37,972 bases of DNA from a virus. Positions 1 to 37,972 of the stretch are shown here, one piece after another. The notes beneath the pieces were generated by a model. The model was not told the origin of the DNA, searched no databases, and worked only from the letters and a program-made list of their open reading frames with translations. Numbering within the stretch: the first letter of the stretch is position 1; the number at the start of each line of letters is the position of its first letter. The stretch is taken from the IMG/VR virus record IMGVR_UViG_3300025424_000004, positions 1 through 37,972 of that record. One strand, written 5' to 3'. A program made the position numbers and the translations under genes.

Positions 1-99
1 TTCCACGCCTCTCTCAAGGACGCACACCAGGCGATTACGGAGCACCGCCAGGCAACCTGCCCCCACGCCTACGAGGTGCTCGACTTCGACGGCAACCCC
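1..99. repeat. Terminal direct repeat, left copy (contig overlap)
   Basis: Bases 1-99 are identical to bases 37874-37972. The repeat lies inside a gene that reads uninterrupted across the join (37844 to the end, continuing at 1 to 201). This is the usual mark of a circular contig. An odd length of 99 fits a k-mer overlap left by an assembler better than a biological terminal repeat, so the unique genome is about 37,873 bp. Confidence 0.95.
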
Positions 100-201
100 A
101 GCCTGAAGCACTACACCAACATCTTCTGCCCCGACTGTGGGCTACGGATCGAAGCACCAGGCCCGACCAAGCCGTTCCAGCTCAAGCCCCACCAGCGATG
201 A
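1..201 (+). CDS. Zinc-ribbon-like small protein, 3' part (starts at 37844)
   Basis: This is the downstream part of a gene interrupted by the contig ends. Joined to 37844 onward it encodes about 76 residues. Visible metal ligands are a CPH motif in the first half and a CPDCG pair in the second (FCPDCGLRIE), so a single zinc ribbon is likely. The stop TGA at 199-201 overlaps the next ATG as ATGA, which indicates translational coupling. It belongs to a run of tiny Cys-rich early genes. No family is recognised and no function is claimed. Confidence 0.75.
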   Translation, partial: FHASLKDAHQAITEHRQATCPHAYEVLDFDGNPSLKHYTNIFCPDCGLRIEAPGPTKPFQLKPHQR

Positions 202-341
202 GCGAGGGAACACGCCCAGCCTGCCCGATTACGCACTCGAGCCTGGTGCACCCTCGAGCAAACCTACAGTTCACTAATCACCTGAGCATCACGTTCATCA
301 GGGACGTGAACTACTGCCCCACCTGCGGAGAGAAACTATGA
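198..341 (+). CDS. Small zinc-ribbon-like protein (47 aa)
   Basis: The ATG overlaps the stop of the gene upstream (ATGA at 198-201) and its own TGA overlaps the next ATG at 338. Such coupling on both sides supports a real gene despite the small size. The product has a single Cys near residue 9, a His at residue 12 and a C-terminal CPTCG pair, a pattern fitting one zinc site. The family is unknown. Like its neighbour it may be a small adaptor or host-interaction protein, but nothing in the sequence fixes the role. Confidence 0.65.
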   Translation: MSEGTRPACPITHSSLVHPRANLQFTNHLSITFIRDVNYCPTCGEKL

Positions 342-664
342 CCCCCGACGAACGCCAAGCCCTACGAGAGAAGCACGCACCTCTGAACTACGGCGACGGG
401 GTTCCGCCTGAATGCTTAGGCTGCGATGACAACTGCATCGAGGGCGAAGGAATCGATTGGCCCTGCGACGTAATCAAGGTGCTGGACGCTACCGAAAACC
501 TAAAGCCTAACGACCTAAAAACTAAAGTTGAGTGCGACGTAATCAAGCACCTCACCGAGCGCAACATTGAAAGAAGCAAAATACTGGCCGTCATACACGC
601 TTACGACGAAACGCCCGAGAGCAAACTGGCACGTATTTGGGAAGTATTAGGGAGAGAAGCGTGA
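338..664 (+). CDS. Unknown soluble protein with internal CDVIK repeat
   Basis: This 108-residue acidic protein starts at the ATG that overlaps the previous stop and ends in a TGA overlapping the next GTG. The first half has a CLGCDDNC cluster that could bind metal. A CDVIK motif occurs twice, 23 codons apart, and is also a 15-base direct repeat at 464-478 and 533-547, which suggests a small internal duplication. Several stretches here (around 485-545) are more AT-rich than neighbouring genes. No family is recognised. Confidence 0.7.
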   Translation: MTPDERQALREKHAPLNYGDGVPPECLGCDDNCIEGEGIDWPCDVIKVLDATENLKPNDLKTKVECDVIKHLTERNIERSKILAVIHAYDETPESKLARIWEVLGREA

Positions 665-789
665 GCGACTTTGACGACTTCGACGCTTTCGTCGAGAAGC
701 ACCAGATCAAAGACGATGAGCTCGGAGCAGCCTTTGCCGCGTGGCTGAGCGGTAAGGGCTGGGACGGCGACTTCGAGCAGGTCAAGTGA
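661..789 (+). CDS. Small acidic protein (42 aa)
   Basis: The GTG start overlaps the previous TGA (GTGA), and the stop at 787-789 overlaps the GTG of the protease-like gene downstream, so the four-gene string 198-1265 looks like one coupled unit. The product is very acidic (an N-terminal run rich in Asp and Phe) with no Cys and no membrane segment. The function is unknown. Support rests on the position and the overlap pattern rather than on homology. Confidence 0.55.
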   Translation: MSDFDDFDAFVEKHQIKDDELGAAFAAWLSGKGWDGDFEQVK

Positions 790-1265
790 CCGTTATCGCT
801 GCTATCTCCACGCCTCAGGGCTCGGCCATAGGCTCCGACAGCCTCGCCGCCATAGGAGACCTCTGCGCACCCTCGGCCAGCCCGAAGATAGGCAAGTTCG
901 GCAACGTCCTGCTGGGCTTCGCTGGCTCGTGGCGAGCCGGTCAGCAGTTCCTCGAGCACACCTCACGCCTCGCTAACCCCACTCTCCGGCAGATACTGGA
1001 CTGCGAGACCGCCGAGACGGACTGGAACCTGCTGGTGGTAGAGGGAACACGGATCTACGAAGTGTCAGCAGACAAGGGAGTCGTGGAGGCTCTGCCGTTC
1101 GAGGGCTACACCTACGCCGCTATCGGCTCGGGAGCAAGCGTCTGTCTGGGGGCTCTGGGCTACGCTGCGCCACGCCTAGACCGCCAGGCTCTCCGACGAG
1201 CTCTACTGGTGACTGCCGAGCACACCACCACCGTCGCTGGGCCGTTCCACGTTATAGAGTTGTAG
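786..1265 (+). CDS. HslV/proteasome-like Ntn-hydrolase (putative threonine protease)
   Basis: The 159-residue product resembles the peptidase HslV fold from end to end. After Met1 comes Thr2, the position of the N-terminal nucleophile, in TVIAAIS. GSDS near residues 16-19 matches the HslV Asp17 region, PKIGKF near 33-38 could supply the catalytic Lys, GFAGS lies at 44-48, AAIGSGA at 111-117, and the C-terminal FHVIEL matches FHTIEEL-type ends. The length is a little under the family's roughly 175. No unfoldase partner (HslU or Mpa-like) is seen in the genome. A role in processing head proteins or host proteins is inference from its place just before terminase. It could also be an inactive Ntn-fold protein. 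Confidence 0.75.
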   Translation: MTVIAAISTPQGSAIGSDSLAAIGDLCAPSASPKIGKFGNVLLGFAGSWRAGQQFLEHTSRLANPTLRQILDCETAETDWNLLVVEGTRIYEVSADKGVVEALPFEGYTYAAIGSGASVCLGALGYAAPRLDRQALRRALLVTAEHTTTVAGPFHVIEL

Positions 1266-1293
1266 CCAGTGAAACCCCAATCCGCATACATAG

Positions 1294-1323
1294 TTGGCAG
1301 AAGTGTCACCAGTCTGGTACTCT
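1294..1323 (+). promoter_or_regulatory. Possible late promoter before terminase
   Basis: The 111-base gap 1266-1376 separates the early-end gene string from terminase. It contains TTGGCA (1294-1299), 18 bases, then TACTCT (1318-1323), a weak sigma70-like pair. The small terminase start at 1377 has no Shine-Dalgarno, and TCTAAACT occurs twice (1355-1362 and 1369-1376) immediately before it. The match is loose, so this is only a candidate for the start of late transcription. Confidence 0.25.
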
Positions 1324-1376
1324 TTAAGTCTATGCTGGACTCTTTCTGTCCGGCTCTAAACTCTGGCGTCTAAACT

Positions 1377-1826
1377 ATGGCTGGCTTTCAACGAACTGAA
1401 GAGCAGGCGCACCTCGACACCGCAGCCCTGCGCCTACGCTCCCTCGGGATGTCATACCAGGCTATTGCCGACCAGCAGGGAACGACCAAAGCAACGGCCT
1501 ACAACCGATGCCAGCGAGCCCTCGCCGCTATCCCAGCCGAAGCCGTAGACGAGTTCCGCAGGCTCGAGGGCCAGCGCCTAGACCTGCTGCTCGAAAAGGC
1601 TATGGACAAGGCACTCTCCGAGGAGAAGTCTGCCCTGTTCGCCATAGACCGAGTGCTGGCGATTATGGATCGCAGGGCGAAACTAATGGGCCTCGACGCA
1701 CCAATCAAGACCGAGGTAATCACCCTGGACTACATCCAGCAGGAGATCGCCCGTCTCGAGGCCACACTCGGGGAGATAGATGACGACGCTACTGAGGCAA
1801 CGCCTAGCGGAACTGAAACGGCTTGA
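1377..1826 (+). CDS. terS: Terminase small subunit
   Basis: The 149-residue protein has an N-terminal helix-turn-helix (about residues 20-50, with SYQAIADQQGTTKATAYN), then a helical oligomerisation region and RRAKLMGLDAP, a signature common in phage small terminases. It recognises the packaging start on concatemeric DNA and hands it to the large subunit. The gene lies directly upstream of and overlaps the large subunit by 47 bases. No ribosome site precedes the ATG, so translation may be leaderless, as is frequent in Actinobacteria. No better in-frame start is visible. Confidence 0.85.
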   Translation: MAGFQRTEEQAHLDTAALRLRSLGMSYQAIADQQGTTKATAYNRCQRALAAIPAEAVDEFRRLEGQRLDLLLEKAMDKALSEEKSALFAIDRVLAIMDRRAKLMGLDAPIKTEVITLDYIQQEIARLEATLGEIDDDATEATPSGTETA

Positions 1827-3198
1827 AGCCCTAGAACTCAAGGAGCAGGCGCTCAAGGCCGAAATCGCCAAGCGTGAGCTCGGCCACAGTCGCTACCGCT
1901 CTTCAGCCCGTCCCCAGCAACTCCCCCCCGAGGGGAACTGGCGCATCTGGCTCATCCTCTCAGGCCGAGGCTGGGGCAAGACGTTCACCGGAGCAGGCTG
2001 GCTTATCGAGAAAGCCCTCAGCCAGCCAGGCATCGAGTGCGCAGTGGTCGCTCCAACGTTCACCGACGTTCGCCGCACCTGTGTCGAGGGGCCGTCAGGG
2101 ATAATCAAGTCCCTGCCAGCCGGAGCCCTCGAGCAATACAACCGCTCCAACGGCCAGATAACCCTGACTAACGGCTCGAAGATACATATGGTCTCGGCAG
2201 ACGAACCAGACCGAGCCCGAGGACTGAACCTGTCCTACGCTTGGCTCGACGAGTTCGCAGCCTGGCGCTATGAGGAAACGTGGACGGCCGGACTCGCACC
2301 GGCGCTTCGTATCGGTAATCCGCAGACGATTATCACCACCACCCCACGCCCCACGAAACTCATCCGAGAGTTTATGAACCGAGAGGACGGGTCGGTAGTC
2401 GTCACTCGTGGATCTACGTTCGACAACCAAGCCAACCTCTCACCGGCAGCCCTCGCTGAACTCAAGGCTCGCTACGAGGGAACTCGACTAGGCCGCCAAG
2501 AGCTCTACGGCGAAGTCCTACTGGACACACCTGGCGCTATCTGGACTCACGCCGACATCGAGAAGAACCGAGTGGCCGAAGCCCCCGAACTGGTGCGCAT
2601 CGTGGTCGCTATCGACCCAGCCGTCACCTCCGGAGAGAACTCCGACGAAACCGGCATCGTGGTAGTCGGCAAAGGCGCAGACGGCAGGGGATACGTCCTC
2701 GCAGACCGCTCGTGCCGTGACACGCCCTCTGGGTGGGCTCACAGGGCAATCCAAGCCTACGAGGACTTCAACGCTGACCGCATCGTGGCCGAGAAGAACC
2801 AAGGCGGCGATATGGTCGAGATGACTATCCGCTCCGTGATGCCCTCGGCCCCGTTCAAGGGCGTGGTGGCAAAGCAGGGCAAGCGCCTACGAGCTGAGCC
2901 ACAGGCCGCCCTCTACGAGCAAGGCCGAGTGTCCCACGTTGGCGTCTTTGACATCCTCGAAGACCAGATGACCTCGTGGCTCCCCGACTCGGGAACCTCA
3001 CCAGACCGGCTCGACGCCCTCGTTCACGCCCTAGCGGAACTGGGACTGGCCGCCGGTGCTAGTGCTGACCGCTTCTTCGCTGAACTCGCCCCACCCTGCC
3101 CTATCTGTGGCGTACCGGTGGCACGAGACGCATCAAACTGCCCTCACTGTGGCGCACGAAATAACGACTACGACCTAGTTCAGGTCTACCCCCGATAG
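1780..3198 (+). CDS. terL: Terminase large subunit with C-terminal zinc ribbon
   Basis: This 472-residue packaging motor and nuclease has Walker A SGRGWGKT (61-68), Walker B ending in LDE (156-158) and the coupling motif TTTPRP (186-191). It also has RNase H-like nuclease acidic residues around AIDPAV (D279), NSDETG and PDRLDALVHAL (about 408-418). After the nuclease a tail carries CPIC (440-443) and CPHC (454-457), a complete four-Cys zinc ribbon that most large terminases lack. The ATG at 1780 follows GGGAGA and lies inside the small-subunit gene. The N-terminal 45 residues are a charged helix. Confidence 0.95.
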   Translation: MTTLLRQRLAELKRLEALELKEQALKAEIAKRELGHSRYRSSARPQQLPPEGNWRIWLILSGRGWGKTFTGAGWLIEKALSQPGIECAVVAPTFTDVRRTCVEGPSGIIKSLPAGALEQYNRSNGQITLTNGSKIHMVSADEPDRARGLNLSYAWLDEFAAWRYEETWTAGLAPALRIGNPQTIITTTPRPTKLIREFMNREDGSVVVTRGSTFDNQANLSPAALAELKARYEGTRLGRQELYGEVLLDTPGAIWTHADIEKNRVAEAPELVRIVVAIDPAVTSGENSDETGIVVVGKGADGRGYVLADRSCRDTPSGWAHRAIQAYEDFNADRIVAEKNQGGDMVEMTIRSVMPSAPFKGVVAKQGKRLRAEPQAALYEQGRVSHVGVFDILEDQMTSWLPDSGTSPDRLDALVHALAELGLAAGASADRFFAELAPPCPICGVPVARDASNCPHCGARNNDYDLVQVYPR

Positions 3199-3204
3199 GA
3201 CGAA

Positions 3205-5886
3205 ATGGCACTCCGAGACCGCTTCAGCCGTAAGGCACGAGACCTGAAACTAGCAGAGACCGTGGCCGAGGCTGTAAAGGCTGGGCTGTCTGGCTCCCCT
3301 ATGGGAACCACCAACTACAACCGAGCAACCCCTGCCGAGCCCTACTCGACTATCGGCGGTCAGGGCATCGTGACGGGTATCGGCCAGGCTATCCCAATGG
3401 ATCGCCCAGGTGTCACCCCTGACGGCGGTGGCTTCGGTGCGATGCTCGGCCCAGCAGCTCCTCTGCTCCCTGCGCCAATCGACGTTGTCTTGGACGAGAC
3501 GGGCCGTGCGCTTCCTCGTAAGTACGAGTATCAGGTCGCCACCAACCTCAACCTCACGAAAGAAGAAACCCCATACGCAATTCTTCGTAGTTTGGCCGAG
3601 CAGTGCGACATCATCCACCGTGCTATCGAAATCCGAGTGGGCGACCTCGTAAAGCAGGACTGGTCGTTCGACCTCTCGGAGTCGGCTATCGCACAGATCC
3701 AAGCCGAGCAGAACGTCAGCCACGCTAAGGCCGCCCGTATCGGACGAGACAAGTACGGCGAGGAAATCAACCGACTGACGGCGTTCTGGAAGAACCCCTA
3801 CGTCCAGTCCGAGCGTTCGTGGAGCGAGTGGCTGACCGAGGCGCTGTGGCAAGTGTTCGTCTACGACCAACTCTGTGTCTACCCTCGCTACAACCTCGGC
3901 GGCGCAGTCATCGGCTTCGACGTAATCGACGCTCCGACTATCAAAATCCTGCTCGACAACCGAGGCGACGTGCCCCACCCACCCTCACCGGCTTACCAGC
4001 AGGTGCTCTGGGGCTTCCCCCGTGGCGAGTTCGTGGCCTCCCCCGACTCCGACGGCGACTTCTACAACACACCAGGCAAGTACGGCGAATACAAGACCGA
4101 CCAACTCTCGGTGTTCATCAAGAACCGCCGCACCTGGTCGCCCTACGGCTTCTCGCCCGTCGAAGAGGCAATCCCAGCAGCGACCCTCTACCTAGACCGC
4201 CAAGCGTGGATGCGAGCCGAGTACCAGTTCGGATCTACGCCGATGACGTGGATGCGCACCAACTCCGTAGAACTGGGCTTGGAGAAGCTCAGCGCCTACG
4301 AGCGCATCCTCAATGACCGACTGACCGGCTCAACCGCCGAGCGCCACCGCATCAAAGTCCTGCCCGACGGCTTCGACCCAGTCGAGACCCGTTCGCAGGA
4401 AGAGCGCTTCAAGCCGGAGTACGACGAGTTCATCATCAAGCGCATCGCCGCTATCTTCGGCGTGACCCCCTCATCGCTGGGAGTGGTTGCCCGTGCCGGT
4501 CTCGGTGGTGGCAAGGGTGCGCACGACGGCGAGAGCGAGTCCTCGGAAATGGTCTCGACCAAGCCGATGATGAACTACATCACGGACATCATCAACTCCC
4601 TGAGCCGTCGCTACCTCGATGCCGACCTCAACGTGACGTTCGTGCTTCAGGACTCGACCACCGCCGCCAACGAACTCGAGCAGGCCAAGGCGCTTCAGAT
4701 GCAGCTCTTCTCCGGCCAGAAGACCCTCAACGACGTACAGGGCGAACTCGGCCAGGCACTCTACGAGATGCCAGAGGCAGACGAGCCGTTCATCGTGGCC
4801 GGTCAAACAATCCAGTTCCTCAAGGGACTGCTGCAAACGAACGCAACCGGCGAAACTATCGGACAGAAAGAGACCCCCAGTGAGCCAGGCACACCGAGCG
4901 CACAAGGCGAAGAAAGTGCGAGTGAAGAAAGCCCGAGTGAAAGCAGCACGGCGCAAACTCCGCTAAAGGCGCAGGAAGCAAAGGCGTTCGCTAAGTTCAT
5001 TAGCCGACCACGCTCACGAGAGTTCGAGTTCAAGTACCACACGCCCGAAGAGGCTGAAGTCTTGAAAGCGCAGATAACCGATACCCCAAAAGCCCGTTCA
5101 ACTACTAAGGCCGAAACGCCTGCCATAGTTGCCCGTCGGCGCAAGGTCTCCGGCCACTACGCCCCACTCATCCACGAGGCCCTCAAAGCCTCTGTGACGG
5201 ACGTAGAGACGGCCGTGCGCCACGCTATGACCGCTAACACCGCCAAGGCTGCGAAGTCCAACAAGGACAAGAACGACGCCAAGGCGGCGGTGGACAACAA
5301 CGTCACGTTCGACCCGAAGAAACTGACTGACCTCGTGGGCGCAGTTCACGCCGAGGCCGGTCTGGTCGGCACTGACGACGCTGTGACCCAGTTGCCCGAG
5401 GAAGCCGGTGCTATCGCCGCCTCGCCAATGGGGGCGCTGTCGAACGCTATCGACTGGTCTACTTGGGCTCCTGGCAACGTGCCAGCCGCTCAGAAAGTCG
5501 CTGGCGCAGGGCTCAAGGCTCTAATGGAGTCGGCAGGTGTCACTATCAAGGGCATCTCAGACACCACCTCTGAGCACATCGGCAACATCATCGCTGACGG
5601 CTTGGCGCAGGGATCCACCTACGCCGAGATAACGCAGAACATCTACGACTCCTACGCCTTTAGCGCCGAACGAGCCGCAGTCATCGCCGCCACCGAAGCC
5701 GGACGAGCTGCGAACGCATCAGTCCTCGACGCCTACCAAGTGGCCGGACTCGAGGAATACAACTGGGAAGTGTACGACCCGTGCGACGCCTGCCTCACGA
5801 TGAGCGAGGAGAACCCTCACGCCGTGACAGACGAGTTCCCACCGCTTCACCCCAACTGCGAGTGCTACATCACTCCTGCTATCTAA
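3205..5886 (+). CDS. Portal protein fused to MuF-like head morphogenesis domain
   Basis: At 893 residues this is about twice a normal portal. Residues about 120-540 form the portal (dodecameric DNA channel) body, with features such as SPYGFSPVEEAI (312-323). A Ser/Glu/Pro-rich linker covers about 550-590. The last about 110 residues match the MuF type: an Ala-rich helix with ATEAGRAAN, then PCDAC (859-863) and FPPLHPNCEC (878-887), the Cys/His cluster typical of MuF C-termini. The ATG at 3205 has AGGA just upstream. Fusion ties a capsid-internal minor protein to the portal vertex in fixed stoichiometry. No separate MuF gene follows, consistent with a true fusion. Confidence 0.9.
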   Translation: MALRDRFSRKARDLKLAETVAEAVKAGLSGSPMGTTNYNRATPAEPYSTIGGQGIVTGIGQAIPMDRPGVTPDGGGFGAMLGPAAPLLPAPIDVVLDETGRALPRKYEYQVATNLNLTKEETPYAILRSLAEQCDIIHRAIEIRVGDLVKQDWSFDLSESAIAQIQAEQNVSHAKAARIGRDKYGEEINRLTAFWKNPYVQSERSWSEWLTEALWQVFVYDQLCVYPRYNLGGAVIGFDVIDAPTIKILLDNRGDVPHPPSPAYQQVLWGFPRGEFVASPDSDGDFYNTPGKYGEYKTDQLSVFIKNRRTWSPYGFSPVEEAIPAATLYLDRQAWMRAEYQFGSTPMTWMRTNSVELGLEKLSAYERILNDRLTGSTAERHRIKVLPDGFDPVETRSQEERFKPEYDEFIIKRIAAIFGVTPSSLGVVARAGLGGGKGAHDGESESSEMVSTKPMMNYITDIINSLSRRYLDADLNVTFVLQDSTTAANELEQAKALQMQLFSGQKTLNDVQGELGQALYEMPEADEPFIVAGQTIQFLKGLLQTNATGETIGQKETPSEPGTPSAQGEESASEESPSESSTAQTPLKAQEAKAFAKFISRPRSREFEFKYHTPEEAEVLKAQITDTPKARSTTKAETPAIVARRRKVSGHYAPLIHEALKASVTDVETAVRHAMTANTAKAAKSNKDKNDAKAAVDNNVTFDPKKLTDLVGAVHAEAGLVGTDDAVTQLPEEAGAIAASPMGALSNAIDWSTWAPGNVPAAQKVAGAGLKALMESAGVTIKGISDTTSEHIGNIIADGLAQGSTYAEITQNIYDSYAFSAERAAVIAATEAGRAANASVLDAYQVAGLEEYNWEVYDPCDACLTMSEENPHAVTDEFPPLHPNCECYITPAI

Positions 5887-5897
5887 CCGGAGAACCA

Positions 5898-7535
5898 ATG
5901 ACCGACAACATCAAGAGCATCTACCTCGGAAACCTGACCGCCAAGCGTGGCCCTGACGGCTTTATGTACGTCAAGGGTCTGGCAACGGACGACACGCTCG
6001 ACCTCGACCAGCAGGTCTGCGACCCAGCCTGGCTCGCTAAGGCTATGCCAGCGTGGATGGAAATCGGGAACATCCGAGAGATGCACGGATCTAAGGCTGT
6101 CGGCAAGGCTACCGAAATGGAAAAGACCGGCACGGGCTTCGTAGTCACTGCCAAGGTCGTAGACCCAATGGCCGCCACAATGGTCGATGAGGGCATCTAC
6201 ACCGGCTTCTCCGTAGGCATCAAGGGCGCTCGTGTCGTCAAGGACGAACGTGCTCCTGGTGGGCGCATCGTGGACGGCACTATCGTCGAGGTATCACTCG
6301 TAGACCGCCCAGCCAACCCCTCGTGCAGTATCGAAATCGCCAAGTCAGTAGACGGCGTACTAGTGAAAGGGTCAGCCGTGACCGAGATTGAAAAGGCTGA
6401 AAGCCCAGCGCTGAACGCCGAAGCAGTAATGACCGAAGAGCCTGGCGTTCGTACCGAGGTACTTGACCGTGACTCCCCGTTCTTCTGCCGAGCCTGCTCT
6501 GGCACTGGCAAGAAGTCCAACGTCGAGGGCAACACCCAAGAGACGGACTGCGATGTCTGCGGTGGAACTGGTGAGCAGCCCGAGGGCCGTTCAGAGTTCG
6601 CCGAGCCGAACCGCCAGTCAATCCCCGAGGAACTTGACAACCGTGATATGAAGGCCGTCGAGCCCGAGGTGGAGAAGAAAGACTACACCGACGCCGAGCG
6701 TGAGCAGTTGGCCGAGTCCGGCGAGGCTATGCCAGGTGGGGGCTTCCCAATCAAGACGCTGAAAGACCTCCGCAACGCTATCCAGTCAATCGGACGGGCG
6801 AAAGACCCCAAGGCCGCCAAGGAGCACATCATCGCTCGGGCAAAGGCTATGGGCAAGGAAGAGCTCGTCCCTGCCGCTTGGCGTGGCTCGGACATCGGCG
6901 CTACCAAGGCCGCCGAGGGACAGACCCACGACGCTGCCGAACTGTCGGCTATCCGTCAGGGCCTCATCAACACAATCAAGGCCGAGCTCGACGAGATGCT
7001 CGACGGCGACGACAACGAAATCTGCGACGTTCGTGAACTCCTCTGCACACTGGAAATGTTCCTGTGCTGGTGGACTGACGAAGCCTCAGAGAACCAGGTC
7101 GAAGCACCATTCACCGGCTGGGACAACTCAGACGACTACCAAGGAGACACAATGGCCTATGTAGGACTCGGCGTATCCGCCGACCTCATCAAGAACGCAA
7201 GCGCAGACACAGCGACCCCTGAAATCAAGGACGAACTGCGCTCCGAAATCGTCAAGGCGCTGGGCCTTGAGGAAGTCATCTCGGCTAAGGCTGAGTTGAG
7301 CAAGGCAACAGAGGAGATTGAACTCCTAAAGGCTGCGCTCGATGAAGTGAAGTCAATGGCTGCACCTGGCGGGCCTGCTCTCCGAGCAACCCGTGAACAG
7401 ACCAGCAAGTCAGCAGCAGTTTTGGCCCGTGAGGTCGAGGCACAGCGATACCGCAACCTCGCCGCACAGATCACCGACCCTGCACTCCGCAACCAGTACC
7501 TCGAGACCGCTCGAGCGCTGGAAGCATCACTCTAA
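5898..7535 (+). CDS. Prohead protease-scaffold fusion with DnaJ-type zinc motif
   Basis: The start is the ATG at 5898 after GGAGAA. The frame stays open upstream only as overlap with the portal gene. Of 545 residues, about 1-150 form an S78-like (HK97-type) prohead protease with EMHGSKAVGKA (His63), GFSVGIKG (Ser105) and EVSLVDRPANP (131-141). A CxxCxGxG pair typical of DnaJ zinc fingers follows (C197, C200; C218, C221). Next comes a compact AMPGGGFPI domain (about 278-328), then a helical, coiled-coil-like C-terminus that probably acts as scaffold and is cleaved during maturation. It precedes the capsid gene as expected. The DnaJ-like insert is unusual. Confidence 0.85.
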   Translation: MTDNIKSIYLGNLTAKRGPDGFMYVKGLATDDTLDLDQQVCDPAWLAKAMPAWMEIGNIREMHGSKAVGKATEMEKTGTGFVVTAKVVDPMAATMVDEGIYTGFSVGIKGARVVKDERAPGGRIVDGTIVEVSLVDRPANPSCSIEIAKSVDGVLVKGSAVTEIEKAESPALNAEAVMTEEPGVRTEVLDRDSPFFCRACSGTGKKSNVEGNTQETDCDVCGGTGEQPEGRSEFAEPNRQSIPEELDNRDMKAVEPEVEKKDYTDAEREQLAESGEAMPGGGFPIKTLKDLRNAIQSIGRAKDPKAAKEHIIARAKAMGKEELVPAAWRGSDIGATKAAEGQTHDAAELSAIRQGLINTIKAELDEMLDGDDNEICDVRELLCTLEMFLCWWTDEASENQVEAPFTGWDNSDDYQGDTMAYVGLGVSADLIKNASADTATPEIKDELRSEIVKALGLEEVISAKAELSKATEEIELLKAALDEVKSMAAPGGPALRATREQTSKSAAVLAREVEAQRYRNLAAQITDPALRNQYLETARALEASL

Positions 7536-7556
7536 CCACTACCCAAAGGAACCAGA

Positions 7557-9221
7557 ATGGCACTCGCCGCTCCCTCCCTTGACCAGCTCTTTCACGGCCT
7601 CTCAGCCGACGAGCAGGTCAAGCGCTTTGAGGCTTACAAGTCAGCCTTGAGCACCGTCCACTCGAACACCCTCGCCGCTTCCAAGCGTGGAGAAATCTCG
7701 TTCGACCCAACCCGTGGCATCCAGAAGACCGTGAACACCGCTTCACGCATCACGGAACTGACCACCGAAATCACCAAGGCTGTTTCAGGCGACCAGTTGG
7801 CCGCCGTTCAGTCCTCGCTCGACGGCCTCGCCGACCTGCAGAAGGACTTGACGCTGACCAGCCCGTTGAACAGCACTATTTCGGGCGTCTCGGGTCTCGT
7901 GCCCTATTCGCTCGATAGCGTGCTTTCGCTGCTCATCCCCAAGGAACTGTACCTGCGCAACAGCATCGCTCGCATCAAGGCTCAGGGCCAGGCTCTCGAG
8001 TTCCGTCGCATCACCGGTCTGTCTAACGCAGGCGTCGGCGGTGTCGGTCAGACCTCGTCGTTCTTCAACAGCACCTCTGCTTCAACGTCGTTCGGTGGCG
8101 TCTCGCTCAACCGTCCTACGAAGATCACCTACGCCGCTGACAAGATTGTCAAGTCGTTCGTGGAACAGGGTCTGTCGGACAGCGTCAGCCTCCAGGCTGA
8201 GTTCGCCGGTCAGGGCTACACCGACCTGCGCCAGTTGTCACACACGTCGCTCATCTGGTCGCACTTCCTCGCCGAAGAGCGCAATATGATGAACGCCGTT
8301 TCGACGGCTCTGCCTACCTCGGCTCTGACTTCAGTGACCGCAGCCAACGACTCAACCGGCTCGGGCCTCCCTGCCACGTCGAGCTCGGCTGTCTACATCA
8401 CCCTGTCATCGGCCTACGGTGAGACTGCTGGCGTTTCAGCCGGCTCTGTCACCAACGCCACCGCAGGTAAGGGTGTCTCAGTCACCTGGTCTGGCACGGC
8501 TCCTTTCGGCGCTGTCGCTGTGAACATCTACGTCGTAGTTGGCTCAACGACCTACAAGGCCACGACCCCAAGCCTCGCTTCCGGTGTCGCTGGTCTGTCG
8601 TTCGCCGCTATCTCGGGAACCTACCCAAGCACCGACGGCTCCTACAACGCCTACGCTGCTGGCGCTAACTCGGGCTCAGGCTACGACGGCTTCGTCTCGA
8701 CGCTGGCTTCACTTGGTGGCTACCAGGCTCAGTTCAACGCAACCGTGTCCTCACAGACGGAGCCTGCTGGCTTCATCCAGGACGCCCTCGTGTCGCTGTT
8801 CAACAGCACTATGGCTGACCCCGAGGTCATCTTCACGACGGCTGCTGTTCGTCGTGCGATCTCCAAGGCTCTGCAGCAGGGTGGCAACTCAACGTCCTAC
8901 CGCTTCAACTACGCAACCGGCACTGACGGTATCGCAGTTGGCGCTATGGTCACTGGTGTTGCCAACGAAGCCACGGGTACGATGCTCGACCTCGTCACCC
9001 ACCGCTTTATGCCAGCCGGTACGTTGCTCATCCACCAGAAGCAGTTGCCATTCCCCGACTCCGGCGTCAGCCAGACCGTGGAAGCGCACTCGGTCGTGGA
9101 TTCGATGATTATCGAATGGCCACAAATCGGCTTCAGCTATGACATTTCGTCATACACCTACGGCACACTGGCCTTCCGTGCGCCAGCGTGGTCGGGCATC
9201 GTCACCGGTATCACCGGCTGA
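7557..9221 (+). CDS. Major capsid protein (HK97-like) with inserted beta domain
   Basis: The 554-residue protein follows the protease at the expected position, with AAAGGA before the ATG. The N-terminal about 100 residues are helical, like a delta or scaffold segment. The capsid body resumes around PYSLDSVLSLLIPKELYLRN (116-135) and continues to a C-terminus rich in strands. Residues about 255-365 are Ser/Thr/Gly/Val-rich with alternating hydrophobic residues (ITLSSAYGETAG, VNIYVVVGSTTYKA), reading as an Ig- or fibronectin-like insert that may be exposed on the capsid. It forms the icosahedral shell. Identification rests on order, size and overall character rather than on one motif. Confidence 0.85.
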   Translation: MALAAPSLDQLFHGLSADEQVKRFEAYKSALSTVHSNTLAASKRGEISFDPTRGIQKTVNTASRITELTTEITKAVSGDQLAAVQSSLDGLADLQKDLTLTSPLNSTISGVSGLVPYSLDSVLSLLIPKELYLRNSIARIKAQGQALEFRRITGLSNAGVGGVGQTSSFFNSTSASTSFGGVSLNRPTKITYAADKIVKSFVEQGLSDSVSLQAEFAGQGYTDLRQLSHTSLIWSHFLAEERNMMNAVSTALPTSALTSVTAANDSTGSGLPATSSSAVYITLSSAYGETAGVSAGSVTNATAGKGVSVTWSGTAPFGAVAVNIYVVVGSTTYKATTPSLASGVAGLSFAAISGTYPSTDGSYNAYAAGANSGSGYDGFVSTLASLGGYQAQFNATVSSQTEPAGFIQDALVSLFNSTMADPEVIFTTAAVRRAISKALQQGGNSTSYRFNYATGTDGIAVGAMVTGVANEATGTMLDLVTHRFMPAGTLLIHQKQLPFPDSGVSQTVEAHSVVDSMIIEWPQIGFSYDISSYTYGTLAFRAPAWSGIVTGITG

Positions 9222-9233
9222 TAAGCCAACCTC

Positions 9234-9253
9234 GCTAGGCCACTGCGCCTAGC
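9234..9253 (+). other. Perfect 7-bp stem-loop after capsid gene
   Basis: GCTAGGC (9234-9240) and GCCTAGC (9247-9253) pair perfectly around a six-base loop, starting 12 bases after the capsid stop. It stands in tandem with the larger hairpin at 9266-9308. The pair may stabilise the 3' end of an abundant capsid message or reduce readthrough into the tail genes. Confidence 0.6.
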
Positions 9254-9265
9254 ACCGAGGGTCGA

Positions 9266-9308
9266 GCGAGGCGGTGGAGTTTCATTCCCCTTTCCTCCAC
9301 CGCCTTGC
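9266..9308 (+). terminator. Large stem-loop, possible terminator after capsid gene
   Basis: GCGAGGCGGTGGAG (9266-9279) pairs with CTCCACCGCCTTGC (9295-9308) with a single mismatch around a pyrimidine-rich 15-base loop. No run of T follows, so classic intrinsic termination is not assured. A partial terminator or RNA processing barrier that lowers tail-gene expression relative to capsid is the likely role. The remaining gap to 9335 contains the ribosome site GAAAGGAG of the next gene. Confidence 0.6.
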
Positions 9309-9335
9309 TCCCCTCCCAGTCGTGAAAGGAGAAAT

Positions 9336-9593
9336 ATGCGACTCGTTGGATCCGACAGAAACCTCAAAGAGGTGACTATCAACGACGGAGCAGTAATACC
9401 AATGCAGAAAGACGGCACGTTCCACGTCGAGGGAGCAGCCGCTCGAGCACTGGTCAAGTCCGGCGACTTCGCTGTCGCTGGCACGAACTTCCGCCACGTT
9501 CGTCAGGGCTTCACCTGTACGGACTGTGGCTTCAACGCACTCATCCGTGACCGATGCGGCAAGTGCGGCGGCACGAACTTAGAAGAGGCTTAA
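9336..9593 (+). CDS. Small zinc-ribbon protein between capsid and connector
   Basis: The 85-residue product has a beta-rich N-terminal half and a C-terminal four-Cys ribbon (CTDCG and CGKCGG, about residues 61-79). A strong ribosome site (GAAAGGAG) precedes the ATG. Its place between the capsid and head-tail adaptor genes suggests a virion or assembly role such as a small head or connector accessory protein. The family is not recognised, so this is inference from location only. Confidence 0.65.
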   Translation: MRLVGSDRNLKEVTINDGAVIPMQKDGTFHVEGAAARALVKSGDFAVAGTNFRHVRQGFTCTDCGFNALIRDRCGKCGGTNLEEA

Positions 9594-10505
9594 ATGGTCG
9601 TAGCACCGTTCTTTCAGACCGAGGGCTTAATCGAGCCCTACGTCTCGCTCAACGAAGTCAAGTTCAGCCCCACCGCTTCGGCTATTGACTTCTCGAACCT
9701 CATCGAGAACGCTAACCAGTTGGCACAAGACCGAGCACTCCTCGAGCTCATCAAGCGAGCCTCGTCTATGGCCGACATCTTCTGCTACGGCAAAATGGGC
9801 TCGCTCAACGCTACGAGCAACACCGAGAACGGCTGGTATCGCCCGAACCGAGACGGCAACATCACGTTCAGCCCCTCGTTCACGCCTATCCTGGCAGTCA
9901 CCGACGTTCAGGTCGGCTGGGGGCCTGGCTCTGGGCTTCAGGAAATCACTATCTCCACGAGCAACGTGGCTATAGATCGTGACCAGTTCATCCTGACTGC
10001 GCCCTCGACGCTCGGCCTCTACTTCGGCTCCCTCGGCATCGCCGGTGGACGCTGGGGCTATCAGACCAATATGTGGTGTCAATACACCTACATCAACGGC
10101 TGGTACAACTCATTCCTGACGGCCTCCGCTACAGCTGGGGCCACGACTATCACGGTCAATGACCCAACCGGCCTCTACGCCGGAATGAACTTCTCTATCT
10201 GGGACGGGATGAACGACGAGTACGTCGGAGTTTCCTCGATTACGGGCAAAGTCATCACCCTCGAAAGCCCCCTGCTCTACAACCACGGCCTCGGCGTGAA
10301 CACCTCAACGCTCCCAGCAGCCGTGAAGCAGGCGGTCATCCACCTGGTCGTCGCTCTGGTCAAGGAGCGTGGACAGGGCGGTCTGGTCATCAACGAAATC
10401 GGCGAGCCCACTTCGGTCTCAGGCCGGACGGAGAGTTCGACCCACGATATGATGCTGGCCTACGACCTCCTCGAGCCGTTCAAGGTCATCGGCGGTCGCC
10501 AGTGA
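9594..10505 (+). CDS. Head-tail adaptor (connector) protein
   Basis: The 303-residue protein begins with a helical part (YVSLNEVKFSP, then an acidic helix with NLIENANQLAQDRALLELI) resembling adaptor proteins of the HK97 gp6 class that dock under the portal. Residues about 180-240 contain a beta module (TTITVNDPTGLYAGM, ESPLLYNHGLG) of a kind often inserted in phage neck and tail proteins. The ATG directly follows the previous TAA. It ends in a GTGA overlap with the next gene. The assignment is by order and N-terminal pattern. The protein is longer than typical adaptors because of the insert. Confidence 0.6.
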   Translation: MVVAPFFQTEGLIEPYVSLNEVKFSPTASAIDFSNLIENANQLAQDRALLELIKRASSMADIFCYGKMGSLNATSNTENGWYRPNRDGNITFSPSFTPILAVTDVQVGWGPGSGLQEITISTSNVAIDRDQFILTAPSTLGLYFGSLGIAGGRWGYQTNMWCQYTYINGWYNSFLTASATAGATTITVNDPTGLYAGMNFSIWDGMNDEYVGVSSITGKVITLESPLLYNHGLGVNTSTLPAAVKQAVIHLVVALVKERGQGGLVINEIGEPTSVSGRTESSTHDMMLAYDLLEPFKVIGGRQ

Positions 10506-11029
10506 GCCGGACAACGGTACGCACCCAGTTCATCAACTACCTCAACTCGGCTGGCATCACCTATCTGTCCGAGGTCAAGAACTTCCCAGCGAAGTTCACC
10601 CCCGAGGGCGAGTTCTACGAGGGACAAGACCCAGGCCACCAGCAGGGCTGCATCGTCTACCCCTACATCGAGACGCAGAACGAGAAGCGCATCGAGCTAA
10701 CCGGCTCTACGGGTGGCGGCAAGGAAATCGTCTACGAAGTGGTGTTCACCTGTATCTTCCGCTCGAACAAGCGCAAGACCGAGGACGCTGGCGTGGACGC
10801 CGAGACCTTTCTGGACTCGTTCACGAACGCTATCCGAGCCTCAAAGAACTGCGGCGGCAACGGCCCTATCTTCCAGTGGGGCGAGGGTCTGACCAACGGC
10901 GGCCAGGACATCGAAGTCACGTCCTACTACCCTCGTCAAATCAACGGATCCGCTTCAGTGACTCAGGTAGTTTCAACGGTGCGAGTCCGTGTTATCGAAA
11001 TCACCAACTCCAACTCCTACATCTCATAA
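10502..11029 (+). CDS. Neck or tail-terminator-like protein
   Basis: The GTG at 10502 overlaps the upstream stop. The 175-residue protein has an N-terminal helix (TTVRTQFINYLNS) followed by a mixed alpha/beta body. Its position between the connector and the tail tube gene is where head-closure and tail-terminator proteins are found in siphoviruses. The sequence gives no decisive motif. It could be either the stopper or the ring that caps the tail tube. Confidence 0.5.
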   Translation: MSRTTVRTQFINYLNSAGITYLSEVKNFPAKFTPEGEFYEGQDPGHQQGCIVYPYIETQNEKRIELTGSTGGGKEIVYEVVFTCIFRSNKRKTEDAGVDAETFLDSFTNAIRASKNCGGNGPIFQWGEGLTNGGQDIEVTSYYPRQINGSASVTQVVSTVRVRVIEITNSNSYIS

Positions 11030-11037
11030 GGAACGAA

Positions 11038-11268
11038 ATGTCATTCACCTACACCGGCTCGGAAGAGCGCATCTACCCCAACATCCTCGACACCTCGGGA
11101 AACGTGCTCGTCGCTATCCCCAACGTGACCGTGCTCGACACTGACCCAGCCGACGGACGCTGGACTGCCAGCACCCCTACTCCTGCACCAGCAGAAGCCC
11201 CTGTGACCGCCCCAGAAGCCCCTGTGACGGACGCAACCGCATCAACCGAACCAACCCCTACGAACTAA
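11038..11268 (+). CDS. Small structural-region protein with Pro/Ala/Thr tail
   Basis: The ATG at 11038 follows AAGGAA and sits nine bases after the upstream stop. The frame is open further upstream only as overlap. The 76 residues consist of a short beta-like part and a C-terminal third made of Pro, Ala, Thr and Glu with a repeated EAPVT unit (EAPVTAPEAPVT). It lies just before the tail tube gene and is probably a small tail or head accessory protein. No family is recognised. Confidence 0.6.
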   Translation: MSFTYTGSEERIYPNILDTSGNVLVAIPNVTVLDTDPADGRWTASTPTPAPAEAPVTAPEAPVTDATASTEPTPTN

Positions 11269-11277
11269 GGAACTCCA

Positions 11278-12288
11278 ATGGCCGGCCCATTCTTAACAGC
11301 AAACTCGTACCTCGGAATGGTCATCGAGACCACCGAGGGAACGCTCCCCACGACTGGCACGAGCTACTGGCTGCCCGTCACGACGCCACAGATCACCCCC
11401 AACCAAATGTTCCTGCGAGACGAGGCGCTTCGTGGCTCACCCACGACTGTCTACGACCAGGTGCAGGCCGTACGTCACGATGAATTTGAATTCAAGACTT
11501 TTCTGTTCGCTGACACGTTCCCCGTCTTGCTCCGCTCCATTCTCGGTGGCACGGACACCAAGACCGGCTCAGGCCCCTACACGCACACAATCAAGGTGCT
11601 GAACAGCCCGTCCACCGGCTCACAGCCCCCCACCTACTCCATTCTGGACTTCGACGGCGCTAACTACTTCACTGTGACCGGCGCACAGGCTGACACGCTT
11701 GGTCTCACGTTCGGCGCTGACGCTGCTGCCGAAGTCGCCGTCAAGTATCTGGGCAACCCCTACGTCTCCTACACCAGCGCCCCGACGGTGTTCGCTACGC
11801 AGAGCCTCTCTGCTGAGCACCTCATCCCAGCCTGGAACACCGTGGTCTCAATCGGCGGCACGACGTACACCAACGTCTCAACGGGCGAAATCAGCATCAA
11901 CCGCAAGACCCAGCCAATCTTCACGCTCGGCACTCAGGCTCCCTACAACCTGTTCGCTGGCCCTATTGAAGTGACCGGCAAGTTCACGTTCGTCATCAAC
12001 TCGACGGCTGACGTATTCTCCACCGGCTCGAGCGCATACGGTCTGACCCGTTCGCCCGAGGCTATCGTCGTCACCCTGACTGACCCCAACGACGCAACCT
12101 CTGGCACTCAGCACTCGGTAGCGTTCACGATGTCGGCTGCGCAGATCCACTCAATCAAGCGCACCCGTGGCAAGGAATACACCGAGCTCGAAGTCGAGTT
12201 CACGGCCAACGCTAACCAAACGGACTCCGCCACCGGCTACAGTCCTATTCAGACCACCGTCATCAACGGAACGTCACTCTCGTACTAA
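11278..12288 (+). CDS. Major tail protein (tail tube)
   Basis: The 336-residue beta-rich protein lies directly before the tail chaperones, the standard place of the tube subunit. It starts with a phage tail-tube-like segment (TANSYLGMVIETTEGTLP) and carries many strands with Thr/Ser/Gly-rich turns. The C-terminal part (VEFTANANQTDSATGYSP) could form an outer decoration. The ribosome site is AAGGAA. It polymerises as rings around the tape measure to form the tail. Confidence 0.8.
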   Translation: MAGPFLTANSYLGMVIETTEGTLPTTGTSYWLPVTTPQITPNQMFLRDEALRGSPTTVYDQVQAVRHDEFEFKTFLFADTFPVLLRSILGGTDTKTGSGPYTHTIKVLNSPSTGSQPPTYSILDFDGANYFTVTGAQADTLGLTFGADAAAEVAVKYLGNPYVSYTSAPTVFATQSLSAEHLIPAWNTVVSIGGTTYTNVSTGEISINRKTQPIFTLGTQAPYNLFAGPIEVTGKFTFVINSTADVFSTGSSAYGLTRSPEAIVVTLTDPNDATSGTQHSVAFTMSAAQIHSIKRTRGKEYTELEVEFTANANQTDSATGYSPIQTTVINGTSLSY

Positions 12289-12311
12289 AGCATCACTAAG
12301 AAAGGGAAACA

Positions 12312-12722
12312 ATGCCTATCGTCTCACTGCCCAATAACCAGTCTGCTGTCATCGCCAGCCGAGAAGAAATCACCGAGCGCACGTCTCGGGCTATCTCTCG
12401 TGCCTATATGCGAGCAGCCGGAACCGCCGCCAAACTCGCCACCCTCGGCTTCGACGACCAAGACCCCAAGACGTGGGGCCTCTTCGCCGACATCTCCGAG
12501 GACGACCAGGCGAACCTCGACGGCTACCAGGCTCAGCTCATCGTGGGTCTGGTGAAGCAGTGGACACTAGGCGACCTGCCGACCTTGGAGAGTGCGCTCG
12601 ACCTGCCCAAAGCAACGTTCGACGCACTCTCTGAGGCCTGTGGTGTCGAGTTCAACGGATCTACGGTGAACACGGAGCCCGACGTAGACCCAAAAGCGCC
12701 TACCAGCGACTCGGGAAACTAA
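12312..12722 (+). CDS. Tail assembly chaperone, short form (G-like)
   Basis: The 136-residue, mainly helical protein lies between the tail tube and tape measure. Its last codons are TCG GGA AAC TAA, where GGGAAAC sits in the register of a canonical -1 slip. It is the frequent product, with a minority of ribosomes continuing in the -1 frame as the long form. It probably binds the tape measure protein while the tail tube assembles. The ribosome site AAAGGGAAA is at 12300-12308. Confidence 0.85.
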   Translation: MPIVSLPNNQSAVIASREEITERTSRAISRAYMRAAGTAAKLATLGFDDQDPKTWGLFADISEDDQANLDGYQAQLIVGLVKQWTLGDLPTLESALDLPKATFDALSEACGVEFNGSTVNTEPDVDPKAPTSDSGN

Positions 12723-12901
12723 AGGCCGCCCTCGAGGGCAAGACCACCAATGTAGACCCTGAGCTGCTGGACTACTACCGAGAGTACCGCTTCCGCAAGG
12801 TCTATGGCGGTAGTCACGAGGACTTCCTCTCTCAGCCCAAACAGGTGACGGACTGGCTCCTCGCAATCGCTCGCACCGAGCAGGAGGTGGCCAATGGCTA
12901 G
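12312..12901 (+). CDS. Tail assembly chaperone, -1 frameshift long form (G-T-like)
   Basis: Reading to AAC (12717-12719), slipping back one base and continuing from CTA at 12719 gives another 60 sense codons to TAG at 12899-12901. The long product is therefore about 196 residues. The added part is charged and includes DYYREYRFRKVYGGSHEDFL and a C-terminal DWLLAIARTEQEV, with the hydrophilic character usual for T-type extensions. The -1 frame has no obvious start of its own. The downstream gene starts at 12894 inside this extension. A fixed ratio of short and long forms is known to matter for siphovirus tail assembly. Confidence 0.85.
12713..12719 (+). other. Programmed -1 ribosomal frameshift site GGGAAAC
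   Basis: The heptamer G GGA AAC is aligned with the zero frame as X XXY YYZ and is followed directly by the zero-frame stop TAA. It resembles the lambda G-T site, GGGAAAG. Downstream, GGCCGCCCTCGAGGGC (12724-12739) can fold by pairing GCCCTC with GAGGGC, which may help pausing. Confidence 0.85.
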
Positions 12902-13346
12902 CGGTATCGAAGTCTCGGGGCTCGGCAAGTTCGACGCTGGCATCCAAGCCCAGAAGCGCAAGGTGGAAGCCGCCACCGAGAAGTTCGTGCGCCAAGGCGG
13001 TGAGGTCATCGCCGGTAATGCTCGCAAGCAGTTCATCGGTGGCAAGGAAGCGCAGGCGACTGAGACGTGGCGAAGCGACGCTTGGCCAGTCCCGACCCGT
13101 CGCACCGGCAACCTACAGCGCTCGATCCGTGTCACCTACGTCGGACGGCAAGGCTCCTCGTGGGTCTCGCAGACCGGCCCGACTGTCAAGTATGGGCGCA
13201 GGGTAGAACTGGGCTACACCGGCACGGGCCACTTCCCGTACTACACCACTCGCCCGTTCCCGTTCCTACAGCCTGGTCTCGAGCAGTCCCAAGACCAACT
13301 CCAACGCCTCTACGCTGACCTCGTCACGGCAGCGCAAACTCTCTAA
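12894..13346 (+). CDS. HK97 gp10-like tail or neck protein
   Basis: The 150-residue protein shows the HK97-gp10 pattern: an N-terminal helix, RRTGNLQRSI in the middle, then a compact basic beta region (PTVKYGRRVELGYTG) and a PFPFLQPGLE motif before a C-terminal helix. Such proteins act in head-tail joining or tail completion. The gene starts inside the frameshift extension (ATG at 12894, with GGAGG upstream). It is placed after the chaperones instead of before the tail tube, which is unusual. Confidence 0.7.
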   Translation: MASGIEVSGLGKFDAGIQAQKRKVEAATEKFVRQGGEVIAGNARKQFIGGKEAQATETWRSDAWPVPTRRTGNLQRSIRVTYVGRQGSSWVSQTGPTVKYGRRVELGYTGTGHFPYYTTRPFPFLQPGLEQSQDQLQRLYADLVTAAQTL

Positions 13347-13355
13347 GGGAAACCA

Positions 13356-14975
13356 ATGCCACTTCTGCCCCCAGTGATTGCCACGCTTCTCGCCGACACT
13401 AAAGAGTTTATGGCGAAGATGACTGAGGCCGAGCAAAAAATGGGCAAGTTCGGTGTGGCTGCTGACGCATCTGGGACGAAGTTCAGCAAGTTCACTAACT
13501 CCGCCACAACTGCCGTCGCTGGGCTTGGCATAGCGTTCGCTGGCTTCGCTGTCGATAGCGCCCTGAAGTTCAACGAGGCGCTGGACAAACTTCAGAACCA
13601 GGCTGGGCTGACCAAAGAGCAGGCCGACGCCGCAGGCCAGTCCATTCTCGGCATCTCGAGCGCCACGGGCATCTCCTCTGCCAACATCGCCGCCGCCTAT
13701 CTTCAGGTCTCTAAGGCCGGCATTAAGGGAGCCGCAGCTCAGAACCTCGTCACCGCCGCCGCAAAGCAGGCCGTGGTCACTGGGGGCGATGTCACCCAGA
13801 CGACGCAAACTCTGGTAGGTATCCAGAACCTCCAGATTGCCAAGGGAATGTCCGTCGCCGCCGTGTCTGACCTTATGGTCGAGGCAAACAAGCGCCACCT
13901 CGGATCGCTGGACAGCCTGACCCAGACCCTCACCGGCAAGGTCGGAGGCGCACTCGCCGCTCAAGGCGTGAGCCTCGCAGAAATGGCCGCAGTCTCAGAC
14001 GTGGCCTCGGCTGCCGGATACGGAACCGCCAAGTCTTACACCCAGTTGGCCACCGGTCTGAACAAGATTGAGAGCCCCACGGCTCGCTCGGCTAAGGCTA
14101 TGGCTTCTCTGGGCATCAACGCCGACACGCTGGCCAAGATTGCTCGACACCCTGGCACTGGTCTGGTGGACACGCTTCAATACCTCGAGACTGTCTCCAA
14201 GAAAACCGGCGTCTCGATGAACACCCTCATCACCGATACGTTCGGCCCTGGTGCTGTTGGTCTGGTCTCTGACCTGTCGAACCACATCGGCACTCTGGCT
14301 GGCAACGTCAAGGCGCTGAGCGGTGCTTCTGGAACGGGACTAAATACGGCGTTCGGCGTGGCCTCAAAGCAACTCGATACGCAGATGAAGATTATCGAGA
14401 CCAAGTTCGTGAACTCCGCCACCACGTTTGGCCTGACGCTCATCCCCTACGTCCAGACTGCGGCGAACGACATCACGGGCGCTATGAACTACCTCTCAAA
14501 GCACCCTGCCGCCGTTAGCAACATCGGCGACGTGCTGGGCGCTGTGTTCGCCGGAGCTCTTGGAGCCAAGATTGCCAGCATCGGTCTGCGCCTCGCCAGT
14601 AGTTTCGGCATCGAGGTCGCAGGCGTAGAGGCAGGCCCTATCGGTCTCGCCATCGCCGGAGCCTTTCTCACCGCTTCGCTCATTCCTAAGGTCTATTCCA
14701 ACGCAGAAACCGACAAGCAAAAAGTGCGCAACGAGATGAGCAAGAACAAGTTTCTGGGAGCCTTGGACTTCTTAGGCTTCACGGCAAACGTCGCTACCTC
14801 TATCGCAAACAAGGGTCTGCAGTTTCTGCCAGGCGGCCCACAGATTCCTAAAATCCCACTCATCGGGTCAAGCGGGTCAAGCGTGTCCACATCGCAGCGT
14901 CCAACGATGCCGAACTACCCTGGCCCATTTCGCAACCTCACCACTCACACAGTGCGAGTTAAGGTAGTCAAGTAA
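13356..14975 (+). CDS. Tape measure protein
   Basis: The 539-residue protein follows the chaperones and is Ala/Gly-rich and helical, with a charged N-terminus, hydrophobic segments near 48-66 and 393-440, and a central TP901-type minor tail region (for example AKMTEAEQKMGKFG and later SLAEMAAVSDVASAAGYG). It spans the tail lumen and sets tail length. At about 0.15 nm per residue the tail would be about 80 nm, on the short side for siphoviruses. A Pro/Ser-rich C-terminus ends in a beta-like RVKVVK. The ribosome site AAGGGA precedes the ATG. Confidence 0.85.
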   Translation: MPLLPPVIATLLADTKEFMAKMTEAEQKMGKFGVAADASGTKFSKFTNSATTAVAGLGIAFAGFAVDSALKFNEALDKLQNQAGLTKEQADAAGQSILGISSATGISSANIAAAYLQVSKAGIKGAAAQNLVTAAAKQAVVTGGDVTQTTQTLVGIQNLQIAKGMSVAAVSDLMVEANKRHLGSLDSLTQTLTGKVGGALAAQGVSLAEMAAVSDVASAAGYGTAKSYTQLATGLNKIESPTARSAKAMASLGINADTLAKIARHPGTGLVDTLQYLETVSKKTGVSMNTLITDTFGPGAVGLVSDLSNHIGTLAGNVKALSGASGTGLNTAFGVASKQLDTQMKIIETKFVNSATTFGLTLIPYVQTAANDITGAMNYLSKHPAAVSNIGDVLGAVFAGALGAKIASIGLRLASSFGIEVAGVEAGPIGLAIAGAFLTASLIPKVYSNAETDKQKVRNEMSKNKFLGALDFLGFTANVATSIANKGLQFLPGGPQIPKIPLIGSSGSSVSTSQRPTMPNYPGPFRNLTTHTVRVKVVK

Positions 14976-15205
14976 TGGCCGAGACGTTTGACGCAGACCT
15001 GACCGGCGCTAACACGAGCTGGGATATTGAAATAGAGGTCGGTATCATCGCCGACGCTCTAATCCGTGACCCCAACTTCATCAAGGCCGTGGCGAACGCT
15101 ATCCGCACCGCTCAGACGAAGCAGGCTCGCACTATGGGCAACCTCTACGGGCCGAACGCCCAGCGCCCCAAGCCTGCCCCGACCACCAAGCGCAGGCTGT
15201 CGTGA
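14975..15205 (+). CDS. Small tail-region protein (76 aa)
   Basis: The ATG overlaps the tape-measure TAA by one base, and the stop overlaps the next GTG. The product has an N-terminal acidic beta-like half and a helix (DPNFIKAVANAIRTAQTKQA), then a basic Pro-rich tail. It lies between the tape measure and the first minor tail gene, so a small tail-tip assembly role is likely. The family is not recognised. Confidence 0.6.
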   Translation: MAETFDADLTGANTSWDIEIEVGIIADALIRDPNFIKAVANAIRTAQTKQARTMGNLYGPNAQRPKPAPTTKRRLS

Positions 15206-17487
15206 CGCTCCCCTCGCTTCCAGCAATCAAGGTCTACATCGCTTTCAACCCCACGCTGGGCGGCAACACCCTGGCTACGGCCAATCAGGTCTCGTTCGTC
15301 CAGCAGTACGGCGGCGTGAACTACTGGACTGACGCTTCGGTCTACCTGCGAGACTTCACGACCAAGACGGGAAAGCAGCACTACCTAGACCGCATCGAGG
15401 CCACGACGCTGAAGATGACGCTCAACAACCGAGACGGCTTCTTCAACGGATCTCCGAACGTCATCACCCCTCGCCTGCCTATCGCCATTATCGGAACGTG
15501 GGCGAGCACGGGCTACAACGTATTCTGGGGCATCATCGACTCCATCACGGAGAAACTGTCAGACGCTCTGAACTCCGACCTCGACGTAGAGGCCAGCGAC
15601 CTGCTGAAGTACCTCAGCCTGAAGTACCTCTACCGCCCCTCGTTCTGGAAGCAGTACGCCACATCCACGTCTACCCAGTCGTGGTATCGCTGCTCCAACT
15701 ACTCGGCTACGACAGTCACCTCGGCCACGGCGCTCTCGAGCTCGTCAATCAAGTACCAGGTGGTCAATACCAACACCACGTTCGCCGTCGGCTCAACTGT
15801 CACAGTGACCGGCCTGTCTGGGCTCTCCACGCTCAACCAAGCGAACGCCACTATCTCCGCAGCCGACTCGACTTCGTTCACTGTCTCGGGCGTATCTACG
15901 ACCTCCGGTGCTTCCTCGACCAGTTCAGGCGTGGCCTATCTGACAACCTGCTACGACTACGTCTCGAGCAACAACGGCACGTTCTCCGGTCAGGTCTCCT
16001 ACCCCAACCACGGGGCGCTCATCTACGACACCGACGGCTGTGTGGACTTCTCCGGTCAAGGAAACATCGCCTCGGGCGGTATCGTTATCCCAACCAGTTC
16101 GACCAACTCCGGCTCGTTCGGTGCGATTGACCTATGGATCCTCGGCCAGCAGGTGCAGAGCAACACCGTCCTGAGCGTGAACTGGGGCAGCTCTCGCACG
16201 AACACAATCATCGTCAGCATCTCTTCCACCGGCATCCTCCAGGCTTCGGTCAATGGTGGAGCGGCTACGAGCGCAGTCAAGGTGAACGACGGCTACTGGC
16301 ATCACGTCGGCCTGGTCACAGTTGGCTCGGGCTCGTCGGGGCAGGTATATCTCTACTGCGACGGCCAGTTCTACAGCCTCGGCGCTTCGGTATCCTCAAC
16401 CTCTCTCTACGCCTATCAGAACGTCAACGTCGGCGCTTCACTCTCCGGCGTGTTCGGCTTCAACGGCCAGACGGACGAAATAGTCATCGCCAACCTGTCC
16501 AACCTCTCCGGCATCGCCGCCGAAGTTCAGCAGCGCTACAGGGCTGGGACGATGCTCCAACTCGGCTTCCCCGTGACCTCCACAAAGGTCTACTCGGGCG
16601 ACCGCATCGCCGAGGTGCTCACCCTGGCTGGCTTCGGATCTATCACCGGCGGCACGACCTCGGCAGTCTCGACGCTCAACGTCCCGAACTACTACATCGC
16701 CAACGGCTACCAGAACTACGTCTCCTACGGCTCTGCGACCTACAAGGGCTACGCCTCGACTGAGCCTTACTACTGGGACTCGCCTATCGACTCCTCGACG
16801 GCGCTCGACCTCATCCAGCAGATTACCGACACCGACATCGGCTCGTTCTTTCAGCGACCTGACGGCACGTTCTACTTCCTGCCCCAGAACTACTACGGCA
16901 CTTGGTCGTTCACCTACGCCACCCCACCGAGCGCCAGCATCGGAACGTGGACGCTGGGCTCGTTCACCACGGCTACTATCTCGGACAACGGCAACGGCTA
17001 CCCCTACGACGTGCAGGGGCTTCAGGTCATCCAAGACGACACCGACCTCTGGACTTCGGTGCGCATCACCCCTCAGGCTGGCGTAGACCAAATCTTCGAG
17101 TATGTCGGCCAAGAGGCTCGCTGGGGCTACTCGACCCTGACCAAGAGCTCGACAGTCTCCTCGTCACTCCAAGACGCACTCTCGAGCGCCTACTTCCTCG
17201 CCTATCTCTACAAGGCTCCTCTGCCCCGTGTCAATAACGTGACGCTCACCAGCGAGGCCACAGTCGGCGGAAATCAGGGCTACAACCTCTCGCTGATGCT
17301 GGGGCTCAACTTCGGTGACGCTCTGACATTCCAGCGCACCCAGCCCAACGCCACGGGCTCGGGCATCATCAACCGGCCTATGTCCGTCGAGAGCATCAGC
17401 CACGAGTTCGCCGCCGACCCTGGCTACTGGCACACCCACCTTATTCTCGACCCGTATCCGGTGCGAGGGAACGGAAGCATCTCGTGA
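15202..17487 (+). CDS. Minor tail protein with LamG-like domain
   Basis: The 761-residue protein starts at a GTG overlapping the previous stop. Residues about 1-150 resemble tail-hub starts (LDRIEATTLKMTLNNRDGFF, VFWGIIDSITEKLSD). Residues about 184-245 form a small Ser/Thr-rich beta module. Residues about 255-445 read as a LamG or concanavalin-like carbohydrate-binding fold, with NDGYWHHVGLVTVG, VYLYCDGQ and GFNGQTDEIVIANL. The C-terminal about 300 residues return to hub-like sequence. It probably sits at the tail tip and may contact host surface sugars. The LamG part looks inserted inside a hub protein. Confidence 0.8.
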   Translation: MTLPSLPAIKVYIAFNPTLGGNTLATANQVSFVQQYGGVNYWTDASVYLRDFTTKTGKQHYLDRIEATTLKMTLNNRDGFFNGSPNVITPRLPIAIIGTWASTGYNVFWGIIDSITEKLSDALNSDLDVEASDLLKYLSLKYLYRPSFWKQYATSTSTQSWYRCSNYSATTVTSATALSSSSIKYQVVNTNTTFAVGSTVTVTGLSGLSTLNQANATISAADSTSFTVSGVSTTSGASSTSSGVAYLTTCYDYVSSNNGTFSGQVSYPNHGALIYDTDGCVDFSGQGNIASGGIVIPTSSTNSGSFGAIDLWILGQQVQSNTVLSVNWGSSRTNTIIVSISSTGILQASVNGGAATSAVKVNDGYWHHVGLVTVGSGSSGQVYLYCDGQFYSLGASVSSTSLYAYQNVNVGASLSGVFGFNGQTDEIVIANLSNLSGIAAEVQQRYRAGTMLQLGFPVTSTKVYSGDRIAEVLTLAGFGSITGGTTSAVSTLNVPNYYIANGYQNYVSYGSATYKGYASTEPYYWDSPIDSSTALDLIQQITDTDIGSFFQRPDGTFYFLPQNYYGTWSFTYATPPSASIGTWTLGSFTTATISDNGNGYPYDVQGLQVIQDDTDLWTSVRITPQAGVDQIFEYVGQEARWGYSTLTKSSTVSSSLQDALSSAYFLAYLYKAPLPRVNNVTLTSEATVGGNQGYNLSLMLGLNFGDALTFQRTQPNATGSGIINRPMSVESISHEFAADPGYWHTHLILDPYPVRGNGSIS

Positions 17488-17945
17488 CAATCCGCAACAC
17501 CACTCAGTACGGCGCTCAACTGACCTCACTCGGAGACGGATCCGATGCTTCGTTCTGGCGGCTCAACACGGTCTGGTCGTCGGGCGTGGCCGGAAACACC
17601 AACACCAGCATCGGCACGACCTACACCTCAATCCAGTCGCTCAGCTCGCCAGGCGTGGCCGGTGGCTTCACGAACTATCTCGTGTTCTGGTCGTTCGGCG
17701 CAGGTAATACCGCCCCCTCGACCTCGTCCTACATCGACGTTCAACTGGGCTACAACAGCAGCACTCCGGCGTTCGGGCCTGGTCGCACCGGCTACTTCAC
17801 TACGGCAGGCGGCAACTTCTACTCGGGGTGCTTCCCTCTGACCACGGCTGACATCCAGCCGTTCATCCTCTACCTCTTCGTCAAGACGGAGAGCGGCACG
17901 TTTAACGCTTCGTTCGGATCTATCACCGTTATCGGTATCAACTAG
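17484..17945 (+). CDS. Small beta-rich tail-associated protein
   Basis: The GTG at 17484 overlaps the stop of the LamG-containing gene. The 153 residues are rich in Gly, Ser, Thr, Tyr and Phe with few charges, as in virion tail-tip or fibre accessory proteins. It lies between the minor tail protein and the endolysin. No enzymatic motif or family is recognised. Confidence 0.65.
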   Translation: MTIRNTTQYGAQLTSLGDGSDASFWRLNTVWSSGVAGNTNTSIGTTYTSIQSLSSPGVAGGFTNYLVFWSFGAGNTAPSTSSYIDVQLGYNSSTPAFGPGRTGYFTTAGGNFYSGCFPLTTADIQPFILYLFVKTESGTFNASFGSITVIGIN

Positions 17946-17952
17946 GAGACAT

Positions 17953-18636
17953 ATGGCAAACTGCAAACCAGCAATCGTCGAGTGGGCGAAGTGGGCTGTC
18001 GCTAACAAGGAGCACTTCAACTACACCGAGGGCGCTCAGCGTATGACCGCTATCGGCGTGTTCCCTCCCAAGTTCCCAATGTTCGCTGACTGCTCAGCGT
18101 TCGTGACGTGGTGCTACTGGGTCGCTGGCGCACCAGACCCCAACGGCCTCGGCTACAACCACGAGGGCTACACCGGCACTCTGCTCGGCCACGGCACGGA
18201 AATCCCCCTCCAGCTCGTCGAGCCTGGTGACGTAATCGTCTACGGGCCCTCAACCGGCTGGCACACCGCTCTCGTCATCGAGGCCGGCCACGACCCCGTG
18301 ACTATCAGCCACGGCCAGCAGGGCGACCCCAGCATCGTCAAGGTCTCACAGGACGGACGCCAGCCACAGCGCTACCTGCGCTTCAGCACCGAGGGAACGC
18401 TCCGCACTCCGCAGGCTCTCGAAGTCCACAAGGTCGCCACGCCAGACCTCCACAAGACTGCGCCACAAGCCCCCCAGAGCCCCCCAGAAGCCCCTCACAC
18501 GGCTCCTGCGCCCACTCCTGCCCCAACGCACCCCGAACAGCAGTTCGCCCCTACATCACCGGTCACTATCGGCTGGCCTCTCCTCAAGGAAATCGAGCAC
18601 ATCGCTCACGAGGTAATCAAGGGGCCTGACGCATAA
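17953..18636 (+). CDS. Endolysin, NlpC/P60-type peptidase
   Basis: The 227-residue protein has an N-terminal helical part and FADCSAFVTWCYWVAG with the likely nucleophile Cys47. GDVIVYG (92-98), GWHTALVIE with His104 and ISHGQQG with His120 follow, the order of NlpC/P60 peptidoglycan peptidases. Residues about 145-195 are a Pro/Ala/Thr linker, and about 30 further residues (TIGWPLLKEIEHIAHEV) may help wall binding. No signal peptide is seen, so export should need a holin. AGGAGA precedes the ATG. Two membrane proteins follow at once, giving a compact lysis cassette. Confidence 0.8.
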   Translation: MANCKPAIVEWAKWAVANKEHFNYTEGAQRMTAIGVFPPKFPMFADCSAFVTWCYWVAGAPDPNGLGYNHEGYTGTLLGHGTEIPLQLVEPGDVIVYGPSTGWHTALVIEAGHDPVTISHGQQGDPSIVKVSQDGRQPQRYLRFSTEGTLRTPQALEVHKVATPDLHKTAPQAPQSPPEAPHTAPAPTPAPTHPEQQFAPTSPVTIGWPLLKEIEHIAHEVIKGPDA

Positions 18637-18968
18637 TGCTGGCCCTCGACCTCAACTCGTTCAACTTCTGGGTGCAACTCCTCGTCTCGGTGGGCTTCCT
18701 GCTCGGCTTTATCTGGGGTGCTATCAAAGTCGTGAACCAGGTGCGCCTGATGTTGCACCACGGCATCGCCACCAAAGCCTCTGACCTCGCAGCTCAGAAA
18801 CTCATCAACGAAATCGAAGAGATCAAGGCGCAATACAAGCCGAACTCCGGCTCGACTATCCGTGACGCTATTGACCGCATCGAGCGAGCAGTGAACAAAC
18901 TTGACTACAAACTCGACCAGGTGCAGAGCGAACTAGACCGCCACATCGGGGCGCACGAGGGCCTGTAA
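18636..18968 (+). CDS. Membrane protein with C-terminal coiled coil, holin candidate
   Basis: The ATG overlaps the endolysin TAA (TAATG). Of 110 residues, about 12-33 form one hydrophobic transmembrane segment (WVQLLVSVGFLLGFIWGAIK). The rest is a charged helix with heptad character (about 65-105). Small one-span proteins after the endolysin are often lysis accessory proteins or holins in actinophages. The coiled coil may oligomerise it on the inner face. The specific role is inferred from position. Confidence 0.65.
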   Translation: MLALDLNSFNFWVQLLVSVGFLLGFIWGAIKVVNQVRLMLHHGIATKASDLAAQKLINEIEEIKAQYKPNSGSTIRDAIDRIERAVNKLDYKLDQVQSELDRHIGAHEGL

Positions 18969-19339
18969 TGGCGAAAATCGGACACTGGGACTTCCACCCT
19001 CACGTCCGCTCCGGCGATGACCGCACGTTCGGAGAGCGGTGCGCCGACGCTATGCGCCACGGAATGGGCTCGTGGCCGTTCGTGTTCGGCTTCGTCGTGC
19101 TTATGGCAGTATGGATGACGTACAATGTATGGACAGGAAGCCCGTTCGACCCCTACCCGTTCATCCTGCTGAACCTCTGTCTCTCGACGTTGGCAGGGCT
19201 ACAAGGGGCAATCCTGCTCATCGCTGCGAAACGTGCGGATCGCATCTCGTCCGAGTTGGCGAAGTATCACCTCGAAGTATCAGAAAACATCAAGCAAATG
19301 CTCGCTGACCACAAGGCGATGCTAGAGCAACTGAAGTAG
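18968..19339 (+). CDS. DUF1003-family membrane protein, holin candidate
   Basis: The 123-residue protein carries the DUF1003 pattern: GSWPFVFGFVVLMAVWM (about 34-50), FDPYPFILLNLCLS (60-73), a second span to about residue 85, then AKRADRIS and a helical tail. Two transmembrane segments and adjacency to the endolysin make it a good holin candidate. The family's biochemical function is not established. The start overlaps the previous stop (TAATG). The C-terminal helix resembles a coiled coil, as in its upstream neighbour, so the two may interact. Confidence 0.75.
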   Translation: MAKIGHWDFHPHVRSGDDRTFGERCADAMRHGMGSWPFVFGFVVLMAVWMTYNVWTGSPFDPYPFILLNLCLSTLAGLQGAILLIAAKRADRISSELAKYHLEVSENIKQMLADHKAMLEQLK

Positions 19340-19350
19340 CACCCAAATCC

Positions 19351-19369
19351 GGTGTACCATTAGTACGCC
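19351..19369 (+). other. Weak stem-loop between lysis and fibre genes
   Basis: GGTGTAC and GTACGCC can pair with one G-T wobble around a five-base loop. No T run and no clear promoter lies in the 52-base gap. AGGAG at 19381-19385 is the ribosome site of the next gene. The hairpin may be chance. Confidence 0.25.
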
Positions 19370-19391
19370 CCAATCCCCTTAGGAGCCCCCA

Positions 19392-20057
19392 ATGGCTGTT
19401 AGCCTGACCAACCTTGTCACCCCCACTATCGCCGAAACCAAGTCGTGGACTGTAGACTCAATCGCTCAGGGCTACAAGAGCGACCAGCGTTTCGAGGTGT
19501 ACAACTTGCGCTTACTTCGTGAGGTAGATGCCACCGGCGCAATCACCACCTTTCCCCTCGGAACCCACGGCCCATTCGTGCTCCTAGTGGACAGCGAGCA
19601 AATCCTCTGCGGAGACGCTGACTACGACACCCAGAGCGTCACGGTCTACAACTCCTCGCTCGGCAACGGACGTGGCTACAACGGAACGACCGTCGCAGCT
19701 CACCAGGCATCCGGATCGACGACCCCTAACGTCACCGTCATCTCGACCTCAACGGCTCCGCAGCCCGTCGTGCCTACGACCAGCACCGTCACCTTGACCT
19801 CGGGAACGGCTGTTCAGAACACCGCCTCGACTGGTGCGATCTACTACGTCGGCATTACGGGTGGCACGTCCGGAACCGTCTCAGTCGCTATCGGTGCAAC
19901 GTCGGCAACCTCGACGACCGTCATCCCCGCCACTGCTGGCAACGCCGCCGCCTCACAGACCTTGACCGTTCAAGTTCCTACGGGCTGGTACATCAAGGTC
20001 ACGACCTCCGTCGCAACTATCAACGCTTCAACCGTAATCGTCACCGAAAGCATCTAA
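19392..20057 (+). CDS. Tail fibre-region structural protein
   Basis: The 221-residue protein has an alpha/beta N-terminal half (YKSDQRFEVYNLRLLREVD, DSEQILCGDADYDTQSV) and a C-terminal half made of Thr, Ser, Val and Ala with strand-like alternation (VTLTSGTAVQNTASTGAIYYV). It opens the fibre cluster after the lysis genes, with TTAGGAG upstream. It is probably a fibre base or adaptor to the tail tip. No named family is recognised. Confidence 0.65.
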   Translation: MAVSLTNLVTPTIAETKSWTVDSIAQGYKSDQRFEVYNLRLLREVDATGAITTFPLGTHGPFVLLVDSEQILCGDADYDTQSVTVYNSSLGNGRGYNGTTVAAHQASGSTTPNVTVISTSTAPQPVVPTTSTVTLTSGTAVQNTASTGAIYYVGITGGTSGTVSVAIGATSATSTTVIPATAGNAAASQTLTVQVPTGWYIKVTTSVATINASTVIVTESI

Positions 20058-20066
20058 GGATAAATA

Positions 20067-20438
20067 ATGGCACTCCTCGCCGTCACATCAGAAAACACCG
20101 CTATCGCAGCAGTGTTCGTCCCCTCGACCACCTACTACCTGAGCCTCCACTCGGCCACACCAGGGCAGAACGGCGCAAGCGAAATCACCGGCGGCTCCTA
20201 CGCTCGCCAGGCGCTGACGTTCGGCGCTGCTTCGGGTGGCTCGGAGAGCTCGACGAACTCGCAGACGTTCACCAACCTCCCTGTTGAAGCCTCGGGTATT
20301 CCCTACTTCGGCATCTGGTCGGCGGCCTCGGGCGGAACCTACATCGGCGGCGGCACGACCACCGGCCTGACCGGATCACTCCCTGCCGGTATCTCGGTGA
20401 ACTTCGCCACTGGCGCTGTGACCGTCGCTATCTCCTAA
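20067..20438 (+). CDS. Small phage tail fibre-like protein
   Basis: The 123 residues contain TTYYLSLHSATPGQNGASE and GGSYARQALTFGAASGG, a pattern common in small tail-fibre-associated proteins of actinophages and lactococcal-type siphoviruses. The C-terminus is a beta-rich Gly/Thr stretch. It lies between two fibre genes and is coupled by TAATG to the microprotein at 20438. It probably forms part of the fibre or tip complex. Confidence 0.7.
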   Translation: MALLAVTSENTAIAAVFVPSTTYYLSLHSATPGQNGASEITGGSYARQALTFGAASGGSESSTNSQTFTNLPVEASGIPYFGIWSAASGGTYIGGGTTTGLTGSLPAGISVNFATGAVTVAIS

Positions 20439-20512
20439 TGGAGCAGACGTTCTCCGCTACAGCCGTAGCAACCTACACCCTGCCGGAACCCGAAACGCCC
20501 AAAGAGGACTAA
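20438..20512 (+). CDS. Microprotein (24 aa) bridging two fibre genes
   Basis: The ATG at 20438 overlaps the upstream TAA (TAATG) and the stop TAA at 20510-20512 directly abuts the ATG of the large fibre at 20513. The peptide is MEQTFSATAVATYTLPEPET followed by PKED. The exact fit suggests it is translated, perhaps mainly to couple ribosomes to the fibre gene. Conservation would be needed to claim more. Confidence 0.5.
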   Translation: MEQTFSATAVATYTLPEPETPKED

Positions 20513-23053
20513 ATGGATTCGTTAAAGAACTTCGCCTACTCGCTCGTCGCTACCCCACCCTCACCGGCCACGTCCGGCACGTCTCTGGTGGTCACGGCTG
20601 GGCAAGGGGCGCTGTTCCCTGCGGCTCCGTTCGACGCAACTATCTGGCCTGCTGGCGTTCAGCCCCTCTCGACGAACGCCGAAATCGTCCGTGTCACGGC
20701 GGTCAGCACCGACACCTTCACGATTACCCGAGCCCAGTACGGCACGACGGCCCAGAGCATCACGGCTGGCTACCAGATTGCCCAGACGATTACGGCAAAC
20801 TTGCTCAACCAGTTGAACATCGTCTATCAACAGCAATCATCGGTGCGAGCGACATCAACTTCGACGTTCACGCCAGTCATCGGCTCTTACTACCCAGTGG
20901 ACACGACGAGCGGAGCAATCTCGGTCACTATGCCAACCGGCATCGGCGGTGGCTCAGTCATCGGCTTTCAGTTAAAGGCTGGCACGAACGCACTGACGAT
21001 TAACGCTGGTAGTGGGCAGACAATTAACGGTTTCAGCTCAATCAAACTCACCGCCGTTGGTCAGAGCATTTACCTGCAGTATTACGCCACTGGCGCAACG
21101 TGGGAAATCCTCTCCGGCGTGGAAATCCCAGCGAGCGCAACCGGCTTCACGGCTGGTGGCGACCTCACCGGCAACTTCCCAAACCCCACACTGGCGGCGA
21201 CCACCAACGTCGAGAGCATCATCTCGGCAAACACCACTGTCGCTGGTGCGCTTCAGGCTGCGAACAACCTGTCGGACGTTGCCTCGACCTCAACAGCCCT
21301 GAGCAATCTTGGCGGTGCTCCACTCGCCAGCCCAGCCCTGACCGGCACTCCTACGGCTCCTACGGCGACCACCGGCACGAACACCACGCAAATCGCTACC
21401 ACAGCGTTCGTCCAGTCGGCAGTTCCCACCTCGTTTCCACCGTCAGGAACGGCTGGTGGCGACTTGACGGGAACGTATCCAAATCCCACCCTGGCTACGG
21501 CTGGCACTGCCGGAACCTACGGATCCGCTACGGCTGTCCCTGTCATCACTACCGACACAAAGGGCCGTGTCACGGGCGTATCAACCGCCGCACCACTGGA
21601 CGCTACCAAGTTGCCGTTGGCGGGTGGCACAATGTCCGGCGCTATTGCTATGGGCGGAAACGGCATCACGGGCTCTGGCGAAATCGTCGCAACTGACTTC
21701 AAGGTCACGGGTCTCACGGGTGCTACTGCCGGAACGACTCGCCTCGTCGGTGTCACTGCTTCGGGCTACCCAACTAGCGGAACGTTCGTCTCTGGCGACG
21801 TAGTGGCCGACCAGACCGGCACGTTCTGGGTCTGTATTACCGGCGGCACTCCTGGAACTTGGACGAACGTAGTCCCGAACTCGCTCGTAGTGCGCTCCGC
21901 AACGGCCACGGCTGGCATCGGCGAGTTCACTATCTACAGCACCTCCGGCGCATCAGGCCAGACGATTACCCTGCCAGCCAGCCCTCAGAACGGCGCTATC
22001 TACCAGATTAAGAACCTGTCTGCCTACACCGTGAACATCAAGGGCGGCACGAACTCTGTCTCTGTCTCGGGAACTATCTACGGCGCTGCGACCACATACA
22101 CAATCCCCCTCAACGCCGCCTACTCGTTCGTGTTCACTGGCGGTGTCTGGTACTGCTTCCTCACGACTGACCTAGCGCAGATGTCCAACACCGTGCCAAC
22201 CGGCAACGGCGGTACGGGTCTGACCGGCTTCACGGCGGCGAACAACGCTCTCTATTCGACCTCGAGCTCAGCCCTGACAGCCGGAACGCTCCCTGTCCTC
22301 GCAGGCGGAACCGGCGTGACGACCTCGACGGGCTCCGGATCCAACGTGCTCAGCACTTCCCCCAGCCTGACCACGCCAAACTTCTCGAGCATCGTGAACT
22401 CCGGAACGCTGACCCTGCCGACCTCGTCGGACACCCTCGTCGGACGTGCCACCACGGACACCCTGACGAACAAGTCAATCTCCGGCTCAACCAACACGAT
22501 TACCAACGTCTCACTGACAACTGGTGTGACTGGAACCTTGCCAGTCGCTAACGGTGGTACGGGCGTGACAACCTCGACGGGCTCCGGCTCCAACGTGCTC
22601 AGCACGTCGCCCAGCCTGACCACGCCCCTCGTCGTCGGCCCCTACGAGACTGTGACTATCTCGGGAACGGCGCTGTCCGGCTCGACCTCGGCGGCGGTGA
22701 ACATCTCCTCGGCGGCGGTCTACTACTACACCGCTAACCCGACTGCGGCGTGGGCGCTCAACATCACCAACGCCCCGACGACTACCGGCCAGTCGGCCAC
22801 TGTCGCTCTGCTGGTCAATAACGGATCTACGGCCTACCTGCCTCTGGCTATCAGCGTCAATGGCTACCAGGCTGGCGCTTCCTCGTCGCTTCTCCCAGCA
22901 CAGGGCGCAACGAACAACGGCGTGACCTCCTACTACCAGAGCGGAACGGCGTGGTCATCGGCAGACGCTTCGACGCTCGATGTCTACACCCTCACGGTCA
23001 TCTGCACCGGCTCGAATGCTTGGACACTCCTGCTGGGGCTCACGAAGTTCTAA
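20513..23053 (+). CDS. Large tail fibre protein with modular repeats
   Basis: The 846-residue protein begins with a beta domain found at the start of many fibres (about 1-90, ending with RAQYGTTAQSITAGYQI). It then carries two AGGDLTGxxPNPTLA repeats (around residues 214 and 314), an ALTGTPTAPTATTG segment with TTQIATTAFVQSA, and two GGTGVTTSTGSGSNVLSTSP repeats (around 600 and 683). The C-terminus is beta-rich. These repeats are typical of trimeric phage fibre shafts. It is the main candidate for host recognition with the two downstream proteins. Codon 4 is a rare TTA. Confidence 0.85.
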   Translation: MDSLKNFAYSLVATPPSPATSGTSLVVTAGQGALFPAAPFDATIWPAGVQPLSTNAEIVRVTAVSTDTFTITRAQYGTTAQSITAGYQIAQTITANLLNQLNIVYQQQSSVRATSTSTFTPVIGSYYPVDTTSGAISVTMPTGIGGGSVIGFQLKAGTNALTINAGSGQTINGFSSIKLTAVGQSIYLQYYATGATWEILSGVEIPASATGFTAGGDLTGNFPNPTLAATTNVESIISANTTVAGALQAANNLSDVASTSTALSNLGGAPLASPALTGTPTAPTATTGTNTTQIATTAFVQSAVPTSFPPSGTAGGDLTGTYPNPTLATAGTAGTYGSATAVPVITTDTKGRVTGVSTAAPLDATKLPLAGGTMSGAIAMGGNGITGSGEIVATDFKVTGLTGATAGTTRLVGVTASGYPTSGTFVSGDVVADQTGTFWVCITGGTPGTWTNVVPNSLVVRSATATAGIGEFTIYSTSGASGQTITLPASPQNGAIYQIKNLSAYTVNIKGGTNSVSVSGTIYGAATTYTIPLNAAYSFVFTGGVWYCFLTTDLAQMSNTVPTGNGGTGLTGFTAANNALYSTSSSALTAGTLPVLAGGTGVTTSTGSGSNVLSTSPSLTTPNFSSIVNSGTLTLPTSSDTLVGRATTDTLTNKSISGSTNTITNVSLTTGVTGTLPVANGGTGVTTSTGSGSNVLSTSPSLTTPLVVGPYETVTISGTALSGSTSAAVNISSAAVYYYTANPTAAWALNITNAPTTTGQSATVALLVNNGSTAYLPLAISVNGYQAGASSSLLPAQGATNNGVTSYYQSGTAWSSADASTLDVYTLTVICTGSNAWTLLLGLTKF
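21151..21496 (+). repeat. Pair of AGGDLTG-type fibre repeats, exactly 300 bases apart
   Basis: Units at 21151-21196 and 21451-21496 both begin GGCTGGTGGCGAC and encode AGGDLTGxxPNPTLA, with only synonymous or mild changes between them. The exact 300-base (100-codon) period suggests a duplicated shaft module. Confidence 0.8.
22313..22626 (+). repeat. 65-base direct repeat pair in tail fibre gene
   Basis: Bases 22313-22377 and 22562-22626 differ at only a few positions and encode the same GVTTSTGSGSNVLSTSPSLT module. The low divergence points to a recent duplication or gene conversion. Homologous exchange between the copies would delete 83 codons in frame. Confidence 0.85.
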
Positions 23054-23829
23054 TGCCTATCGTCGCTTCTCGTGGAGGAATGTCGGCCCAAGCGTTCGGC
23101 GAGTTCTCGGTGGTCTCTAGTCCTATCGTGACCGGCGTGTCGGTGCTCATCGTCGGTGGCGGTGGCTCCTACTCCACGCCTCGCTCGGCCGGTGGTGCTG
23201 GCGGTATGCAGACCCTCTCGACCTCAATCACTAAGGGAACGGCCTACACAATCGTCGTCGGCGCTAAGGGCTCCTCGAGCAACGGCGGCAGCTCGACGTT
23301 CAACACCACGACCTCTCTCGGCGGTGGCCAGTTCAACTCCGGTGGCTCTGGCGTCGTCGGCTCGGGTGGTGGCTCGAACACCTCTACGTCCTACGCCGGT
23401 ACTGCCGGACAGGGCTACGCAGGTGGCTCGGGAACCACGTTCGGCCTCGGTGGTGGTGGTGGCGCTGGCGGAGCCGGTACGAACGGCTCCGGATCTAACG
23501 CCAGTGGTGGCTTCGGTGGTGACGGTGGCGCAGGACTTCAGAGTTCAATCACCGGAACGGCGGTCTACTACGCAGCCGGTGGTGGTGGCTACGCCGCCAA
23601 CTCTCCTGGCAACGCCGGTACGGGGTGGAGTTCTACCGGCTACGGAATGGGCTCTGGTGTCAATGGCACTGTGAACCCCGTTCAGGCTACGGGTGGCGTG
23701 GTCATCATCTCCCTGCCAAACACCTACACCGGAACGCCGACCTCGTCGCTCGCCTACACCAAGACCACTTACACCGGCTACGTCGTCTACACATTCTCGA
23801 CGGCTGGCTCTGGCACTGTCACGTTCTAA
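23053..23829 (+). CDS. Glycine-rich tail adhesin-like protein
   Basis: The start chosen is the ATG at 23053, overlapping the fibre stop (TAATG). The frame is open upstream only as overlap. Of 258 residues, about 30-215 are dominated by Gly, Ser, Thr and Asn with runs such as GLGGGGGAGGAGTNGSG and AAGGGGY. This resembles polyglycine-rich adhesin tips in other tailed phages that form variable receptor-binding loops. The C-terminal about 50 residues are a beta strand region. It is probably a fibre tip or adhesin. Confidence 0.75.
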   Translation: MPIVASRGGMSAQAFGEFSVVSSPIVTGVSVLIVGGGGSYSTPRSAGGAGGMQTLSTSITKGTAYTIVVGAKGSSSNGGSSTFNTTTSLGGGQFNSGGSGVVGSGGGSNTSTSYAGTAGQGYAGGSGTTFGLGGGGGAGGAGTNGSGSNASGGFGGDGGAGLQSSITGTAVYYAAGGGGYAANSPGNAGTGWSSTGYGMGSGVNGTVNPVQATGGVVIISLPNTYTGTPTSSLAYTKTTYTGYVVYTFSTAGSGTVTF

Positions 23830-23838
23830 GGAGACCCA

Positions 23839-24480
23839 ATGCTGGGCGCAAACTATCTAGGCGCTCCGTATCTGGGGCAGGCCTACGCAGGACTGACGCG
23901 GAAATCTGCGACGGGCTCGGCAACCGGCTCGTTCACCGGCTCCGGAACGGCGACCCAGACCTACCCAGCCACCGGCTCGGCTTCGGGCTCGTTCTCCGGC
24001 TCTGCCAGCGCCACCATACAGGCCACAGGAGCCCTCTCAGGCTCGTTCTCAGGCGCTGGAACTGGTGCTCCGGTATATCCGGCCACTGGTGCGCTCAACG
24101 GGATGTATGCCGCTTCCACGGCAGACTACCTCGTGGTCGTCGCTCACGGTGTCTACTCGTTCTCCGGCTCAGGCACGGCTGTCATCAGGGCTACCGGCTT
24201 CGCTTCAGGGACGTTCACCGGCTCTGCGACGGGGCTGGTCTACTACGTCGCCACCGGCTCAAGCTCGGGGGCGTTCAACGGATCCGCTACCGGCACGACT
24301 ATCCACCCCTCGCCTGGGCAAGTCACCGGCACGTTCTACGCCGCCTACGTCAAAGGCACGAACTACCAAGCGACTGTCACCGGCACGGAATACGCTTCTA
24401 GTGTCCACGGCACGACCTACCAAGCCACCGTCGAGGGGACTTCCTACTCGGCCTCAGTCAAAGGAACCACCTACCAATGA
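23839..24480 (+). CDS. Repetitive fibre protein, about 20-aa and 9-aa repeats
   Basis: The 213-residue protein starts with LGANYLGAPYLGQ, then has about six units of roughly 20 residues built on ATGxxSGSFSGSATG. It ends with about five 9-residue units (VKGTNYQAT, VTGTEYASS, VHGTTYQAT, VEGTSYSAS, VKGTTYQ). Both repeat types look like beta-strand fibre building blocks. It sits at the end of the fibre cluster and ends in an ATGA overlap with the next gene. Confidence 0.75.
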   Translation: MLGANYLGAPYLGQAYAGLTRKSATGSATGSFTGSGTATQTYPATGSASGSFSGSASATIQATGALSGSFSGAGTGAPVYPATGALNGMYAASTADYLVVVAHGVYSFSGSGTAVIRATGFASGTFTGSATGLVYYVATGSSSGAFNGSATGTTIHPSPGQVTGTFYAAYVKGTNYQATVTGTEYASSVHGTTYQATVEGTSYSASVKGTTYQ

Positions 24481-24821
24481 CCTCCTACACCTACTACGAG
24501 GGCGCAACGCTACAGCTAACGACCAAGGACTACCCGTTCACCTCGCTCTCCGGAACGGCTGTGAACCCCGACGTGGTGACGCTTCAGGTCTCCGTTCAGG
24601 GACAGTCCTCGCAGACCTACACCTGGACAAACCCCACGGGCGACCCCACCTCCACTATCGTCCACGACGGCACGGGCATCTTCCACGCCAACCTCTCGAC
24701 CACCGGCCTCGCTGGGGTCTGGTCGGTCATCTGGTCAGGCCAGCCCTCGAGCGGGATGGACACCACCAAGACCTCGGCGGTCTGGCAGGGCGAAATCACG
24801 GTATCTCCGACAGGCTTCTGA
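24477..24821 (+). CDS. Small beta-sandwich-like fibre or baseplate protein
   Basis: The ATG overlaps the upstream TGA. The 114 residues alternate polar and hydrophobic residues with Trp-rich strands (VWSVIWSG, TYTWTNPTG) and a DGTGIFHANLSTTGLAG segment like small Ig-type phage structural domains. It is the last gene of the structural block. A chaperone or small virion protein are both possible. Confidence 0.6.
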   Translation: MTSYTYYEGATLQLTTKDYPFTSLSGTAVNPDVVTLQVSVQGQSSQTYTWTNPTGDPTSTIVHDGTGIFHANLSTTGLAGVWSVIWSGQPSSGMDTTKTSAVWQGEITVSPTGF

Positions 24822-24824
24822 TAG

Positions 24825-24848
24825 CCTCAGGCTGTGGATAACCTGAGG
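24825..24848 (+). promoter_or_regulatory. Hairpin with DnaA-box-like loop over the next ribosome site
   Basis: CCTCAGG (24825-24831) and CCTGAGG (24842-24848) are perfect inverted repeats. The ten-base loop contains TGTGGATAA, the exact complement of the E. coli DnaA box TTATCCACA. The right arm is part of the strong ribosome site GAGGAGGAAG of the gene at 24856, so the hairpin could mask translation. It also sits at the boundary between structural and accessory genes. Confidence 0.55.
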
Positions 24849-24855
24849 AGGAAGT

Positions 24856-25092
24856 ATGACCACGCCTGACCTGTCCGAGTTCAGAACCAATATCAGAACC
24901 AAGCCCTGTATCGTCTCACGGTGGAGCGAAAAACTCTCAAGTGACGACCAGGCAAAGTTTCAAGCAGCACTTGAGGCTTTTGACATCAGCACGTCAGCAA
25001 TCTACCGGTGGGCCGAACAACGTGACGCTGACTTCCGGCTCAACTCGATGATGCTGCACCGACGAGGGAACTGCGCGTGTCGCCGGATCTGA
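24856..25092 (+). CDS. Small helical protein, possible HTH, before phosphoesterase
   Basis: The 78-residue protein has helices (DDQAKFQAALEAFDISTSA) followed by IYRWAEQRDADFRLN and a C-terminal HRRGNCAC. The arrangement resembles short DNA-binding phage proteins with a Cys-ended tail. It overlaps the phosphoesterase gene by 16 bases, and a very strong ribosome site (GAGGAGGAAG) precedes the ATG. It may act with the phosphoesterase on DNA. This is inference from adjacency. Confidence 0.6.
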   Translation: MTTPDLSEFRTNIRTKPCIVSRWSEKLSSDDQAKFQAALEAFDISTSAIYRWAEQRDADFRLNSMMLHRRGNCACRRI

Positions 25093-26249
25093 GCGAGTTC
25101 GACCAGCGCCCCGAGAAGTCCGTTCGGGCTTCTATCGAGGTCACTCCCGACGGGGGCGAGTTCCAGACTGGCGAGATGCGCCAGCCTATCGAACTGCGCA
25201 CCGACTGGGACGACGTACTACGAGGCTTCGGCCTCGACCCTGTGGAGTTCTACGTTGTCGATGACACGGTCAGAATGTCCAAGTGGCAGCAGTCCAAGCG
25301 CACCGAGAGCGGAGACCGAGACGTGGTCTGGCTCTACTCCTACAAGGCTCGCTTCGCCCGACGTGCGCCTCAGGCTACTGAGAGCGACATCGACGAACTC
25401 CGAGCGCAAATCAAGAAATGGCGACCCAAGCCGAGCAAGCGATACGCCACGAACACCGAGCCTGCCACGTTCCTCATCAACTGGGCCGACTGGCAGATAG
25501 GCAAGTCCGAGGGCGGTGGCGTAGAGGCCACAGTCGAACGGGTGCAGAACTCGATTACCGACTGCCTGGCTCGCATCGAGGAACTGCGCAAGGCCGGACG
25601 CAACATCGAGAAAGTCGCTATCTTCAATATGGGCGACCCCTCGGAGGGCTGCGCTGGCAACTACTCGAGCCAGACGTTCACCGTTCAGCTCAACCTACGG
25701 GCGCAACTGAACCTCGTGCTCGACCTGTGGACGCAGGGACTAGCGGTGCTTCAGCCCGACATCTTCGCCAGCGTTCTGTGTAATCACGGAGAATGGACAA
25801 GGAACGGCGGATCTAAACCGATTACCTCCGACAGCGACAACGCTGGGGGCTATCTCGCCGACACCCTGCGACGCATCTTCGACCAGGACGGCCCGAGCGA
25901 GTGGCATATCGCTCACGACGAAATGGTGCAGATGATTGAACTCTCCGGTGTGAACGTGGCTATCACCCACGGCCACAAGATAGCCGGTAAGGAGTTTGAG
26001 TGGCTTCGTGGGCAGTCCCAGAAACTCCAATACGAGACCGGCGAAATGCCGAACCTCTGGGTCACAGCTCACCGCCACCACTTCTCCGCCGAGGACTACG
26101 GCCCATTCTGGCGCTTCCAGTGTCCAAGCCTCGACGGGGGCTCCAAGTGGTACACCGACTCATCAGGGAAATGGTCTACACCTGGCACTCTCACGATGCT
26201 GGTCGGACGCCACGACCCTCGAGGCTGGTCGGACATCGCCGTTCTCTAG
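25077..26249 (+). CDS. Calcineurin-like metallophosphoesterase (Mre11/SbcD-like)
   Basis: The 390-residue protein has an N-terminal about 125-residue lead and then the phosphoesterase ligands in order: ADWQIGK (D138), FNMGDPSEG (D187), CNHGEW (N236, H237), ITHGHK (H298, H300) and TAHRHH (332-335). Mre11/SbcD enzymes process DNA ends. Similar genes are frequent in actinophages, where the role is not settled. The start is a GTG inside the previous gene. Because it lies in the late half, a function at DNA ends in packaging or in host DNA breakdown is possible. Confidence 0.8.
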   Translation: MSPDLSEFDQRPEKSVRASIEVTPDGGEFQTGEMRQPIELRTDWDDVLRGFGLDPVEFYVVDDTVRMSKWQQSKRTESGDRDVVWLYSYKARFARRAPQATESDIDELRAQIKKWRPKPSKRYATNTEPATFLINWADWQIGKSEGGGVEATVERVQNSITDCLARIEELRKAGRNIEKVAIFNMGDPSEGCAGNYSSQTFTVQLNLRAQLNLVLDLWTQGLAVLQPDIFASVLCNHGEWTRNGGSKPITSDSDNAGGYLADTLRRIFDQDGPSEWHIAHDEMVQMIELSGVNVAITHGHKIAGKEFEWLRGQSQKLQYETGEMPNLWVTAHRHHFSAEDYGPFWRFQCPSLDGGSKWYTDSSGKWSTPGTLTMLVGRHDPRGWSDIAVL

Positions 26250-26300
26250 TGTCCAACGGCTGACCAAACACAAGAGGCGCAGGTCTACTATCTATGACCT

Positions 26301-26447
26301 ATGGCTCAACTTATCTACCTGTGCGACGACTGTTCTAAAATGGTCGTACTAACCAAAGGGGCGCTCGTGAGCATCCCGTTCAACCGATTGCCGAACCTCG
26401 TCCTCGAGGCCGACAATCACAAGTGCAACAAGAAAGCAGCAGCGTGA
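26301..26447 (+). CDS. Small zinc-binding protein (48 aa)
   Basis: The ATG follows a 51-base gap after the phosphoesterase. The peptide has C8, C11 (CDDC) and H40, C42 (HKC), enough for one zinc site. Its stop overlaps the next GTG (GTGA), so it is coupled to the membrane protein. No ribosome site is evident. The family is unknown. Confidence 0.6.
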   Translation: MAQLIYLCDDCSKMVVLTKGALVSIPFNRLPNLVLEADNHKCNKKAAA

Positions 26448-26695
26448 ATAACTACCAGAAGAACATCGTGCGCACGTTCGTTCCCGTCCTCGTGGCGAGC
26501 GTCGTAGCGTGGATCACTAAGGCCGAGAAGCACCTCACCCCTACGGAGTTGGCAGTCGTCATCCCTGTAGGCTCGACGGTCTACTACGCCGCCATTCGTC
26601 AGCTCGAAGTCAAGTTCCCTAAGTTCTCGTGGCTCCTCGGTGCGCTGCCTGTCAAGGCCGCAGGCTCAACGCCAGTCGAAACGCCAGCCAAGTGA
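26444..26695 (+). CDS. Holin-like two-span membrane protein
   Basis: I prefer the GTG at 26444 because it makes the usual GTGA overlap. An in-frame GTG at 26423 would add seven residues. The 83-residue product has two hydrophobic segments (TFVPVLVASVVAWI and TELAVVIPVGSTVYYAAI) split by a short charged turn, then FPKFSWLLGALP and a polar tail. The pattern matches small actinophage holins. The next gene is a cell-wall hydrolase candidate, which supports a lysis role. Confidence 0.65.
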   Translation: MNNYQKNIVRTFVPVLVASVVAWITKAEKHLTPTELAVVIPVGSTVYYAAIRQLEVKFPKFSWLLGALPVKAAGSTPVETPAK

Positions 26696-27219
26696 GCGAG
26701 ATGCCGCAGCCTGGCGACATCGGTTTCGCACACTCTGACGGCATCTTCGGCAAACTCATCCGCTTCGGAGAGCGCATCCGCTTCGGCGAAAAACCCTCGC
26801 ACTGGAACCACGCTTTCATCGTGGACAGGGTCGTTATGGAGGGCTCTATCACCGACGGCACGGCCACGTTCAAGACCTACATCATCCAAGCGGAGCCAAC
26901 GGGCGTCACGAACGACAAGCTCATCGAGAGCGTCGGGTCGTACACGATTGTCGAGCCCACTCCCGATATGAGCCGCAAGGACATTCTGGCGTTCGCTCGA
27001 GCACAGGTCGGGAGCAAGTACGGCTGGGGCTCTATCGCCAGCGTCGCCATAGACATCATCAGCCCGAACTGGTGGCCGTCATTCCGCCGCCGTGGGACGT
27101 GGATCTGCTCCGCCCTGGTCGGCGAGGCCGTGCGCTACGGGGGCTTCCTCGCCCCGTGGCCGGACATCTACACCGTCACCCCAGCGCAACTCTTCACCGC
27201 AATAACAAACACACGCTAA
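26692..27219 (+). CDS. Permuted papain-like (YiiX/C92-type) cell-wall hydrolase candidate
   Basis: Starting at the GTG that overlaps the previous stop, the 175-residue protein opens with MPQPGDIGFAHSDG, a papain-like lead. HWNHAFIV places His40 before the Cys of WICSALVGE (Cys139), the reversed His-then-Cys order of circularly permuted NlpC/P60 enzymes. AFARAQVGSKYGWGS (100-114) is also typical. It may cut peptide or amide bonds in the wall. Together with the holin-like gene it forms a second lysis-type pair, 8 kb from the first. A strong terminator follows. Confidence 0.75.
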   Translation: MSEMPQPGDIGFAHSDGIFGKLIRFGERIRFGEKPSHWNHAFIVDRVVMEGSITDGTATFKTYIIQAEPTGVTNDKLIESVGSYTIVEPTPDMSRKDILAFARAQVGSKYGWGSIASVAIDIISPNWWPSFRRRGTWICSALVGEAVRYGGFLAPWPDIYTVTPAQLFTAITNTR

Positions 27220-27261
27220 GGTGAGAGTGTCCTCGTGACACATTACTTCCCCTCAGTAATC

Positions 27262-27310
27262 AAGCCCCCAGCCGGACTGTTATCCCAGTCGGCTGGGGGC
27301 TTTCTGCTTT
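27262..27310 (+). terminator. Strong rho-independent terminator, end of late genes
   Basis: AAGCCCCCAGCCG and CGGCTGGGGGCTT pair as a 13-bp GC-rich stem, with ACT and AGT extending it past one bulged G, and a T-rich tail follows (TTTCTGCTTT). It could terminate in both directions, since A-rich sequence precedes it. It separates late transcription from the early promoter right behind it. Confidence 0.9.
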
Positions 27311-27316
27311 ATATAC

Positions 27317-27345
27317 TTGCTACTGTCCAAACGTTGGACTACACT
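27317..27345 (+). promoter_or_regulatory. Early promoter with operator-like palindrome in the spacer
   Basis: TTGCTA (27317-27322), 17 bases, TACACT (27340-27345), then AAGGAGGAAG before the ATG at 27366. The spacer contains GTCCAA-ACG-TTGGAC (27325-27339), a perfect 6-bp-arm palindrome filling the space between the two boxes. A bound repressor there would block polymerase. A near copy lies in the promoter at 33272. Confidence 0.75.
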
Positions 27346-27365
27346 CGAGGAACAAGGAGGAAGTA

Positions 27366-27590
27366 ATGGCAATAGCAAAGGGACTGGTGCTCTCATCGTG
27401 GAACGGCTTTAACCGTGGCGATGAGGTCAAGGTGTCGAACGTTCGAGGGAAGTTCTACTTCTACTCGGTGCGCCTCGACGACAACCAGCAGCCTCTCTGG
27501 ATAACTGTCATCGGTGGCACTTGGCAACACTCCAAGTACCGCCACTTCCCCCCTGCCCTAGTCAGCGATATGAAGAAAGCGAAGCGATGA
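27366..27590 (+). CDS. Small basic protein, first early gene (74 aa)
   Basis: This is the first gene after the operator-bearing promoter, with a strong ribosome site. The product is basic and Trp/Tyr-rich (SSWNGFNRGDEVKVSNVRG, then ITVIGGTWQHSKYRH), consistent with a small beta barrel, but no family is recognised. Position suggests immediate-early expression. The stop overlaps the ATG at 27587. Confidence 0.65.
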   Translation: MAIAKGLVLSSWNGFNRGDEVKVSNVRGKFYFYSVRLDDNQQPLWITVIGGTWQHSKYRHFPPALVSDMKKAKR

Positions 27591-27847
27591 ATATTAGAGA
27601 GACACTGAACGAGTTGGGCTACAAACTGGTCGCAACCGACGAGTGGGGCGATGTCTACGGCATCAGCATCACGGGTGGAAACGCCTACGTCAGCATCTCC
27701 GAGGAGCCTGTCACTATCCAGGCTGTCAAGATGCCCGACGACGCAGAGGCCGTCACCACCGTCGTACACTTCAGCCACGCCTGCGAAGAGCTCACGGATC
27801 TACTGCGGAAGTGGAGTGATGTCACACCTGCAACTTATTCTGAGTGA
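27587..27847 (+). CDS. Unknown acidic early protein (86 aa)
   Basis: The ATG at 27587 overlaps the upstream TGA (ATGA). The frame is open earlier only as overlap. The product is a small alpha/beta protein (MNIRETLNELGYKLV, then YVSISEEPVTIQAVKM). Its 3' end overlaps the start of the HTH gene by 29 bases. The function is unknown. Confidence 0.6.
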   Translation: MNIRETLNELGYKLVATDEWGDVYGISITGGNAYVSISEEPVTIQAVKMPDDAEAVTTVVHFSHACEELTDLLRKWSDVTPATYSE

Positions 27848-27989
27848 GCGACTCGGCTACGACCTTATGGCATACGTCGAGGAAGCAAAGTCTGAGGGAA
27901 CCAGTTATCGGGAGATAGCGAAGTTCCTCACAGAAGAGACCGGCATCAAGGTCTCTAAATCAGCAGTCCACTACTGGCTGCACAACTAA
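27819..27989 (+). CDS. Small helix-turn-helix protein (56 aa)
   Basis: The ATG at 27819 gives MSHLQLILSERLGYDLMAYV then TSYREIAKFLTEETGIKVSKSAVHYWLHN in two overlapping pieces, a clear helix-turn-helix with almost nothing else. GGAAGTGGAG lies just upstream. A GTG at 27816 would add one residue. It probably binds DNA as a dimer and could be a repressor or activator of the early promoters, possibly of the operator 0.5 kb upstream. The target is not shown by sequence. Confidence 0.7.
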   Translation: MSHLQLILSERLGYDLMAYVEEAKSEGTSYREIAKFLTEETGIKVSKSAVHYWLHN

Positions 27990-28005
27990 AGAAAGAGGGA
28001 AAGTA

Positions 28006-28176
28006 ATGAAGTATCAAATCACGTTGTCGGGAGCGCAGTACGCAACCCTGATGACTTCACTGGCGTACACCGACGCCACGCTCCACGAGGGCGAGTTTCA
28101 CGACAAGGTGGAGGCACTGACCGACCACATCACCAGCACGTTCGAGCTGCTCGAGCCCGTATCGGTAGGTGCATAA
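28006..28176 (+). CDS. Small unknown protein (56 aa)
   Basis: GAGGGAAAG precedes the ATG at 28006, and the TAA overlaps the next ATG (TAATG). The product is a compact acidic alpha/beta protein (MKYQITLSGAQYATLMTSLA) with His and Glu near the middle. It has no Cys or membrane segment. It lies directly before the recombination gene. Confidence 0.6.
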   Translation: MKYQITLSGAQYATLMTSLAYTDATLHEGEFHDKVEALTDHITSTFELLEPVSVGA

Positions 28177-28700
28177 TGGCGTTCAACCTCAATGAGTACG
28201 AGCCAGTAGAAGTGCGCCTGGCTCGCTTCTGGGCCGAGCACCCAAACGGTCGAGTGCTGACCGAACTCATCCACCACGGCGAGGGACAGTTCATCGTCCG
28301 TACCGCCCTGTTCCGTGAGGGCGACAACCAGCCTTTCGCTACCGGCTACGCCGAGGAACTGGTGACTACCCGAGGCGTGAACCAGACCTCTGCCCTCGAG
28401 AACTGCGAAACCAGTTCAACGGGCCGTGCGCTGGCGAACGCTGGGTACGCCCCCAAGGGCAAGCGACCCAGCCTCGAGGAGATGCAGAAAGTCGTCCGTG
28501 CCGGTGGCAAGCCAGCAACGCCCGAACTCACGGATCTACAGAAGTCCGTCCGTGAAGAACTGCTCAAGGTCTACCCCAAGACCGACGAGCGAAAGTCGTT
28601 CCTCGAAGCCCAGACGGGTCGCCAGTTGGCAGGTCTGTACGAGCTCACCGAGGACGAGTGCAACACAATCATCAAATCCCTAACGAAAGAGGAGAAGTAA
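28176..28700 (+). CDS. Erf/Rad52-like single-strand annealing protein candidate
   Basis: The 174-residue protein contains VRLARFWAEHPNGRV, FIVRTALFRE with PFATGYAEE, and NQTSALENCETSSTGRALA followed by NAGYAPKGKRPS. This conserved block occurs in phage proteins placed next to SSB and linked to single-strand DNA pairing. The C-terminal third is a charged helical tail. The gene is coupled to SSB by TAATG, and an exonuclease of the YqaJ type occurs at 35275, the usual partner. The exact family name is uncertain. Confidence 0.6.
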   Translation: MAFNLNEYEPVEVRLARFWAEHPNGRVLTELIHHGEGQFIVRTALFREGDNQPFATGYAEELVTTRGVNQTSALENCETSSTGRALANAGYAPKGKRPSLEEMQKVVRAGGKPATPELTDLQKSVREELLKVYPKTDERKSFLEAQTGRQLAGLYELTEDECNTIIKSLTKEEK

Positions 28701-29101
28701 TGGCTGAGGCCAACATCACTCTGGTCGGCAACCTGACCCGAGACCCAGAAATCAAGTTCCTGAACACCGGAACCCCAGCAGTCAAGTTCGGCTTGGCTGT
28801 GACCAAGAAGTGGCGTGACCGCAACGGAGCCGACCAGGAGCAGACCTCGTTCTTCGACTGCTCGGCACTGGGGCCAATCGCCACCAACATCGCCGACAGT
28901 CTCCACAAGGGCAACCGTGTCGTGGTGACGGGAACGCTCGAGCAGCGCTCCTACGACGACAAGGAGGGCAACAAGCGCTCTGCTGTCGAGGTCAAGGTCG
29001 AGGCCTGTGGCCCAGACCTGCGCTTCAACACCGCCAGCGTGTCTCAGGGCCTCTCACAGCCTGCCAAGCCTCGCTACTCCGAGCCAGAGGACGCTTTCTA
29101 A
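28700..29101 (+). CDS. ssb: Single-stranded DNA-binding protein
   Basis: Starting at the ATG overlapping the previous stop, the 133-residue protein has a full OB fold: NITLVGNLTRDPEIKF, TPAVKFGLAVTKKW, SFFDCSALGPIATNIADSL and GNRVVVTGTLEQRSYDDKEG. It ends in an acidic tip, SEPEDAF, which recalls the host-SSB tip that recruits repair and replication proteins. It should coat single strands in replication and recombination. GGAGAAG precedes the start. Confidence 0.93.
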   Translation: MAEANITLVGNLTRDPEIKFLNTGTPAVKFGLAVTKKWRDRNGADQEQTSFFDCSALGPIATNIADSLHKGNRVVVTGTLEQRSYDDKEGNKRSAVEVKVEACGPDLRFNTASVSQGLSQPAKPRYSEPEDAF

Positions 29102-29376
29102 TGGCGACCACCAGCGCAGGCGTACAGGCCATTCTCGACGGCATCGTGGAGAACTACGGCGACATCGAACTCACGGCTGAGGACGCAAAGGAGGTGTACG
29201 GAGGCTCAAAGGCTGGCAAGGTGAAAGACCTGGCACAGCACAACCTGCTTCAGTACGCCCTGCTTCACGCCCACCTACAGATCCAAGGGCTCGTGTCGCA
29301 CATCGAGAACCTGAACCACCCCAACCGAGCGCAGCGTCGAGCTGCCAAGAAGCAGGGCCTCGTCCTGCCGAAGTAG
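29101..29376 (+). CDS. Unknown helical protein ending in a NRAQRRAAKK motif
   Basis: Coupled to SSB by TAATG. The 91-residue protein is helical with a basic C-terminus containing NRAQRRAAKKQG, a motif seen at the ends of many actinophage proteins of unknown role. It closes this operon, as a strong terminator follows 25 bases later. Confidence 0.65.
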   Translation: MATTSAGVQAILDGIVENYGDIELTAEDAKEVYGGSKAGKVKDLAQHNLLQYALLHAHLQIQGLVSHIENLNHPNRAQRRAAKKQGLVLPK

Positions 29377-29400
29377 TCCCGTTCCCCCGAACGATGAGAG

Positions 29401-29428
29401 ACCGGCCTCTTCGGGGGCCGGTTTCTTT
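29401..29428 (+). terminator. Rho-independent terminator with TTCG tetraloop
   Basis: ACCGGCCTC (29401-29409) pairs with GGGGCCGGT (29414-29422), one G-T wobble, around the very stable loop TTCG. TTTCTTTAT follows as the T tract. It ends the SSB operon just before a new promoter. Confidence 0.92.
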
Positions 29429-29433
29429 ATGTC

Positions 29434-29462
29434 TTGACACTCGACTCGAGGCGCACTATCCT
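29434..29462 (+). promoter_or_regulatory. Strong sigma70-like promoter
   Basis: TTGACA (29434-29439), 17 bases, TATCCT (29457-29462). The -35 box is consensus. The spacer starts with CTCGA-C-TCGAG (29440-29450), a perfect palindrome that may be an operator. The predicted start, about 29469, coincides with the first base of a perfect hairpin. Confidence 0.85.
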
Positions 29463-29468
29463 GACCCT

Positions 29469-29506
29469 GTCGGCAAAGAGCCGACGTTCCTGAGGAGGAA
29501 GAAATG
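29469..29506 (+). promoter_or_regulatory. 5' leader: terminal hairpin plus shared ribosome-site element
   Basis: GTCGGC (29469-29474) and GCCGAC (29480-29485) form a 6-bp stem at the expected transcript start. TTCCTGAGGAGGAAGAAATG (29487-29506) follows. This element also occurs before 33343 and 35275. TTCCT and AGGAA can pair, which would partly hide the Shine-Dalgarno. Confidence 0.8.
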
Positions 29507-29698
29507 AAAAAGCGCAACATCAGCATCCGCAAGGGCCGTGACATCACCCTGTTCGCAGGCGTCGGGACGTTCCTGGCAATCGAACTCTACGGCTTCGGCT
29601 ACTACTGGAACGAAGCACAGATGTACCTCTGGGCTATTGGTGGCGGCCTGCTCGCCTCTGTCGTGACGGCTGGCTACCTCGCAGTCGTCTCAGAATGA
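29504..29698 (+). CDS. Small two-span membrane protein (64 aa)
   Basis: First gene behind the consensus promoter and the shared leader, so probably highly expressed. After a basic start (MKKRNISIRKGR) come two hydrophobic segments (ITLFAGVGTFLAIELYGFGY and YLWAIGGGLLASVVTAGYLA). A small membrane protein made early could alter the host envelope or exclude other phages. No family is recognised. Its stop overlaps the first WhiB start. Confidence 0.7.
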   Translation: MKKRNISIRKGRDITLFAGVGTFLAIELYGFGYYWNEAQMYLWAIGGGLLASVVTAGYLAVVSE

Positions 29699-30057
29699 AC
29701 TGCTACGGAAAGACCGACATCTTCTTCACCAAAAAGAAGTTCCGAGAGGCTAAGGAACTCTGCCGGAGTTGCCCGAAACTACAAGAGTGCCGAGACTGGG
29801 GGCTCCGCTACGAGGAGTTCGGCGTCTGGGGTGGGCTAGATCCAGGCCAGCGCAAGCGAGTGCGCAGGGAGCAAGGCATCAAGTTCAGCGCTGTGCTCCC
29901 TAGTGCTAAGGCCGGCCACGCTAACTGCGGCACGAACGCCGGATACCACGCCCTGCTCAAAGCCAGCGAGAACCGCCAAGTGTGGTGCTCGAAGTGCCGA
30001 GAGGCGCACAGGGTCTACGTCGCCGAGCGCAACTGGCTACGAGCTCAGAGGCGATGA
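29695..30057 (+). CDS. whiB: WhiB-like iron-sulfur regulator with extra Cys/His module (1)
   Basis: The 120-residue protein has the four Cys of a WhiB 4Fe-4S site (C3, C23, C26, C32), the turn GVWGG (43-47) and a basic segment QRKRVRREQ. WhiB proteins act with the primary sigma factor and are limited to Actinobacteria and their phages. Beyond residue 70 is an additional module with H75, C78 (HANCGTNAGYHALL) and C98, C101, H105 (CSKCREAH), likely another metal site. The spacing C3-x19-C23 is short. It overlaps the membrane gene upstream and its paralogue downstream. Confidence 0.88.
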   Translation: MNCYGKTDIFFTKKKFREAKELCRSCPKLQECRDWGLRYEEFGVWGGLDPGQRKRVRREQGIKFSAVLPSAKAGHANCGTNAGYHALLKASENRQVWCSKCREAHRVYVAERNWLRAQRR

Positions 30058-30500
30058 TGTTCGACAACCCACCCTGTCAGGGCAAGACCGACCTGTTCTA
30101 TCCGCCACTAGTGGAGTTCGACAGCCCCCACCACGTCTCGGAACTGAGAGAGCGCAAAGAGGCCGCCGAAGCCGAGGCTAAGGCTATCTGCCAGACCTGC
30201 CCGTACGTCGAGCCCTGCCTCGAGGCCGCACTGGACGGAGAGACCTACGGCATCTGGGGCGGCAAGAGCCCTGCCGAACGTCGAGAGATCCGCATCGAGC
30301 GCAAACTCATCATCCGTCGAGGGCCGTACGGCAACAACCACAATAACTGCGGAACCGAGGCCGGATACCAGGCACTCGCCAAAGAGGTGCAGGCCCGTGG
30401 AGGCTCCGCAGCCGGTCATCGGGTCAAGTGTAAGGCCTGCCGTCGGGCGCACAGTGCTCGGGTCATAGAACTGCGAGAGAAGAGGAAGCAGGAACAATGA
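30054..30500 (+). CDS. whiB: WhiB-like iron-sulfur regulator with extra Cys/His module (2)
   Basis: The 148-residue paralogue starts at the ATG overlapping the first WhiB stop. A second ATG follows directly, so Met2 is possible. Iron-sulfur Cys are C8, C46, C49 and C55, GIWGG is at 66-70, and a basic RREIRIERK segment follows. The same extra module is present with H96, C99 (HNNCGTEAGYQALA) and C126, C129, H133 (CKACRRAH). The two genes look like a duplication that has diverged, with different loop lengths between Cys residues. Possible dimerisation or competition for the host sigma factor is inference. Confidence 0.88.
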   Translation: MMFDNPPCQGKTDLFYPPLVEFDSPHHVSELRERKEAAEAEAKAICQTCPYVEPCLEAALDGETYGIWGGKSPAERREIRIERKLIIRRGPYGNNHNNCGTEAGYQALAKEVQARGGSAAGHRVKCKACRRAHSARVIELREKRKQEQ

Positions 30501-30946
30501 GCCTCGAAGCACAAGCCCTTGTCTGGGGGCTCGAGATACCCAGCGCTCACAAGTTCGTGGCTATGGCGCTGGCCGACCACGCCCACAAGGACGGCACGGG
30601 AGCACGGCCTAGTCAGTCCACCCTGGCAACCAAAGTCTCGATGAGCTCGAGGCACGTCAGGCGCATCCTGAGCGACCTCGTCGAGTGGAAAATCATCGAG
30701 GTCGAGCGACCCTCGGGACAGCACCGAGCGACTACTTACCGCTTCGTAAGTATGACCCCAGACCGGACACCCGTGTCCACCCTGAAAAAATCCAGACCGG
30801 ACATTTCAGCATCCAGACCGGACATATGCGACACTCAGACCGGACACCCGTGTCCTACTAACCATAAAGAACCGTTATTAGAACCCCTGCCGAACTTGCA
30901 CGAACTAGCGGAGCAAGCCCGACGTATTCTTAGAGGAGGAAGATGA
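30497..30946 (+). CDS. HTH replication-initiator-like protein
   Basis: The 149-residue protein has a winged helix-turn-helix in its first half (SLEAQALVWGLEIPSAHKFV, then SQSTLATKVSMSSRHVRRIL). The second half is low complexity with repeated RPDI units (SRPDISASRPDICDTQTG), encoded by DNA that carries four iteron-like repeats and an AT-rich tail. This arrangement resembles lambda O-type initiators that bind repeats inside their own gene. It overlaps the upstream WhiB stop and the HNH gene downstream. It probably opens the origin and recruits host enzymes, since no phage helicase is seen. Confidence 0.65.
   Translation: MSLEAQALVWGLEIPSAHKFVAMALADHAHKDGTGARPSQSTLATKVSMSSRHVRRILSDLVEWKIIEVERPSGQHRATTYRFVSMTPDRTPVSTLKKSRPDISASRPDICDTQTGHPCPTNHKEPLLEPLPNLHELAEQARRILRGGR
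30759..30890 (+). other. Putative replication origin: iterons and AT-rich segment
   Basis: CAGACCGGACA occurs four times (30759-30769, 30793-30803, 30814-30824, 30836-30846). In copies one and four the repeat runs into GGACAC-CC-GTGTCC (30765-30778 and 30842-30855), a perfect palindrome. An AT-rich stretch follows (about 30856-30886, including ACCATAAAGAACCGTTATTA) that could melt. Its place inside the HTH initiator gene is like lambda ori in gene O. The repeats also encode repeated RPDI, so protein-level repetition is the alternative. Confidence 0.65.
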
Positions 30947-31506
30947 AAGTACGACCAAAGCACCTACAGCCCACCCCGAGGAGTGAGCAGGTCAAGAAGC
31001 GAGCCCAGAGCGCTATGCGCCACGTCTCTGTCTGCTCGTACTGCCACCGCCGAGGCGAGCCGTTCGTAGTCAAGGGCGACCCTGACGGCAACTTCTGGTG
31101 TATGGATCACATCGTTCCTCTGCACAAGTGCGGCGAGGACGCTCTTCACAACCTCACGAAGTCCTGCTGGGCCTGCAACGAGAAGAAAGGCGCATCGCTC
31201 TGGCAGCGCCGACTCGAGGGCAAGGAAATCGAGACCGCTAACAACAAGTGCCTGGTGTGGGACATCGACACGCTGCGAGCCGCTAACCCTCGCTTCGCCA
31301 AATACCTGAGCTGGGTGACCGCAGAAAAGGCCAAGCGCAAAAAGTCACGGCAGCCACGTCAATCCCAAGCCAAGCCCAAAAAACCCAAGTGGGTCACTAT
31401 CGAACAAATAACAACCGAGCCGAAAGCAAAGCCCAAAAATAAGATGCGGCACTTCAACGACCCAAGGCCGAGCGTGTTCAAGGGGCAAATCAAACTTGTG
31501 AAGTAG
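30943..31506 (+). CDS. HNH endonuclease with long basic tail
   Basis: The 187-residue protein has zinc Cys C31, C34 (CSYC), the MDHIVPLH metal motif (D55, H56), HNLTKSCWACNEKKG with N70, and C75, C78. The last 70 residues are Lys/Arg/Pro-rich with PKKPK- and KAKPKNK-type runs and probably bind DNA. HNH nucleases in phages act as homing, packaging or recombination enzymes. Being between the initiator and nuclease genes, a replication or recombination role is plausible. GAGGAGGAAG precedes the ATG. Confidence 0.82.
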   Translation: MKVRPKHLQPTPRSEQVKKRAQSAMRHVSVCSYCHRRGEPFVVKGDPDGNFWCMDHIVPLHKCGEDALHNLTKSCWACNEKKGASLWQRRLEGKEIETANNKCLVWDIDTLRAANPRFAKYLSWVTAEKAKRKKSRQPRQSQAKPKKPKWVTIEQITTEPKAKPKNKMRHFNDPRPSVFKGQIKLVK

Positions 31507-31515
31507 TGTTAGGAC

Positions 31516-31908
31516 GTGAAACTCGCCACCGAGGACAACCCACAGAACCCTGACGACTTCCTCGCCTATCTGTGCCACCTCTGGCGTCACGACATCTCGG
31601 TCAATAACAACCCCGTGAAAGCGCAGCTCACAATCATCGGATCCAAAGACCCAATGGTCATCGAGTGGACATCGAAGCACTACTCCCAAGCCCAGCACTG
31701 GCTACCTGGTCGCTGTGACGGCTGTACGGCGTGGGTCATCGAGAGAACCGAGTCCTACTGGGGAGCCCACCCCCACTTCTGCTTCAAGTGCTTAGCGTGG
31801 ACTATGGACTACTTCGAGCGCAACTCCAAGTGGCCCGAGGGCAACTGGTGGCCGCACGAAACGTTCGCCCTCGATGAGCTGCCCGAGGAGGGCGATGAAG
31901 AGGTCTAG
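31516..31908 (+). CDS. Trp/His-rich zinc-binding protein (130 aa)
   Basis: The GTG start follows TTAGGA, nine bases after the HNH gene. The product has CDGC (about residues 68-71) and CFKC (about 89-92) with nearby His, suggesting a zinc ribbon, and an unusual number of Trp (WLPGRCDGCTAWVIE, EGNWWPHETF). The C-terminus is acidic. No family is recognised. It overlaps the second HNH gene by 14 bases. Confidence 0.65.
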   Translation: MKLATEDNPQNPDDFLAYLCHLWRHDISVNNNPVKAQLTIIGSKDPMVIEWTSKHYSQAQHWLPGRCDGCTAWVIERTESYWGAHPHFCFKCLAWTMDYFERNSKWPEGNWWPHETFALDELPEEGDEEV

Positions 31909-32239
31909 GCTCAACCCCGTCTCGAAGAAGCGCCAGACCCTCAACGTGGCTCGGCGTGTGTTCGTGCGCAAACTGCTCGAGGAGCGCCCCCAGTGCGAGG
32001 CCCAGATACCCCACGTCTGCTCCAACCACGCCACCGATGTCCACGAGATTATGACCCGAGCCAGGGGAGGCTCCATTCTCGACGAGGACAACTGCCTCTG
32101 CCTCTGTCGGCGCTGTCACTCGTTCATCACCGAGAACCCCAGTTTCAGCCAGGAGCACGGCTTCACCGTTCACTCGTGGGCAACGAGTGCGGATCTAATC
32201 GCAGCAGCACGAGCAAGGGAGATATATGGCCGAGAGTAG
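31895..32239 (+). CDS. Small HNH endonuclease-like protein
   Basis: From the ATG at 31895 (overlapping the previous stop) the 114 residues show a basic lead (MKRSRLNPVSKKR), C34 and C42, then DVHEIMTRARGGS (H50, E51), N66, C71, C74 (CRRCH) and N81. This fits the compact HNH fold with a zinc site. It is quite different from the HNH protein 0.4 kb upstream, so this is not a simple duplication. A recombination or restriction-like role is possible. Confidence 0.75.
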   Translation: MKRSRLNPVSKKRQTLNVARRVFVRKLLEERPQCEAQIPHVCSNHATDVHEIMTRARGGSILDEDNCLCLCRRCHSFITENPSFSQEHGFTVHSWATSADLIAAARAREIYGRE

Positions 32240-32396
32240 AGAACGTCGCTTCAAGATAGGTCAGGTGGACGAGTTCGTCTGCTGGCACAAGTCCCCCTAC
32301 CGGACACCTCGCAAGCGCAAGAAAGCAATCAAGGCTAAGGGCAAGATCAATCCGTTCACCGCAATCGTCGAAGCGTGGCTAGGGAATGACGACTGA
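32226..32396 (+). CDS. Small basic protein (56 aa)
   Basis: It overlaps the HNH gene by 14 bases and the VRR-NUC gene by 11, so it lies tightly within the nuclease string. The product is basic (PYRTPRKRKKAIKAKGKIN) and may bind nucleic acid. The family is unknown. Confidence 0.6.
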   Translation: MAESRERRFKIGQVDEFVCWHKSPYRTPRKRKKAIKAKGKINPFTAIVEAWLGNDD

Positions 32397-32721
32397 CCCC
32401 CTCTTCGGCAAAGCGGCGTGGAAATCCTCGATGCTCGAGAAAGAGTTTCACGAGAACGTCGCCCACCTAATGCGGCTCAACGGCTGGTCGGTCTACTCCG
32501 TCCCCGACTCTCGACGGGTCAGCCTGGCAGGGTATCCCGACATCACCGCTTGGCGTGGCACTCGGCTCATCTTCGCTGAACTGAAGCGAGAGAAAGGGCG
32601 CACGTCCCCAGCCCAAGACGAGGTGCTGGCAGAGCTGAGAAATATCCCCTGCGCCGAGGTCTATATATGGAAGCCGAGTGACTGGGATGAAATAGAGTTA
32701 ATAACGAAAAGGGAGAGATAA
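32386..32721 (+). CDS. VRR-NUC domain nuclease
   Basis: The 111-residue protein has the VRR-NUC (PD-D/ExK) pattern: E20, NGWSVYSVPDSRR, GYPDITAWRG with D52, FAELKREKGRTSPAQDEVLA with E65, K67 and Q77. Such stand-alone phage domains are thought to cut branched or flap DNA. It sits with two HNH genes in the replication region. GGGAGAG precedes the next gene, coupled by TAATG. Confidence 0.88.
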   Translation: MTTDPLFGKAAWKSSMLEKEFHENVAHLMRLNGWSVYSVPDSRRVSLAGYPDITAWRGTRLIFAELKREKGRTSPAQDEVLAELRNIPCAEVYIWKPSDWDEIELITKRER

Positions 32722-32792
32722 TGCTTTCAGCAATTCTGTGGACAATCGTGCTGTTCGCATCACTGTACAACCTCTTCGGGTCGAGGGACTAA
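32721..32792 (+). CDS. Single-span micro membrane protein (23 aa)
   Basis: The ATG overlaps the nuclease TAA and the TAA overlaps the next ATG, with AGGGAGAG upstream. The peptide is almost one transmembrane helix (MLSAILWTIVLFASLYNLFG) ending in SRD. Precise coupling on both sides supports translation. It may be a membrane-active regulator or toxin-like peptide, which is speculation. Confidence 0.55.
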   Translation: MLSAILWTIVLFASLYNLFGSRD

Positions 32793-33241
32793 TGAAGAAC
32801 GCAGACCGGATGATCCGTGACCGCAAGATAGTCGCCAAGGCGCTCGACAAACTGACCGACGGCGTGATGCTCGACCTCTGCCGACGAGCTGGGACTCGTG
32901 CTGTCCGTGACTCGGGTGGCGAACGTGGCCCACGAGGCAAGGGCTCCTACTCCGACCCCACCCTGGCGGCGGTCATCCGCCTCGAAGAAGCACGAGTGGC
33001 CGACCCCGTGTTCGACGCTGTGCGAGACATCAACCGACTGCTCGATGAAATGGCTCGGATGTCGATGAAACTCGACGACCTCGTGCGCTTCGTTCAGACC
33101 GGCAAGGAGCGAGCGAAGCAGGCCACGCTCTCGGAGTGCAAAGTCTGTGGGCGCATCGTCGAGAACACCCCAGCAGACCGGATCCGTTCGGGAATGTGCG
33201 GAGCCTGCTACCAGTCGCAACGTCGCAAAGCCCAGCAATAG
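32792..33241 (+). CDS. Unknown protein with C-terminal zinc finger (149 aa)
   Basis: The ATG at 32792 overlaps the micro membrane gene stop. The product is helical for about 115 residues and ends with CKVCGRIV and CGACYQSQRRK (about 116-145), a four-Cys finger. A central Gly-rich segment (SGGERGPRGKGSYSD) may be a loop. It is the last gene before the operator-bearing promoter at 33272. No family is recognised. A transcription-related role is one possibility. Confidence 0.65.
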   Translation: MKNADRMIRDRKIVAKALDKLTDGVMLDLCRRAGTRAVRDSGGERGPRGKGSYSDPTLAAVIRLEEARVADPVFDAVRDINRLLDEMARMSMKLDDLVRFVQTGKERAKQATLSECKVCGRIVENTPADRIRSGMCGACYQSQRRKAQQ

Positions 33242-33271
33242 CAAGGAAATCAAAGTTTCTGAAAAAGATAC

Positions 33272-33301
33272 TTGACTGTCCAAACGCTGGACACTTATAG
33301 T
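33272..33301 (+). promoter_or_regulatory. Early promoter with the second operator-like palindrome
   Basis: TTGACT (33272-33277), 18 bases, TATAGT (33296-33301). The spacer carries TGTCCA-AACGC-TGGACA (33277-33293). Its core GTCCAAACGCTGGAC (33278-33292) differs at one base from that at 27325-27339. The sequence around it is AT-rich. The same palindrome in two promoter spacers is strong evidence of a shared repressor site. Confidence 0.85.
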
Positions 33302-33308
33302 TAAGACA

Positions 33309-33345
33309 TCGGCAACACCGCCGAGTTCCTGAGGAGGAAGAAATG
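33309..33345 (+). promoter_or_regulatory. 5' leader: terminal hairpin plus shared ribosome-site element
   Basis: TCGGC (33309-33313) and GCCGA (33320-33324) pair at the predicted transcript start. One G then separates them from TTCCTGAGGAGGAAGAAATG (33326-33345). The architecture is the same as at 29469-29506, including the single G between the modules (there after a GCCGAC arm). Confidence 0.8.
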
Positions 33346-33657
33346 AAAGCAACTTGGTATAAGAGCAACGGAAGCATCTACCACACTGGCGAAGTCGTGC
33401 CAGTCACGATTGCCGAAGTCACGGCAGCCCTGAAGGGCGCACGTTGCAAGGCTGAAGCATCTGAGCGTGGCGGAGACATCTACGTCACCTACGCCGATGC
33501 GGATTACATCAAGGTAATGAAGTGCCTCGCTACCGCAAACTTCAACACCACGCTGAGCAAGGACTTCGACGGCTTCCGTATCAACGGCCTGCAGTTGGAC
33601 ATCACCCCTGAGCAACTCGCCTACAACCTTGAGGACATCGCACGGGTGGGGGCATAA
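33343..33657 (+). CDS. Unknown early protein (104 aa)
   Basis: This is the first gene behind the second operator promoter and shared leader, so probably strongly and early expressed. The product is a small alpha/beta protein (MKATWYKSNGSIYHTGEVVP; ISVTYADADY-like region YVTYADADYIKVMK). It lacks motifs of known enzymes. The third to fifth codons after ATG differ from the other two shared-leader genes, so only the leader is conserved. TAATG couples it to the next gene. Confidence 0.65.
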   Translation: MKATWYKSNGSIYHTGEVVPVTIAEVTAALKGARCKAEASERGGDIYVTYADADYIKVMKCLATANFNTTLSKDFDGFRINGLQLDITPEQLAYNLEDIARVGA

Positions 33658-33827
33658 TGAAGCGCACCGCTTACGCCTTTGCCAACTGGGACAAGAAGTT
33701 GGCTATCTGGCGCATCTACTGCCCTGAGTGCTGGGTCACTGCTGGCAACAAGAAAGCCGACGCCGAACTGCTCGACGGAAACGGCGACGTGGTCGGCTGT
33801 GTCACCTGCGGAAAGGCTCTGCGATGA
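33657..33827 (+). CDS. Small zinc-ribbon protein (56 aa)
   Basis: The ATG overlaps the upstream TAA, and the TGA overlaps the next ATG. Two pairs, CPEC (about 22-25) and CVTCG (about 48-51), give a full four-Cys ribbon. It is one of several such microproteins in this genome. The target is unknown. Confidence 0.65.
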   Translation: MKRTAYAFANWDKKLAIWRIYCPECWVTAGNKKADAELLDGNGDVVGCVTCGKALR

Positions 33828-34093
33828 ACTACCGAGTAATCAACACCAACCGCATCCCGTTCGTCTACGCCTACGCCTCGCTGAAGTTCCAGGACGAGTT
33901 CAAGCGGATCTACGTCATCGAGTACGTCCGGCCACGGGGCGAGGAATACTTCGGTCTCTTCGAGGCTGACACTATCAACGGCGTGAACCACGAGCCGACG
34001 CTGGTGGCGTACTACAGCGTTCTAGAACACGCTGTGTTCGGCGTCGAGTGGCGCTCGAAGGAGCTCATCAAGGAGGGCTGGAATGTCCTATAA
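33824..34093 (+). CDS. Unknown protein rich in aromatic residues (89 aa)
   Basis: From the ATG at 33824, coupled to the zinc-ribbon gene. The product is a small alpha/beta protein with many Tyr, Phe and Val (NYRVINTNRIPFVYAYASL, EEYFGLFEADTI). The earlier part of the open frame overlaps the previous gene and is not coding. It overlaps the HTH gene by 11 bases. The family is not recognised. Confidence 0.6.
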   Translation: MNYRVINTNRIPFVYAYASLKFQDEFKRIYVIEYVRPRGEEYFGLFEADTINGVNHEPTLVAYYSVLEHAVFGVEWRSKELIKEGWNVL

Positions 34094-34364
34094 CCTCTTC
34101 GACCTGCCCCCCTACGAGGACACGATGACGAGCATCCTCGCCGCCGAGTCAATGGTCGGCCACACCGCCCGACTCCGTGACCGAGTGCTCGAAGCACTAC
34201 GCCAGCAGCCGATGACCGACGAGCACATCGCCGAGCACCTGAGCCTCGCACCGAACACCGCTCGACCCCGTCGCATCGAACTGACCCGAGACGGCCTCGT
34301 CCGTCAGGTCGGCGAAGCAAAGACCAAGTCGGGCCGCCGAGCAATCCTCTGGGGCGCAGTATGA
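34083..34364 (+). CDS. Winged helix-turn-helix protein (93 aa)
   Basis: Residues about 30-90 read as a winged helix: DRVLEALRQQPMTDEHIAEH, SLAPNTARPRRIELTRDGLV, and a wing with KTKSGRRAILW. GGAGG lies eight bases upstream of the ATG. It may regulate an early promoter or act in DNA metabolism. No Cys or effector domain is seen. Confidence 0.7.
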   Translation: MSYNLFDLPPYEDTMTSILAAESMVGHTARLRDRVLEALRQQPMTDEHIAEHLSLAPNTARPRRIELTRDGLVRQVGEAKTKSGRRAILWGAV

Positions 34365-34513
34365 GCCAGACCCATATCAAGATGACGTGGGAAGTGTTCG
34401 AGAAACTAATGAACGGCCTAAAGGCTGGTCAATCCGACCACTTCTACTGGCTCGACACTTGGGAACTGGCGCACAGGGAAGAAGTGCCAACCGACGAGGA
34501 GGAGGAAGAGTGA
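34361..34513 (+). CDS. Small acidic protein (50 aa)
   Basis: The ATG overlaps the upstream TGA, and the TGA overlaps the next GTG. The product ends in a run of Glu (PTDEEEEE) whose codons, GAGGAGGAGGAAGAG, double as the ribosome site of the secreted gene downstream. This dual use may explain the acidic end. No family is recognised. Confidence 0.55.
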   Translation: MSQTHIKMTWEVFEKLMNGLKAGQSDHFYWLDTWELAHREEVPTDEEEEE

Positions 34514-34860
34514 TCCGTAAGTCCCTCGTAGTCCTGTGCCTGGCACTCCCCACGATGCAGACCAGCGCCACGGCAGTCGCTCCCGAGCACCGCTACGTCG
34601 CCCCTGTCCACCACCTCGTCTCTGCCGAGATGATGCGCAAGTGGACTCGGGTCTACATCTGCGAGACCCACAACTGGGCGCAACGTGGCCACTACGCCGG
34701 TGGGCTGGGCATCACCCAGTGGAACTGGGAGCACCACGGCGGCCTGCGCTTCGCTCGAGCCCCGTACCTAGCGAAGCCCGAGCAGCAGGTCTACGTCGCC
34801 ACCGTCATCCAGCACGGACTCCCCGTCCCTGACCAAACCTCGACCTGTAAGGACTGGTAA
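34510..34860 (+). CDS. Secreted Rpf/transglycosylase-like muralytic protein
   Basis: Starting at the GTG overlapping the previous stop, with GAGGAGGAGGAAG upstream, the 116-residue protein has a signal peptide (MIRKSLVVLCLALP, cleavage possibly after AVA at 22-24). It then has a compact Rpf-like domain: RVYICETHNW with candidate catalytic Glu52, YAGGLGITQWNW (62-73), HGGLRFA (76-82) and a C-terminal Cys113 that may pair with Cys51, as in Rpf proteins. It would cut glycan strands outside the membrane. It lies among early regulatory genes, far from both lysis cassettes. Rpf proteins can revive dormant actinobacteria, so effects on host state are possible. Confidence 0.75.
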   Translation: MIRKSLVVLCLALPTMQTSATAVAPEHRYVAPVHHLVSAEMMRKWTRVYICETHNWAQRGHYAGGLGITQWNWEHHGGLRFARAPYLAKPEQQVYVATVIQHGLPVPDQTSTCKDW

Positions 34861-34862
34861 TC

Positions 34863-35216
34863 GTGGCTGATATGTTCACCGTCGCTAACGTCCAGAACGG
34901 CATCGCCAAGAGCCTGAAGCGCATTGACGAGCTCGTGGACGAGATTGCCAAGGCCGGAGACGACGCCGCCCACTTCGAGGCCGACTTCAAGACCGCCTAC
35001 GCCAAAGCACGGCTACAGATCCGTGCGCTGGCTAAGGAGAAGCTGACAGTGGACGAGGTGGCAGACCGAGCTCACGGGCTCTGCGAAGCCGAGTTCCTCG
35101 CCTACAAGATTGCCGAGAACCGGCTGACCACCTGCCGAGAGGCGCTACGAGCGAGCCAGGCACGGCTCGACGGCCTGCGCTCTCTGCTGTCCAGTATCAA
35201 AGTGGCCACTAACTAG
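34863..35216 (+). CDS. Helical coiled-coil-like protein near exonuclease (117 aa)
   Basis: The GTG at 34863 is used. An ATG at 34872 is an alternative. The product is almost all helical with heptad-like spacing (KRIDELVDEIAKAGDDAAHF, AENRLTTCREALRASQARLD). Proteins of this look are frequent next to phage recombination genes, possibly as partners, but no activity is known. The gap after it holds the promoter for the exonuclease. Confidence 0.65.
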   Translation: MADMFTVANVQNGIAKSLKRIDELVDEIAKAGDDAAHFEADFKTAYAKARLQIRALAKEKLTVDEVADRAHGLCEAEFLAYKIAENRLTTCREALRASQARLDGLRSLLSSIKVATN

Positions 35217-35235
35217 TGATGTCACACACTATGAT
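35216..35235 (+). promoter_or_regulatory. Promoter -10 with adjacent palindrome before exonuclease
   Basis: TATGAT (35230-35235) is a good -10 box. No clear -35 is seen at the right distance, so an activator may be needed. GTGA-TG-TCAC (35216-35225) lies directly upstream, in the same relative place as the palindromes in the other early promoters. Confidence 0.55.
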
Positions 35236-35257
35236 TACAGTTCGCAGTACCAACCTA

Positions 35258-35277
35258 TTCCTGAGGAGGAAGAAATG
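35258..35277 (+). promoter_or_regulatory. Shared ribosome-site element, third copy
   Basis: TTCCTGAGGAGGAAGAAATG is identical to the copies at 29487-29506 and 33326-33345. All three continue with AAA. Here no GC-rich 5' hairpin precedes it. The self-pairing TTCCT/AGGAA arms around GAGG are retained. Confidence 0.85.
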
Positions 35278-36297
35278 AAAGTAGTGACCAGGACTGACAT
35301 ACTCAGTCACGATGAATGGCTCGAAGCCCGAAGCAAGGGTCTGGGAGGCTCCGACGCCGGAACTATCCTCGGCACGAACCCCTACAAGGGTCGCCTCGAG
35401 CTCTGGCTTGAGCGGACCGGACGCATCACCAACACGTTCCAGGGCAATGAGGCAACCCGTCTCGGACAGGCGTTCGAGCGCCCCGTAGCGGAAATCTACG
35501 CCCAGATGATTGCCCCTCAAGGGCTGGCAGTCGTCGCCTGGCCGGTGCTCCTACAGGGCAACATAGAGTTCCAGTTGGCCAACGTGGACTTCTTCATCTG
35601 CCGAGTGAGCGACCTCAACGTCCACGAGTTCGAGCTGGGCAAGGTGAACGACTATCAGGGAGCCGACCTGCCCGTGGGAACCTGCGGCATCCTCGAGGTC
35701 AAGACCACCGGCCTCTCGGGTCGAGGCAACTCTCGGGCGTGGGAGAACGGCCAAGTCCCCTCCGGCTACTACGCACAGGGCTGTCACTACGCCAGCATCA
35801 CCGGCATCCGAGACGTGACGTTCGTGTGCCTCATCGGTGGGCAAGGTATCGTGACCCGTGACGTGACCTACATCGAGGCCGAAATCGACGCACTCGTGGC
35901 AGCCGAGGTCGAGTTCTGGCATCAGATCCACAGCGACATCGAGCCCCAAGCCACCGAGAACGACCTCGACGCCCTCAAGACCCTCTACCCCGAGAGCACC
36001 GACGAAGTAGTCGAGGCTGACGAAATAGTCCTCGGGCTCTACAAGGAATACAAGGCCAAGAAAGCCGTGGCCGACGAGACCGACGAGGAACTGAAGCGTC
36101 TCCGTGCGCAGATTGAGCAGGTCATCGGGAGCGCCCAGGCTGTTGCCTACGAGGGTGAAATCCTCTACACCTACAAGTCCAACAAGGCTTCGGAGACGTT
36201 CGACTCCAAGGCTTTCAAGGAAGCCCACCCCGACCTCGCAGCTCAGTTCACCAAGACCAAGGCAGGCGCACGAGTTCTCCGGCTGGTGGCAGAGTGA
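35275..36297 (+). CDS. YqaJ-type recombination exonuclease
   Basis: The 340-residue protein has the lambda-exonuclease/YqaJ motifs: WLEARSKGLGGSDAGTILG (15-33), a conserved ANVDFF with D105, GILEVKTT with E141 and K143, and YYAQGCHY with Q168. It should resect double-stranded ends 5' to 3', giving single strands for the Erf-like protein at 28176. The C-terminal third is a charged coiled coil (KEYKAKKAVADETDEELKRL) followed by a small tail. It uses the shared leader. A GTGA overlap joins it to the methyltransferase. Confidence 0.9.
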   Translation: MKVVTRTDILSHDEWLEARSKGLGGSDAGTILGTNPYKGRLELWLERTGRITNTFQGNEATRLGQAFERPVAEIYAQMIAPQGLAVVAWPVLLQGNIEFQLANVDFFICRVSDLNVHEFELGKVNDYQGADLPVGTCGILEVKTTGLSGRGNSRAWENGQVPSGYYAQGCHYASITGIRDVTFVCLIGGQGIVTRDVTYIEAEIDALVAAEVEFWHQIHSDIEPQATENDLDALKTLYPESTDEVVEADEIVLGLYKEYKAKKAVADETDEELKRLRAQIEQVIGSAQAVAYEGEILYTYKSNKASETFDSKAFKEAHPDLAAQFTKTKAGARVLRLVAE

Positions 36298-37445
36298 ACT
36301 CACTCATCCTGATAGGAGACGCTCGCCAGCGTCTAGCAGAGCTGCCAGCAGGCTCGGCTCGCACCTGTGTCACGTCACCGCCCTATTTCGGGCTTCGTGA
36401 CTACGGGACAGCAACTTGGAACGGAGGGGATACAGAATGCGATCACCTCGGCAAACCAATGGCGACTAAGGCAAACATCAACCGAAACTGCGGGACTGGA
36501 AACGATGTCAAGAACGCAACTGCTAGGGAGTTCTTTCGTGAAACCTGTGGGAAGTGCGGTGCGACCTGTATCGACTCTCAAATCGGGCTAGAAGAAACGC
36601 CCGATGCCTACGTCGCTGAAATGGTGGCGTTATTCCGTGAGGTCTGGCGAGTTCTGGCCGATGACGGAACGCTGTGGCTGAACTTGGGCGATAGTTATGT
36701 TGCCGACAGTTATGTCAGGGAGCGTGGAACGCAAGCGTTCCAGAGCGGCGCTGATACCGCAAATGAGGGCTGGCTTGCGGCAGACCGGGCAGAGAGTGGC
36801 AAAGCACGAAAAAACTTGTCGTGGGCTTCCAGCGCAGGGCTAAAAAAGAAAGACCTAATCGGTATCCCGTGGCGTGTGGCGTTAGCACTTCAGGCTGACG
36901 GCTGGTATCTGCGCTCAGACATTATCTGGGCAAAGCCCAACCCGATGCCAGAGAGCGTGACTGACCGACCAACCAAGAGCCACGAATATCTGTTCTTGCT
37001 GACCAAGTCACCTCGCTACTACTACGACCACGAAGCCATCAAAGAGCCTGCATTACACCCGAAAATGAAACATAAAAGCAATAAAAAACCAGAGGGGGCA
37101 AGCGTGGCATACATTGGCAACCCACCAACAAACTTAGGTCGTGCTGGCACTTCTGACAACGGGCTTCGCAACAAGCGTGACGTATGGACAATCAACACCA
37201 AGCCGTTCAAGGGAGCACACTTCGCTGTAATGCCCGAAGCGCTGGTCGAGCCCTGTGTCTTGGCCGGAAGCGCCGAGGGAGACACGGTGCTAGATCCGTT
37301 CACGGGCTCTGGCACAGTGGCAGTCGTGGCAAACCGACACGGGCGCAACTTCGTGGGGACTGAGCTGAACGCCGATTACGCAGAAATCGCCCGAGAGCGC
37401 ATAACGAAAGACGCACCGATGCTGAACAAAGTGGAGACAAAATGA
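36294..37445 (+). CDS. DNA methyltransferase (N4/N6, beta-type), mosaic composition
   Basis: The 383-residue enzyme carries TSPPYFGLRDYG (SPPY at 28-31) early and VLDPFTGSGTV (333-343) late, the beta-class order with the catalytic motif before the cofactor motif. An insert with CDH (49-51) and CGKC (85-88) may bind zinc in the target-recognition part. It may protect phage DNA from host restriction, as no partner nuclease is obvious. DNA from about 36400 to 37230 is clearly more AT-rich (about 43-53% GC in counted lines) than both ends of the gene. The GTG overlaps the exonuclease stop. Confidence 0.9.
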   Translation: MNSLILIGDARQRLAELPAGSARTCVTSPPYFGLRDYGTATWNGGDTECDHLGKPMATKANINRNCGTGNDVKNATAREFFRETCGKCGATCIDSQIGLEETPDAYVAEMVALFREVWRVLADDGTLWLNLGDSYVADSYVRERGTQAFQSGADTANEGWLAADRAESGKARKNLSWASSAGLKKKDLIGIPWRVALALQADGWYLRSDIIWAKPNPMPESVTDRPTKSHEYLFLLTKSPRYYYDHEAIKEPALHPKMKHKSNKKPEGASVAYIGNPPTNLGRAGTSDNGLRNKRDVWTINTKPFKGAHFAVMPEALVEPCVLAGSAEGDTVLDPFTGSGTVAVVANRHGRNFVGTELNADYAEIARERITKDAPMLNKVETK

Positions 37446-37675
37446 GCATCCGCAACGCCGCAGACTGCGAACACGGCTGGCACAGCGTTCTGACCTGCCC
37501 GTTCTGCCTACGCAACCAGAAACAGAGACTGACCGAGGAGAAAATCAAGGCCCTCGAGGAGACAGTCGAGCGCAAGGAGGCGCTCATCGAGGCGCTGAAA
37601 GGCACGATTGCCTACCTATCCGACCAAGTCGAGCACTACAAGAAACACTTAGGAGACCTAGATGAGACACTTTGA
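37442..37675 (+). CDS. Small zinc-knuckle plus coiled-coil protein (77 aa)
   Basis: The ATG overlaps the methyltransferase stop (ATGA). The first 25 residues have CEHGWH and CPFC, a possible zinc site. The rest is a long charged helix (EEKIKALEETVERKEALIEA). Adjacent to the two-span membrane gene, which it overlaps by 14 bases. The function is unknown. Confidence 0.65.
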   Translation: MSIRNAADCEHGWHSVLTCPFCLRNQKQRLTEEKIKALEETVERKEALIEALKGTIAYLSDQVEHYKKHLGDLDETL

Positions 37676-37847
37676 GCACTTCTGCCTACTGGTATGGATC
37701 TTCGGGGTCTACCTCGTGAGCTCGTGGGTATTCTGGAAGAAGCTCAGCAAGGACAAACTTACGACCACTGTGTACGTGGCCGAGCAGACAATCGCACTAA
37801 TCCTCGCCAGCATCTTGCTGTTCGGACTATGGGAGATAACCAAGTGA
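37662..37847 (+). CDS. Small two-span membrane protein (61 aa)
   Basis: Two hydrophobic segments (FCLLVWIFGVYLVSSWVFW and TIALILASILLFGLWEI) flank a short Lys-rich loop. The ribosome site AGGAG lies nine bases before the ATG. The stop overlaps the GTG of the join-spanning gene. It may be an early membrane protein like the one at 29504. No family is recognised. Confidence 0.65.
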   Translation: MRHFEHFCLLVWIFGVYLVSSWVFWKKLSKDKLTTTVYVAEQTIALILASILLFGLWEITK

Positions 37848-37972
37848 TTGAACTACGAGCCGACACCGAGGGCTTCCACGCCTCTCTCAAGGACGCACAC
37901 CAGGCGATTACGGAGCACCGCCAGGCAACCTGCCCCCACGCCTACGAGGTGCTCGACTTCGACGGCAACCCC
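37844..37972 (+). CDS. Zinc-ribbon-like small protein, 5' part (continues at 1)
   Basis: The GTG at 37844 overlaps the membrane-gene stop (GTGA), and the reading frame continues across the contig end to the stop at 199-201. The full product is about 76 residues, opening MIELRADTEGFHASLKD with the first Cys of a zinc site in CPHAYE. Together with the repeat it shows that the contig closes into a circle. Confidence 0.75.
   Translation, partial: MIELRADTEGFHASLKDAHQAITEHRQATCPHAYEVLDFDGNP
37874..37972. repeat. Terminal direct repeat, right copy (contig overlap)
   Basis: Exact copy of bases 1-99. It falls within the 5' part of the gene starting at 37844, and the reading frame is kept when the ends are joined. 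This supports a circular map. It does not by itself show whether the virion DNA is permuted or has cohesive ends. Confidence 0.95.

Follow-up and report, generated by a model that had tools for sequence, protein, structure and literature searches.

An uncultivated virus genome carries palindromes within or close to four putative promoters, which raises the question of whether these sites belong to one repressor-operator system and which protein would read it. The DNA analysed (hereafter, the window) is the whole 37,972 nt virus contig of IMG/VR record IMGVR_UViG_3300025424_000004, from a freshwater actinobacterial virus. It is flanked by a 99-bp terminal repeat and is the only one of the 7 records compared that is known to look complete. 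A megablast search for close cultured relatives returned none, and protein searches gave remote matches only. The sigma factor profile PF04542 matched in none of the 7 records, a tRNA search gave no hits, and an Rfam scan of positions 27200-35400 at gathering scores was likewise empty. A first-pass annotation had proposed a set of repressible early promoters at 27317, 29434, 33272 and 35216, with palindromes in the same placement each time and at least two different operator sites. All four letter patterns are found in the sequence; the features are collected in Table 1.

Table 1. Positions of promoters, operators, leader hairpins and candidate regulators in the window
Feature	Position	Strand	Basis
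Terminator-like hairpin, upstream of early promoter 1	27262-27302	+	scan lists inner part 27283-27298; longer stem read from sequence
Early promoter 1: TTGCTA (27317-27322), 17-bp spacer, TACACT (27340-27345)	27317-27345	+	read from sequence; relatives
Operator 1, TGTCCAAACGTTGGACT, within spacer of early promoter 1	27324-27340	+	pattern search; relatives
Box-type promoter 1 (proposed): TGATGTCACA (27817-27826), N9, TATTCT (27836-27841); overlaps 27819 gene start	27817-27841	+	
56-aa helix-turn-helix protein, proposed repressor; A49, Y52 and H55 follow class	27819-27989	+	co-occurrence, model, column test
Promoter TTGACA-17-TATCCT ahead of WhiB genes	29434-29462	+	consensus scan; kept in relatives
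Leader hairpin GTCGGC-AAAGA-GCCGAC, before TTCCTGAGGAGGAAGAAATG	29469-29485	+	
Early promoter 2: TTGACT (33272-33277), 18-bp spacer, TATAGT (33296-33301)	33272-33301	+	consensus scan; relatives
Operator 2, TGTCCAAACGCTGGACA; left arm overlaps last base of -35 box	33277-33293	+	pattern search; relatives
Leader hairpin TCGGC-AACACC-GCCGA	33309-33324	+	
93-aa winged-HTH-like protein, weighed as regulator, disfavoured	34083-34364	+	
Box-type promoter 2: TGATGTCACA (35217-35226), N9, TACAGT (35236-35241); upstream of YqaJ exonuclease gene, 35275	35217-35241	+	

A predicted operator at two early promoters

A single predicted 17-bp operator, TGTCCA-N5-TGGACA, lying between the -35 and -10 boxes, accounts for both the 27317 and the 33272 palindrome. 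Early promoter 1 was not listed by the consensus promoter scan of the window. Taken alone, the window is only suggestive, since a search allowing up to 3 mismatches gave 2 operator matches (shuffle mean 0.20) and 3 of 100 shuffles also gave 2 or more. Across 18 pieces including the window (313,680 bases), 16 exact copies of GTCCA-N5-TGGAC were found, against a shuffle mean of 0.35 and a largest value of 1 in 20 shuffles. No copy with arms spaced by 4 or 6 bases occurs in 948,364 bases of the window and loci, some of them overlapping.

The same two promoters carry the operator in uncultivated relatives, where the arms are kept and the N5 centre is free. The offset of the operator from the -35 and -10 boxes differs between relatives, and the operator therefore appears to be constrained apart from the promoter. 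That the palindromes arose by chance, as some promoter spacers will show them, has a negligible likelihood as an account of the whole set; it is likely for the 29434 palindrome described below, but for the sites at 27317 and 33272, two of the four, it is already refuted on comparative grounds by their recurrence at the same promoters and by the excess of exact copies. At both of these sites the dyad overlaps the core promoter, as in phage repressor-operator control.

Arm base 6 is altered in some relatives, giving TGTCCT..AGGACA or TGTCCC..GGGACA in place of the window's arms. First-operon sites with 2-3 mismatches are present in G022, G008 and G007, and sites with unlike arms also in 32218, 25723 and 553/21137. 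The operator also occurs on the fragment G016, where none of the early proteins of the window has a relative. Several other operator-like stretches were set aside by context. The 84 kb G018 was rejected, its 7 copies of GTCCA-N5-TGGAC being without the promoter and leader context that the other sites share; 8 of 26 operator-like stretches (L103, L106, L107, L109, L114, L118, L120 and L121), 4 of 31 loci (L205, L225, L228 and L229), and L196 and L200 from 10 loci examined were put down to chance.

A host transcription factor could be envisaged as binding the site, wiring the phage early operons into a host regulon. One of 22 genome matches, in Nostoc (L185), does have TTGACA ahead of the dyad. 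We nevertheless regard this as distinctly unlikely. The 22 matches, from a scan of 84,980 species, each represented by one genome, with a pattern that demanded CTTG, TGTCCA and AGGAGG and would miss other layouts, are spread across unrelated phyla, with 2 in Streptomyces. Their number is close to our own rough chance estimate (about 25, not computed), and most of them lie in GC-rich DNA that has no promoter-like surroundings. Moreover, the variation of arm base 6 among related phages counts against a host factor.

The 29434 palindrome and the element at 35216

The remaining two sites behave differently. At 29434 the promoter is kept in relatives, although its spacer palindrome, CTCGACTCGAG (29440-29450), is absent from contigs B, C and D, and the same 29 bases, when shuffled, yield a palindrome as long in about 10% of cases. 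It was accordingly rejected as an operator in this genome and is most likely a chance occurrence. In G014 (shuffle P 0.08) and 9502 (shuffle P 0.01) the promoter at this position bears unrelated palindromes, and in contig 21137 the promoter at the equivalent position bears a true operator.

At 35216 the palindrome GTGATGTCAC is present in the window, yet its outer G is kept in 25391 and replaced by C or T in the majority of relatives, and the symmetry is lost in B and D; a dyad operator was therefore rejected here. What is conserved in relatives is TGATGTCACA followed by exactly nine bases and TANNNT. This combination gave 10 forward matches at a spacing of nine, and none at spacings of 5-8 or 10-13, on the reverse strand, or in 20 shuffles. 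The TATGAT previously noted as the -10 box (35230-35235) falls within the nine-base spacer of box-type promoter 2. The TGATGTCACA box and TANNNT are thus predicted to form a second promoter class with no clear -35 box, at which the box would recruit an activator. Speculatively, TGATGTCACA might be compared with MtrA- or CRP-like host sites.

Uniform placement and spacer palindromes at repressible promoters, as first proposed, thus hold by comparison for 27317 and 33272, and not for 29434 and 35216. Loss of palindromes from relatives that keep the promoter boxes, the outcome named beforehand as speaking against the proposal, was seen at 29434 and largely at 35216, but not at the other two sites. 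The suggestion of at least two different palindromic operators falls away, with one site most likely fortuitous and the other a different element.

The candidate operator-binding protein

The best candidate for the operator reader is the protein encoded at 27819, the third gene of the operon under operator 1. Of 95 loci (L003-L097; nine UViGs), 11 encode it. An exact operator is present in 9 of these, and in the remaining 2, both D-type contigs, the same promoter has a site with two mismatches. Among 27 contigs with the operator, 17 have the protein; the remaining 10 are also without the first early gene, 27366, from which we conclude that these pieces stop short of the first operon. G007 has both the protein and the operator but was missed by the filter behind the 27-contig count. 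A distant HTH homologue occurs in contig 20045, with no operator in the stretch examined.

An AlphaFold2 model of the 27819 protein (mean pLDDT 96) has four predicted helices, of which the last comprises residues 47-55. Pfam matches are all sub-threshold, the best being HTH_32 and HTH_33, and Foldseek returned no neighbours of the model at E below 0.001. The nearest solved folds are the HTH domains of a small terminase, the ISCth4 transposase and GcrA, none with a high Z; the best score, 6.7, is for the small-terminase HTH, and a cluster A2 mycobacteriophage repressor scores 5.0. These neighbours count against reading the spacer palindromes as activator sites of the MerR type, acting on an over-long spacer. 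MerR-family sites do lie between -35 and -10, in promoters with spacers of 19-20 bp. The window spacers are 17 and 18 bp and those of relatives 16-19 bp, in a search that admitted only 16-19 bp and nothing longer, and we hold such activation to be very improbable.

The recognition helix appears to vary with the operator. The pattern [AT]-V-x-[YN]-W pairs with TGTCCA operators (class A), S-V-H-R-W with TGTCCC (class C), and S-[VL]-H-L-W mostly with TGTCCT (class T). Columns that separate A from non-A taxa number 4 of 54 in the 27819 protein and 3 of 635 in the seven other proteins with 15-16 taxa (Fisher P 0.001), with contig D labelled A and G020 non-A, labels assigned after the helices had been seen. 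Three of the four separating columns fall in helix 47-55 (window residues 49, 52 and 55). D combines A-type residues with mixed A/T arms at its two sites; G020 has S-type residues, one A/A site and one mixed site. When both mixed contigs are left out, the counts are 5 of 54 and 13 of 635 (P 0.01); when both are labelled A, 1 of 54, outside the recognition helix, and 10 of 635, with no enrichment (P 0.6). Residues 49, 52 and 55 thus appear to follow operator class, with a strength that depends on the labels given to D and G020. Separating columns are also present in proteins with fewer taxa (28176, 11 of 125; 35275, 5 of 199). Operator class partly tracks ancestry, with 3 changes on a tree in which some nodes are weakly supported, a number matched by 2.65% of label shuffles.

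It is unlikely, in our estimation, that another phage protein binds the operator, be it the winged-HTH-like 34083, a WhiB protein or 27366 of the first operon. The operon under operator 2 includes the 34083 gene, which is present in 21 of 24 contigs examined but was not found in the operator-bearing G007 or G009, nor in the examined pieces of 25723. Its likely recognition stretch by our own reading, LAPNTARPRRIEL, does not differ between the window (A class), 9502 (C class) and 20717 (T class), and the classes are separated by 1 of 88 columns. WhiB is encoded in all 9 loci with an exact operator, but also in the operator-less L007, L009-L011 and L015, and 0 or 1 of its 43 columns separates the classes, in a test weakened by two paralogs per genome. 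In the 95-locus comparison 27366 matches the DNA-binding candidate 27819 in its co-occurrence with the operator; against it, no DNA-binding family is apparent (DUF7246 is just below cut-off) and it was not found in G020. Among the regulators named by the first-pass annotation, 27819 is therefore retained, subject to the labelling of D and G020, and 34083 is disfavoured.

Proposed regulation and comparison with known systems

From these comparisons, the 27819 protein probably binds the dyad as a dimer and represses the operons at 27317 and 33272, the box-type promoters being separate. Two early promoters of host-sigma type would each hold one dyad operator filling the -35/-10 spacer. A dimer would contact a pair of 6-bp half-sites spaced 11 bp apart; once bound, the protein would repress rather than activate by blocking RNA polymerase. 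As the protein accumulates, the first early operon would shut off both itself and the 33272 operon. Without any role for the operator, the ssb/recombination genes and the YqaJ-exonuclease gene may be driven from the box-type promoters at 27817 and 35217. The resulting map, with two operator-bearing early promoters, a second, box-type promoter class and a named candidate repressor, amounts to a first regulatory map for this group of uncultivated freshwater actinophages.

In contrast to what temperate-phage immunity repressors would lead one to expect, the integrase profiles PF00589 and PF00239 (tyrosine and serine integrases) matched in 0 of 7 records each, of which only the window looks complete. 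Nor is the candidate of CI/Xre type, as neither it nor any of the 7 records matched the HTH_3 profile PF01381 over the cut-off (one sub-threshold match, in G022). A rather unlikely speculation is that apparently virulent freshwater actinophages, without detectable integrases, more than once switched the specificity of a two-site repressor-operator pair, through substitution of a single arm base together with two or three residues of the recognition helix. Such a pattern resembles the immunity groups of temperate phages, and on this reading 27819 may be a superinfection-exclusion factor. In that role the protein would silence early operons of superinfecting phages of like class, beyond acting as an internal timer. 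The natural operator classes and recognition helices provide a ready test set for specificity change in a very small HTH protein.

Among the best-ranked literature matches, none dealt with this operator or the TGATGTCACA box in phages, although this does not imply absence from print. The EilR operator eilOc has the same half-sites, TGTCCAA and TTGGACA, in the opposite order (TTGGACA-CG-TGTCCAA), with no relation implied (PMC6127294). The TGATGTCACA promoters are like T4 middle promoters in layout only. In the latter a MotA box near -30 replaces the -35 element, and the -10 lies 12 +/- 1 bp away; here too a box stands for the -35 at a fixed distance from a sigma-type -10, but its sequence differs and the distance is 9 bp (PMC2988021). 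The leaders recall the SAS/ESAS of cluster K, with a repeated leader sequence at several translation starts and inverted repeats upstream. The ESAS are 17-bp inverted repeats judged by their authors not to pair as mRNA hairpins, whereas the leader repeat here is a short hairpin-forming stretch with a varying stem, about 4-7 pairs in most leaders (PMC3203893).

In mycobacteriophage BPs, which is temperate with integration-dependent immunity, the gp33 repressor acts at operator OR of promoter PR; a 12-bp palindrome is part of this site, and the full operator comprises two half sites with a variable spacer. The present system differs in its single 17-bp dyad, its 56-aa HTH protein, its site sequence and in that no integrase was found (PMC4557955). 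Cluster A mycobacteriophages have related repressors that prefer cognate sites, and the site consensus differs between relatives. Similarly, the related phages described here carry related HTH proteins and differing site consensus, each genome having two or three symmetric sites at promoters in place of the 20-30 asymmetric stoperators of cluster A (PMC6550527).

Probable operators in the spacers of two early promoters

The window spans the whole of one virus record in IMG/VR (37,972 bases) and is probably a complete genome because it ends in an exact 99-base direct terminal repeat (1–99 and 37874–37972), despite which the record lists no completeness value. Genes for terminase, head protease and tape measure occupy the left part, and the early block is composed of small genes from 27366 onward, including ssb, two WhiB proteins, a YqaJ exonuclease and a DNA methylase. 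WhiB proteins are a mark of actinobacterial hosts, and their presence points to such a host here. PMC10202952 says the same of WhiB proteins. Similarity searches returned no close cultured phage, and near relatives were taken from IMG/VR: B (UViG 025417 and two UViGs identical to it in the stretches compared), C (UViG 006101) and D (UViG 025372 and close copies).

The early promoters at 27317 and 33272 enclose the dyad TGTCCA-N5-TGGACA, a probable operator (hereafter the operator).

Operator sites of the window
Feature	Position	Sequence	Source
Operator 1	27324	TGTCCAAACGTTGGACT	window
Operator 2	33277	TGTCCAAACGCTGGACA	window

The second site is kept at the same promoter in B (TGTCCAAATGTTGGACA) and C (TGTCCAACTGATGGACA), and the sites at the two promoters of D read TGTCCAACGATAGGACT and TGTCCTACCGTTGGACA. 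In a scan of the window and 97 loci, GTCCA-N5-TGGAC also turned up in B and C, where it heads their first early operon, and in further loci (two sites in L026, one each in L024 and L025), with no dyad copies at an arm spacing of 4 or 6 bases. Across relatives the arms are fixed and the centre is free. Each site sits inside a TTG-led promoter, the spacer range being partly built in, as only sites with TTG and a spacer of 16–19 were admitted. The dyad shifts several bases relative to the promoter boxes between sites, and is thus constrained separately from the promoter.

An AT-rich stretch lies immediately upstream of the second -35 box (window ~33232–33271; likewise in B, C, D, G014, G017 and G007), and several relatives carry an additional CCCAGYAATNNCAAGGG-like element in that region; this may be an UP element, or else a promoter that WhiB assists. 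In contig G009 (L131, 4592–4630) a third, degenerate operator and then a second partial dyad lie upstream of another leader.

The first-pass annotation had added a palindrome at 29434 to this set. The promoter is retained in B (TTGACT-18-TAGAGT), C (TTGACA-18-TAACTT) and D (TTGACG-18-TAGCGT), but the palindrome is absent from all three, and one as long arises in 10% of shuffles of the same stretch. Unrelated palindromes occupy this position in G014 and 9502 (P 0.08 and 0.01, respectively), and in contig 21137 a true operator is located in the corresponding promoter.

Operator classes and the candidate reader HTH27819

Contigs recovered via the TGATGTCACA box (below) carry, at the same promoter, a dyad whose sixth arm base is a different one. 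This base defines classes A (as in the window), T (TGTCCT..AGGACA in 20717, 25391 and 21519) and C (TGTCCC..GGGACA, two copies in 9502). A wider scan gave 49 stretches; 31 loci were inspected, four of which look like chance. Among genomes with at least two sites, these agree within the window, B, C, G017 and G009 (all A) and 9502 (C), and the two sites of G014 are identical in sequence. Unlike arms occur at one or more sites in D, G020, 25723 and 553/21137, and at the single site of 32218.

A promoter-operator-leader pattern returned 26 stretches from viral contigs, sorted by context into 18 of the operator family (L100, L101 and L122 being counted on the strength of their location in B contigs) and 8 chance matches. 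A similar pattern applied to prokaryotes (84,980 species, each represented by one genome) returned 22 stretches; they come from unrelated phyla and are mostly devoid of promoter-like context; within the limits of the pattern scanned, no host regulon or prophage with the operator was seen in these genomes. One match, on a Nostoc contig (L185), has TTGACA directly before TGTCCAAAATATGGAC and, downstream, a Shine-Dalgarno-like AGGAGG. The 84-kb contig G018 (L143–L149) holds seven GTCCA-N5-TGGAC copies with mostly AT-rich centres; the shared promoter and leader context is absent, and they look like an unrelated repeated motif.

HTH27819, a 56-residue helix-turn-helix protein encoded third in the first early operon, is predicted to form four helices (mean pLDDT 96). 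It is present in 11 of 95 loci (L003–L097), nine with an exact operator and two (L019 and L020, D type) with a degenerate one. In a comparison of 31 contigs, whose rows include near-copies (25723, 25437 and 25398; 553 and 21137), it is present in 17 of the 27 in which an operator was found. The ten lacking it (G017, 20717, 25391, 32676_865, 13285, 25389_432, 22602, 32676_835, 25411 and 3375) also lack gene 27366, and so stop short of the first operon. Of the four remaining contigs, G007 encodes HTH27819, its operator having been removed in filtering; in 20045 a remote homologue occurs and the operator is absent, and G026 and G027 have neither. As gene 27366 co-occurs with the operator equally well in L003–L097, co-occurrence alone does not identify the regulator.

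The recognition helix adds to this evidence: [AT]-V-x-[YN]-W accompanies A-class operators, S-V-H-R-W C-class operators and S-[VL]-H-L-W T-class or mixed ones. With D labelled A and G020 non-A, a choice made after the helices had been seen, 4/54 gap-free columns in HTH27819 distinguish the classes, three of them in helix 47–55, versus 3/635 in seven other proteins with 15–16 taxa (P 0.001). Omitting both mixed contigs gives 5/54, including the same three, versus 13/635 (P 0.01); labelling both A leaves 1/54, outside the recognition helix, versus 10/635 (P 0.6). These P values overstate the case because columns are treated as independent. Two proteins with fewer taxa have 11/125 and 5/199 separating columns. 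In a tree built from six other early proteins, the A/non-A label requires three changes among 16 taxa, and 2.65% of label shuffles require no more; ancestry therefore accounts for part of the pattern. The operator might instead be read by protein 34083, which was found in 21 of 24 contigs; it was, however, not found in G007 or G009, only 1/88 of its columns separates the classes, and its likely recognition stretch is unchanged among the window, 9502 and 20717.

Proposed box promoters

The conserved element at 35216 is TGATGTCACA, followed after nine bases by TANNNT. The first-pass annotation had read a palindrome here just upstream of TATGAT (35230); under the box reading the window's -10 is not this TATGAT, it is TACAGT at 35236. 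The outer G of the palindrome, present in the window and 25391, gives way to C or T in C, G014, 9502, 20717, 21519, G007 and B. Within 313,680 bases there are 19 forward copies of ATGTCACA and one reverse copy, where shuffles average 5.55 and reach at most 11. TANNNT stands nine bases past ten of the forward copies, not all independent since C and G027 are identical there; no copy has it at a distance of 5–8 or 10–13 bases, and the combination is absent in reverse and from 20 shuffles.

The box also overlaps the HTH27819 start codon, always as ATGTCACACCT, in the window, B, C, D, G014, 9502 and 25723, with TATTCT, TTTAAT, CATAAT or TCTAAT nine bases past it. In G022, G008 and G007 it falls at the end of this gene, and in G020 a little beyond it; G009, 21137, 553 and 32218 have matches only with two mismatches, one of which (G009, 8862) precedes a Shine-Dalgarno sequence. 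As the box is unchanged across operator classes, its reader is presumably another factor. Around the box promoter, E-type contigs (L008–L011) closely resemble C and the window, the phages being otherwise diverged, and their exonuclease residues 1–45 are identical to the window's; a recent exchange may underlie this similarity, or else a hot spot of recombination.

Leader hairpins and a possible regulatory circuit

Several of the promoters described here are followed by a short hairpin and then CTGAGGAGGA. Leader hairpins at 29469–29485 and 33309–33324, and in relatives, precede several early genes, with a variable stem, an often AA-led loop and then TTCCTGAGGAGGA. In 23 hand-picked leaders the longest stem averages 5.7 pairs, versus 4.2 in shuffles, and several kinds of pair are seen at every position; the shuffle fraction is at most 0.05 in seven, and the D2 and G020 stems fall below their own shuffle means. 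A conserved hairpin signal is suggested at most, possibly an mRNA-stability or translation element.

Judged from sequence comparison, negative feedback is the simplest reading: HTH27819, made from the first early operon, would shut its own promoter and that at 33272 through spacer occupancy, and the box promoters would meanwhile keep the recombination genes active. Neither an integrase or resolvase nor an HTH_3 domain above cut-off was found in seven records, most or all of which, except the window, are possibly incomplete; on this ground a lytic timer seems more likely than lysogenic immunity. The window's putative operator lies in the same place as that of the repressor of mycobacteriophage BPs (PMC4557955).

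Follow-up and report, generated by a model that had tools for sequence, protein, structure and literature searches.

Most phages have no mapped origin of replication. Origins located within the gene of their own initiator are already known from lambda O, pSK41 and RepC. In lambda (gene O, ori-lambda) and in the O genes of Stx phages, four (or six) phased iterons lie centrally in the initiator gene and occupy several reading frames (PMC7466680), with imperfect inverted repeats and an adjacent AT-rich tract. The origin of pSK41, with its four Rep boxes, falls within the linker-encoding portion of rep. In pPR9, a plasmid that replicates autonomously by means of its rep region, rep has an HTH_36 N-terminal domain, and only this domain and the origin set its replication region apart from that of pSK41 (PMC5703833). 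The origin of the repABC initiator RepC also lies inside the initiator gene, and is AT-rich and sensitive to silent mutations (PMC3155836). For RepA-type phage origins, Wetzel et al. could not find repeats (PMC7157519). The locus considered here lies in a virus from IMG/VR (record IMGVR_UViG_3300025424_000004), the whole analysed stretch of which, 37,972 nucleotides in length, is referred to as the window. On the evidence of sequence comparison, positions 30759-30882 very probably represent a replication origin inside the gene of its own initiator, similar to those of lambda O and pSK41. An earlier note on this DNA had suggested a probable origin within an initiator gene, and the presence of iterons in multiple frames, selection at the DNA level and the pattern seen across the protein family all favour that suggestion. 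The layout is the same as in the known origins; new are the different protein family, the reduced initiator and an iteron core common to distant phages. No description of the present iteron family, or of a link between recognition helix and iteron, was found in open-access full texts.

The predicted initiator is a protein of 149 amino acids encoded on the plus strand at 30497..30946, and the start and stop of its gene overlap both neighbouring genes, leaving no intergenic space. It belongs to HTH_36 (PF13730) with an E-value of 1.3e-8 and a score of 34.9 bits against a curated cut-off of 25, and it matches a dozen PHROGs (among them 1032, 270, 391 and 678), mostly annotated as 'replication initiation' and several at an E-value of 1e-8. 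The AlphaFold2 model, in agreement with fold matches, predicts a confident winged-helix DNA-binding domain at residues 1-84 (30497..30748, plus strand; pLDDT about 88-98 over residues 1-80), the recognition helix of which is RHVRR with Arg55-Arg56, followed by a low-confidence linker exactly at the iterons and by a short C-terminal helix at residues 134-146 (30896..30934, plus strand). The earlier note had placed the repeats in the low-complexity part of an HTH gene, and the linker at the iterons is predicted to be disordered. Beyond the last iteron core, the window protein and its close relatives have about 35 residues and the more distant L079 has 12, and longer related initiators mostly have 60-320 further residues after the iterons; the C-terminal replication domain of these longer HTH_36 initiators is absent from the window protein and from L001, L002, L008 and L079.

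The genome is effectively complete at about 37.9 kb (circularly permuted or circularised), as indicated by a 99-bp direct terminal repeat at 1-99 and 37874-37972. Between 27.5 and 37.4 kb, the proteins recognised were an SSB, a RecE-like exonuclease, two WhiB-like proteins, HNH and VRR nucleases and a DNA methylase, and none of the replication-side ORFs checked there matched a helicase, primase, polymerase or helicase loader, consistent with the previous reading, in which no polymerase or helicase had been recognised. Tandem WhiB-like genes at 29695-30057 and 30057-30500 stand directly upstream of the initiator gene and are kept in relatives. Downstream, the initiator gene is followed by an HNH endonuclease gene and then by a gene for a protein without assigned function. 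The HNH gene (30943-31506) stands directly behind the initiator gene in the window only, and looks like a recent insertion beside the putative origin; a homologue of the next gene, 31516-31908, follows the initiator gene within about 40 bp in three relatives. Searches gave no support for 31516-31908 as a possible helicase loader. GC skew, proposed earlier as a check, was negative almost throughout with no switch and was uninformative, six terminator-like stems were found against 2.7 expected, and a Megablast search of the phage collection with 25-38 kb returned no match.

Within the initiator gene, CAGACCGGACA occurs in four exact copies on the plus strand, starting at 30759, 30793, 30814 and 30836 with steps of 34, 21 and 22 bp, which confirms the four iterons at 21-34 base steps described previously. 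The outer copies, iteron 1 (30759..30778, codon phase 1) and iteron 4 (30836..30855, codon phase 0), read CAGACCGGACA-CCCGTGTCC, and the inner copies, iteron 2 (30793..30803) and iteron 3 (30814..30824), are both in codon phase 2, with iteron 3 matching ACCGGACA-N5-GNC. Both outer iterons extend to CAGACCGGACACCCGTGTCC, in which perfect 6-bp dyad arms (GGACAC/GTGTCC) flank a CC centre; the two palindromes GGACACCCGTGTCC at 30765 and 30842, earlier called perfect, are therefore perfect in their arms but not in the 2-nt CC centre, which is not self-complementary. The inner two iterons pair weakly (4/11 pairs); the iteron dyads of lambda, for comparison, range from 4/9 to 7/8 pairs. Single-strand DNA folding of the iteron block gave a z of -2.3, mainly from the outer dyads pairing with each other. 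A scan of the whole phage genome found no fifth exact copy of CAGACCGGACA on either strand, and no other 11-mer is present four times within 300 bp anywhere in the window.

Iteron 4 adjoins the AT-rich stretch TACTAACCATAAAGAACCGTTATTAGA (30856..30882, plus strand), a candidate duplex-unwinding element with an AT content of 70% against 42% for the whole initiator gene, and the most AT-rich 40-bp segment near the iterons ranks within the top 1% genome-wide. The AT-rich stretch that had been noted behind the iterons is present, but is short at 27 bp. DNA identity over 30857-30889 is 82-94% in relatives. Two copies of GAACC, 12 bp apart at 30869 and 30881 (30869..30885, plus strand), form another short repeat, which recurs in related candidate origins; at least two copies are found just downstream of the iterons, mostly 12 bp apart, in 20/33 related genes among the matches listed. 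GAACC is mostly confined to one frame in these 33 genes, again among the matches listed, and so may have a protein cause (an EP repeat) there. Its copies in Arthrobacter phages follow one another at 11, 11 and 12-13 bp and span several frames, and with the same spacings GAACCGTC is found across frames behind the iterons in the initiator genes of the Arthrobacter phages L245, L246 and L258, as a candidate unwinding-element repeat.

Four phased, multi-frame iterons followed by AT-rich DNA resemble the lambda ori in gene O, as the earlier note had proposed, and two sequence features of lambda-O-type origins, several iterons inside the initiator coding sequence and an adjoining AT-rich tract, are present in the window. 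Lambda O itself, taken as a positive control, carries the same signature, with iteron frames of 0, 2, 2 and 1 and a pass at 2/200 in the synonymous-shuffle test, and its N-terminal DNA-binding half has PHROGs 678 and 345 in common with the window protein. The window differs from lambda in its iteron sequence, its shorter AT-rich tract and its lack of a P gene and of a lambda-type C-terminal domain: the window protein matches PF13730 and not PF04492 (Phage_rep_O), lambda O matches PF04492 and not PF13730, and the PHROG matches of the window protein cover the N-terminal part only, with no C-terminal domain for contact with the helicase loader P and no P gene next door. pPR9 offers the closest functional parallel for an initiator of the HTH_36 type, and both pSK41 and pPR9 resemble the window in having four binding sites in the central, linker-encoding part of rep. 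The pSK41 initiator contains a RepA_N domain and a DnaG-binding C-terminal domain, whereas the window protein has neither, with no Pfam match to RepA_N. The RepC origin that was studied, unlike the window, has no iterons (PMC3155836); the window protein gave no match to RP-C at an E-value of 0.01, and its relative L008 matches RP-C just below the cut-off. The HTH_36 initiators of PHROGs 1032, 270 and 391 (for example the Arthrobacter phage 'replication initiation protein' and those of Mycobacterium abscessus prophages) have the same winged helix and the same location of multi-frame iterons. The M. abscessus prophage prophiGD08-2 also has the same ACCGGACA core. Most of these initiators, unlike that of the window, are 200-400 amino acids long with a C-terminal domain, and Arthrobacter, Sphingopyxis and other phages have iterons that differ from those of the window (ACGGGGTG, ACCCCCGC).

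A possible alternative explanation is that the HTH protein binds within its own gene as an operator, as a roadblock or for autorepression in an early operon, with no role in replication. Fold searches returned winged helices of many functions, including MarR/CRP regulators, and so do not decide between a regulator and an initiator; 4pql (N-terminal domain of a DNA binding protein) was among the matches without standing out. This resemblance of the winged-helix DNA binder to regulators, the short, regulator-like gene and the location of the sites within an operon would be in keeping with an operator. However, all the sites lie in the middle of the coding region and none is near a recognised promoter, with no sigma-70-like promoter detected within 29600-31600 by a scan confined to promoters of that type. 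The lack of a fifth iteron in the genome, the annotation of the family as replication initiators through PHROG homology and the precedents of lambda and pSK41/pPR9, which are origins, also argue against an operator, which appears improbable.

An origin embedded in the initiator gene is consistent with the repeats found in initiators chosen without regard to the motif. All 14 annotated phage initiators picked by protein similarity only, several of them from related Arthrobacter phages, contain an 8-mer that occurs three or more times and in at least two frames, and 13/14 exceed the synonymous-shuffle null at p <= 0.05, mostly with other iterons than those of the window: ACGGGGTG in the Arthrobacter phages and one Pseudomonas phage, ACCCCCGC/ACCCCCGA in Sphingopyxis, Stenotrophomonas and Microcystis, and ACCGGACA in prophiGD08-2. 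Among motif-blind HTH genes from prophages and genomes, multi-frame repeats were significant in 22/67 compared with 4/66 neighbouring genes, a count that excludes three genes whose genomes had been located by means of the motif. The other 45/67 motif-blind HTH_36 genes had no significant multi-frame repeats, and the pattern is therefore not universal.

A scan of IMG/VR by DNA motif alone (three copies of ACCGGACA with gaps of 8-30) returned at least 119 stretches, against 43 for a reversed-motif control whose matches were mostly low-complexity; many of the motif matches were single-frame tandem repeats of low complexity and were excluded. Among the matches listed, 35/63 ORFs with multi-frame matches were HTH_36 genes, compared with 2/73 for single-frame and reversed-motif control matches. 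In 34 HTH genes, chosen partly by an HTH signature with a pattern including R-x-V-R/Q-R, the 134 sites among the matches listed were distributed 48/46/40 over the three frames, had a common flank outside the search motif (ACCGGACA-N5-GNC) and in 46 cases formed full TGTCC dyads with a spacer of 3, 4 or 6. Iteron steps, again among the matches listed, were 20-25 bp in 63% and 31-37 bp in 23%, and the bases 5' of the core differed among phages and were the same within one phage. A dyad-based scan of 84,980 genomes, in which HTH calls rest on a rough pattern, found matching iterons in HTH-like genes of phyla including Actinomycetota, Pseudomonadota, Nitrospirae and Armatimonadetes, as well as non-HTH matches. 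Related arrangements were also observed elsewhere. In the Proteobacteria MAG L243, ACCGGACAGGGGTGTC(CTGA) is repeated seven times in tandem, in 20-bp copies that lie in no long ORF and may form a free-standing iteron array. Genomes of many Demequina species (L182, L183, L191, L211, L212, L217, L219 and L236) contain a ACCGGACA...TGTCC dyad pair 36 bp apart that matches both strands and is apparently outside an HTH_36 initiator gene, and in the Clostridia-type MAGs L216 and L225 ACCGGACA/TGTCC dyads occur in pairs, 22 bp apart, where the DNA is AT-rich and apparently does not code for protein.

The iteron core was associated with the recognition helix, in that Arg-Arg at window positions 55-56 occurred in 24/28 motif-chosen genes (among the matches listed; chosen by DNA motif only with no residue filter, and dereplicated) compared with 6/66 motif-blind initiators (p = 6e-13). 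GGAC-type iterons were present in three of the six motif-blind initiators with Arg-Arg (L290, L256 and L248). Helices of the form V-Q-x occurred mostly with C/G-run iterons (ACCCCCGC, ACGGGGTG; L247, L249, L251, L245, L246 and L258), with L250 (V-R-Y) as an exception to this grouping, and the pairing suggests further classes of the same code. As the short-domain tree contains only two supported independent pairs, both agreeing or tied, common descent may be part of the association between helix and iteron. With or without common descent, the association fits binding sites for the initiator in its own gene, and many distant phages seem to use the same embedded repeat paired with the same two residues of the binding protein.

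A role as a partition or centromere-like site, a packaging site or another protein-binding array that lies in the gene by chance has some basis, given that phased dyad arrays also serve as parS-type sites and that extrachromosomal prophages with parABS are known (PMC7157519). Across phages, however, the array is linked to HTH initiator genes and goes with their recognition helix, and no ParA/ParB family match was found among the replication-side ORFs checked, making such a role highly unlikely.

Within the candidate origin, conservation was found to follow the DNA more closely than the encoded peptide. The four iterons translate as DRTPV, RPDIS, RPDIC and QTGHP in codon phases 1, 2, 2 and 0, and as a consequence of this spread over three reading frames RPDI is encoded by just two of the four copies; the RPDI protein repeat mentioned in the earlier note does not hold for the array as a whole. 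In synonymous-codon shuffles that kept the protein, a 10-mer occurred four times in 0/20,000 and three times in 68. In three relatives from IMG/VR (L001, L002 and L008; 58-69% identity), the same codon was used at residues identical to the window in 49-53% of cases in the HTH part and in 92, 97 and 86% in the iteron and AT block, a difference with Fisher p-values of 1.3e-5, 2.4e-6 and 2.6e-3. Iteron 1 reads DRTPV in the window and L001 and RPDTM in L002 and L008, with the DNA core intact despite the frame shift. The earlier note had named relatives that keep the protein repeat and lose the DNA repeat as a finding that would speak against an origin, and the opposite was seen, with the DNA and codon choice conserved and the peptide not. 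Recent block exchange between relatives could add to the identity of the iteron block, but the frame shift of iteron 1 and the wider pattern go beyond what such exchange explains. A low-complexity protein repeat (an RPDI linker) with incidental DNA similarity, as might be proposed for a region that encodes a disordered linker with RPDI in two of its four copies, is refuted to near certainty by the three frames, by the frame change with DNA kept in relatives and by the failure of any synonymous shuffle to reach four copies.

If 30759-30882 is an origin, we infer that initiator binding, unwinding, helicase loading and origin activity would follow the lambda-type course of iteron binding, bending and AT opening (PMC7466680, PMC5043065), with pSK41 Rep as a further model (PMC5703833). 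The HTH_36 winged helix (residues 1-84) would bind the four iterons, with the RHVRR helix reading ACCGGACA, and the spacing of the copies, about two or three helical turns apart, would align the bound initiators on one face of the DNA, which they would wrap or bend. Such wrapping or bending would strain the 27 AT-rich base pairs next to the iterons, with their GAACC repeats, and thereby open them, and the opened stretch would take the host replicative helicase, after which the host replisome would copy the genome. Because the iteron DNA encodes a disordered linker, the repeats would be free to occupy any reading frame. The main gap in this interpretation is the missing C-terminal domain: as the protein has no domain comparable to those by which lambda O and pSK41 Rep recruit a helicase loader or primase, the helicase would have to be recruited by the short C-terminal helix, by an unrecognised phage partner or by host DnaA.

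Frame-independent repeats in an initiator gene offer a simple sequence test for an origin, and the predictions that follow from the link between helix and iteron lend themselves to a test in which two arginines are exchanged. A further question raised by the short initiator is how a protein reduced almost to its DNA-binding domain recruits the host helicase. A more general possibility, which we consider to have about an even chance of being correct, is an HTH_36 recognition code in which R-x-V-R-R corresponds to ACCGGACA-N5-GNC across hosts, and V-Q-x and V-R-E/T/A correspond to other cores. Such a code would span phages of Actinomycetota, Pseudomonadota and other hosts, and the HTH-plus-iteron block would be a swappable specificity cassette within coding DNA, so that the origins and compatibility groups of many phages would be readable from sequence. 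The window would then be the smallest form of this cassette, with an initiator that is little more than a DNA-binding domain and that would have to rely on a previously undescribed route for loading the host helicase.
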